Below are positions 1 to 42,934 of a DNA stretch of 42,934 nt, piece by piece. Each line of letters opens with the position of its first letter. Position 1 is the first letter of the stretch. Both the position numbers and the translations under genes were made by a program. Origin of the DNA: Geminocystis sp. M7585_C2015_104 (GTDB lineage Bacteria; Cyanobacteriota; Cyanobacteriia; Cyanobacteriales; Cyanobacteriaceae); the NCBI GenBank assembly GCA_015295805.1, contig DVEF01000075.1, positions 1 through 42,934 on the forward strand. The letters run 5' to 3'. The notes under the pieces were generated by a model. The model was not told the DNA's origin and searched no databases. It saw only the letters and a program-made list of their open reading frames with translations.

Positions 1-366
1 CCTATAGTGCAATAGCTTTACCCTTTCTGCAGGCTTTTCGCCAATAAGGGATTTTAACCACATGAGGAAGGAGAAGGTGGGATACAAGGATACCATCCCC
101 ACCACCAAAAATAGTCCCACCTTCAGCCAAAATACTGTCATAGCCGTATAATAAGCAGTCCCCTTGCCGTAGTAAAATACCCTCAAAAGGCCAGTCACTA
201 AAATGGTTACGGCGGCAATACCATAGGCACTATCTGCCCATAAAATTCGCCACGCCTCTTTGGCTTCTAAATCCTCCTTGAGGGTGAAATACTCAATGGC
301 CAGGGCGGCAAAGATAACTCCTATGCTTAAATAGTGCAAATAAGCAGTAATGGCACTTGCCCACAT
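1..366 (-). CDS. DUF2214 family membrane protein (partial, 3' end off the window)
   Basis: Reading the minus strand from an ATG at 366 gives 122 open codons that run off the left edge. The start MWASAITAYLHYLS and the following hydrophobic segment, then a Gly-rich region around GLLRVFYYGKG and another hydrophobic segment (WLKVGLFLVVGMVSL), match the cyanobacterial DUF2214 integral membrane family as I know it; no biochemical role is established for that family. About three membrane spans are visible in the part present. The C-terminus is missing only because of the window edge. It is divergent from ppk, with about 180 bp between the two starts. Confidence 0.75.
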   Translation of the reverse strand, partial: MWASAITAYLHYLSIGVIFAALAIEYFTLKEDLEAKEAWRILWADSAYGIAAVTILVTGLLRVFYYGKGTAYYTAMTVFWLKVGLFLVVGMVSLYPTFSFLMWLKSLIGEKPAERVKLLHYR

Positions 367-548
367 AAAATTCCCTTTACAAAACTTCAAACTCCTAGCT
401 TAACACGTCTTTGCCTACTCCCCCAAACGTCTCTTGGCCCTTTATCCGGACAATCCTAAGGTATGGCCACCAGTTTCACTTTCCCTGTAATCTTATCTTG
501 GAAAGGGGTTAACATGGTTATGGAAGGCATAGTATTGTTTTTTGGGTA

Positions 549-2735
549 ATGTCACCAAAGAAGGAAAAAACAAAGGGAATGAAGACTGAATATCTGCCTG
601 GGGAGGATATTAACCTTAAAAATCCAGAATACTACTTCAATCGGGAGTTGAGCTGGCTAGAATTTAATTATAGAGTGTTACAAATAGCTTTAAGTGAAAG
701 GACACCCCTGTTGGAAAGACTCAAGTTTACTGCTATTTTCAGTTCCAACCTAGACGAGTTTTTCATGGTGAGGGTGGCAGGGTTAAAACGTCAAGTGGAA
801 GCAGAGGTAACCAAATTAACCCCCGACGGCAGGACCCCTCTTCAACAAATACAGGATATTAACAAGAAACTACGACCCCTTATCAGGCTACAAATAGACA
901 ACTTTGAAAGACTGCGACAGGAGTTGAAAAAATTTGGAGTATACCTGTTAGACTTTGTAGAGCTAAATCTAGAACAGAGACAATACCTTCACGAATACTT
1001 TGCCAATAATATTTTCCCTGTTTTAACGCCCCTGGCAGTGGACCCCAGTCACCCCTTCCCTCACATCTCCAATTTGAGTTTAAACTTAGCGGTGTTGGTG
1101 AAAAATCCCGACACGGGAGAAGAATTATTTGCCAGAGTAAAAGTGCCTAAAACCCTTCCCCGTTTTCTCCCATTACCCCTCCATTTGGCCGATTCCCCGG
1201 AAAATGCCCTCTTTGTTGCAGTACCCTTGGAACAAGTTATAGCTCATCATCTGGATGCCCTCTTCCCAGGCATGGATGTACAAGAGTGCCATGAGTTTCG
1301 TTTAACCCGTGATGCGGATTTAGCCGTACAAGAAGATGAGGCGGATGATTTGCTACAAGCCATTGAACAGGAATTGCGTCGCAGGCATTTTGCAGGCTCA
1401 GCCGTAAGGCTAGAAATTCATCCTAACATGCCTGAGAAAATTAAGCAAATGTTGATGGAGGCATTAGAATTACAACCCATTGACATTTACGAAATAGATG
1501 GTTTACTGGCCCTGAATGACCTATTTTCCCTTATGTCTTTGCCATTACCAGAATTAAAAGATCCTCCCTGGAATGGAGTTGTGCCCCCCCCCTTTGACGA
1601 ATTCCAGAATTTGGAAAACGCTAAGGCTGACAGTGACGAAGACATCAGTGAAGAGTTCTTTGCTATGATCCGTAAGTCGGATCTGTTGGTACACCACCCC
1701 TATCATTCCTTCGCCGCCACTGTGCAACAGTTTATCGTACAGGCCGCCAGGGATCCAAAAGTTCTTGCTATCAAAATGACTCTCTATCGAACCTCTGGTG
1801 ATTCTCCCATTCTACAAGCTCTAATCGAGGCTGCAGAAAGAGGAAAACAGGTGGTAGCCTTAGTAGAATTAAAGGCTCGTTTTGACGAAGAGAATAACAT
1901 AAATTGGGCGCGGCGGCTAGAAAAAGCGGGAGTCCACGTGGTATATGGTATCGTGGGTTTAAAGACACATACTAAAATAGCCCTAGTAGTACGCAAGGAG
2001 AAAGATACAATTCGTCGTTACGTCCACATTGGCACGGGCAACTATAACCCCAAAACTGCTAAACTCTACACAGACTTGGGGTTGATTAGTTGCAGGGAGG
2101 ATTTGGGTGCGGATGTAACTGACTTGTTTAACTACCTTACTGGTTATTCTAGACAAAAATCCTACCGCAAGTTGTTAGTTGCCCCCGTGACTATGCGGGA
2201 TAGAATCATCGCCATGATCGATAGGGAAGCAGAAAATGTCCGCAATGGGGGCACTGGCCGTATTGTTGCTAAAATGAATGCCCTGGTAGATGTTCAAGTA
2301 ATTCGGGCTCTGTATCGTGCCTCCCGTGCCGGTGTTAAAATCGACTTGATTGTGCGTGGTATTTGCTGTCTTCGTCCTGGCTTAGAGGGTATTAGTGATA
2401 ATATCAAGGTTATTAGTATTGTTGGCCGCTTTTTGGAACACTCTCGTATTTTCTACTTCTACAATAATGGTAGAGAAGAAGTATACATTGGTAGCGCAGA
2501 CTGGATGACTCGTAATCTATCCCGTCGTGTGGAAACTGTAACACCTGTAGAAGAGCCAAAGTTGATGAAACAGTTACAAGAGATTCTGGGGGTAATGCTT
2601 GCAGACAATTGTCATGCCTGGGAGTTACAAAGTGATGGCAGTTATGTGAGACGACAGCCCAAACCTGGCGAAAAGGAAATTATTGCCCAAGAAACTCTTA
2701 TGCAAATGGCTCTAGAAACTAGTAATATGATCTGA
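549..2735 (+). CDS. ppk: Polyphosphate kinase PPK1
   Basis: Makes inorganic polyphosphate reversibly from ATP through a phospho-histidine intermediate. At 728 aa it matches the usual length of bacterial PPK1. The N-terminal domain carries FNRELSWLEFN (residues 30-40) and SSNLDEFFMVRVAG (about 65-78), both typical. The two phospholipase-D-like catalytic domains carry the conserved LKTHTK, in which His474 is the expected phosphorylated residue (His435 in E. coli), and HIGTGNYNPKTAKLYTD with His493. The start at 549 lacks a clear Shine-Dalgarno; an in-frame ATG at 579, preceded by purine-rich sequence, would remove only ten non-conserved residues. A DUF3493 gene follows after 22 bp. Phosphate-responsive control is plausible, but no Pho box was identified. 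Confidence 0.97.
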   Translation: MSPKKEKTKGMKTEYLPGEDINLKNPEYYFNRELSWLEFNYRVLQIALSERTPLLERLKFTAIFSSNLDEFFMVRVAGLKRQVEAEVTKLTPDGRTPLQQIQDINKKLRPLIRLQIDNFERLRQELKKFGVYLLDFVELNLEQRQYLHEYFANNIFPVLTPLAVDPSHPFPHISNLSLNLAVLVKNPDTGEELFARVKVPKTLPRFLPLPLHLADSPENALFVAVPLEQVIAHHLDALFPGMDVQECHEFRLTRDADLAVQEDEADDLLQAIEQELRRRHFAGSAVRLEIHPNMPEKIKQMLMEALELQPIDIYEIDGLLALNDLFSLMSLPLPELKDPPWNGVVPPPFDEFQNLENAKADSDEDISEEFFAMIRKSDLLVHHPYHSFAATVQQFIVQAARDPKVLAIKMTLYRTSGDSPILQALIEAAERGKQVVALVELKARFDEENNINWARRLEKAGVHVVYGIVGLKTHTKIALVVRKEKDTIRRYVHIGTGNYNPKTAKLYTDLGLISCREDLGADVTDLFNYLTGYSRQKSYRKLLVAPVTMRDRIIAMIDREAENVRNGGTGRIVAKMNALVDVQVIRALYRASRAGVKIDLIVRGICCLRPGLEGISDNIKVISIVGRFLEHSRIFYFYNNGREEVYIGSADWMTRNLSRRVETVTPVEEPKLMKQLQEILGVMLADNCHAWELQSDGSYVRRQPKPGEKEIIAQETLMQMALETSNMI

Positions 2736-2757
2736 TATCCTAATATTGATTTTTTCC

Positions 2758-3018
2758 ATGGACAAGCACAATAATCATCCCCATTCACAGAAATACGCTC
2801 AATTAAAGGCAGAAATAAAGGCCCCTTATAAGGGCCTTAGGAAACTATTTTATTTCACTTTCGCTGCCTCTGGTTTCATTGGCATTTTTTTTATTGTGCC
2901 CCGTATTATAAACGGGCAAAATATTTCTGAAAATTTCTATAATCTTTTTGTCCAAATTGCAGTTGTAACTATCATGGTTCTTCTTTATCTTCGGGAGGAT
3001 AGAGACAAGAAAAAATAA
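2758..3018 (+). CDS. DUF3493 small membrane protein
   Basis: An 86-aa protein from the ATG at 2758; an in-frame TTG at 2746 would add four residues, and neither has a good ribosome site. The sequence KYAQLKAEIKAPYKGLRK followed by a hydrophobic helix containing ASGFIGIFF and a second helix (FVQIAVVTIMVLLYL) is the pattern of the cyanobacterial/plastid DUF3493 family; relatives have been linked to photosystem II accumulation in plants, but the function here is not shown. It lies just downstream of ppk in the same direction and ends 1 bp from the convergent psiE-type gene. Confidence 0.7.
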   Translation: MDKHNNHPHSQKYAQLKAEIKAPYKGLRKLFYFTFAASGFIGIFFIVPRIINGQNISENFYNLFVQIAVVTIMVLLYLREDRDKKK

Positions 3019-3019
3019 C

Positions 3020-3487
3020 CTAATCCCCTTCCTTTTTTCTATTTACATAGTAAATTATGCCATAACTGCCAGCCAAACACAAGATTCCAAGCCCCAGACT
3101 CACTATACTGCTTTTGTCATACTTCTCCGGGTTAAAAATTATTATTTTCCTAGCCACGGCAATCATTGCTGTTATTAAAACCAGCTCCAGTTGCACAATG
3201 TGCTTACGCAAATACACTGTTATATTCTCTAATAACTCCAGGGCAATTAACACATTCAAAAAAAGGCCAAAAATGTCTACTAAAGTGTTGTTCAAAAAAC
3301 CTATTTTTTCGTCGAACAACAAGTCAGATAATAGGACATAAATTAAGTCAAAAATAGAAACGAATATAACAACAATTAGCGCCAGGGAGAGAATTTTTGA
3401 AACAATATTCTCAGTTATATGAATTAAAGCCATGAAACTTTTGTCCGGTAACAGGGTAAATAAGAAATACCAAAGTCTCTTTAGCAT
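3020..3487 (-). CDS. PsiE-family (phosphate-starvation-inducible) membrane protein
   Basis: A 155-aa protein with about four membrane segments. The motif LELLENITVYLRKHIVQLELV followed by ITAMIAVARKIII is the core of the PsiE family (PF06146), whose E. coli founder is induced by phosphate starvation and cAMP-CRP; its biochemical role is unknown. Here it is convergent with ppk and the DUF3493 gene, and nearness to a polyphosphate kinase fits a phosphate theme, though this is inference only. It starts 107 bp from purL, which points the other way, so the 3488-3594 gap must hold both promoters. Confidence 0.75.
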   Translation of the reverse strand: MLKRLWYFLFTLLPDKSFMALIHITENIVSKILSLALIVVIFVSIFDLIYVLLSDLLFDEKIGFLNNTLVDIFGLFLNVLIALELLENITVYLRKHIVQLELVLITAMIAVARKIIIFNPEKYDKSSIVSLGLGILCLAGSYGIIYYVNRKKEGD

Positions 3488-3594
3488 ATAAAAATTGGAA
3501 GAAGTAATAAAATAAAACCATCAGAGGCCAAAAGACAGCTCCCGATTACTGGTATATTGTATCTGGTGTCTGTGACAGGGTTAAGAGGGATTCC

Positions 3595-5904
3595 ATGAAA
3601 AAAAAACAGGCAGCAATAGAAACAGCACCCTTCCCAGCGGAAGAAATAGCCGCCGAGGGGATTAAACCAGAAGAGTATGAGGAAATAGTAAAAAGACTGG
3701 GAAGACACCCCAATAAGGCAGAATTGGGGATGTTCGGGGTGATGTGGTCAGAACACTGTTGTTATAAGAATTCTAAACCGTTATTGTCCCAATTTCCCAC
3801 CCAGGGAGAGAGAATACTAGTAGGTCCTGGAGAAAACGCGGGCGTGGTAGACTTTGGTAATGGCCTAAGAATAGCCTTTAAAATAGAATCCCACAACCAT
3901 CCCAGCGCCATCGAGCCATTTCAAGGGGCCGCCACAGGAGTAGGGGGTATACTTCGGGATATATTCACCATGGGGGCACGCCCCATCGCCGTTTTGAATT
4001 CCCTTCGCTTTGGCAATCTAGATAACCCCCATGTCAAACGAATATTCCAGGGAGTAGTAGCCGGTATCTCCCATTATGGCAATTGTGTGGGAGTGCCCAC
4101 CGTGGGGGGTGAGGTGTATTTTGATGCCGCCTATAAGGATAACCCCCTGGTGAATGTGATGGCTATAGGATTGATGGAAACGGAAGAAATTGTAAAGTCA
4201 GCCGCCAAGGGGATAGGAAATCCTGTACTATACGTAGGCTCAACTACCGGCAGGGATGGCATGGGAGGTGCCAGTTTTGCTAGTGCCGAGTTGACAGAAG
4301 ACTCCATAGACCATCGTCCTGCCGTCCAGGTGGGAGATCCCTTCCTGGAAAAATGCCTCATTGAAGCCTGTCTCGAGGCATTTAAAACAGGGGCAGTGGT
4401 GGCAGCACAGGACATGGGCGCCGCCGGCATTACCTGTTCCACCTCGGAGATGGCGGCAAAAGGAGGTGTGGGCATCGAACTGGATTTGGATAAAATCCCC
4501 GCTAGGGAAACCGGCATGACTGCCTACGAATACCTCCTTTCGGAATCCCAGGAAAGAATGCTGTTGGTGGCCGAAAAAGGCAGGGAAGACGAGTTGATTG
4601 CTATCTTCAAACGCTGGGGATTACACGCTGTAGTGGCTGGACGGGTTATAGCTGAACCAGTAGTACGTATCCTCCACCAGGGCAACATTGCGGCTGAGGT
4701 ACCAGCCACCGCCCTCGCCGAAAATACCCCCGTTTATCACCGAGAAGTCCTGTCCGAACCTCCCTCCTATGTTCAAAAAGCATGGTCTTGGACCCCCCTA
4801 CAGCTACCTCAAGACAACGAAAAGGGCATTTTAGGGCAAAAATGGGGTGATGTCCTCCTAAAACTCCTAGATAGCCCTTCCATTGCCTCTAAAAAATGGG
4901 TATACCGCCAATATGACTACCAGGTACAAAACAATACGGCAGTGTTACCCGGTAGAGCAGATGCAGCGGTAATCCGGTTAAGGCAGTTGGATGAAAGTCC
5001 AGGGGGAGCTATTATTGGTTTGGCGGCTACTACAGATTGTAATGGGAGATATGTATATCTAGACCCCCACAGAGGTGCGGCATTGGCAGTGGCAGAAGCA
5101 GCCAGAAACCTAAGTTGTGTGGGTGCAACCCCAGTGGCTGTAACGGACAATTTGAATTTCGGCAGCCCGGAAAATCCAATAGGCTATTGGCAGTTATACC
5201 ATGCCTGTAGGGGAATAGCAGAGGCTTGTAGCCGATTCAATACTCCCGTTACTGGGGGCAATGTGTCCCTATATAACGAAACCATTGACAAGGAAGGTAA
5301 CCCCCAGCCTATCTATCCTACCCCTGTTATTGGCATGATTGGCATTATACCTGATATTAGAAGGGCAGTAGGACTGTCCTGGCAGCAAGAGGGAGATTTG
5401 ATATATCTCTTAGGAGAGTTTAACCCCACCCTTGGGGCATCCGAATACCTCGCGCTCATCCACAATACTGTAGCCGGCAAACCCCCCCATTTGGACTATG
5501 ATTTGGAAAAACAGGTACAATCTGCTTGTCGTAAGGGGATTCATCTTGGCTATGTAAAATCTGCCCATGACTGTGCGGAGGGTGGTATTGCTGTTGCCTT
5601 GGCTGAGTGTTGTATTGCCTCCCAACTAGGTTGTCAGGTAACTGTCTGCCATCCCAACAAACGGTTTGATGAGTTGTTATTCGGCGAGATAGCGAGTGTT
5701 ATTGTTGTTTCTGTTTCCCCCCAGCAGCAAACCGCCTGGGAAGCCCTTTTACAAGAAAATCTGGGTAGCAGTTGGCAACTAATAGGGGTAGTGGGTGGCA
5801 ATTTTCTCACTATCACCGGCAACAACGTCAGTCTGTTAGAATTACCCCTATCCGACATCACCGAAACCTGGACTACGGCCATTTCCAGACGATTGTCTTT
5901 TTAG
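3595..5904 (+). CDS. purL: Phosphoribosylformylglycinamidine synthase subunit PurL
   Basis: ATP-dependent amidation of FGAR to FGAM, the fourth step of purine synthesis, with ammonia supplied by PurQ and the small PurS subunit. At 769 aa it is the small (Gram-positive/cyanobacterial) type of PurL without a fused glutaminase. Typical motifs are [15 protein letters not shown] near residue 50, [21 protein letters not shown] at about 100-120 and the second-half repeat with [14 protein letters not shown]. The start is supported by AAGAGGGA a few bases upstream of the ATG. purS and purQ are not in the window. An aldo/keto reductase gene starts 6 bp after its stop. Confidence 0.97.
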
Positions 5905-5910
5905 GATACA

Positions 5911-7077
5911 ATGGGAGGGGCTAAAAATATACCCCACCCCACCTTCATGAAGTACCGTCGTTTCGGCAAAACTGGATTAAACTTGTCGGTTTTCTCCCTG
6001 GGGTTGATGCGTTGTTGCTACAGTGAAGAACAAATGTATGCAACTGTAGCTAGAGCATTGGAATTGGGAGTCAACCACCTGGAAATGGCTAGGGCTTATG
6101 GGGATAGTGAATTGTATTTAGGACGTGTTTTAAAAAGACTCCAATACCCCAGAGAGAGGGTAATTATAACTACTAAGTTTATACCAGTGGATAAACCTCA
6201 ACTCTATCAACAATATCTGGATGAATCGTTACGGAGGCTAAAGGTAGACTATATTGACTGTGTGGCAATTCATGGGGTAAACACCTGGCAGCATCTGGAA
6301 TTACTGACAAGGGACAATAGTTGTCTGACAGTGTTGCAAGAGGCTAAAGAAGCGGGGAAAATTGGTCATATTGGTTTTTCCACCCATGGCACTTCTGATA
6401 TTATCAAAGCAACCATAGAAACGGGGTTGTTTGAGTTTGTTAATCTCCACTACTACTTCTTCTTCCAACGCCATAACCCCATAATAGACTTGGCATACAA
6501 AATGGATTTGGGGGTGTTTATTATCTCCCCAGCTGATAAGGGGGGGCGTTTGTATCAACCTCCTGCTAAACTACAACAAGTCTGTCATCCCTTCCACCCC
6601 CTTCTGTTAACCTATCGTTTCCTTCTGGCAGATAAACGCATTACCACCCTGAGTATGGGCCCTAGCAATCCAGAGGAGTTAGATTTTCCCCTCTCGGTGG
6701 CAGACGAGGATGGAAAGTTGACACCAGAAGAGTCAGCGGCTTTAGAGAAAATCACCACCACCCTAAAACATACCCTTGCTGCCGACTACTGTGCTCAATG
6801 TTACCAGTGTTTGCCCTGTCCAGAGGGCATTAACATCCCTGAGATTCTCCGGTTGCGCAATCTGGGGGTGGGATTAGAGATGACAGAATACGCCCAGTAT
6901 CGCTATCAGATGTTTGAAAATGCTGGACACTGGTTTTGGGGTAAAAAAGGTGACAAGTGTACCTCTTGTGGCGACTGTCTACCTCGTTGTCCTTGTAATC
7001 TTAACATACCCCAATTGCTACAAGATGCCCATACTCGTTTCAATGGAAGCCCTCGTAGACGTCTATGGGAAGACTAG
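5911..7077 (+). CDS. Aldo/keto reductase with C-terminal 4Fe-4S ferredoxin-like domain
   Basis: The first 280 or so residues form an aldo/keto reductase barrel: MKYRRFGKTGLNLSVFSLGL, the active-site-like region HLEMARAYGDSE and the barrel strand YIDCVAIHGVN. The last 90 residues carry two iron-sulfur cysteine clusters, CAQCYQCLPC and CTSCGDCLPRC, each able to bind a [4Fe-4S] centre. Fused AKR-ferredoxin proteins are a known family with unclear substrates. The start at 5911 is preceded by AGGA at good spacing inside the purL stop region; an ATG at 5947 (MKYRRF) is where many homologs begin but has no ribosome site. It ends 4 bp before the convergent ABC gene. Confidence 0.88.
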   Translation: MGGAKNIPHPTFMKYRRFGKTGLNLSVFSLGLMRCCYSEEQMYATVARALELGVNHLEMARAYGDSELYLGRVLKRLQYPRERVIITTKFIPVDKPQLYQQYLDESLRRLKVDYIDCVAIHGVNTWQHLELLTRDNSCLTVLQEAKEAGKIGHIGFSTHGTSDIIKATIETGLFEFVNLHYYFFFQRHNPIIDLAYKMDLGVFIISPADKGGRLYQPPAKLQQVCHPFHPLLLTYRFLLADKRITTLSMGPSNPEELDFPLSVADEDGKLTPEESAALEKITTTLKHTLAADYCAQCYQCLPCPEGINIPEILRLRNLGVGLEMTEYAQYRYQMFENAGHWFWGKKGDKCTSCGDCLPRCPCNLNIPQLLQDAHTRFNGSPRRRLWED

Positions 7078-7081
7078 CAGT

Positions 7082-8026
7082 CTAGGATACCTGTTTATGC
7101 CCCAGTTTGAAGAAGATAGTTTCTAAATCCTCCTGTTGGCAGTGATAGTCACAAACGGGAATCCCCCCGACAACTAAAACTTTGAGAAACTCCGCCATCT
7201 CCGCCTCACTGCCGTCAAACTCCAGTTTATACCGTCTCCCCTGTTTCTCCCAATCCCTAACATTACGGCAATTGTTTAATTCCCTCTCTAGCCTCTCCTC
7301 CTCCCCCAATACAGTAATGTGAACAAATCTCCTCCCCAAACGTTGATATAATTCTGCAAGGGGGGTACTTTCCACCAGAAACCCTAATTCCATAATGCCT
7401 ATGGCAGTACACAATTCAGCCAAGTCCGACAAAACGTGAGAGGATATTAGTATTGTCATCCCCGCCTCTCTCAGTACTTTGATTATATTACAAAACTCCC
7501 TACGGGCAATGGGATCCAATCCAGATACGGGTTCGTCCAAGAGTAATACCAAAGGCTGGTGGATAATAGTCCTAGCTAGACTTAGTCTTTGTTTCATCCC
7601 CCTAGAAAGGGTAGAAATATCCGAGTTTCGTTTGTACTCTAGTTGTACTAATTCTAGAACCTCGGAGAGACGGCGATGTCTTTGGGATGGGGGGACATTG
7701 TATAGACGGGCAAAATATTCCAGATATTCAATAACAGTCAAATCCTCATAGACAGGAAAATCATCGGGCAGGTAGCCTATATACTGTTTCAGGCGAGAGG
7801 AAGAGGAGTCAGTAGATAGCCTTTCGCCAAAAAGATAAATTTCCCCCTTGCTGGGGGTTTCCGCCGTTGCCAGCATGCGAATTAACGTGGTTTTGCCAGC
7901 ACCATTAGGCCCAATTAAACCATAAACTTCCCCCTTTTTCACCTCCAAGTCGACGTTATTAACAGCAATATGTCTCTCAAATCTTTTAGTCAAACCGACA
8001 GTTAAAATGGCTGTCTCCGACAACAT
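7082..8026 (-). CDS. ABC transporter ATP-binding protein (CcmA/ABC-2 type)
   Basis: A 314-aa ATPase with Walker A GPNGAGKTT (residues 39-47), signature LSRGMKQR (140-147) and Walker B LLLDEP (161-166), followed by an extra C-terminal domain of about 90 residues, as in ABC-2-type exporters. The partner permease is not adjacent. Upstream is queC, whose stop lies 4 bp before this start; the GGGGGA ribosome site sits inside the end of queC, so the two are probably translationally coupled. The substrate cannot be inferred. The hlyD-type adaptor further upstream is unlikely to be its partner, because such adaptors work with ATPases fused to membrane domains. Confidence 0.93.
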   Translation of the reverse strand: MLSETAILTVGLTKRFERHIAVNNVDLEVKKGEVYGLIGPNGAGKTTLIRMLATAETPSKGEIYLFGERLSTDSSSSRLKQYIGYLPDDFPVYEDLTVIEYLEYFARLYNVPPSQRHRRLSEVLELVQLEYKRNSDISTLSRGMKQRLSLARTIIHQPLVLLLDEPVSGLDPIARREFCNIIKVLREAGMTILISSHVLSDLAELCTAIGIMELGFLVESTPLAELYQRLGRRFVHITVLGEEERLERELNNCRNVRDWEKQGRRYKLEFDGSEAEMAEFLKVLVVGGIPVCDYHCQQEDLETIFFKLGHKQVS

Positions 8027-8030
8027 ATTT

Positions 8031-8705
8031 TCATCCCCCAGTGTTAACTAATTCCGGATAGCCTGCCTCTATCAAAGCCTTGTTACGAATGCGACAAGAG
8101 TCACAAACCCCACAAGGTTTTTCTCCTCCCTGATAACAAGACCAGGTTTCTTCAATTGGTACACTTAAACTAATAGCCTTTTTTACTATTTCCACCTTAG
8201 ACAGTTGGATAAGGGGGGCAACCAGCTTTGGCGCCTTTCCCTCGATACCAGCCTTGGAAGAGAGATTGGCCAGCCGCTGAAAAGCCTCTAGGTATTCCGG
8301 ACGACAATCAGGATAACCAGAATAGTCAATGGCGTTGACACCCAAGTATATTGCTTCTGCTTCCACCGCCTCTGCTAGGGAAAGGGCGATGGCAATGAAT
8401 ACTGTGTTACGCCCGGGTACATAGGTAGAAGGGATAATATTAGGATTAACACCTTCTTGGGGCACAGGTAGACTAGTATCAGTAAGAGAAGAGCCACCCC
8501 AGAGGGAAAGATTCACCTCCACGATAAAATGTTTCCGGATACCCAGTTTTGGTGCCAGTTTTTTTGCCGCTTCTAATTCCCTTACATGTCTTTGGCCATA
8601 ATGGAAGGATAGTCCAATAGTCTCATAGCCATCCTCCCTTGCAATTGCCGCCACTGTTGCCGAGTCTAATCCTCCCGACAATAATACTACCGCCTTTTTT
8701 GCCAT
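8031..8705 (-). CDS. queC: 7-cyano-7-deazaguanine (preQ0) synthase QueC
   Basis: Converts 7-carboxy-7-deazaguanine to preQ0 using ATP and ammonia, in queuosine synthesis. The 224-aa protein has the PP-loop SGGLDS at residues 10-15 and the zinc-binding cysteines 190, 198, 201 and 204 (C-x7-C-x2-C-x2-C), all as expected for QueC. The ribosome site AGGG lies a few bases before the ATG. It is third in a run of four co-directional genes, 11 bp after the hlyD-type gene. No other queuosine gene is in the window. Confidence 0.96.
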
Positions 8706-8716
8706 TGCCCTGTTGT

Positions 8717-10459
8717 TTATCTTACCTGCTTGAGGGTTTCTACTCCCTTTGTAAATTGTTCTGTAAATAGACTTAATACAGTTCTTTTCTCCCTCACCTT
8801 AATATTAACAGTAACAGACATACCAGATTGCAAGTCCACCGGTTGACCCCGAACTATCAGTTTTTGGGATTCCAAGTCTATTTTCACGGGAAAACGATAA
8901 AAGTTGTAAATCTGATTTGGTTCTAGGGCATCAGAGCCGACAAAATAGACTCTACCCTTAATATCACCAAATTCACTATAGGGGAAGGCGTCAATACGTA
9001 CATCTGCCTTTTGTCCAACTTCCACAAAACCGATGTCCTTATTGGTAACATAAACTTCGGCAACTAGGGGATTTTCTGGGCCTGGGTCCGGTACAATTTT
9101 CAACAGAGTCTCCCCTTGTCCAGTCTTAGGCACAAAACCGGGATTGGCCTTTAAATCAAACACCACCCCTGACACTGGGGCTTTTAGTTCCTGATATTTA
9201 ATTGTCTGTTTTGCCACACTAATTTGACCGTTCAACTCCGCTATTTTCTTCTCATTTTCTAAGATTAATTTGTTTATTTGACTGTCTATGTCAGCGAGGC
9301 GTTTTAGGTTTTCTGCTAGACGCTCTCTTATTTCCTTTCTGGTGACATCAAGGGCATTTTTATATTTCTGTTGCGACTGACGAATATTGGCCACAATACG
9401 CTCATTCTCTTCTTCTAGTTGTCTAATTTCCGCCAGGCGGTTTTGGATTTGTTGTTGTTGTTTTTTCCTTTCAATCTCCCCATCAGCCCGCAATTGAATC
9501 ACTTCTTTTTGGCTACTCATTACCCGCTGTTTTTGCCTTTCTAATTGCAGTTTTGCTAGGGCGCCTTCTTCCGCAAGAGGGGAGAGGGTGTTTAGAATAT
9601 TTTGGTCTATTTTCAGTATTTCCTCTGCCTTAGCAATGGCCTGCCGATTCCGTTGTTCAATTTTTTTTAGTACCAATTCCTCCTCACGTAATTGTTGACG
9701 GGCATTATTAAGTCTAGCCTGATTTTGACTTAATTGGTGTTCCCATTGAGTAATTTCCCACTTGGCAGCCAAGGCGCGGGAGTTTAATTCACTCAAGAGT
9801 GTATCCAATCTTGCCTTCTCTTCTGGGGCAAGGGCGCTAATGTTCTTGTTTTCCCCCAAGAAAACCTCAAAAAGTTGGTTTTCTGCCACCAAAGCTGCCC
9901 TATTCAGGGCTAAAGCCGAGATTTCTGCCGGCAGATTCAGTTTTAATAATTCCCTTTCCACTAGCGTGGGAGTGAGGGAAGCCTGGGTGAGGGCACGATA
10001 GAATTTATTTTCTTGTAAGAGGGTGTTTTTAATCTTCTCTAGAGACTGTAATTGGGCTCGACTGGCTTCTGAGTCGAAGACTACCAGGGTTTGACCCTGT
10101 TTTATATGCTGTCCATCTTTGATTTTTACCTCTCTGACCACCCCTGACAAGGGCGCCTGGATTTCCTTAACTGTGCCCTTTGGTTTCAATTGCCCCCTCG
10201 CCATCACCACCTGTTCAATTTCGGCGGTAGCCGCCCAGACAATACTACATACAGTCACCCCCATAAGACTCCAGGCGGTGGCCCTCGACCACACGGGTGT
10301 AGGTCTTAAAACTACATCTTGGTCAAAGCCCGATAAATCCAGATTGACTTCCTGGGTGTCCTCCTTCTGGTTACTGTCATATATCACACTAGCTGATGAC
10401 AAGTCGTCTATACTTTCCTTGCCATTTCTTTCATGTTTCCTGTTGTCAGTTTGAATCAT
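8717..10459 (-). CDS. HlyD-family membrane fusion (periplasmic adaptor) protein
   Basis: A 580-aa protein with a hydrophilic N-terminus, one membrane span at about residues 61-79, a biotinyl-lipoyl-like half motif ([22 protein letters not shown]), a long Lys/Glu/Gln-rich helical hairpin of about 270 residues, then the second half motif ending [15 protein letters not shown] and a beta-barrel domain. This is the plan of type I secretion adaptors, which link an inner-membrane ABC exporter to a TolC-type channel. The GAGGTGG ribosome site supports the start. No fused ABC exporter or TolC gene is nearby, so its partners must lie elsewhere. It sits 32 bp after the permease gene. Confidence 0.9.
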
Positions 10460-10491
10460 ACTTCCACCTCTATTCTCCTAGCTATACAAGT

Positions 10492-11469
10492 TTAGTTCAT
10501 GTTGTCCAAACGTATGCGCGGGTCTACAAAAGTTAAAAGAATGTCTGCCATTAGGTTTCCCAAGATCAACATAGTGGCCCCCATCATCAAACTTGCCATT
10601 ACCAGATACTTGTCTTGTGCTTGTAAAGCCTGTAGTGTCAGTTTACCTAAACCTGGCCAGTTGAAGAAGTATTCAGCAATAAACGAGCCACTCAATAGAC
10701 TAGCAAATTCAAACCCCAAAAGGGTTATCAAGGGATTGATGGCATTGCGCAAGGCATGGACATAAATCACCCGGTTTTCTGGCAATCCTTTAGCTCTTGC
10801 AGTTCTTATGTATTCTTGTCTCAGTACATCTAGCATTTGTCCCCTAGTAATTCTCTGTAAGCCAGCAAAACCAGTGATGGTGAGGGCAATGGTAGGCATA
10901 ATCATATGCCAGGCGATGTCCATAATTTTCCCCCAAGTGGACATCTCACTGTGATTGATGCTAGTCATGCCGCCCACTGGCAGAAGGGGGGAGAGATTTT
11001 GGGCCACAATAAGCAATAGCAGGGCAGTGATAAAGCTGGGAAACCCCTGTCCGATGTAGCTAATCACCCTCAAAACCTTGTCAAGAAGGCTATTTTGTTG
11101 AACTGCCCCTATAATCCCAAGAGGTATAGCTATAGCCCAGGTTAGAATCAAAGAAGAAATAGCCAGCAATAAGGTAGCAGGTATTCTCTCCAAAATCAAA
11201 CTAGAAACAGGGCGAAAGTACACAAAACTCTGGCCAAAATCAAACCTTGTTACTATCTGTTTCAACCATAGCCAGTATTGTTCAATAGCCGGTTTATCCA
11301 AGCCAAAGCGTATTCTTAACTCCTCAATAGTCTCGGGGGAAACAGTAGGGTTTTGACGCAAATTATCCAGATAATCCCCCGGGGTAAGCTGACTTACGGT
11401 AAAACATAGCACTGAGGCTAACCAAAGTGTTAATATCCCCTGTAGGATGCGCTTAAAAATATACCACAT
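10492..11469 (-). CDS. OppB/DppB-type ABC transporter permease
   Basis: A 325-aa inner-membrane permease. The start MWYIFKRILQGILTLWLASV, the periplasmic region with LTPGD and IEELRIRFGLDKP, and the EAA loop (RQEYIRTARAKGLPENRVI...HALRNAINP) are characteristic of the DppB/OppB family, which import peptides, nickel or related small molecules together with a DppC permease, binding protein and ATPases. None of those partners is adjacent. It is the first gene of a minus-strand run with hlyD-type, queC and ABC ATPase genes, with 61 bp to the divergent hypothetical gene, which is where a promoter would lie. Confidence 0.92.
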   Translation of the reverse strand: MWYIFKRILQGILTLWLASVLCFTVSQLTPGDYLDNLRQNPTVSPETIEELRIRFGLDKPAIEQYWLWLKQIVTRFDFGQSFVYFRPVSSLILERIPATLLLAISSLILTWAIAIPLGIIGAVQQNSLLDKVLRVISYIGQGFPSFITALLLLIVAQNLSPLLPVGGMTSINHSEMSTWGKIMDIAWHMIMPTIALTITGFAGLQRITRGQMLDVLRQEYIRTARAKGLPENRVIYVHALRNAINPLITLLGFEFASLLSGSFIAEYFFNWPGLGKLTLQALQAQDKYLVMASLMMGATMLILGNLMADILLTFVDPRIRLDNMN

Positions 11470-11530
11470 ATCCAGTTATTTTTTGTCTACAATATTCTCT
11501 GAACAAGCCCCGTAATCTTTGTGTTACCTT

Positions 11531-12100
11531 ATGGAACTATTAAAGACAATCCACTGGGAAAAGTTGGCAGAGATAAAAGAATTGAAAAATCATTTCTCTC
11601 ATGATTTTGATTCCTTTCAGAATTTGATTGTAGATTATATCACCATCTGGTCAAATTTAGACAAAGAAAACTTAGATAAACTAGCAATATTAAGGGCCCT
11701 GGAGGTTACTAACGGCTGTACCCAATGGGCTTATAGGCGGGGGGATAAGGATTGTTTGCCCATAGAAAAAACCAGAAAATGCATGAGCGTTTCCATGTCT
11801 TCCATCAAGAATAAAAGAATATATTTGAAGAGTGAAACCATTACTTTTCCCCCGGAAATTGCTAGGCTGATAGATGAGGGAAGAAGTTTATATATTCAGG
11901 CGTTTAAGAACAACTTGCCAGAAAAAGAAAGAGAATTCTACGCCCTTTCCACGGCACAGTTTTTGGTGTATGGAAGAGAGAGGATGAATAGGGCCTTTGA
12001 CATAATCCAAGAGAATTTTGGGGATGTCTTCACGGAGTTTTTTATAAACAAAGGGAGGAGATATGTGCAACCCTATCTGGAGGCCATTGGCGAGTTATAA
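11531..12100 (+). CDS. Hypothetical protein, 189 aa, family not recognised
   Basis: I do not recognise this protein. The start is taken at ATG 11531; a TTG at 11519 would add four residues and neither has a visible ribosome site. It is soluble and helical, with no membrane segment or signal peptide. Notable features are a Cys/Trp patch (VTNGCTQWAYRRGDKDC, about residues 60-77), another Cys in TRKCMSVSMSS, and a C-terminal Arg/Tyr-rich segment (YGRERMNRAF and KGRRYVQPYLEAIGEL). Gene-like features are steady length, ordinary codon use and tight placement: 61 bp from the divergent permease and 63 bp before aspS, with which it could be co-transcribed. Confidence 0.7.
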   Translation: MELLKTIHWEKLAEIKELKNHFSHDFDSFQNLIVDYITIWSNLDKENLDKLAILRALEVTNGCTQWAYRRGDKDCLPIEKTRKCMSVSMSSIKNKRIYLKSETITFPPEIARLIDEGRSLYIQAFKNNLPEKEREFYALSTAQFLVYGRERMNRAFDIIQENFGDVFTEFFINKGRRYVQPYLEAIGEL

Positions 12101-12163
12101 TAGGGGGTTTGTACAGTTTTTCCGGAGATAGGCAAGTTGTCCAGGGAGACAATTAACTACATT

Positions 12164-13951
12164 ATGCGTACGAATTATTGTGGCGAATTGGGTTTGGCAC
12201 ACCTTGATAAGATTGTAACCCTATATGGCTGGGTTGATCGCCGTAGAGACCATGGGGGTGTTATCTTTATCGATTTACGAGATAAAACCGGTATAGTGCA
12301 AATAGTAAGCGATCCGCAGCGTACTCCTATTTCATACAAGTGTGCTGAAAGGCTGAGGAGTGAATATGTGGTAAGGGTGACAGGGAGGGTGTGTAAAAGG
12401 CCAACAGAATCAATAAATCCGAAGCTAGCAACGGGGGAAATAGAGGTATATGCTACGGAAATTGAAGTGTTAAACGAGGTGAGGAAACAGTTACCCTTTG
12501 CCATTTCCAGTGTAGACGAGGAGAATGTGAGAGAAGAGTTACGGCTAAAATACCGCTATCTTGACTTGCGACGGGAAAGAATGAGTCGTAACCTCCAACT
12601 GCGACATCAGGTAGTCAAGGCTATCCGTCGGTTTCTGGAAGATGAACACAATTTTATAGAAGTGGAAACCCCCATCCTAACAAAATCTACACCAGAAGGA
12701 GCTCGGGATTACCTAGTGCCCTCCAGGGTGAATGAGGGACTATGGTATGCCCTTCCCCAGTCGCCCCAGTTATTCAAACAACTACTAATGGTAGCAGGGT
12801 GTGACCGTTACTATCAGATTGCCCGTTGTTTCCGGGATGAAGATTTACGGGCAGATAGACAACCGGAATTCACCCAGTTAGACATGGAAATGAGTTTCAT
12901 GAGTCTAGATGAAATTTTAGAACTCAATGAGGCATTAATTTGTCACATTTTCAAGACAGTAAAGGATATTGACTTGCCTCGTCCTTTTCCCCGTCTAACC
13001 TATGCCGAAGCCATGAGTCGTTATGGGAGCGACCGTCCTGACACCCGTTTTGGTCTAGAATTAGTAGACGTATCAGAAATAGTAAAAGACTGTGGCTTCA
13101 AAGTATTTGCCGATGCCGTTAAGCAGGGGGGCATAGTAAAAGTCCTACCCATACCCCAGGGAGAGAAAATCGCCAACGTCAGAATCAAACCCGGCGGAGA
13201 TTTATTCAAAGAGGCAACTATTGCAGGGGCAAGAGGAATCGCCTATATTCGTGTTAGAGAGGGTGGGGAAATAGACACCATTGGCGCCATCAAGGACAAC
13301 CTTTCCCCTTCCCAGAAACAGGCATTATTAGAGAAAACCGGGGCAGAGGCAGGATACCTATTACTGTTTGCTGCTGGCAGTTTTGATATTGTCAACAAGA
13401 CTCTAGATAGACTACGCATGGCCATTGGTAGGGAATTGGGGTTGATAGACGAAAACAAAATCAACCTGGTATGGATAACAGACTTCCCCATGTTTGAATG
13501 GAATGAGGAAGAAAAACGACTAGAGGCATTACACCACCCCTTCACCGCGCCACACCCGGACGACATAGACGATTTACCCAATGCCAGAGCCTTAGCCTAC
13601 GATTTAGTATTAAATGGGGTGGAAATTGGCGGTGGCAGTCTCAGAATTCATCAGAAGGAGATACAAGAAAAGGTATTCACCACCATAGGCTTATCTTCAG
13701 AAGAAGCCAGAAGCAAATTCGGCTTTTTGCTAGAGGCGTTTGAATATGGTGCACCACCTCATGGCGGTATTGCCTACGGATTAGATCGTCTAGTGATGCT
13801 GATGGCAGGAGAAAATTCCATAAGGGATGTAATAGCCTTCCCCAAAACCCAACAAGCCTGCTGTCTACTCACCGGTGCACCCAGTGAGGTAGAAGAAAAA
13901 CAACTTCAGGAATTACATATCGTCTCTACCGTTCAACCTAAGCAAGAATAG
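12164..13951 (+). CDS. aspS: Aspartyl-tRNA synthetase
   Basis: Charges tRNA-Asp (and, in organisms lacking AsnRS, tRNA-Asn) with aspartate. The start at ATG 12164 gives [18 protein letters not shown], the standard AspRS beginning, and 595 aa, the usual bacterial length including the GAD insertion domain; an upstream in-frame TTG at 12137 only adds non-conserved residues. Visible parts are the OB-fold anticodon domain ([19 protein letters not shown]), motif 2 ([18 protein letters not shown]) and motif 3 ([13 protein letters not shown]). A GC-rich hairpin without a clear T run follows the stop. Confidence 0.97.
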
Positions 13952-13961
13952 ATGTAAACAG

Positions 13962-13985
13962 GGGTGGGTCACCTTTTCCCCACCC
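13962..13985 (+). terminator. Hairpin after aspS (weak terminator candidate)
   Basis: GGGTGGG at 13962-13968 can pair with CCCACCC at 13979-13985 around a 10-base loop, 10 bp after the aspS stop. No T run follows, so intrinsic termination is uncertain. Confidence 0.35.
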
Positions 13986-14747
13986 GCCCACAGTTCCTGT
14001 CATGCCACTCGTTATGCCATCATATGTCCCCCTAGCGGCGTTCCCGATAGTTTCCTGCCCTAATAGTGCCACATCCCATTCTCTAGCAGTGCAGTTATAG
14101 TTATTTTTTCTTCCCCCCAGCCTAGTTTCCAACCCATAAACACCCCTAAAATCCTACTGAGGCACCCCCAAAATGTTTCAGTAGAATAAGGATTATTACA
14201 TTATCTTCATAATCTTCCCCAAAAATCCCCCCGGGGGGCATCTGAAAACCTATTTTTTCTGCTACCATGGGACAAAATTGCCTTTTCCCTGTCCAAATTT
14301 TGTATTAAACCTTGATACATATGTAGCTAGAAAGCTTTTCTTTATTTCTAAAAATTAAGAAATATTACGGTTTTTTCAAATAGTCCTGGAGATGCCCCCA
14401 AGACTCCCTTTATAGTGCTATCGTGGACTAGAATGGCCCCCCTGGTGGTCCAATTTATCGGAACCGGGTGGGGTTTCTTATTTTTGACTTTTTTTATGAG
14501 GTGCTCTTCTTCCTAGTCCATACTGCCTCAACAAAACGTCTATTCCATGCCCCAAACCCCAATAGGGCTTCTGAGGGTGCTGACTGTCCCGGGATTGGAG
14601 ACATTACAAAGAGGCATTCCCCCAGTGATGTCTTATTATGTCCGTTGGCACTCCCGAGTGGGGGAACAAAATGCCCCCCTTTGGTGGGGACAACGTCAGA
14701 CAGCTAAAACTCTTAAGATAAAAAATGAGATGAGGGAGAAAAAAATA
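13986..14747. other. Gene-free stretch between aspS and the tRNA region
   Basis: About 760 bp in which I find no credible protein gene. It is marked by many C or G homopolymer runs, including a perfect C6G6 palindrome at 14227-14238 and several CCCCC/GGGGG pairs, alternating with AT-rich sequence. Short open frames on both strands have no ribosome site or recognisable product. A 5' untranslated region, small RNA or decayed gene cannot be excluded. Confidence 0.5.
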
Positions 14748-14816
14748 GCGGGAGGCGAGTCGAACCCCCAACCCTTTAATAGACTCGGAAGACACCCCAC
14801 TGCCACACGGGGGAGC
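14748..14816 (-). pseudogene. tRNA-like remnant (possibly tRNA-Gly derived)
   Basis: On the minus strand the segment ends in CTCCCGC (complement of 14748-14754), an acceptor-like sequence common in tRNA-Gly, preceded by a T-loop-like GGGGGTTCGACTC. Further 5' is GTGGCAGTGGGGTGTCTTCC, resembling a tRNA D-arm running into a TCC anticodon region. However, the T stem has a mismatch or is short, and no matching 5' acceptor GCGGGAG is present, so a complete cloverleaf cannot be drawn. Best read as a decayed tRNA gene 51 bp downstream of tRNA-Arg. Confidence 0.35.
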
Positions 14817-14866
14817 ATGGGGAACACCCGACAAACCCTCCCTTGTATTTACCGGGTTGCCTGCCA

Positions 14867-14940
14867 CGGGCACGGAGGGACTCGAACCCCCGACCTGCTG
14901 ATCCGTAGTCAGCCGCTCTAATCCACTAAGCTACGCGCCC
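14867..14940 (-). tRNA. tRNA-Arg(ACG)
   Basis: A complete 74-nt cloverleaf on the minus strand: acceptor GGGCGCG pairs with CGTGCCC (one G-T), a D-arm GCTT...GAGC, anticodon stem GCTGA/TCAGC with loop CTACGGA giving anticodon ACG, a 5-nt variable region, and a T-arm with TTCGAGT. The discriminator is G and CCA is not encoded. The ACG anticodon is normally edited to ICG and reads CGU, CGC and CGA. A good sigma-70 promoter lies just upstream. Confidence 0.95.
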
Positions 14941-14971
14941 TTATAATAGCCCCTATCGGCGACACCTACTC

Positions 14972-15000
14972 ATTGTATCATATTAAGGGGACGATTGCAA
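14972..15000 (-). promoter_or_regulatory. Promoter of tRNA-Arg(ACG)
   Basis: On the minus strand, TTGCAA (14995-15000) and TACAAT (14972-14977) are separated by exactly 17 bp, a near-consensus vegetative sigma promoter. The expected start is about 25 bp before the tRNA 5' end at 14940. Confidence 0.7.
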
Positions 15001-15006
15001 GGGGGT

Positions 15007-15441
15007 TCAGAGAAAATTGAGCATATGTCCCAGGGTGTACATGGTTATTAGCCAGGGAAAAATCCAGAAGAGAGATTCCCGAAGTCTGGAGACGATTCTT
15101 TCTTTCCAGTTGGGGGAATCAGGGTGGAACAGGTGGCGGTATCCCCCATAGAGGATGAAAGTGAAAACCCACCCCAACAATTTGGCAACCCAGTCGTATT
15201 CTGGGGGGTAGAGTAGTACCGAAACTCAAAGTAGTTGTAAGATTACCCCTAAACAGAAGAAGGTAGCCAGGGGCAGATTTAGAAGCATGGGTATGAATAT
15301 AAATTCTGCCCTAATTGCCATGCTGGTGTGATAAACTATGACCCAGAAAATAAACCACAGGACAATCCTTATTATTTCGGGCCTATTTATATTTCTCTTG
15401 GGGGTTATTTTTGACTTGATTATACTCAATTTTCCACTCAT
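15007..15441 (-). pseudogene. Small membrane protein gene interrupted by an in-frame TGA
   Basis: From ATG 15441, preceded by AAGGA, 71 codons encode a Lys-rich N-terminus and hydrophobic segments (IIRIVLWFIFWVIVYH, LPLATFFCLGVILQLL). A TGA follows at 15226-15228, and then the same frame stays open for 72 codons: VSVLLYPPEYDWVAKLL, a further hydrophobic stretch, and a C-terminus ending LITMYTLGHMLNFL before a true stop at 15007. The join is smooth, so a Trp codon (TGG) mutated to TGA, or a sequencing error, is the simplest explanation. The start overlaps the last 59 bp of the upstream glycosyltransferase gene, implying translational coupling. I do not recognise the family. Confidence 0.6.
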
Positions 15442-17089
15442 TTTCCTTGTATTGATTTTGGGGTTCCAATAAGATAAAATTACCTCCAATCTTTTCAAGG
15501 CATGCTCCATTATCACAGGAGTTTCGGTAGACAGTGGGGTGTGAGTGCCGCAAACTATCTAGACTATCTCTTGGGATGAGCAGATAACTGTCTTGGGCTA
15601 GTTTCTCAATTTCCTCCCATTTAAAGGTGGGCACTAGCCTTTGGCTATAAAAATTAAGACTGGGCCTTTCATATTCAAAATTGATGTAAACTGGCTTGTT
15701 TTCTGGAACATTTTCTCTTATTAATTCTGCTACCGGTTTAACCGCAAAAGCCTCGTTTAATTCCCATAGCCAATAGGGAGATGACACAAAGACTGCTAGG
15801 GAAATAAACATGCCCCAAAATAAAACAACTATAAATTGTTCATCCCTACGCTGTAGGAAAATGGCCACGGCAAGGAAGGTTATTGACAATAGAATCAGAT
15901 TGGCCAAAATATGTTCCGCTTCCGGCTGGGTTAAGATAAAATAGGCCATTCCCCCCATTGTTGCCAAGGTTAGGGTGAAGAAAAACCCACTCCATAGGGG
16001 GGGATAGGGTTGGGAAGAGGGAAGATTTTTAGTTTCTGCCAATGCTACCGCCGTTGTTATTGCTAAAAATGGATAGATGGGAAGAATATACCATGGAAGT
16101 TTAGTCTGCATTAGGGAAATAGCAATCAAAAAGGGAATAACAGTTGCGATAATAAGTCTTCCCCAACTCCAGTTACGATGTAACCAGGCCTGTCTTATGC
16201 CCCAAAAGGAAAGGAAAAGCCAGGGATGATAATATTTTGCCAGTTCTAACAAATAATACCAGACTGCCCCACTGTTTCCCTCCACCACCTGAAAAATCCT
16301 ATTAAGGGATTGATGTTGAATGGCAGTTTTTAGATACTGTTCCCCATAATATAAATATTGGGCACTATACCAGGCGACAGAGGGGAGAATGCCAAGAATC
16401 ACCCCACCCCAGAAGTAAAATGAAGTCACTAGTCTAGGAGTATCCCACAGGATAAACACCAATCCTATTACCCCCAATAAGACGGCCATCATCCACCCCT
16501 TAGTCAAACAAAGAAGAGTTAGACTAATACCCACCCCGTAACTGTATCGCAAATCCCGTCTCGTTTTTAACAAGCAGAGGAAAAATAGTATTTCAAAACA
16601 TAATACTGCCCCATCCAGCATCGCCAAACGCCCATGTCTTACCACAGGTAGGGTAGTAAGATAGACTAGGGCGGAAAAAAGGGCATAATAACGGGGTATA
16701 AATAATTCCCTCACCATTAGGTAGAGGAGGGGCACTGACAGTGCCGTCAAGGAGGCGCCCACAATGCGGCTAGAAAATTCATTTACCCCCAAAAAGCTAT
16801 AGGCTATAGCCGTCAGGGTGTGAATTAGAGGCGGTTTATTCAAATAGGGTTTCCGCCAAAGGGTAGGAAATAACCATTGCCAGTGGGAAAAGGAAGACTC
16901 GTATATTTCCCTCGCTACTTGCGCGAATGTACTTTCATCCCAGTCTCTCAGTGGTAAACTGCCTAAATTATGGCAGAACAAAACTAGTGCTGCCAACAAC
17001 AGGAGGAAAACATAAAGGCATTCCCACCAGTATTCTCTGGATTTCAGCCGGTAATAGGGGATTTCCCAGGCAAATATCTGACGGCTCAT
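15383..17089 (-). CDS. GT39 (PMT/ArnT-like) membrane glycosyltransferase
   Basis: A 568-aa polytopic protein with roughly ten or more membrane spans. After the first span it has LPLRDWDESTFAQVAREIYES, the loop with the catalytic acidic pair of GT-C dolichyl/undecaprenyl-phosphate-sugar glycosyltransferases (PF13231-type), then KPYLNKPPLIHTLTA and a later RLAMLDGAVLCFEILFFL, all typical. It would transfer a sugar from a lipid carrier to lipid A, protein or another acceptor in the cell envelope; the acceptor cannot be told. The C-terminal soluble part faces the periplasm. A short membrane gene overlaps its 3' end. Confidence 0.88.
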   Translation of the reverse strand: MSRQIFAWEIPYYRLKSREYWWECLYVFLLLLAALVLFCHNLGSLPLRDWDESTFAQVAREIYESSFSHWQWLFPTLWRKPYLNKPPLIHTLTAIAYSFLGVNEFSSRIVGASLTALSVPLLYLMVRELFIPRYYALFSALVYLTTLPVVRHGRLAMLDGAVLCFEILFFLCLLKTRRDLRYSYGVGISLTLLCLTKGWMMAVLLGVIGLVFILWDTPRLVTSFYFWGGVILGILPSVAWYSAQYLYYGEQYLKTAIQHQSLNRIFQVVEGNSGAVWYYLLELAKYYHPWLFLSFWGIRQAWLHRNWSWGRLIIATVIPFLIAISLMQTKLPWYILPIYPFLAITTAVALAETKNLPSSQPYPPLWSGFFFTLTLATMGGMAYFILTQPEAEHILANLILLSITFLAVAIFLQRRDEQFIVVLFWGMFISLAVFVSSPYWLWELNEAFAVKPVAELIRENVPENKPVYINFEYERPSLNFYSQRLVPTFKWEEIEKLAQDSYLLIPRDSLDSLRHSHPTVYRNSCDNGACLEKIGGNFILLEPQNQYKENEWKIEYNQVKNNPQEKYK

Positions 17090-17298
17090 AATTGGTTAGC
17101 AGGGGGTATTACGGGGCAGAATTTGTCCTACTCTAGTCTACAGGTATTTTAATGAACCACTAATATAACAAGTAACAAGTCAGTCATCCCAGCGAAATTC
17201 CTCTTGTCCTATAGTCTTTATCATACCTTGCAAGCCGGGGAGCAGAGTAGTTTTTTTCCGGTGACAAAGGGGATATTGCTAATCCGGGGGATTAAATT

Positions 17299-18147
17299 CT
17301 AACACTCCTGTTGGTCTAAATGAATGGCACGGGCGGAAGGGGATACAATGGTAGATGCCCCCCCTAGGGCTTTTTTGATAGCAATAATAGCCCTGGTTTG
17401 CACTCTTCTGACGGTTTTTTGTTGTGGTGGTGTCCAGTATCTTACCACAAGTCGGACCGCACTGTCGCCAAAACCCACTACATCCACCTCTGGCGGCGGA
17501 TTGTCTACCACTCCTTCAACACTCTTGACTACCCTCAGAAGTAACTGTTGTATTTCTTCCAGCTCAGTGTTATAATCCAACCCCAATTCTATGTCTGTGC
17601 GACGGTAATCAAAACCAGTCCTTACTAAAACCGAATTGGTAAAAAGAGTGGCATTGGGAATGAGAATTTTTTCCCCTTGATATGTGCGAATAGTTGTGGT
17701 TCTAATGTCAATATGCTCCACCAATCCCTGGTAACCCTCAACGGCAATTTCATCTCCTATAGAAAATGGTTCTTGTGATAATATTAATATCCCGGCGAAG
17801 AAGTTTTTTAAAATATCTTGAAAGGCAAATCCAACTACTACTGAGCCTATTCCCAGTGTACTGAAAAAATAACCCACCGTAAAGCTTGGAAAAACGACAA
17901 CTAATGCCAGAATAAACCCCAATACCCAAACCGCTACACTTGCCGTTTTCCTGAATAAAATCTGCAAGGATGGGCTTTTAACTGTCCTATCTGCTATTCT
18001 CTGGACTAAAGTCTCTATCCAATCTGCCAGGTATCTTGTCAACAACAGGATTACTAAACCAGACAGCAAACTGGGAAGATAGCCTAGGATTGTTATTATT
18101 ATTTTATCAAATGCAGCCAGTATATTCTGGGCTATTTTGCTGAACAT
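17299..18147 (-). CDS. Small-conductance mechanosensitive channel (MscS family)
   Basis: A 282-aa channel that opens under membrane tension to release solutes at osmotic downshock. It has three N-terminal membrane segments; the pore helix is the Gly/Ala-rich stretch around TLGIGSVVVGFAFQDILKN, followed by the conserved beta-domain start PFSIGDEIAVEGYQGLVEHID and NATLFTNSV. Length matches the E. coli MscS (286 aa). It lies 6 bp after hemW on the same strand, suggesting an operon, although the functions are unrelated. About 209 bp without features separates it from the glycosyltransferase gene. Confidence 0.94.
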   Translation of the reverse strand: MFSKIAQNILAAFDKIIITILGYLPSLLSGLVILLLTRYLADWIETLVQRIADRTVKSPSLQILFRKTASVAVWVLGFILALVVVFPSFTVGYFFSTLGIGSVVVGFAFQDILKNFFAGILILSQEPFSIGDEIAVEGYQGLVEHIDIRTTTIRTYQGEKILIPNATLFTNSVLVRTGFDYRRTDIELGLDYNTELEEIQQLLLRVVKSVEGVVDNPPPEVDVVGFGDSAVRLVVRYWTPPQQKTVRRVQTRAIIAIKKALGGASTIVSPSARAIHLDQQEC

Positions 18148-18153
18148 ATACCC

Positions 18154-19338
18154 TTACCTTTCATCCAAAAATTCAGCAAATATTCTGGATAAAATAGTGT
18201 TGGAATACAAAAAACCAAGAGGAGAAGCCAGCCTGATTATGCCTTCTTTTTCGTCTAAGATGACCAGTTTTTCTAGAGCGAAATCCCGGAGGGATGAGAT
18301 AAGTTTTTTTACAAAATTTTGGCCGTATTCAGCTTCTAATCCGGCTAAATTTACCCCCTTTTTCAGTCTTAATCCCAACATCAAAGTTTCCAAAAACCTG
18401 TCAGTCTCGGAAACGGGAGGAATTTCTAGAATGCCTCCTTTCCTCTCATAGTCTACCACCCAAGCATAATACTGTTGACGGGTGCGAGGACGGGTAAATC
18501 GGATATTATCAGTATAACTAGCAGCCCCCATGCCAAAACCATAATAGGGTTGATTCAACCAATAAACCTGATTGTGTCGACATTCATAGCCTGGTTTAGC
18601 ATAATTAGAAATCTCATAGTGATGATACCCTGCTGCTTCTAACGTAGCTACCGCCATACAATACATCTCTGCCGTGTTTTCTTCTGTAGGCAGTGGTTTT
18701 TTCCCCGCCTGGTATTTTTTTCCAAATACTGTTGTAGGTTCTAGTACTAAATCGTAACAAGATATGTGTTTGGGCTGTAATTCAACAGCCTTTGCCAGAG
18801 ACTGTTGCCAATCGTCGAGGGTTTGGTAAGGCAAGCCGGAAATCAAATCCAAACCCCAGTTGTCAAAATCAGCCTGATAAATATCATCTATTGCCTGTTG
18901 AATGTCTTTTAGGCGGTGGCTTCTGCCGATACTCTGTAATAAATTGTCTTGAAATGCCTGTATCCCCAAGGTAATCCTATTTACTCCTAGGGATTTATAT
19001 TTTTTCAGCTTATTTAAATCGAAGGTAGCTGGATCTATTTCTATAGAAACTTCCGCATCTTTACTAATTCCAAGATGTTGCGACAGTGCGTCTAATACTT
19101 TGGCCAAACCCTCCAAGTAAAGCAATGAAGGTGTACCTCCCCCGAAGAATACTGTGGCTAGAGAAGATGTCTTTTTAGGAGTAGCCCTAATTTCTCGGCA
19201 CAGAAAATCAACATACTCTTCCTGAAGAGATATATAAACATTTGCCCCATTTTCTCCCAAAACAGTAATGGGGAAGTCACAATAAAAACAACGACGACGA
19301 CAAAAGGGAATGTGAATATAGGCTGCATTTATAATCAT
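18154..19338 (-). CDS. hemW: Radical SAM heme chaperone HemW (HemN-like)
   Basis: The 394-aa protein has the radical-SAM cluster C13-x3-C17-x2-C20 followed directly by D and F (CFYCDF), and the SAM-binding GGGTPS in VFFGGGTPSLL. Lack of the additional Cys after the third cysteine separates HemW, a heme-binding chaperone, from true oxygen-independent coproporphyrinogen III oxidase HemN (CxxxCxxCxC). The aerobic enzyme HemF is present elsewhere in the window, so a HemN role is not needed. It is divergent from ccmK3. Confidence 0.9.
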   Translation of the reverse strand: MIINAAYIHIPFCRRRCFYCDFPITVLGENGANVYISLQEEYVDFLCREIRATPKKTSSLATVFFGGGTPSLLYLEGLAKVLDALSQHLGISKDAEVSIEIDPATFDLNKLKKYKSLGVNRITLGIQAFQDNLLQSIGRSHRLKDIQQAIDDIYQADFDNWGLDLISGLPYQTLDDWQQSLAKAVELQPKHISCYDLVLEPTTVFGKKYQAGKKPLPTEENTAEMYCMAVATLEAAGYHHYEISNYAKPGYECRHNQVYWLNQPYYGFGMGAASYTDNIRFTRPRTRQQYYAWVVDYERKGGILEIPPVSETDRFLETLMLGLRLKKGVNLAGLEAEYGQNFVKKLISSLRDFALEKLVILDEKEGIIRLASPLGFLYSNTILSRIFAEFLDER

Positions 19339-19560
19339 ATATCAATCCAAAATGTTAAGGTTAGTTATAGGGAAAAAAGGAAACTATGAACACAAAAATA
19401 GTAACTCTCCTTCTTTGGCGGGGTAAAACGGAAAAAATGTGGCCAAGTATGGGAAAATAATAAACCCTTATTGATGAGTTAAAGACTAGTATTCCCTGAA
19501 AGCAGTCAAAAAATGATAATATAGCTGATATGCTAAGGGGAAGACAGAAAGAGACAATCG

Positions 19561-19869
19561 ATGCCTGAAGCAGTAGGAGTAATCCAAACGGTGGGGTTTC
19601 CCGCCATATTAGCAGCAGCAGACGCAGTAGTAAAAGCGGCTCGTGTTACACTTGTACAATTTGAGCTGGCCGAGAGAGGTGAGTTTCTAATTGCCTTTAG
19701 AGGGCCAGTCTCCGAGGTGCAAAAGGCCATGGAAGCCGGCATTGAAGCGGGCAGTAAGGTCTATGGCGGCGTGATTCAGAGCCACTACATAGTACCCAAC
19801 CCCCCACCGAACGTGGTAGACGTGTTACCGATAAGATATACGGAGAAGTCGGAACCCTATCGTTTTTGA
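19561..19869 (+). CDS. ccmK3: Carboxysome shell protein CcmK3
   Basis: A 102-aa bacterial microcompartment (BMC) hexamer-type shell protein. The fold signature is clear: AVGVIQTVGFPAILAAADAVVKAARVTLV, RGPVSEVQKAMEAGIEA and VLPIRYTEK. The region that lines the central pore in CcmK1/2 (KIGS) is instead ELAERGE, the form seen in CcmK3 proteins. Known behaviour: CcmK3 forms mixed hexamers with CcmK4, and the two are encoded together away from the main ccm operon, exactly the arrangement here (64 bp to ccmK4). A weak AGAGA ribosome site precedes the ATG. Confidence 0.93.
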   Translation: MPEAVGVIQTVGFPAILAAADAVVKAARVTLVQFELAERGEFLIAFRGPVSEVQKAMEAGIEAGSKVYGGVIQSHYIVPNPPPNVVDVLPIRYTEKSEPYRF

Positions 19870-19933
19870 TGGGGACAATATTGCCTATTATAGTATCTAG
19901 TTTTAACATTATATCAGGGAGGAAAGAGAGCGT

Positions 19934-20287
19934 ATGCCATCTCAAGCCGCAGTGGGCTCCATTGAAACCAGGGGGTTTCCTGGTGTTTTAGCCGCCGCCG
20001 ATGCCATGGTAAAGGCAGGGAGAGTCACCCTGGTGGGATACATTCGTGCCGGCAGTGCCCGTTTTACCGTTAACATTCGTGGTGACGTCTCCGAGGTGAA
20101 AAGGGCGGTGGAGGCGGGGATTGAGGCTGTTAAACGCACCGAAGGCGCTATTTTAGAATCCTGGGTTATCATTCCTCGCCCCCATGAAAATGTTTGTGCC
20201 GTACTCCCTATAGATTACACAGAAGCGGTTGAGCCCTACCGTCAAGCCGTCGAGGGAATTGCCTTGCCCGGCAATGGGCGTCGCTAA
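19934..20287 (+). CDS. ccmK4: Carboxysome shell protein CcmK4
   Basis: A 117-aa BMC-domain shell protein: [38 protein letters not shown] with the pore loop [22 protein letters not shown], and [21 protein letters not shown] short C-terminal extension follows the BMC fold, as usual in CcmK4. A strong ribosome site (GGAGG) precedes the ATG. It pairs with ccmK3 as a satellite carboxysome locus; CcmK4-containing hexamers are thought to tune metabolite passage through the shell. Its stop codon overlaps that of the convergent 2TM gene by 4 bp. Confidence 0.93.
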
Positions 20288-20526
20288 TGGGAGTAGTCTG
20301 CCAGGAAACCTATATACAACAAGTGTAGTCCCAGAATAACACTCCAGCCGAGGGTAAAGGGGGTTGTCCATGCCCATTCGGGGTGGTTAAGATTATGGAA
20401 AAACCACACCCCCGAGTTAACTGCCAAAAACAGTGCGGTATGGACAGCAAAATTCATCCTATCATCTAATTTCCGGTAGGCTGGATCGTTTTTCCTGTCT
20501 GGTTTTCTTGGCCAACGGGGCGGCAT
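20284..20526 (-). CDS. 2TM domain membrane protein
   Basis: An 80-aa protein: charged N-terminus ([19 protein letters not shown]), then two membrane helices of the 2TM domain family (PF13239), with the typical [16 protein letters not shown], an aromatic loop ([11 protein letters not shown]) and GLHLL. The family is common in cyanobacteria and its function is unknown. It is convergent with ccmK4, sharing 4 bp at the stop codons. Confidence 0.8.
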
Positions 20527-20692
20527 GTTTTTCTTCTCTAAAAGTGTTACTTTTATGGTAACAAATTCGAGCCCAACTAGTTAATTTTTATCAGGGAAAT
20601 CCTATTTTTTCCAGCTCCCCATTATCCCTATTAATTTAGCTTCTGTTAAAAATCTCACTCTCTGTCTCCTTTGTCTAGTTCGACTTCTTCCA
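20527..20692. other. Gap with no feature seen, continuing into the decayed ORF
   Basis: Together with the following segment this makes about 1.06 kb (20527-21591) without an intact gene. This first part, which must hold the promoter of the 2TM gene, shows no hairpin or motif I can name. Confidence 0.4.
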
Positions 20693-21242
20693 TTATATTT
20701 GGCGGGGGAGTCTTGATTGTATTTGTGTTATTGCCCAGTCAACTCTATTTTTGAATTCATTATCTCCCATTACAGTGGTGTCCAAAGTGTGAGATACACT
20801 GGATTAATCTAGGTTTTTAAAGACAGCCAGTAGGTGGGGTCTTTGGGGTTTATTTCCCTCTAATTTAGCCAAATTTTCCAACGGGGCTATTATCTGGGAT
20901 ATTATCTTTTTTTAACCGGCGATAAATTCGGTTTTAATAACATTGTTTTCCGGAGCTATTTCCGGCTTATAATTGCTGCTTACCGGTTGAGGGTTGAAAA
21001 TTTCCTTTTACCCCTTACCCACAAAGAAAGCCCCATCTCCTTGGCCTTAAATGCGGCATGGTGATGACTTCAAATTTTTCTACCTTTTTTATTTTACAAC
21101 TGGTGGGATAATTACCCCCCCTTTCTTCCAGTATCAACACCGCCAATCTTTTTAATTTTTCCCGGGAAGAATTTTCCCCTGGGATGGCACTGTAAATATT
21201 TTCTATAAGAAGAAGTGCCGTCTTTAGTTTTTGGGCAAACAT
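20693..21242 (-). pseudogene. Apparent decayed ORF with frameshift and several TAA stops
   Basis: On the minus strand an ATG at 21242 opens a 75-codon frame (MFAQKLKTALLLIEN, REKLKRLAVLILEERGGNY) ending at 21015. In another frame, from about 21046 down to 20693, protein-like sequence continues with only occasional TAA stops: EIFNPQPVSSNYKPE, APLENLAKLEGNKPQRPH, MGDNEFKNRVDWAITQIQSR. The pattern of coding-like blocks split by one frameshift and three internal TAA codons (at 21008, in the middle, and after KNLD) suggests a gene in decay. I do not recognise a family. An intact 75-aa protein from the first part remains possible. Confidence 0.4.
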
Positions 21243-21591
21243 GTGTCAAAATTCCAAACATAGGCTATGACAGCAACTAATATCGGAGTATTTTTCCCAC
21301 AATCGCAAGTGGCATAAATTCATTGGCTGATTCCCAGTCTCTATTGTAGGCAAAAATAGACTTCGGCTCGGGAAATTCATAGTAGTTTCTCTAGTAGGCA
21401 GTACACTCACTCAATTCTGGTCTTTGGTGTATAATAGCTGCTATCACTTCTAACCCCTTTATCCTACCCCTACTGCAACAGGCCTTGTCATATGATTTAG
21501 ATTGTAAGAAATACATTTACAAAAATACACAGAGGCAACCTAAAAACAGTGGTGTTAGGATGGGAAAAAGAGAAGATTGTCTAGGTGTTTT

Positions 21592-21831
21592 ATGAGTGTA
21601 AGGGTAACGTTTCAACCGGATAATGTGACGGTGTCGGCGGAAAGTGGAGAATCTATATTGGCAGTAGCTAAACGAGCTGGTATTTTTATTCCTACAGGTT
21701 GTTTGATGGGTTCATGTCATGCCTGTGAGGTAGAATTAGAGGATGGTACACCCATTTGTGCTTGTATTAGTGCTATCCCCGTTGATAGTGAGGAGTTAAC
21801 CATATACCTCTATGGTGACCCAGTGTGGTAG
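21592..21831 (+). CDS. [2Fe-2S] plant-type ferredoxin-like protein
   Basis: A 79-aa electron-transfer protein from ATG 21592; a TTG at 21577 would add five residues. The cluster ligands are visible as C-x4-C-x2-C (CLMGSCHAC) plus a later Cys in ICAC. ESGESILAVAKRAGIFIPTGC is the usual ferredoxin stretch before the first ligand. It is shorter than photosynthetic PetF (about 97 aa) and likely a specialised ferredoxin; the partner enzyme is unknown. trmL follows after about 105 bp. Confidence 0.88.
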   Translation: MSVRVTFQPDNVTVSAESGESILAVAKRAGIFIPTGCLMGSCHACEVELEDGTPICACISAIPVDSEELTIYLYGDPVW

Positions 21832-21935
21832 AATCCTTACTGTTGAATTTGGTGTATCTAGGGCAACTATTCACTATAATCCCACTATAATCCCCCTGTA
21901 GATGGCGGATTTGGGTGTGAGTCTACCCCTATGCT

Positions 21936-22406
21936 ATGCCAAGAATAGTTCTAGTGCATCCACAAATTCCCCCTAATACTGGCAATATTGCCCGCAGTTG
22001 TGCCGCCATGGATGTGGAGTTGCATTTAGTGGCACCTTTGGGTTTTGAAATCGGCGATAGGTATTTAAAAAGGGCTGGATTGGACTATTGGCCCTATGTT
22101 AGACTAACCTATCATCCCAGTGAAGACTATTTTTTGCAACATGCCAAGGAAAAGGGGGGAAGGCTTATTGGTTTGAGTGTCAGGGGTAAGACTAATTATC
22201 TTGACTGTCAATACCGAGATGATGATTGGTTACTCTTCGGGAGTGAGACTGACGGCTTGCCCCAGAAAATTTTAGATGCCTGTGATCTTACTTGTTATAT
22301 TAAGATGAGAAATCCATTTGTTCGCAGTCTTAATTTGTCTGTGAGTGTTTCTGTAGTTTTATTTGAATCCTTGCGACAATTAGGATACACCACCACTGTA
22401 AATTAA
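21936..22406 (+). CDS. trmL: tRNA (cytidine(34)-2'-O)-methyltransferase TrmL
   Basis: A SPOUT-class enzyme that methylates the wobble ribose of tRNA-Leu isoacceptors using SAM. The 156-aa length and all three SpoU motifs fit: NTGNIARSCAAM (motif 1), LLFGSETDGLP (motif 2) and RSLNLSVSVSVVLFE (motif 3, forming the SAM-binding knot). It lacks an extra N-terminal RNA-binding domain, as expected for TrmL. The Fur-family gene starts 11 bp later on the same strand. Confidence 0.93.
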   Translation: MPRIVLVHPQIPPNTGNIARSCAAMDVELHLVAPLGFEIGDRYLKRAGLDYWPYVRLTYHPSEDYFLQHAKEKGGRLIGLSVRGKTNYLDCQYRDDDWLLFGSETDGLPQKILDACDLTCYIKMRNPFVRSLNLSVSVSVVLFESLRQLGYTTTVN

Positions 22407-22417
22407 ATCAGGAAAGT

Positions 22418-22831
22418 ATGACTGGCAAACTTACTAAAAGTCAACAGAAAATCCTAGATGTGTTAAAAAGCGTCGAGGGGGAGATTAGTGCACAAGAAAT
22501 TTATCATATTCTACGCAAAAATGGCTCTTCTACTGGCTTGGCTACCGTCTATCGCCACCTTAAATTTTTCCTTCTACGGGGTTTGGTAAAGGAGAGAATC
22601 ACTGTAGACGGCGAGTCTTTATACCAGCTAATTAATCATAGCCATCAACATCATTTTAACTGTATTAACTGTGGCAAATCCGTACTACTTCCTGACAATA
22701 ATTGCCCCATCAACGAGGCAGTTTATAAATCACTAGTGCCAAACAATTTTCGTATTTACTACCATAGCCTAGAGTTTTTCGGCTTATGTGAATGCTGCCA
22801 AAGAATGGCTGATGAAAAAGACAGTTTATAG
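22418..22831 (+). CDS. Fur-family metalloregulator (Zur/Fur/PerR type)
   Basis: A 137-aa regulator: N-terminal winged helix with the DNA-reading segment SSTGLATVYRHLKFF, then a dimerisation domain with a His-rich site (NHSHQHHF), and two Cys pairs (CINC and CECC) for structural zinc. The paired Cys motifs and early His cluster fit Zur or Fur proteins; which metal it senses cannot be decided from sequence alone. It shares a short gap with trmL upstream and is convergent with feoA (41 bp between the stops), so iron or zinc homeostasis is the likely theme. Confidence 0.9.
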   Translation: MTGKLTKSQQKILDVLKSVEGEISAQEIYHILRKNGSSTGLATVYRHLKFFLLRGLVKERITVDGESLYQLINHSHQHHFNCINCGKSVLLPDNNCPINEAVYKSLVPNNFRIYYHSLEFFGLCECCQRMADEKDSL

Positions 22832-22872
22832 TTTATAGAAGATTTTCCCCACTATATGTATACTAAAATTAA

Positions 22873-23148
22873 TCATTGACCAGAAGTTGGTTTGACTATA
22901 ATTAATTTCGCCTCCTCGTCTCTAAGGGCAATTGTAGTGGTAGCACCTACTTTTACATGGAGAGTTTTCCCCCACCACAGTTTGCGGAGGATTTTCACTT
23001 TTTTCCCACTTACCAATCCGAGGGATTTGAGACGATTTGTCAAGGCTTTACCATGGATTCCTGTTAAGATTTGACAGACTATTGCAGCCTTCCCAACTTC
23101 CAAGTTTGTCAGCGGATGGTGTTGATTGTTTGCCATTCCTGTTGCCAT
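22873..23148 (-). CDS. feoA: FeoA-domain protein
   Basis: A 91-aa protein with an SH3-like FeoA domain: PLTNLEVGKAAIVCQI, NRLKSLGLVSGKKVKILRK and a C-terminal IALRDEEAKLIIV. FeoA is a small cytoplasmic partner of the ferrous-iron permease FeoB. No feoB lies downstream in the window. The start at 23148 is preceded by AGGAT at long spacing; ATG at 23136 is an alternative. The convergent Fur-family regulator next door suggests metal regulation. Confidence 0.85.
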   Translation of the reverse strand: MATGMANNQHHPLTNLEVGKAAIVCQILTGIHGKALTNRLKSLGLVSGKKVKILRKLWWGKTLHVKVGATTTIALRDEEAKLIIVKPTSGQ

Positions 23149-24527
23149 TTATTTTGGTTATCCTATTTCTGTTGTCGATTCTTTTTGTTCTTGCCTAATT
23201 AACCATATTATCACAAAAGACATTGTTGTCCCATTATGACCCAACCGTCTACTTGTTGCCAGGCATAGTGTTTCATAATGACTGGACAAAAAGATGTTTG
23301 CCTTTTGTTAGGTAGCCTTTAGGAAAAGTCCACAGAGGAAAATTTGTTTGTTTTTGGTATGATGTAAACCTAACATGGGGGAGTGGGCTCGTTGGCCTTT
23401 GGGTGTAATTCGGAATAGCTAGACGGGGGGATATTTTTTTGGGTTTAATATTAATTGGCAAAGGATATACACATATGTATTCGTTAGTTTTTTTTACCAG
23501 AAATGAAGGCAATTACATCTCACATATCAGAATACGCAATTTGTTGAAACAAGCAGACATAAAAAATGGATTCCCAAAATAGGGCAACAGAATTGACAGG
23601 TGTATTTTGCGCCGCAAATGTTAAAAATGTTAAAGCATTATGTTGGGTTTTTGATAATATGCAAATTCTGATAATAATACCATCATATTATGGGCCTGGC
23701 ATTTCGGTGTTTTCAATATTTTTTAGGAGTTACTGCCGTTAAAATACAAAACATATTCCGTTCGTATTCAGAATAGTAGGTGTATAGGAAAGTAAATATT
23801 CTTTGTATTGCAAAAATTGGGGGTGCCATGGAATTATAACACAGGTTTGGAGGGTAATCTTGGTTAATTTTGGTACAATTTGGACTTACCCCAGAAGGGT
23901 ATATTTGTTGTTTGGTGTTGCCTAGAATAATAGGGTATTATGTTTATCCTCTTTGGGCATAACTTAAACCAATGATACGGGTTCAAGTATGTTTTTTGCC
24001 TGTTGTTGGGTAGAATTCAAAGTCACTGGAGGGTGACATAACTGTCTGTTGTTGTAGAGACTTTAGGATAAATACCCAGTGGGAATTATTTGAAATATAC
24101 AAATACGGATATGCTTGTTTTTTTAGGCACAATTTATGGCAACTAAACGAGGTTATATATTTCTGTCACTGCGCCTGCTTTTAGGGGTGGAGTCTGGAAT
24201 GATTAAAAAATATGATCCGCCAATAACATAGAGGTTTATCTGTTTGTTTTAACGCCAAATACAGTGCAAATTATATCCCCGCTTTGGGTTCAAATTTAGA
24301 ATAAAAAGCCAACATTGATATACAGGAAATTGAAATAAATATTTACCCCAAATTGGGAATTTAATTAGCCTAAGAAATGCCCAGGCGTAATCCGAAGTTA
24401 TATTTTTTGTAATTTTCCAGGCCTAGTTACAACTCACTGTCATGGGGAGGGACTGTCATGGGAAGGGAAGGAGTTAAAATAACTAAAAAATGGTACTTTA
24501 TGCCGAAAACGGTTGTTGTTTTTCTGA
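23149..24527. other. 1.38-kb gene-free, AT-rich stretch
   Basis: I find no credible gene here. The sequence is AT-rich, with runs of T and short open frames only. The best is a 35-codon frame at 23475-23582 (MYSLVFFTRNEGNYIS...), preceded by AAAGGA but without a recognisable product. A tandem 16-bp repeat is near the right end. The stretch could hold small RNAs or the remains of decayed genes; no tRNA, rnpB, or known riboswitch core was noticed. Confidence 0.5.
24436..24467. repeat. Tandem 16-bp repeat, two copies
   Basis: ACTGTCATGGGGAGGG (24436-24451) is followed directly by ACTGTCATGGGAAGGG (24452-24467), one mismatch. It lies about 60 bp past the end of cbiD in the long gene-free stretch. 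Confidence 0.85.
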
Positions 24528-25634
24528 CTAAAGATAGTAAGACAAGATGGATTCAGCCGTTTCACCCTTGACAATAATTTCCCGGTTTCTGGCGAAAAGA
24601 ATCGCACCCACATAGACCGAAATATCTATGTGCTTTTTAATGTAATTACGACTGTTTTCCTCTATTCTGTTAGCCATGAGATGATAAACCGTGTCCTGAT
24701 ATTTAGTGCCATTTATGGCATCGAAATTACGGAGAATCGCTAAACCAGATTCTACAGTTTCCGCTATAAATATTTGTCTACAAACCTCCTGAGGCACTCC
24801 CACAAAACAGGCAAGGGATGTTAGAATTTCCAGTCTAGCATCTGCAACAAAATGATGGGTTTGGAACACATTGCCGGCTAATTTTATAAGTTTGCCATGA
24901 TAGCCAAATAGGAGAATAGATTTTAACCCTAATTCCCCGGCTTTTACTAACATTGGCCCCAACCAGTTAGCGGTTTTTACTAGTTGTGCAGGGTTGAAGC
25001 CAATTTTTGCGGCTAAATCTAAACCATTTTCGCCAATACAGAAAACTAGATGTTCAAAATTTTTGCTCTTACTGGTTAACTCCTCTAAATACAATTCTAA
25101 TTGTTCGGGGGAACTCAGGGGTTGAGAAATACCACTAGTGCCAAGTAAAGATAAACCTTCTACCACACCAAAAGCAGCATTAGAAGTCCTTTCAGCTAGT
25201 TTTTTACCCTCAGGCAGAATAATTTTAACTTCCACTTGGGCATTGTCTTCTAGGTAAGCTAACAGATTGATTTCTAACAAATTTTTTGCATAGCTGTAGA
25301 TGGCCGGTTTGTTGTTACAGGCAATGATTCTCCCCACCCCTTCCCCCCCTTGAATGAGAATTTTTTTCTCTGAATTTGGGACAAGGGTTACCAAGGCCCA
25401 AACGGGGGTATTCCTAGTCAAATCCAGGTTATCCCCTGGGTCTGAGCGAGTAATTGCTAGGGCTTGATTGTCACCAATTCTTGCTACTTGCTCAACTGGA
25501 ATTATAACCCTTTCTGGAGGGTTTAACAAGTCTATTTCCACTTCCTTTTCAGCTATCTCTTTCTGTAGAATCCTCAGGGCAGCCACTGCAGAAGCAGTAG
25601 CAAAAACTGGTAAAGTGTAGCCTGATCTTGCCAT
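24528..25634 (-). CDS. cbiD: Cobalt-precorrin-5B (C1)-methyltransferase CbiD
   Basis: A 368-aa enzyme of the anaerobic (early cobalt insertion) cobalamin pathway that methylates C1 of the corrin ring. The start SGYTLPVFATASAVAALRILQ and the segment GDNQALAITRSDPGDNLDLTRN fit the CbiD family; the later SLLGTSGISQPLS and FGYHGKLIKLAGNVF are also typical. No other cobalamin gene or B12 riboswitch is apparent within 230 bp upstream. In cyanobacteria cbiD is often isolated from the other cob genes. Confidence 0.92.
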   Translation of the reverse strand: MARSGYTLPVFATASAVAALRILQKEIAEKEVEIDLLNPPERVIIPVEQVARIGDNQALAITRSDPGDNLDLTRNTPVWALVTLVPNSEKKILIQGGEGVGRIIACNNKPAIYSYAKNLLEINLLAYLEDNAQVEVKIILPEGKKLAERTSNAAFGVVEGLSLLGTSGISQPLSSPEQLELYLEELTSKSKNFEHLVFCIGENGLDLAAKIGFNPAQLVKTANWLGPMLVKAGELGLKSILLFGYHGKLIKLAGNVFQTHHFVADARLEILTSLACFVGVPQEVCRQIFIAETVESGLAILRNFDAINGTKYQDTVYHLMANRIEENSRNYIKKHIDISVYVGAILFARNREIIVKGETAESILSYYL

Positions 25635-25802
25635 ATTTTTTAGGGGACAGTAATGTCAGGTTCGTGTTCAGTAAAAAGGGTAATTAAAATGGGGAGAAGA
25701 AAAGATTGGAATAACAATAAGGAATAATTTTACGGGAGTAATTCTACTACAAAAATGTGCAAAGATCAAGATTTTTTCTGGGGGTAAATGTTGTCGTAGG
25801 AA

Positions 25803-25831
25803 TTGTCAGTCTGTTTATTTGTGGGTAAAAT
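25803..25831 (+). promoter_or_regulatory. Promoter candidate for hisF
   Basis: TTGTCA (25803-25808) and TAAAAT (25826-25831) are separated by 17 bp, 31 bp before the hisF start, which also has a strong ribosome site (GGAGGG). Confidence 0.5.
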
Positions 25832-25861
25832 CGTGATGTCTGATTAAAAGGAGGGTAATAG

Positions 25862-26629
25862 ATGTTAGCCAAGAGAATATTGCCTTGTTTGGATGTCAAT
25901 GCCGGTAGAGTGGTTAAAGGGGTAAATTTTGTGAATCTGAAAGATGCAGGGGATCCAGTGGAACTGGCTAGACTGTATAATGATGCGGGGGCTGATGAGT
26001 TGGTGTTTTTGGATATTACCGCTACTCACGAGGATAGAGACACCATCATCGATGTAGTCTATCGTACCGCGGAACAGGTGTTTATACCCCTGACAGTGGG
26101 GGGGGGCATCAGAACCTTAGAGAATGTTAAAAATTTGTTAAGAGCAGGAGCAGACAAAATTAGTGTAAACTCAACAGCAGTAAAGGATCCAGATTTTATT
26201 AATAGGGCAAGCGATCGTTTTGGCAGTCAGTGTATAGTGGTAGCAATAGATGCGAGGAGAAGAAAAGATCCAGAAAACCCGGGGTGGGACGTGTATATCC
26301 GGGGAGGCAGGGAGAATACAGGAATAGATGCAGTTTCTTGGGCGGAAGAGGTAGCCAAAAGGGGTGCAGGGGAATTGTTGGTAACTAGCATGGATGCGGA
26401 CGGCACCCAGGCGGGATATGATTTAGAACTGACTAGGGCTATAGCGGAAAGAGTGGAAATTCCAGTTATTGCCTCTGGCGGCGCCGGTAACTGTGAACAT
26501 ATATACCAGGCTTTGACGGAGGGGAAAGCGGAGGCGGCTTTATTGGCTTCTCTACTACATTATGGCCAGTTGACTATCCCCCAAATCAAAGAATACCTGA
26601 GTCAAAGGGGCGTTACCGTGAGACTTTAA
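25862..26629 (+). CDS. hisF: Imidazole glycerol phosphate synthase cyclase subunit HisF
   Basis: The (beta/alpha)8 cyclase that works with glutaminase HisH to make imidazole glycerol phosphate and AICAR in histidine synthesis. At 255 aa it has the standard length. The catalytic Asp11 is in [14 protein letters not shown] and the second Asp near residue 130 in [10 protein letters not shown]; the phosphate-binding loops GGGIRT and ASGGAGN are intact. It is preceded by a good promoter candidate and a strong ribosome site. A small membrane protein gene follows after 65 bp. Confidence 0.97.
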
Positions 26630-26694
26630 CTGTAATTTTATTTTTCCACTACCAAAGGTATATTAGAATAGACTAAAACTCATATTCTTAAAAA

Positions 26695-26883
26695 ATGTTA
26701 ATACCGATTCTCATTTTGGACGTGGCATTGGTAGCCTGGTCATTGCATCTGATGCAACAAGCCTTTGACCGCCGGGAGTTTTCCCTAATGCTGGCGGGGA
26801 CATTAGTGGCATTGGCGGCCGCCGCCATGATGGTGGTCTACATTTTGGCAAACCATTGTCTTTCGTATTTCTCTAGCCTCTAG
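26695..26883 (+). CDS. Small two-helix membrane protein, function unknown
   Basis: A 62-aa hydrophobic protein: a first helix (ILILDVALVAWSLHLM), a short charged loop (QQAFDRREFS) and a second helix (LMLAGTLVALAAAAMMVVYIL). No ribosome site is strong. The clean two-helix layout and its position between hisF and the groES operator support a real gene, but I do not recognise the family. Confidence 0.55.
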   Translation: MLIPILILDVALVAWSLHLMQQAFDRREFSLMLAGTLVALAAAAMMVVYILANHCLSYFSSL

Positions 26884-26931
26884 TCGGTGTATGCCGAAAA
26901 AATCGTTCGGTAACCCGTACAAGACAACCCG

Positions 26932-26960
26932 TTGCTACTTCCATCCAATTTTCGCTAAAT
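26932..26960 (+). promoter_or_regulatory. Putative groESL promoter
   Basis: TTGCTA (26932-26937) and CTAAAT (26955-26960) are 17 bp apart, just upstream of and touching the CIRCE element, a typical layout for HrcA-repressed groESL. Confidence 0.45.
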
Positions 26961-26986
26961 TAGCACTCGGAAGGTGAGAGCGCTAA
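26960..26986. promoter_or_regulatory. CIRCE operator (HrcA binding site)
   Basis: TTAGCACTC at 26960-26968, nine bases, then GAGCGCTAA at 26978-26986: the CIRCE inverted repeat with one mismatch from TTAGCACTC-N9-GAGTGCTAA. It is the known binding site of the HrcA repressor and marks heat-regulated groESL operons. It sits about 70 bp before groES. Confidence 0.93.
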
Positions 26987-27054
26987 AAAAGCAAAAACAA
27001 GAGGCGCCCACCGAGGGTAAACCAAGTAGCAAGGAAGATTGGAGAAAGGAGTCT

Positions 27055-27366
27055 ATGGCAGCGGTAACTATTAACGTATCCACCGTTAAGCCTTTGGGCG
27101 ATCGTGTATTCGTAAAAGTAGCCCAAGCAGAAGAAAAAAGTGCTGGTGGCATCTACCTGCCAGACACCGCCAAGGAAAAACCCCAAGTAGGGGAAGTGAT
27201 TAGCGTAGGGGAAGGCAGACTCAATGACAAAGGCGAAAGAATCCCCGTAGAGGTTAAGGTAGGGGATAAGGTCCTCTACTCCAAATACGCTGGTACTGAC
27301 GTTAAACTCGGTGGCGAAGATTACGTCATTCTCTCCGAAAAAGACATCCTCGCTGTCCTGTCTTAA
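27055..27366 (+). CDS. groES: Co-chaperonin GroES
   Basis: A 103-aa lid of the GroEL chamber, in heptameric rings. [36 protein letters not shown] contains the conserved mobile loop. The start ATG 27055 is supported by AAAGGA; upstream in-frame residues reaching 26974 would run through the CIRCE element and are not real. groEL follows after 117 bp in the same heat-shock operon. Confidence 0.97.
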
Positions 27367-27462
27367 TTAATTAATAAGTAATTTCTACCTAGAGACCTTG
27401 TAGTTAATTATCTAAACTTTGTATTGCTGGTTTCCGTTTGTTGTCAGTTTAGTTAGTAGTAG

Positions 27463-29115
<1,653 letters not shown>

Positions 29116-29140
29116 TAATACTCTGTAAGCTAGTCGTAAC

Positions 29141-29164
29141 GGGGGGTAGCACCCCCTTTTTTTT
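29141..29164 (+). terminator. Intrinsic terminator of the groESL operon
   Basis: GGGGGT (29142-29147), loop AGC, ACCCCC (29151-29156), followed by eight T. Classic rho-independent terminator. Confidence 0.9.
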
Positions 29165-29172
29165 GTGCCTTA

Positions 29173-29190
29173 ACCCCCCCCACGGGGGGT
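29173..29190 (-). terminator. GC hairpin between groEL and gpmI
   Basis: ACCCCCC can pair with GGGGGGT around a short CACG-type loop, giving a second hairpin just after the groESL terminator and before the gpmI stop. It may help end gpmI transcription on the minus strand, though a T run is not directly adjacent on that strand. Confidence 0.4.
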
Positions 29191-29222
29191 ATCATACATG
29201 GTTGCCCTGAATTGCCCTTGGG

Positions 29223-30821
29223 TTAGAAAGGTATAGTAATAGGCGTGCGACTCACTTTTACTTCATAGGGGGGTTGTTCGATTAGAGACACACCCGTCAT
29301 TTCCTCCGGTTGTGGCAGTTGTAAAATTTGCAGGATGGTGGGGGCAATATCTGCCAGTTTCCCGTTTTCTCTTAGCTTTACATGGCCACCGTGTCCAGGT
29401 ATTTTTCGTTTCTCCCCTTCGATGAGAATCAGGGGCACCATGTTAGTGGTATGGGCAGTCCAGGGGTTCCCATCTTCGTCAATCATGTACTCCGCATTGC
29501 CATGGTCGGCTGTTATAATTAGGGTGCCACCCATGCCATTTACGGTTTTGATCAATTTGCCCAAACAGGTATCTACCGTTTCGATGGCCTTGATGGTGGC
29601 TTCCAGGTTGCCCGTGTGCCCCACCATATCCGGATTGGCATAGTTGATCACTACCAGGGAGTATATTCCCTTCCTAATGGCCTCACAGGCTACCTCTGTC
29701 ACCTCTACCGCAGACATCTCCGGTTTTAGGTCATAGGTGGCTACCCTGGGACTAGGTACCAAGTGTCTATCTTCCCCCGGAAAGGGCTCCTCTAAGCCTC
29801 CATTGAGGAAATAAGTCACATGAGGGTATTTTTCCGTCTCGGCAGTGCGGAATTGTCTTAAACCAGCATTGGCTACTACCTCCCCTAGAATGTTTTTCAA
29901 ACTCTGAGGCTCAAAGGCTACTTTAACAGGTAAAAGGGGATCATACTGGGTAAAGGTGACAAAGTGCAAAGGTTGTATCAACTGCCGCTCAAACCCATCA
30001 AAATCCGGCATGGTAAAGGCGTAACACAGTTGTCTAGCTCTGTCTGGCCGGAAATTGAAGAATATTATGCCATCCCCGGCGGTAACAGCCCCACTGGCTA
30101 TTCTAGTAGGCTCAATGAATTCATCGGTAACACCCCTCCCATAAGACTCTTGCAACACCTCTACTGCCGTTTTGCCACAGCCCGGACCATCTATGGTATA
30201 AAGTTCATAAGCTTTCTGAGTGCGCTGCCAACGACAGTCCCTATCCATGGCATAATAACGACCACAGATAGTAACTATTTTCCCAACCCCTATTTTTTCT
30301 ATGTGTTCTTGTATAGCTTTTACGTAATTCACTCCCTCAGTGGTGTTAGTGTCTCTCCCATCGGTGATGACATGGACACAGACTTCTCTAATACCCTGCA
30401 ATTTAGCCAAATCCAGTAGGGCGAACAGGTGCTCAATATGAGAGTGAACACCACCGTCAGAACATAATCCCATTAGGTGTAGTTTTCCGCCACTTTGAGC
30501 CACCTTCTGACAGATTTCTACCAATGCCGGATTTTTGAAAAAGCTACCATCCTCCACAGCGTCGGAAATCCTAACCAATTCCTGTGGCACAACCCTCCCC
30601 GCACCTATGTTCAAATGCCCCACCTCTGAATTGCCCATCTGTCCCTTTGGCAATCCCACCGCCTTTCCTGACGCGTGAATCAGTGTATTTGGATATACTT
30701 CTAACAAACTATCCATTACTGGGGTGTTTGCCAGGGCGATGGCATTACCCTCCTTTTCTGGGCGGTATCCCCAGCCATCTAAGATTACTAGTACTACTGG
30801 TGCTACGGTCCCTTCAGTCAT
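29223..30821 (-). CDS. gpmI: 2,3-bisphosphoglycerate-independent phosphoglycerate mutase
   Basis: Interconverts 3- and 2-phosphoglycerate in glycolysis, using two Mn ions and a phosphoserine. The start is taken at ATG 30821 ([20 protein letters not shown]) with GGTGA seven bases upstream, giving 532 aa, typical for the family; an upstream in-frame start at 30923 adds non-conserved residues. The catalytic Ser is in [17 protein letters not shown], and metal ligands are in DGGVHSH and ADHGNAE. It is convergent with groEL. Confidence 0.96.
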
Positions 30822-31023
30822 AAATAGGTCACCCAATAAACTGTAAAAATAGTTGCAATTTGATGATAACACTGATACCTTTTGGCCGTTAGGAAATTTC
30901 AATTCCACTTGACATTTGGCCAAATCCTCCCCTTGGCTTTTTCCCTTCGTAATAGGGAAATATTAAGAAAATATTAAAGCTATTGTTTGATAATAAGGGA
31001 TAGGGGACAATTAGGCAAGTTTT

Positions 31024-31923
31024 TCAACAGTTTTCGTCTCTATTACCCCCCAGCCACTGGTTTTTAAGGGAAAGGGGCAGAGTTGGTGTTGCGCCTTTTT
31101 CGCTGGCAATATAGGCGCCTATCTCATTAGCCTTACGAACTATTTCTGATGGTGGCATTCCTCGCAAATAACCCACTACTACTGCCGCTGCTACCCCGTC
31201 TCCCGCGCCTACACAGTCAGCTTCCTCTTGGGGGGTAAATTGGGGCACCTCTGCCACTATCTCTTGTTTTTCGTCTATCCATTTTGTCCCCCTCTCTCCC
31301 TGGGTTAGGATAATAACATCTAAATCATATTCTCCTAGCCACTGAGATATATTTTCACTAAACCCGCAGTGTTGTTGCAAATACCTGGCTTCTTCTAGGT
31401 TTAGTTTTAGGATGTTGGTTCTTTCAATACTCTCTCTAATTATCTTATGGTCAAGCTCCGGTTTTCTTAAGTTCAAATCCAGGAATATTTTGCCCTTAAA
31501 ATTTCTCACAATTTCCTGGATAGTTTCCCTACTTTTCTGACTTCTCTGAGCCAAGGTTCCAAAATACAGGCATTGGTAATTGTCTAGTTCATTTATCAAC
31601 TCATTCTCTAAGTTTAAATAATCCCAAGCAACGTCTTCTACTATCTCGTATTCCACCTCTTTGTTGTCTAAAATATTTACCATCACCCTTCCAGTCGGCC
31701 TATTATCATCCCACTGAAGGTATTTTGTGTCTACCCCTCTTTGTCTCAAACATGCCTCTATTCGTCTCCCTAAATCGTCTTTCCCTACCCTTGTCAGCAA
31801 TGTAACATCAGCACCCAACTGGGCACAGTGAATGGCAAAATTAAGAGGTGCTCCCCCCAACGCTTCTCCACTGGGCAAAATGTCAAACAAAGCCTCTCCC
31901 ACTGCTAGGATTTTTTTACCCAT
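31024..31923 (-). CDS. PfkB-family carbohydrate kinase (fructokinase-like)
   Basis: A 299-aa ribokinase-fold sugar kinase. The N-terminal GEALFDILPSGEALGGAPLN and LGADVTLLTRVGKDDLGRR are PfkB family motif regions; the C-terminal motif DCVGAGDGVAAAVVVGYL contains the catalytic base Asp of GAGD. The start MGKKILAVGEALFD resembles bacterial fructokinases, which phosphorylate fructose from sucrose cleavage, but the substrate is inference. It is divergent from the glutaredoxin-like gene, with 67 bp between the starts. Confidence 0.9.
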   Translation of the reverse strand: MGKKILAVGEALFDILPSGEALGGAPLNFAIHCAQLGADVTLLTRVGKDDLGRRIEACLRQRGVDTKYLQWDDNRPTGRVMVNILDNKEVEYEIVEDVAWDYLNLENELINELDNYQCLYFGTLAQRSQKSRETIQEIVRNFKGKIFLDLNLRKPELDHKIIRESIERTNILKLNLEEARYLQQHCGFSENISQWLGEYDLDVIILTQGERGTKWIDEKQEIVAEVPQFTPQEEADCVGAGDGVAAAVVVGYLRGMPPSEIVRKANEIGAYIASEKGATPTLPLSLKNQWLGGNRDENC

Positions 31924-31990
31924 AATTCCTAGGTACTATTAGACAGGATGTGTTACAATAAAACCCAAAATTTTGCCATATCAAAAATAC

Positions 31991-32251
31991 ATGAAGCTGA
32001 TACTTTATAGCAAACCAGGTTGTCATCTATGTGAGGGTTTAGAGGAGAAAATAAGGGCAATTACAGAAATAAAAATAGACCTGGAAGTAAGAGACATAAA
32101 TACTAACAGTGAATGGTGGGAGAAATATCAGTATGAAATACCGGTATTGTACGTGGAAACCAAAGGGGGAGCAAAATTAATCCCCCGTGTTTCCCCGAGA
32201 ATTTCTGTTGGCCAGTTGACAAAAATTTTGGCACAATACCAAGAAACCTGA
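31991..32251 (+). CDS. Glutaredoxin-like protein (DUF836 type)
   Basis: An 86-aa thioredoxin-fold protein from ATG 31991; an in-frame TTG at 31973 would add six residues. The redox motif C-x2-C is in LILYSKPGCHLCEGLEEK (Cys11 and Cys14), and the cis-Pro is in YEIPVLYVE. It fits the PF05768 glutaredoxin-like family of thiol reductases of unknown partner. murE begins 28 bp later, probably in the same transcript. Confidence 0.85.
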   Translation: MKLILYSKPGCHLCEGLEEKIRAITEIKIDLEVRDINTNSEWWEKYQYEIPVLYVETKGGAKLIPRVSPRISVGQLTKILAQYQET

Positions 32252-32279
32252 AGAATTATTAGCATGTGAGGAGGAGCAA

Positions 32280-33770
32280 ATGAAGCTACGGGAACTAATA
32301 GAAAATCTACCACAGATTCGTCGTCTGCCTTCCCATCCCCATTTGGAAGAGGAGGTGAGGGGTATTTCCACTAACTCCCACACCTGTAGCCAAGGAGACT
32401 TGTTTATTGGCATGCCGGGGTTGAGGGTAGACGGGGGGGAGTTTTGGCAAAGTGCTATGGCACAGGGGGCGATGGCCTGTATAATCGGGGAGAGTGTGGC
32501 TGAAAAAATCCCCCCCACCGAGGATGACTGTGTGATTGTGGCCGAAGACATACCCACGGTTTGTGCCGATATAGCCGCCAGATTTTATGGTTATCCCGGC
32601 ATGAAATTGAAGATGATAGGGGTGACTGGTACCAATGGCAAAACTACTACCACCCACCTGATAGAATTTTTCTTGCAAAAAGTGGGTTTGCCCACAGCCT
32701 TGTTAGGCACATTATATGCCCGTTGGCCGGGTTATCAGAAAACTGCCACCCACACCACCCCTTTTGCCCCAGATTTGCAAGCACAACTGGCACAAGCTCT
32801 AAAGGCTGGTAGTGAGTATGTAGTGATGGAAGTTAGTTCCCATGCCCTAGCTCAAAAAAGAGTCAGGGGATGTCAGTTTGATGTGGCAGTGTTTACTAAT
32901 CTAACCCAAGACCATCTAGATTTTCATAAGGATATGGAAGACTATTTCCAAGCTAAGGCCTTACTGTTTTCTCCAGAGTACCTGAGGGGAAGGGCAATTA
33001 TCAACTATGATGATGCCTACGGACAAAGATTAATCTCCTCCCTAAATCCAGCCCAGGTTTGGACTTATAGCGTCAACAATAGCAAGGCAGATTTTTATAC
33101 CACTAATCTCACCTACCTGGCAAATGGAGTTACTGGTTTGTTGCGCACTCCAAAAGGGGAAACAGAATTTGTGTCACCTCTAGTAGGACAATTTAACATA
33201 TCCAATTTGCTGGCGAGTGTTGCTACCATGTTACATCTAGGTTATGGACTGGAAACTATCAGAGAATATTTGCCCCAATTCCAGGGAGTACCAGGGAGGA
33301 TGGAAAGGGTACAAGTGAGTCCAAATCAGCCAATCAGTGTTATAGTAGACTATGCTCATACTCCAGACAGTTTGGAAAATTTACTCAAGGCGGCGCGGCC
33401 CTTCATTAGTGGCAGGATGATTTGTGTGTTTGGTTGTGGGGGGGATAGGGATCGTACTAAACGACCGGTGATGGGGGAAATAGCGGCACGTTTGGCAGAT
33501 GTGGTGGTGGTAACCTCTGATAATCCCCGCACAGAGAATCCCCATCAGATTATCCGAGACATCTTACAGGGCATTCCCGACACTGTCAAGCCCATCGTAG
33601 AGAGCGAGCGTGCCAAAGCCATTGAATTGGCAATCAGGATGGCTCAACCTGGGGATGGTGTCATAATTGCCGGCAAAGGGCATGAGGACTATCAAATCCT
33701 GGGCACAGAAAAAATACATTTCGACGACAGAGAAGAGGCGCGTAGAGTCTTGTCTTCCATCTACTCCTAG
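32280..33770 (+). CDS. murE: UDP-MurNAc-tripeptide synthetase MurE
   Basis: Adds meso-diaminopimelate to UDP-MurNAc-L-Ala-D-Glu in cell-wall synthesis, using ATP. At 496 aa it has the standard length. The ATP-binding loop GVTGTNGKTTT is at residues 114-124, and DNPRTENP marks the meso-DAP-type (Gram-negative) specificity. The GAGGAG ribosome site precedes the ATG. A hairpin-plus-T terminator follows about 60 bp after the stop. Confidence 0.96.
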   Translation: MKLRELIENLPQIRRLPSHPHLEEEVRGISTNSHTCSQGDLFIGMPGLRVDGGEFWQSAMAQGAMACIIGESVAEKIPPTEDDCVIVAEDIPTVCADIAARFYGYPGMKLKMIGVTGTNGKTTTTHLIEFFLQKVGLPTALLGTLYARWPGYQKTATHTTPFAPDLQAQLAQALKAGSEYVVMEVSSHALAQKRVRGCQFDVAVFTNLTQDHLDFHKDMEDYFQAKALLFSPEYLRGRAIINYDDAYGQRLISSLNPAQVWTYSVNNSKADFYTTNLTYLANGVTGLLRTPKGETEFVSPLVGQFNISNLLASVATMLHLGYGLETIREYLPQFQGVPGRMERVQVSPNQPISVIVDYAHTPDSLENLLKAARPFISGRMICVFGCGGDRDRTKRPVMGEIAARLADVVVVTSDNPRTENPHQIIRDILQGIPDTVKPIVESERAKAIELAIRMAQPGDGVIIAGKGHEDYQILGTEKIHFDDREEARRVLSSIYS

Positions 33771-33830
33771 ACTTTATTTATTTCTCTTTCTTGCTTCCCC
33801 CTAACAACCCTAACACTCTTTAAAGCCTCC

Positions 33831-33857
33831 AACTGCTCTTTGGGGCAGTTTTTCTTA
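33831..33857 (+). terminator. Terminator after murE
   Basis: AACTGC (33831-33836) pairs with GCAGTT (33845-33850), extended by two inner pairs, and is followed by TTTCTT. It lies between murE and the convergent tandem coiled-coil genes. Confidence 0.65.
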
Positions 33858-33901
33858 TTCATTCTTATTTTTTCAATTTTTTAAATAAAAATTAACAACA
33901 A

Positions 33902-34273
33902 TCAGGCGCTGGGAATAACACCAAATAGTTTAGCTAAACCCGCCAAAATTGCGGCCAAAAAACCTATTAAAATCCCACGATTTATAAATTCTTGAAATTC
34001 CAATCTTTTATCCAGGGCGTCAATTTTGGCTCCCAAACTCTGTTCGATTCTTTTGATTTCCCCCTCCAGTCTGGCTTGGCCCACCTTTAATTCCGTCATG
34101 TTTCCTTCTATCTTCTCCAGTCTGGCTTCTATTTTCTCGAATCTCTTATCGACTTGTTCAAACCTTTTGTCAATCTGTTCAAACCGTTGGTCAATTTGTT
34201 GAAACCTGAGCTCAATTTGTTTAAACTGTTGGGCTAAGTACTCCTTCAAGTCTTGTTCAATGGTAACTGACAT
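33902..34273 (-). CDS. Tandem coiled-coil protein with C-terminal membrane anchor, copy A
   Basis: A 123-aa protein of unknown function. After MSVTIEQDLKEYLAQQFKQIEL comes a run of seven-residue units of the form RFEQIDK / RFEQVDK / RFEKIEA / RLEKIEG, an uninterrupted heptad coiled coil, then a conserved linker (LKVGQARLE, DALDKRLEFQEFINRG) and a C-terminal hydrophobic helix (ILIGFLAAILAGLAKLFGVI). It is a tail-anchored coiled coil. Copy B lies directly upstream (28 bp). Copy A has an extra 11-residue stretch (EIKRIEQSLGA region) absent from B. Confidence 0.8.
   Translation of the reverse strand: MSVTIEQDLKEYLAQQFKQIELRFQQIDQRFEQIDKRFEQVDKRFEKIEARLEKIEGNMTELKVGQARLEGEIKRIEQSLGAKIDALDKRLEFQEFINRGILIGFLAAILAGLAKLFGVIPSA
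33911..34027. repeat. Direct repeat unit A (3' ends of the tandem paralogs)
   Basis: About 117 bp nearly identical to 34317-34433 (offset 406 bp), covering the C-terminal membrane helix and linker. Only a few substitutions, so recent duplication or gene conversion. Confidence 0.85.
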
Positions 34274-34301
34274 GTGATGGACTCCTAATCCGATTCTCTT
34301 T

Positions 34302-34667
34302 CTAGTTTACCGCATCGGGAATTACACCAAATAGTTTAGCTAAACCCGCCAAAATTGCGGCCAAAAAACCTATTAAAACCCCACGATTTATAAATTCTTG
34401 AAATTCCAATCTCTTGTCTAGGGCGTCAATTTTCTCCTCCAGTCTAGCTTGACCCACTTTTAAGTCTGTGATATTCCCCTCGATTTTTTCTAGTTTGGCT
34501 TCTATTTTCTCGAATTTCTGTTCTACCTTCTCAAATCTGGTGTCAATTTTTTCAAATCTTTTTTCTATCTGTTCAAACCGTTGGTCAATTTGTTGAAACC
34601 TAAGCTCAATTTGTTTAAACTGTCCCCCAAAATAGTCTTTCAAGTCTTTTTCAATGGCAACTGACAT
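34302..34667 (-). CDS. Tandem coiled-coil protein with C-terminal membrane anchor, copy B
   Basis: A 121-aa paralog of the neighbouring copy A. MSVAIEKDLKDYFGGQFKQIEL is followed by RFQQIDQ, RFEQIEK, RFEKIDT, RFEKVEQ, KFEKIEA and KLEKIEG, one heptad unit more than in A, then the same LKVGQARLE linker and the C-terminal helix (VLIGFLAAILAGLAKLFGVIPDAVN). The two differ by a whole heptad insertion and an 11-residue deletion, as if the coil length is free to change while both ends are held. Function unknown; membrane-anchored, cytoplasm- or periplasm-facing coil. Confidence 0.8.
   Translation of the reverse strand: MSVAIEKDLKDYFGGQFKQIELRFQQIDQRFEQIEKRFEKIDTRFEKVEQKFEKIEAKLEKIEGNITDLKVGQARLEEKIDALDKRLEFQEFINRGVLIGFLAAILAGLAKLFGVIPDAVN
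34317..34433. repeat. Direct repeat unit B (3' ends of the tandem paralogs)
   Basis: Partner of the 33911-34027 repeat; near-identical with the same orientation. Confidence 0.85.
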
Positions 34668-34903
34668 AATAGGTTTCCAACAACACCACTACAGTCCCAG
34701 TTTATACTGTTGGGGGTGAGCCGAAAAGTTTGGCTAATCACAGTATTATAAGAAAATGTAAAAAGTTATAGAATAGAAACTAAATTGTGGTTAAGAGTGA
34801 AAAAAAAACAGCAACTTGAAAAAAATATTGTGAACTTTTAGCCTAGAATATTAGCAATAAAAAGTGTTACACGTTCGTTATCAGTGGTGTTTATTATTGG
34901 GTC

Positions 34904-36352
34904 ATGGGTAAGATGGAAATGGATGGCCAAGTGTCGGTGAGGGAGGAAATAATCCCCAAGGTGAAAGTACCCACAATGTTGAGGCTGGGGTTGTTTAACC
35001 TGGGGATTGGTATGTTTTCAGTATTGACTCTGGCGGTATTAAACCGAGTAATGATAGCAGAATTGAAAATACCCGCCACTGTCGCCGCCGGGGTGTTGGC
35101 TATTTCCCAATTGGTATCCCCCACCCGTGTCTGGTTGGGACAATTGTCTGATAGCAAAAAACTCTTTGGCTTCCACCGCACAGGTTATGTCCGTTTGGGA
35201 GTATTAGCCTCTGGCGTGGCCCTGTTTTTGGCTGTCCAGATTGTCTGGCTGCTGGGAGAAAATATAATTGCTAACGGGGGCTGGAGGTGGAATCCCGTCA
35301 CCATTTGCCTTAGCATAGTTCTGGGTATTATTTTTGTTGTACAGGGGATTGCAACCGGTGCTAGTTCTACCCCCTTTACTGCCCTACTAGTGGATATATC
35401 GGATGAAGATAATCGCTCTCAATTGGTGGCCACGGTATGGTCTATGTTAATGGTGGGGATTGTAATAGGTGGGATTACAGGAAAAGTGTTACTAAAGAGT
35501 TTAGCAGGAGGGGACAATGGTGCAATACCCATTGAAAAACTACAACCCCCCATCAACAGTATTTTCCTAGTAGTACCTACTGTGGTATTTATCCTCACCC
35601 TCATTGCTACCTGGGGGGTAGAAAGGAAATATTCCCGCTACCGCCAACGCTCTTCAATTGCCGACAGGGAAGACGGTATTGGTTTGAGGGAGGCATTGAG
35701 AATACTAACCTCCTCTCGGCAGACGGGCATATTTTTCTTCTTTTTAGTGATGATTACTCTTAGTTTGTTCATGCAGGAGGCAATTTTAGAACCTTATGGA
35801 GCGCAAGTGTTCAAAATGCCTCTGGGAGAAACCACTCTTTTGAACTCTTTTTGGGGCACTGGCATTCTCGTGGGGTATAGCACTACTGGTTTTTTAGTGA
35901 TACCCCGTCTGGGGAAAACTAAAACTACCCGTCTGGGTTGTATCTTGGTTGCCCTCTGTTTTTTGCTCATTATACTGGCTGGTTTGACTAAAAACCCCAG
36001 TCTGTTAAAGGGGGCAATGTTTCTCTTTGGTATATGCGCGGGGATTACCACTATTGGCTCTATTAGTCTCATGTTAGACTTGACCTTGGCAGAAACTGCA
36101 GGCACTTTTGTGGGTGCCTGGGGTTTAGCTCAATCTCTCTCCCGTGGTGTGGCCATTGTCTTGGGTGGTTGGATTCTGGATTTAGGGCGCCTTCTGTTTG
36201 ACAATCTCTGGTTGGCCTACAGCTCAGTATTTTTCTGTGAAGCCCTCTGTATTATGGCTTCCCTTTTCCTCCTCAACCAGGTCAACATTAAGGAATTCTA
36301 TGAAACTACCCGCAAGGCAACGGCCATGGTAATGGAGGGGGATTTGGACTAG
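34904..36352 (+). CDS. PucC/LhcA-family MFS-like transporter
   Basis: A 482-aa membrane protein with about twelve spans. LRLGLFNLGIGMFSVLTLAVLNRVMI and the GFHRTGYVRLGVLASG region fit the PucC family (BCD/PUCC), linked in phototrophs to chlorophyll or antenna assembly. Its position close to hemF, acsF and psaK fits a pigment or photosystem role, but the cargo is inference. It is convergent with hemF, with a hairpin at 36397-36416 between them. Confidence 0.9.
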   Translation: MGKMEMDGQVSVREEIIPKVKVPTMLRLGLFNLGIGMFSVLTLAVLNRVMIAELKIPATVAAGVLAISQLVSPTRVWLGQLSDSKKLFGFHRTGYVRLGVLASGVALFLAVQIVWLLGENIIANGGWRWNPVTICLSIVLGIIFVVQGIATGASSTPFTALLVDISDEDNRSQLVATVWSMLMVGIVIGGITGKVLLKSLAGGDNGAIPIEKLQPPINSIFLVVPTVVFILTLIATWGVERKYSRYRQRSSIADREDGIGLREALRILTSSRQTGIFFFFLVMITLSLFMQEAILEPYGAQVFKMPLGETTLLNSFWGTGILVGYSTTGFLVIPRLGKTKTTRLGCILVALCFLLIILAGLTKNPSLLKGAMFLFGICAGITTIGSISLMLDLTLAETAGTFVGAWGLAQSLSRGVAIVLGGWILDLGRLLFDNLWLAYSSVFFCEALCIMASLFLLNQVNIKEFYETTRKATAMVMEGDLD

Positions 36353-36396
36353 TGAGTTGGGGGTATTTCTGCTTTGACTGGCCGCCCCCCTTAAAT

Positions 36397-36416
36397 AAGG
36401 GCATTTTGTTGCCCTT
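36397..36416. terminator. Hairpin between convergent pucC-type gene and hemF
   Basis: AAGGGCA (36397-36403) pairs with TGCCCTT (36410-36416). No strong T run on either side, so termination may be weak or bidirectional. Confidence 0.45.
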
Positions 36417-36447
36417 AACTGCTATGGCTTATCAACACCCCCTCTCT

Positions 36448-37476
36448 TTAACTCTTGAACTCATTCACCCAGTCTCTTTCTTTCAGGAAGAATTCAGTCA
36501 GTTCGGCTTCACGAGAGCCTTTTTCTGGGGTGTAGCAGTATTCCCAACGTGCCAGGGGAGGTAATGACATTAAAATAGACTCAGTACGCCCGTTGGTTTG
36601 TAGGCCAAATACAGTACCACGGTCGTATATTAGGTTGAATTCTACATAACGGCCACGACGATATAGTTGGAAGTTTCTTTCTCTTTCCCCATACTCCATG
36701 TTTTTACGTCTTTCTACGATGGGGATATAGGCTTCTATGAAGGCATCACCGCAGGTTTTTACAAAGGCGAACAAGTCTTCCCAACTGCGGGATACTCTTC
36801 CCACTTTTTCACTGTAGGCATGGGCACGACCATTGGTGTCTGGCCCACGATATAGAATACCACTGTCATCTTGATAGTCGAAGAAGATCCCACCAATTCC
36901 CCTTGGCTCTTGACGGTGTTTTATGTAAAAATACTCATCACACCAGAGTTTAAAAACGGGATAATATTCAGGGTGGTGGGCGTCACAGGCCTTTTTATGT
37001 ACTTGGTGGAAGTGGACGGCATCCTCCACGAAACCATAGTAAGGAGTTAAGTCCGCCCCCCCGGCAAACCACCAAATAGGACCCGCCTCGAAATAGCGAT
37101 AGTTTAAATGTACAGTGGGAACATAGGGGTTTTTGGGGTGTAACACCATGGAGGTGCCTGTAGCATAAAAACTGTGACCTGCGGCTTCTGGACGTTGTAC
37201 TAAAATGGCCGGTGGCAGAGTGTCTCCCCAAACTTCAGAGAAGTTTACCCCCCCTTGTTCGAATACGCCCCCATCGCGAATTATTCTGGTGCGTCCGCCA
37301 CCACCTTCTTTTCTTTCCCACAAGTCTTCACGGAAACGGGCTTTGCCATCAACTTCTTCTAAAGCCTGACATATCTTATCTTGTATTTCTTGAACTAGTT
37401 TTTTTGCTCTTTCTCTGGCATCAGCGGGTTTTTTGCTTTCTGTTTGTGCTACTGGTTGGTTTGTTAAGCTGCTCAT
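36448..37476 (-). CDS. hemF: Aerobic coproporphyrinogen III oxidase HemF
   Basis: Oxygen-dependent conversion of coproporphyrinogen III to protoporphyrinogen IX, shared by heme and chlorophyll synthesis. The start is ATG 37476 ([26 protein letters not shown] about 12 bases upstream), giving 342 aa; the in-frame TTG at 37497 is not needed. Family signatures: [32 protein letters not shown] and [19 protein letters not shown]. It is divergent from acsF, with 188 bp between. Confidence 0.96.
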
Positions 37477-37601
37477 ATTTATCTGTTGCTTTCCCAAACT
37501 TTCTTTTAATAACTATAAAGTTATTAATCTTCAATTTCACTATCACTTAATAAAACTTAACTATTCCCGAAAAACACATTGGTGAACAATTGTAACAATT
37601 T

Positions 37602-37630
37602 TTCGAAGTTCTGCAATTATGGGATAAAAT
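37602..37630 (+). promoter_or_regulatory. Promoter candidate for acsF
   Basis: TTCGAA (37602-37607) and TAAAAT (37625-37630) are 17 bp apart in the hemF-acsF divergent region. The -35 is poor, so this is tentative. Confidence 0.3.
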
Positions 37631-37640
37631 CAGATAGAAA

Positions 37641-37666
37641 ATATAACCATAAAGAGATATAACCAT
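37641..37666. repeat. Direct repeat ATATAACCAT spanning the acsF start
   Basis: ATATAACCAT occurs at 37641-37650 and at 37657-37666; the second copy includes the first two bases of the ATG. Spacing is 16 bp. It could be an operator or chance. Confidence 0.6.
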
Positions 37667-38726
37667 GGTAGTGGCAGGAGCTAAACCAACAAGCTATAAA
37701 AAGACAGAGATTAAAGAGAATTTACTGACGCCCAGATTTTATACCACTGACTTCAAAGCCCTAGCAGAATTGGACATCTCCAGCCAGGAAACCGAATTAA
37801 GGGCAATGCTGGAGGAGATGAGAAATGATTACAATCGTCATCACTTTGTAAGAGACGAGGAATTCCAAAAATCTTGGGAGCACATAGACGAAAAAACCCG
37901 CAAAGCCTTTATAAGTTTTCTTGAAAGATCTTGTGTTTCGGAATTTTCCGGTTTCCTCCTGTTCAAAGAAATCTCCCGCCGCATAAAGGACAAAAACCCA
38001 CTGTTAAGTGAGATGTTCAGCTTGATGGCAAGGGATGAGGCGCGCCATGCGGGGTTTTTGAACAAAGCCATGGCTGACTTTAAAATCTCACTGGATTTGG
38101 GTTATTTAACTAGACACCGGATTTATACCTTCTTCCCACCTGAATGGATCATATATGCCGTGTATCTGTCTGAAAAGATCGGCTATTGGCGTTATATTCT
38201 GATGTATCGCCATCTGGAGAAAAACCCCCAATATCAGTTTTATCCCCTGTTTAAGAAATTTGAAAACTGGTGTCAAGACGAAAACCGTCACGGGGACATT
38301 TTCAACGCCCTGTTACGCTCACAAACCTCCATGTGGAAAGGCTGGAAGGCTAAATTGTGGTCGAAGTTTTTCCTCCTGTCTGTATTTGCAACCCACGCCT
38401 TAACTGTTTGCGAGAGAAGCGATTTTTATCAGGCCGTTGGTTTAGATGCAAAGGAATACGATCGCATGGTAGTCAGAAAGACCAACAAAACAGCAGCTAA
38501 AGCATTCCCTGTAATCCTAGACACCTCCCACCCCGAATTCTTCCCCCGTCTAGAAAAGTGTGCTGACTACTACTTAGAGATTTGCCGCATTGACGAGAGC
38601 AAACAACCCGGTTTCATCAAATTTCTCCGCAAACTGCCGCTACAAATAGCTATTTTCTGGAACTTGTTGCGATTGTACCTGCTCAAGGGAATTGAAACTG
38701 AGCCCCTAAGGGGTACTGTTCGCTAA
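37665..38726 (+). CDS. acsF: Mg-protoporphyrin IX monomethyl ester oxidative cyclase AcsF
   Basis: Forms ring E of chlorophyll from Mg-protoporphyrin monomethyl ester using oxygen, at the thylakoid membrane. At 353 aa it has the family length. Di-iron ligands are visible in ERSCVSEFSGF, RDEARHAGF (EARH) and QDENRHGDIF (ENRH). It is the aerobic cyclase (Synechocystis ChlA(I) type). hemF is divergent and upstream, and a terminator hairpin follows. Confidence 0.97.
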   Translation: MVVAGAKPTSYKKTEIKENLLTPRFYTTDFKALAELDISSQETELRAMLEEMRNDYNRHHFVRDEEFQKSWEHIDEKTRKAFISFLERSCVSEFSGFLLFKEISRRIKDKNPLLSEMFSLMARDEARHAGFLNKAMADFKISLDLGYLTRHRIYTFFPPEWIIYAVYLSEKIGYWRYILMYRHLEKNPQYQFYPLFKKFENWCQDENRHGDIFNALLRSQTSMWKGWKAKLWSKFFLLSVFATHALTVCERSDFYQAVGLDAKEYDRMVVRKTNKTAAKAFPVILDTSHPEFFPRLEKCADYYLEICRIDESKQPGFIKFLRKLPLQIAIFWNLLRLYLLKGIETEPLRGTVR

Positions 38727-38774
38727 TAGTTAGTACTACTGGTTGGTATTTACCTGGCCAGCCAGTTCATCCCA

Positions 38775-38805
38775 GAGGGCTTGTGACGTGAGCCCTCATT
38801 TTCAT
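38775..38805 (+). terminator. Terminator after acsF
   Basis: GAGGGCT (38775-38781) pairs with AGCCCTC (38791-38797), followed by ATTTTCATT. It lies between the convergent acsF and psaK. Confidence 0.65.
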
Positions 38806-38819
38806 TGTATTTTACTGGA

Positions 38820-39083
38820 TTACAAAACCCCGAGATTAGCTAAACCGAGAATAACACCCGCCCCCAGTATATGTCCGAAGCTGGTAGTGGCCAACAAAGC
38901 GGGGAATCCCATGCCGCCAAAGAAAACATCCCCAGGGAGTTTGGGTTCAGCACTGGGTTCTTTCATGGTAGACTTGGCAAAGGCTATAGCTATAATATTG
39001 CATATAATCATAGTTAGAGCCACACTGGGGCTCCACTGTACAGTGGCTGGTACGGCTGCAAAGAGAGTATTCAGATATAGCAT
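38820..39083 (-). CDS. psaK: Photosystem I reaction centre subunit PsaK
   Basis: An 87-aa subunit at the edge of photosystem I that binds chlorophyll and antenna. Two membrane segments are seen: WSPSVALTMIICNIIAIAFAK and the C-terminal GFPALLATTSFGHILGAGVILGL, whose SFGHILGAGVILGL is the PsaK signature. A short polar loop with Lys/Glu/Pro connects them. The two helices, short length and neighbouring tetrapyrrole genes all fit. Divergent from miaA. Confidence 0.93.
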   Translation of the reverse strand: MLYLNTLFAAVPATVQWSPSVALTMIICNIIAIAFAKSTMKEPSAEPKLPGDVFFGGMGFPALLATTSFGHILGAGVILGLANLGVL

Positions 39084-39212
39084 TTACTGTTCTATCCCTC
39101 ACTAACTTTTCAGACTCCCCATTTTATCTTTGCCCCTGTCAAAAACCGCCATCTTGTTGCAATACTTTGCATTTTTGTTAAGAATTGTAAAGTGCTATCC
39201 GACGGGGAATAA

Positions 39213-40109
39213 ATGGAAAAAAAACTAATAGTAATTTGTGGGGCGACAGCGGTAGGAAAATCGGCCTTGGCTCTGGAAATAGCCCAAAAACTCAAAACCT
39301 TTATCATCAGTGCCGATTCCCGTCAGGTATATATAGACTTTGACATTGGCACTGCTAAACCCACCCCTCAGGAAAGGGAATTAGTGCCCCATTACATGAT
39401 TGACATATGCCATCCCCAACAAGTTTTAACGGTGGCAGAATATCAAGAGCAGGTATATGGTATCATAAACAGGGCCACCTCTGTTCCTCTTCTGGTGGGG
39501 GGTACAGGATTATATATCAAAGCCGTTACCAAGGGCTTAAAAATCCCCCCGGTAGCCCCACAACCTGTATTACGAGCACAACTGGCAAAATACAGTCAAC
39601 GGGAGAGATATAGCTTTTTGCAACAATTAGATCCCATAGCTTGTGAGAAAATACACCCCAATGACGAAACCAGGACTATTAGAGCTTTAGAAGTATACTA
39701 TGTTACAGGGAAACCTATTTCCCAACTCCAGGGAGAAAGTCCGCCCCCTTATCCCATTCTCCAGATAGGACTACAGTGTGAACCAAGGAGACTACAGGAG
39801 AGAATAGCCCGTCGCACCCGTGAGATGTTGGCAAAGGGGTTAGCCCATGAAACGGCAATGTTAATGCAAAAGTATGGCGAGGATTTGCCTCTGCTCAACA
39901 CCCTCGGCTATGCAGAGATGAAAGACTTTATCCAGGGCAAAATTACCCTTTTTCAGGCAGAAGAATTAATTGTTTTGCATACCCGTCAATTCGCCAAAAG
40001 ACAACGCACTTGGTTTAACGCCTATCCCGAAATTAAATGGTTTGATGTGGACAACCCCCATCTTCATAGAGATGTTTGGGATACAATAGTTAGATTTTTA
40101 GAACAATAA
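39213..40109 (+). CDS. miaA: tRNA dimethylallyltransferase MiaA
   Basis: Adds an isopentenyl group to A37 of tRNAs reading codons starting with U. The P-loop GATAVGKS is at residues 10-17; ISADSRQVYIDFDIGTAKPT and PLLVGGTGLYIKAV are the usual substrate-binding motifs. At 298 aa the length is normal. GGGGAAT lies just before the ATG. A small Cys-rich protein gene follows after 130 bp. Confidence 0.96.
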   Translation: MEKKLIVICGATAVGKSALALEIAQKLKTFIISADSRQVYIDFDIGTAKPTPQERELVPHYMIDICHPQQVLTVAEYQEQVYGIINRATSVPLLVGGTGLYIKAVTKGLKIPPVAPQPVLRAQLAKYSQRERYSFLQQLDPIACEKIHPNDETRTIRALEVYYVTGKPISQLQGESPPPYPILQIGLQCEPRRLQERIARRTREMLAKGLAHETAMLMQKYGEDLPLLNTLGYAEMKDFIQGKITLFQAEELIVLHTRQFAKRQRTWFNAYPEIKWFDVDNPHLHRDVWDTIVRFLEQ

Positions 40110-40239
40110 CCCCCACTGACATCAATCTGGTAACAAAATGTAGCAAAAAAACCAGCTTTTCTTTGAGGGAATATTACAATAGAAACAAGGGTGAAAGGAG
40201 AAACCCGCTGACCAGGTTTTGGCGGAAAAAGAGGGGATC

Positions 40240-40437
40240 ATGTTTGTTATTCTGCAAAAAGAGGGGATTTTGAGTGCAGAGAGCGTTTGTAAAAACTGTT
40301 TGTGGGCAACCCAGAATGGCAGTCCCCGTTGGCAATCGGGGAAACTAAGTTGTCTGGAATGTGTGGGCAAATCCGAGTCATCCCAGTTAGAATTGTACCA
40401 GTGTCAGATGGGATTCCGTCTTGTTAATATCCCATAG
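40240..40437 (+). CDS. Small Cys-rich (zinc-ribbon-like) hypothetical protein
   Basis: A 65-aa protein from ATG 40240, with GAGGGG just upstream. Two Cys pairs, CKNC and CLEC, and a further Cys in YQCQMGF suggest a small zinc-binding fold. I do not recognise the family. It is followed after 38 bp by the tic20-like gene on the same strand. Its coordinates exclude an upstream in-frame TTG (40219) that would add seven residues. Confidence 0.55.
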   Translation: MFVILQKEGILSAESVCKNCLWATQNGSPRWQSGKLSCLECVGKSESSQLELYQCQMGFRLVNIP

Positions 40438-40475
40438 ACTCTTGTGGACAACATCAACTGCTCCTGAGAAACACT

Positions 40476-40955
40476 ATGAACTGGCGCAACTATTCCCCCC
40501 AGTGGCTGGATAGACTTTTTGCCTCTATTGTATACCTGGTGCCCCTCACAGACGCCCTAGGATTTGGTGGCTATCTGTTCAGGCAATTTCCCCCCCTTAG
40601 TCTAATTACAGTGCCCCTTTTCCCCCTCATCATTATCAATTCGATTCCCTTTGGCGGTTTTATCCTGTTCATTCTCTTATTTGTAGCCGTAGTTAGAAAT
40701 ACCCGCATTAGTCATTTTATTCGCTTTAATACAATGCAGGCTATTCTGATGGACATCTTGTTAATTCTTATAGGCCTTGTATTTCGGTACCTCGTTGGAG
40801 GATTAGGTTTTTCCCTGATCACCGAAACTCTGGCTAATACTGTCTTTCTGGGCACTCTAGTAGCCTGCGTTTATGCGATGGTACAAGCGGCTTCGGGCAA
40901 GTATCCAGAAATCCCAGCCATATCCTCCGCCGCCCACTCACAGGTACCCTGGTGA
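40476..40955 (+). CDS. Tic20 family protein (Ycf60-like)
   Basis: A 159-aa protein with four membrane segments. WLDRLFASIVYLVPLTDALGFGGYLF, SHFIRFNTMQAILMDILLIL and TVFLGTLVACVYAMVQAASGKYPEIPAIS match the Tic20/Ycf60 family (PF16166), related to the chloroplast inner-envelope import component. In cyanobacteria its function is unclear. The final residues of the signature, GKYPEIP, are conserved in the family. It is convergent with the fumarylacetoacetase-family gene. Confidence 0.9.
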   Translation: MNWRNYSPQWLDRLFASIVYLVPLTDALGFGGYLFRQFPPLSLITVPLFPLIIINSIPFGGFILFILLFVAVVRNTRISHFIRFNTMQAILMDILLILIGLVFRYLVGGLGFSLITETLANTVFLGTLVACVYAMVQAASGKYPEIPAISSAAHSQVPW

Positions 40956-40978
40956 ACCATTCTAGTAGTCATCTTCGT

Positions 40979-41767
40979 CTAGTCATCGTCGGGGGCTGGT
41001 ATTACCCTGTTGGTCAGTTTGCCAATGCTTTCTATCTCCACGGTTACAACATCTCCCACCTGTAGGGGGCCAACTCCTGGGGGTGTGCCTGTCAGAATCA
41101 CATCTCCCGGCAATAGGGTCATAATCTGAGATATGTAGTATACCAGATATTCAGGAGAAAAAACCATATCTGAGATGGAAGCCGACTGTTTTGGACTGTC
41201 TTCGTCCTCGTTAAGATAGGTTTTGATGCAGGCCCCAGGGGTCAATTCTCTAACAATCCAAGGCCCCAGTGGACAAAATGTATCAAAACCCTTAGCCCTC
41301 GTCCACTGTCCGTCTTTTTTTTGTAGGTCTCTGGCAGTCACATCATTGGCGATAGTATAGCCCCAAATCTTGTCATTGGCCTCTTCTAAAGGACAGTTTT
41401 TCACCCTAGTTCCTATGACTAGGGCCAATTCTCCCTCAAAATCCACCCTCTGAGACTGCTTCGGGTATATTATCGCCTCCTGGTGGGCTATCACTGCCGA
41501 GGGAGGTTTTAGAAATATCAAAGGTTCTTTAGGTACTTCAGACCCCATTTCCGCCGCATGAGCGGAATAATTCTTCCCCACGGCAATTATCTTAGAGGGA
41601 GCACAGGGAGGCAACAACCGGTACTGCTCACTACTGAGTATTTGGTCGGTAACCTGTCCATTCAACCAGGGGGGGGCATCCAATACCTCCACCGTGCGGT
41701 TCGGCTGTAGTCTACCGTAATAAGTTTGTCCTCCGCTGGTTTTTACTCTCACATAGCGTTGGGCCAT
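40979..41767 (-). CDS. Fumarylacetoacetate hydrolase family protein
   Basis: A 262-aa FAH-fold enzyme. KIIAVGKNYSAHAAEMG, VDFEGELALVIG (metal-binding Glu pair) and YTIANDVTARDLQ are the core FAH motifs, and VILTGTPPGVGPLQVGD is the conserved C-terminal signature. Members hydrolyse or decarboxylate C-C bonds in diverse small acids such as acylpyruvates; the substrate here is unknown. Divergent from rpsF. Confidence 0.92.
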   Translation of the reverse strand: MAQRYVRVKTSGGQTYYGRLQPNRTVEVLDAPPWLNGQVTDQILSSEQYRLLPPCAPSKIIAVGKNYSAHAAEMGSEVPKEPLIFLKPPSAVIAHQEAIIYPKQSQRVDFEGELALVIGTRVKNCPLEEANDKIWGYTIANDVTARDLQKKDGQWTRAKGFDTFCPLGPWIVRELTPGACIKTYLNEDEDSPKQSASISDMVFSPEYLVYYISQIMTLLPGDVILTGTPPGVGPLQVGDVVTVEIESIGKLTNRVIPAPDDD

Positions 41768-41807
41768 ATCAAACTCTCAAGGGCAAGTCAAAAAAAAAGG
41801 TAGATGG

Positions 41808-41836
41808 TTGTACAATCGTCCATTTTCTGCTATAAA
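41808..41836 (+). promoter_or_regulatory. Promoter of rpsF
   Basis: TTGTAC (41808-41813) and TATAAA (41831-41836) are 17 bp apart, about 110 bp before the rpsF start, which leaves a leader containing a GC hairpin at 41905-41920. Confidence 0.6.
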
Positions 41837-41904
41837 TATATAAGCATCATTCTCCCACTGTATCAATATTTATATAAACCATCGAGAGTGATGACGACAA
41901 CCTT

Positions 41905-41920
41905 GCTCCCTGCGGGGGGC
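41905..41920 (+). promoter_or_regulatory. Leader hairpin before rpsF
   Basis: GCTCCC can pair with GGGGGC in the rpsF leader, 26 bp before the start codon. Ribosomal-protein leaders are often autoregulatory, but this structure matches no leader I know. Confidence 0.3.
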
Positions 41921-41945
41921 CTTTATAGTCCATAAGGAGACGAAT

Positions 41946-42437
41946 ATGGGTAAACTTAGAACCTACGAGATGATGTTTATTTTGCGCCCTGACCTAACTG
42001 AGGTGCAAATAAACAAACAATTGCGCAGATACCGTCAGCTGCTTAAACAACACGGCGCAGAAAAAGTGTCTCTTCAAATCTGGGGCAAACGCCGTCTGGC
42101 CTATCCCATCAAGAAATACCAGGAGGGCGTTTATGTGCTCACCCATTACACAGGGGATGGCCGTCAGGTGGCCATTATAGAGAGGGATATGCGTCTGGGG
42201 GAAGAGGTGTTGCGCTATCTGACCATCAGACTGGACGAACCATTTGAATTCGAAGATACGGAAATCCCTGAAATAGGGGAGGAGACCCCTACGCCGACAA
42301 CGGCTCAAACAACTCCTGGTGAGACGGCAGAAGCTCCCACCGACACCACTGTAGCTGAGAATGGGAGCACAGCCGCCGAAACCTCTCAACAGACTCAGGA
42401 GACTGTGGAAAAAGAAGAGACTGCTGAGACCGTTTAA
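41946..42437 (+). CDS. rpsF: 30S ribosomal protein S6 with acidic C-terminal extension
   Basis: A 163-aa small-subunit protein. The S6 domain covers about residues 1-105 (YEMMFILRPDLTE, KRRLAYPIKKYQEGVYVL, VLRYLTIRLDEP). The remaining ~58 residues are low-complexity and rich in Thr, Glu, Pro and Ala, with runs such as TPTTAQTTPGETAEAP. Most bacterial S6 proteins are about 95-135 aa, so this tail is long. AAGGAGA precedes the ATG. rpsR is not adjacent. Confidence 0.95.
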   Translation: MGKLRTYEMMFILRPDLTEVQINKQLRRYRQLLKQHGAEKVSLQIWGKRRLAYPIKKYQEGVYVLTHYTGDGRQVAIIERDMRLGEEVLRYLTIRLDEPFEFEDTEIPEIGEETPTPTTAQTTPGETAEAPTDTTVAENGSTAAETSQQTQETVEKEETAETV

Positions 42438-42500
42438 ATTTTCGGCCTTGGGAGGGTCACTGCTGTTGACAATGGCAAAACCCTGAGGAGGGGGTGAACC

Positions 42501-42857
42501 TTGCTAAAACAGGGTAGGGGTTGGAGACTGGGTTGGCGAGCCGATGCTCCTGTTTATAAGGGTCTAGTGGGCGCCGAGGACTGGGCTTTGGAACTTACGG
42601 CAGAGGAGATGCGTGACTTTTGCCGTCTTCTGCGGGATATTCACCAAACAGTCGCCGACATTAGCAAACACCTAATGCCAGAAGAAGCTGTAGTCTGTGA
42701 GGTGGAAAGCGAACTGTTGTGGCTTGGGGCAGAAGGATATCCCGACAATTACTCCCTCAGGATAATCCTCTCCCAGCCTCGCCGGGGAGAAGGCACCTGG
42801 CCTCCCTATGCCATAACCGAACTCCTACAAGCCTCCCAGTCCCTCGAGCTTTTTTAG
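42501..42857 (+). CDS. DUF1818 protein
   Basis: A 118-aa cyanobacterial protein of the DUF1818 family (PF08848), with GRGWRLGWRADAPVYKGLVGAEDWALELT at the start and RGEGTWPPYAITELLQA near the end. The TTG start at 42501 is supported by GAGGAGGGGG upstream, and no in-frame ATG is early enough. Function unknown. It follows rpsF by about 63 bp on the same strand. Confidence 0.85.
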   Translation: MLKQGRGWRLGWRADAPVYKGLVGAEDWALELTAEEMRDFCRLLRDIHQTVADISKHLMPEEAVVCEVESELLWLGAEGYPDNYSLRIILSQPRRGEGTWPPYAITELLQASQSLELF

Positions 42858-42858
42858 C

Positions 42859-42887
42859 TTGACAAACTCCGTGTCATACGTTATAAT
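42859..42887 (+). promoter_or_regulatory. Consensus promoter of tRNA-Pro
   Basis: Perfect TTGACA (42859-42864) and TATAAT (42882-42887) separated by exactly 17 bp, 18 bp before the tRNA 5' end. Strong sigma-70 (SigA) type. Confidence 0.85.
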
Positions 42888-42905
42888 GGTGAGTCGTGTT
42901 GGCAA

Positions 42906-42934
42906 CGGGGCGTAGCGCAGCTTGGTAGCGCACC
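42906..42934 (+). tRNA. tRNA-Pro (5' part only, cut by window edge)
   Basis: Sequence CGGGGCGTAGCGCAGCTTGG and GTAGCGC match the acceptor and D-arm of bacterial tRNA-Pro (acceptor CGGGGCG, D-arm GCGC...GCGC). The anticodon lies beyond the window, so the isoacceptor cannot be told. Confidence 0.85.

What the first reader, a model, noticed from the sequence alone, without database searches (positions are those of the whole stretch)
33902..34667. Tandem tail-anchored coiled-coil paralogs differing by a whole heptad
Two adjacent 123- and 121-aa genes share near-identical ends (about 117 bp at the 3' end), while the central RFEKIE-type coil differs by exactly one seven-residue unit and one 11-residue block. 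This suggests selection on coil length or partner register, or slippage in repeated DNA. The function is unknown, and tandem copies would allow hetero-oligomers with different reach from the membrane.
Basis: partly seen in the sequence, partly recalled or inferred. Interest (0 to 1): 0.5.

Follow-up and report, generated by a model that had tools for sequence, protein, structure and literature searches.

The report
Length-variable, phase-locked membrane coiled-coil genes
Two neighbouring cyanobacterial genes seem to make small membrane-anchored rod proteins whose rods grow and shrink almost only in whole coil turns; they belong to a multi-copy family in which rod length changes fast while the two ends stay alike.

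Summary
A (33902-34273, -) and B (34302-34667, -) are tandem paralogs with near-identical ends; B has one heptad more, A one 11-residue block more. A sister genome has three copies at the same locus, so it is no artefact. A C-terminal profile matches 108 of 388 genomes of the order, often in several copies and in tandem arrays of up to five. No convincing Pfam or NCBIfam family was found.

New result: the distance from the N-terminal cap to the membrane motif is 42+7a+11b residues in 110 of 117 informative proteins (104 of 107 close members), and 7 and 11 are the best unit pair tested. Heptad and hendecad are whole-turn coil units, so length is free but helical phase looks locked. The anchor core is constant (R-x15-K, 117 of 121). 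Gene ends are homogenised within each species, while the A and B cores look older than the species split. A and B differ in total span by only 4 residues (about 0.6 nm), so 'different reach' is weak for this pair; what moves is the conserved LKVGQARLE segment. Selection for different lengths within arrays is not supported. Function is inferred only: a membrane-anchored coiled-coil stalk.

The parts
34302..34667 (-). Gene B, 121 aa: N-terminal cap, seven heptads, LKVGQARLE segment, no 11-mer, C-terminal membrane anchor
33902..34273 (-). Gene A, 123 aa: same plan with six heptads and one 11-residue block
   Evidence: AlphaFold2 gives one helix, residues 2-116, mean pLDDT 90.0, pTM 0.41
34274..34301 (-). 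28-bp spacer between B and A with an AGGAG ribosome-binding-like sequence; the pair is probably co-transcribed
   Evidence: sequence; co-transcription is inference
34473..34619 (-). Heptad array of B (residues 17-65, FKQIELR ... LEKIEGN, 21-bp units)
34100..34225 (-). Heptad array of A (residues 17-58, 21-bp units)
34025..34057 (-). 11-residue (33-bp) block present in A and absent from B (ends uncertain by a few residues)
33929..33979 (-). Membrane anchor core of A, R99-x15-K115
   Evidence: membrane insertion is predicted from sequence only
34335..34385 (-). Membrane anchor core of B, R95-x15-K111
   Evidence: membrane insertion is predicted from sequence only
33911..34027 (-). Near-identical 3' block of A (96% to that of B)
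34317..34433 (-). Near-identical 3' block of B

Best explanation
A and B are small tail-anchored coiled-coil stalk proteins: a conserved N-terminal cap (MSVTIEQDLKEYL in A), one continuous helix that forms a parallel coiled-coil oligomer, a constant LKVGQARLE segment, a juxtamembrane QEFxxRG, and a 15-residue membrane core between an Arg and a Lys. Shown: the sequence plan, quantised lengths, the predicted continuous helix of A, the constant anchor core, length and copy-number change at syntenic loci, and homogenised ends. Inferred: oligomerisation, membrane insertion, cytoplasmic position of the coil, and a scaffold or tether function. Proposed mechanism: recombination and slippage between 21-bp and 33-bp repeats add or remove one heptad or one 11-mer at a time; changes survive only if the hydrophobic seam stays in phase between cap and anchor, because the coil must be continuous to assemble or to orient the cap on the membrane. 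Exact length is nearly free; phase is not. In tandem arrays, gene conversion keeps the ends alike, while cores that differ in unit number escape conversion and persist as separate A and B types.
For: Span quantisation: of 117 spans with offset 1-59 from the shortest common span (42), 110 equal 42+7a+11b; 23 of 29 representable offsets occur against 6 of 30 others (Fisher 5e-6). Among members with profile E up to 1e-12, 104 of 107; 22 of 29 against 3 of 30 (Fisher 2e-7). 7 and 11 give the largest gain over coverage of all unit pairs tried from 3 to 16 in each subset. The three close misfits fit if +15 is allowed as a unit, also a coil-compatible period (15/4; PMC4786415, passages). Seven flanking proteins between the sister genomes show four gaps, each of 1 aa. 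Anchor core R/K-x15-K/R in 117 of 121. One helix, residues 2-116. Hydrophobic period 3.51 in A and B, median 3.58 over 79 long members. Quartet sites: ends 20 for same-species pairing and 1 for orthologs, core 7 for orthologs and 1 for same species, Fisher 3.9e-5. One syntenic locus in six genomes of one genus: arrays of 2-4 copies, spans 60, 71, 75, 82, 93.
Against: Once 21-bp and 33-bp repeats exist, slippage alone gives 7 and 11 steps, so quantisation does not prove selection. No control coiled-coil family was measured, so how special the quantisation is remains open. The core/end borders of the quartet test were set after seeing the sites, and over the whole 84-bp mid block A is no closer to its ortholog (16 differences) than to B (16), while B is closer to its own (13). 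No partner gene is shared by the neighbourhoods, so there is no functional context. Oligomer state, membrane insertion and expression are untested. A 15-residue core is short for a transmembrane helix. In genome G020, 13 copies have lost the intact anchor to an insert, so the anchored form is not needed in every copy.
Confidence: 0.58

Rival explanations
1. Neutral repeat slippage in a dispensable gene family: lengths are quantised only because the DNA repeats are 21 and 33 bp long, and tandem copies are by-products of recombination.
For: 21-bp repeats in both genes; equal spans within arrays are not rarer than by chance; orthologs differ between sister genomes (spans 81/88 and 85/78); broken copies in G020; 280 of 388 genomes of the order have no match.
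Against: Spans off the 7/11 grid are rare (7 of 117; 3 of 107 among close members), although single-residue gaps are what flanking genes show; mid segment, juxtamembrane motif and anchor are conserved between genera; the 21-bp repeats have diverged to 72-82% while staying in phase.
Confidence: 0.25
2. An XhlA-like protein (coil plus C-terminal membrane segment, in phages a lysis accessory) now in cellular use.
For: XhlA (PF10779) is matched at E 0.01 by 28 of 55 members. One Microcystis relative passes the cut-off (36.6 against 34.7 bits, profile 2-64 of 67), and three more of 10 scanned match nearly the whole profile below it (27.3-31.1 bits). 'Hemolysin' and 'holin' PHROGs are matched by 12-20 of 55 members.
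Against: B scores 27.2 bits and only over the coil part (2-45 of 67), and A does not reach E 0.01. The flanks are chromosomal genes kept in the sister genome (murE-like and PucC-like by recall). No record of the phage collection matches A at E 1e-5.
Confidence: 0.08
3. A lipid-surface amphipathic protein of the 11-mer kind (apolipoprotein, synuclein or LEA-like) tethered by its tail.
For: The best solved-sequence match of the family profile is apolipoprotein A-IV (E 1.6e-6); the Apolipoprotein family is matched by 17 of 55 members at E 0.01. One 18-residue window of A reaches a D factor of 1.15, which on the scale as I recall it would count as lipid-binding.
Against: A and B show a heptad period of 3.51 and a low mean hydrophobicity of 0.12; about 44% of coil residues across the family are charged.
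Confidence: 0.08

Closest known systems
Coiled-coil linkers of sensor histidine kinases and related receptors
   Same: Linker lengths are discrete with heptad periodicity because a continuous coil connects two ends (PMC6798134, passages)
   Different: Here there is no sensor or kinase domain; steps of 11 occur besides 7, and tandem paralogs of different length lie side by side
XhlA family (PF10779)
   Same: Small coil with a C-terminal membrane segment; one relative passes the Pfam cut-off and others come close
   Different: A and B do not pass; no phage setting at this locus
DUF1640 / CCDC90 membrane stalk proteins
   Same: Integral membrane proteins of prokaryotes and mitochondria with a C-terminal stalk (PMC4786415, passage); the head-neck-stalk-anchor plan is recalled
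   Different: Not among the 17 Pfam families that A matches at E 0.01
Borrelia Bdr proteins and streptococcal M proteins (recalled, not tested)
   Same: Repeat or coil region of variable length, changed by recombination in repeated DNA; Bdr proteins have a C-terminal membrane segment
   Different: No sequence relation tested or shown
Spacer coiled coils in general (PMC5082667, passages)
   Same: Continuous coil acting as spacer
   Different: [quoted passage not shown] here length is the variable one

Membership tests
XhlA PF10779 | Score above the Pfam gathering cut-off (34.7 bits) over coil and membrane segment | tested here: not met
   B 27.2 bits, coil part only; A not among its 17 families at E 0.01. 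Of 10 relatives scanned, one (L056) passes
XhlA PF10779 | Lies in a prophage lysis cassette (recalled) | tested here: not met
   Flanking genes are chromosomal and syntenic in the sister genome; no phage record matches A at E 1e-5
FlaC_arch PF05377 | Score above the Pfam cut-off (27.8 bits) | tested here: inconclusive
   B passes (34.2), A does not (20.5); the best stretch covers profile 1-40 of 55, a coil; 17 of 55 members match at E 0.01. I read it as a coil cross-match
FlaC_arch PF05377 | Archaeal flagellar gene context (recalled) | tested here: not met
   No such gene recognised near the pair in the window ORFs or the sister locus (names by recall)
CCDC90 / DUF1640 | Profile match | tested here: not met
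   Not among the 17 families of A at E 0.01
CCDC90 / DUF1640 | Head domain and beta-layer neck before the stalk (recalled and PMC4786415 passage) | tested here: inconclusive
   The single-chain model of A is one helix without strands, but a beta layer forms only in an oligomer
Tail-anchored coiled-coil protein (architecture) | N-terminal coil and a single C-terminal hydrophobic segment | tested here: met
   Sequence plan and constant R/K-x15-K/R, one helix
Tail-anchored coiled-coil protein (architecture) | Post-translational insertion of the tail into a membrane | not testable with these tools
   Needs localisation
Bdr proteins of Borrelia | Homology to Bdr | not tested
   Recalled analogy only

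The most novel reading that the evidence does not exclude
The family is a length-hypervariable but phase-locked membrane stalk system with two extension units (7 and 11 residues): cells keep tandem sets of stalks whose ends are made alike by gene conversion and whose cores differ in unit number, so that the height of a constant docking segment (LKVGQARLE) above the membrane is tuned by whole helical turns and like assembles with like.
Probability: 0.22. Interest if true: 0.68.

Novelty: new variant of a known kind. Interest (0 to 1): 0.5.

Why it matters
Coiled-coil length is on average strongly conserved (PMC5082667, passage). Here it is a fast-changing property, yet it moves almost only in the two steps that coil theory calls harmless. 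That gives a natural set of over a hundred variants for asking whether helical phase or physical length matters between a cap and a membrane anchor.

Tried and rejected
Neighbour genes: clustering of 362 neighbouring ORFs gave no shared partner; the largest cluster spans 6 loci. Phages: no match in 50,697 records at E 1e-5. Plasmids: 4 records, none covering 80% of A, all 'hypothetical protein'. Defence: PADLOC hits of A and B are below 23 bits, mostly on long proteins, read as coil cross-matches. Solved structures: 135 sequences at E 0.1, 60 seen, coils. Promoter scan: 3 found, 2.8 expected. Unequal lengths favoured in arrays: not supported. Two weak hits in the own genome (L005, L006) are not family members by their ORFs. 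No fold search was made, since a single helix would match anything.

My own errors: the first notebook entry says that copy 1 of the sister genome has two 11-mers; it is +18, an 11 and a 7. In one search I dropped four misfitting members of a divergent subfamily but kept two members (L109, L117) that fit; one search repeats the count with none dropped (110 of 117), with all six dropped (108 of 111), and by profile score (104 of 107 at E 1e-12; 90 of 93 at 1e-15).

Rows dropped before the span count: of 170 frames matching the C-terminal profile, 14 lacked the EF-x2-R/K motif; of 156 left, 17 had no ATG followed by a recognisable N-terminal anchor (several look like GTG starts or truncations) and 1 was a duplicate, leaving 138; one start misassigned by my pattern was dropped (137). 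Of these, 9 are at offset 0, 1 at -7 and 10 beyond 59, which the test does not use. The loci itself (L120-L149) were not scanned apart. The 80 regions were picked from the best matches and from visible tandem arrays, so array frequency is not estimated. In one search I added two looser arrays (L063, L229), left out L091 (one span unknown), and set the L156 first-copy span to 60 by hand. Medians and composition include the divergent members L117 and one L109 copy.

Full report
What was checked. Their 3' 117 bp are 96% identical. B has one more heptad before the LKVGQARLE segment (61 against 54 residues from the cap anchor), A has 11 more residues after it (32 against 21 residues to QEF). TRF finds 21-bp repeats in both. 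In the own genome the C-terminal profile finds just these two; with A as query the next match has 29% identity and E 3.9e-4.

Not an artefact. The sister genome G001 carries three copies between the same genes. Its contig C23 is 34,567 bases long, like the named record JAUQQP010000013.1, so I take them to be the same. Both genomes held of the genus have the array. The sister copies have spans of 78, 88 and 92 residues, against 81 and 85 here.

The family. In a phylum sample it matches 32 of 386, all 32 in the same order; how many of the 386 lie outside the order is not shown in full. With protein A as query, 24 of 60 relatives match at E 1e-6; one of them, G020, gives 23 matching stretches, some of them pieces of one gene. 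Named relatives include Hydrococcus rivularis NIES-593 and Microcystis. Pfam and NCBIfam give coil cross-matches. The one formal Pfam pass for the pair is B against FlaC_arch (34.2 against 27.8 bits, coil part); one of 10 relatives passes XhlA. PHROGs of unknown function match widely (phrog_5553 45 of 55 members; phrog_6701 matches A at E 1.5e-8 over residues 10-111); I could not tell coil likeness from kinship there. Ten paper searches showed, in the rows listed, no title or abstract start that describes this family. Of three papers I read passages; the library lacks most subscription journals.

Lengths are quantised. The distance from the N-terminal cap anchor to the membrane motif was measured in 138 distinct proteins, 137 after one misassigned start. 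Nine stand at 42 residues, one at 35, 10 beyond 101, and 117 between. Of the 117, 110 are 42+7a+11b; 23 of the 29 representable offsets occur and 6 of the 30 others (Fisher 5e-6). With profile E up to 1e-12, 104 of 107 fit (22 of 29 against 3 of 30, Fisher 2e-7). Among unit pairs from 3 to 16, 7 and 11 give the largest gain over the share of integers they cover; 4 and 7 fit every span in the subset but cover 85% of all integers. The three close misfits, two of them from genome G016, would fit with one +15 unit. Heptad 7/2, hendecad 11/3 and 15/4 are coil periods named in PMC4786415 (passages). The hydrophobic period is 3.51 in A and B and 3.58 as median of 79 members with spans of 70 or more. 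The anchor core does not vary: R or K, 15 residues, K or R in 117 of 121. AlphaFold2 makes A one helix from residue 2 to 116, mean pLDDT 90.0, pTM 0.41.

Ends homogenised, cores old. In the quartet A, B and their sister orthologs there are 33 informative sites. The N-terminal cap and first two heptads support same-species pairing 8 to 0, the C-terminal block 12 to 1, and the heptad just before the core 4 to 0. The core (last heptad and mid segment) supports orthologs 7 to 1; core against the two ends gives Fisher 3.9e-5. I set these borders after seeing the sites. In the C-terminal 120 bp A and B differ at 7 sites, but each differs from its ortholog at 21. In the N-terminal 90 bp A and B differ at 11, and from their orthologs at 15 and 19. 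In the 84-bp mid block A and B differ at 16, B and its ortholog at 13, A and its ortholog at 16, so there the support comes from B. One B heptad is identical at all 21 bases in both species. The simplest reading is that A and B types existed before the species split and gene conversion has since kept the ends alike; the sample is small.

Length changes fast. The only gaps in seven flanking proteins between the sister genomes are four single residues, while the coil genes differ by 7 residues in both orthologous pairs. One syntenic locus in six genomes of another genus, whose longest shared stretches are 88-95% identical, holds arrays of two to four copies with spans 60, 71, 75, 82 and 93. A five-copy array has spans 67, 60, 71, 78 and 96, with at most 7 of 108 differences in the C-terminal block. 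Do arrays avoid equal lengths? Two equal pairs of 39 against 2.7 expected (P 0.49); in the six-genome locus 0 against 2.6 (P 0.036), not independent. So diversification of length within arrays is not shown.

What it means for the pair. Total span is 85 residues in A and 81 in B, about 0.6 nm apart at 1.5 A per residue. What differs is where the constant LKVGQARLE segment sits: 32 or 21 residues above the membrane motif, about 1.7 nm. Since 11 is not a multiple of 7, parallel A-B coils would be out of step above that point, so I expect homo-oligomers. This is inference.

How it most likely works. A tail-anchored coiled-coil stalk, free in length and fixed in phase. Whether the scarcity of other steps reflects selection on phase or only the make-up of the repeats cannot be settled here. 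That flanking genes show 1-residue gaps while the family stays on the 7/11 grid argues for selection; the lack of a control family and of any phenotype argues for caution.

Noticed in passing
L063, L065-L072, L075, L076 (genome G020; for example L063:3449-4384, L065:3420-4280): In G020, 13 copies of the family have a G/C-rich palindromic insert of about 40 bp at the same codon of the membrane anchor, ending the frame early; in two (L072, L075) it holds a further insert, about 200 bp in L072. All 11 exact matches of a 24-base core pattern in that genome lie in this gene family, which suggests spread by gene conversion or a very choosy element.
   Followed up: partly
L150:2771-4679: Five tandem copies with short spacers, all of different coil length: the longest array seen.
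   Followed up: partly
L056:5001-5303 (Microcystis): A relative with the same N-terminal cap and a LEVGQARLE segment but another membrane segment, which passes the XhlA cut-off: cap and anchor may be shuffled between subfamilies.
   Followed up: no
L078, L104, L111, L113, L114: A distant subfamily, in the window's own taxonomic family and in G020, begins like MSTVTDNDLKELKDLI and has another anchor.
   Followed up: no
L108-L110, L117: A divergent subfamily (MTDKDFGELRELI in L109) whose spans fit the 7/11 grid poorly: 2 of 6 measured members fit; it may have another base length.
   Followed up: partly
window 33831-33850 (+): Terminator-like hairpin with a T run, on the + strand after the murE-like gene, just downstream of gene A's 3' end.
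   Followed up: no
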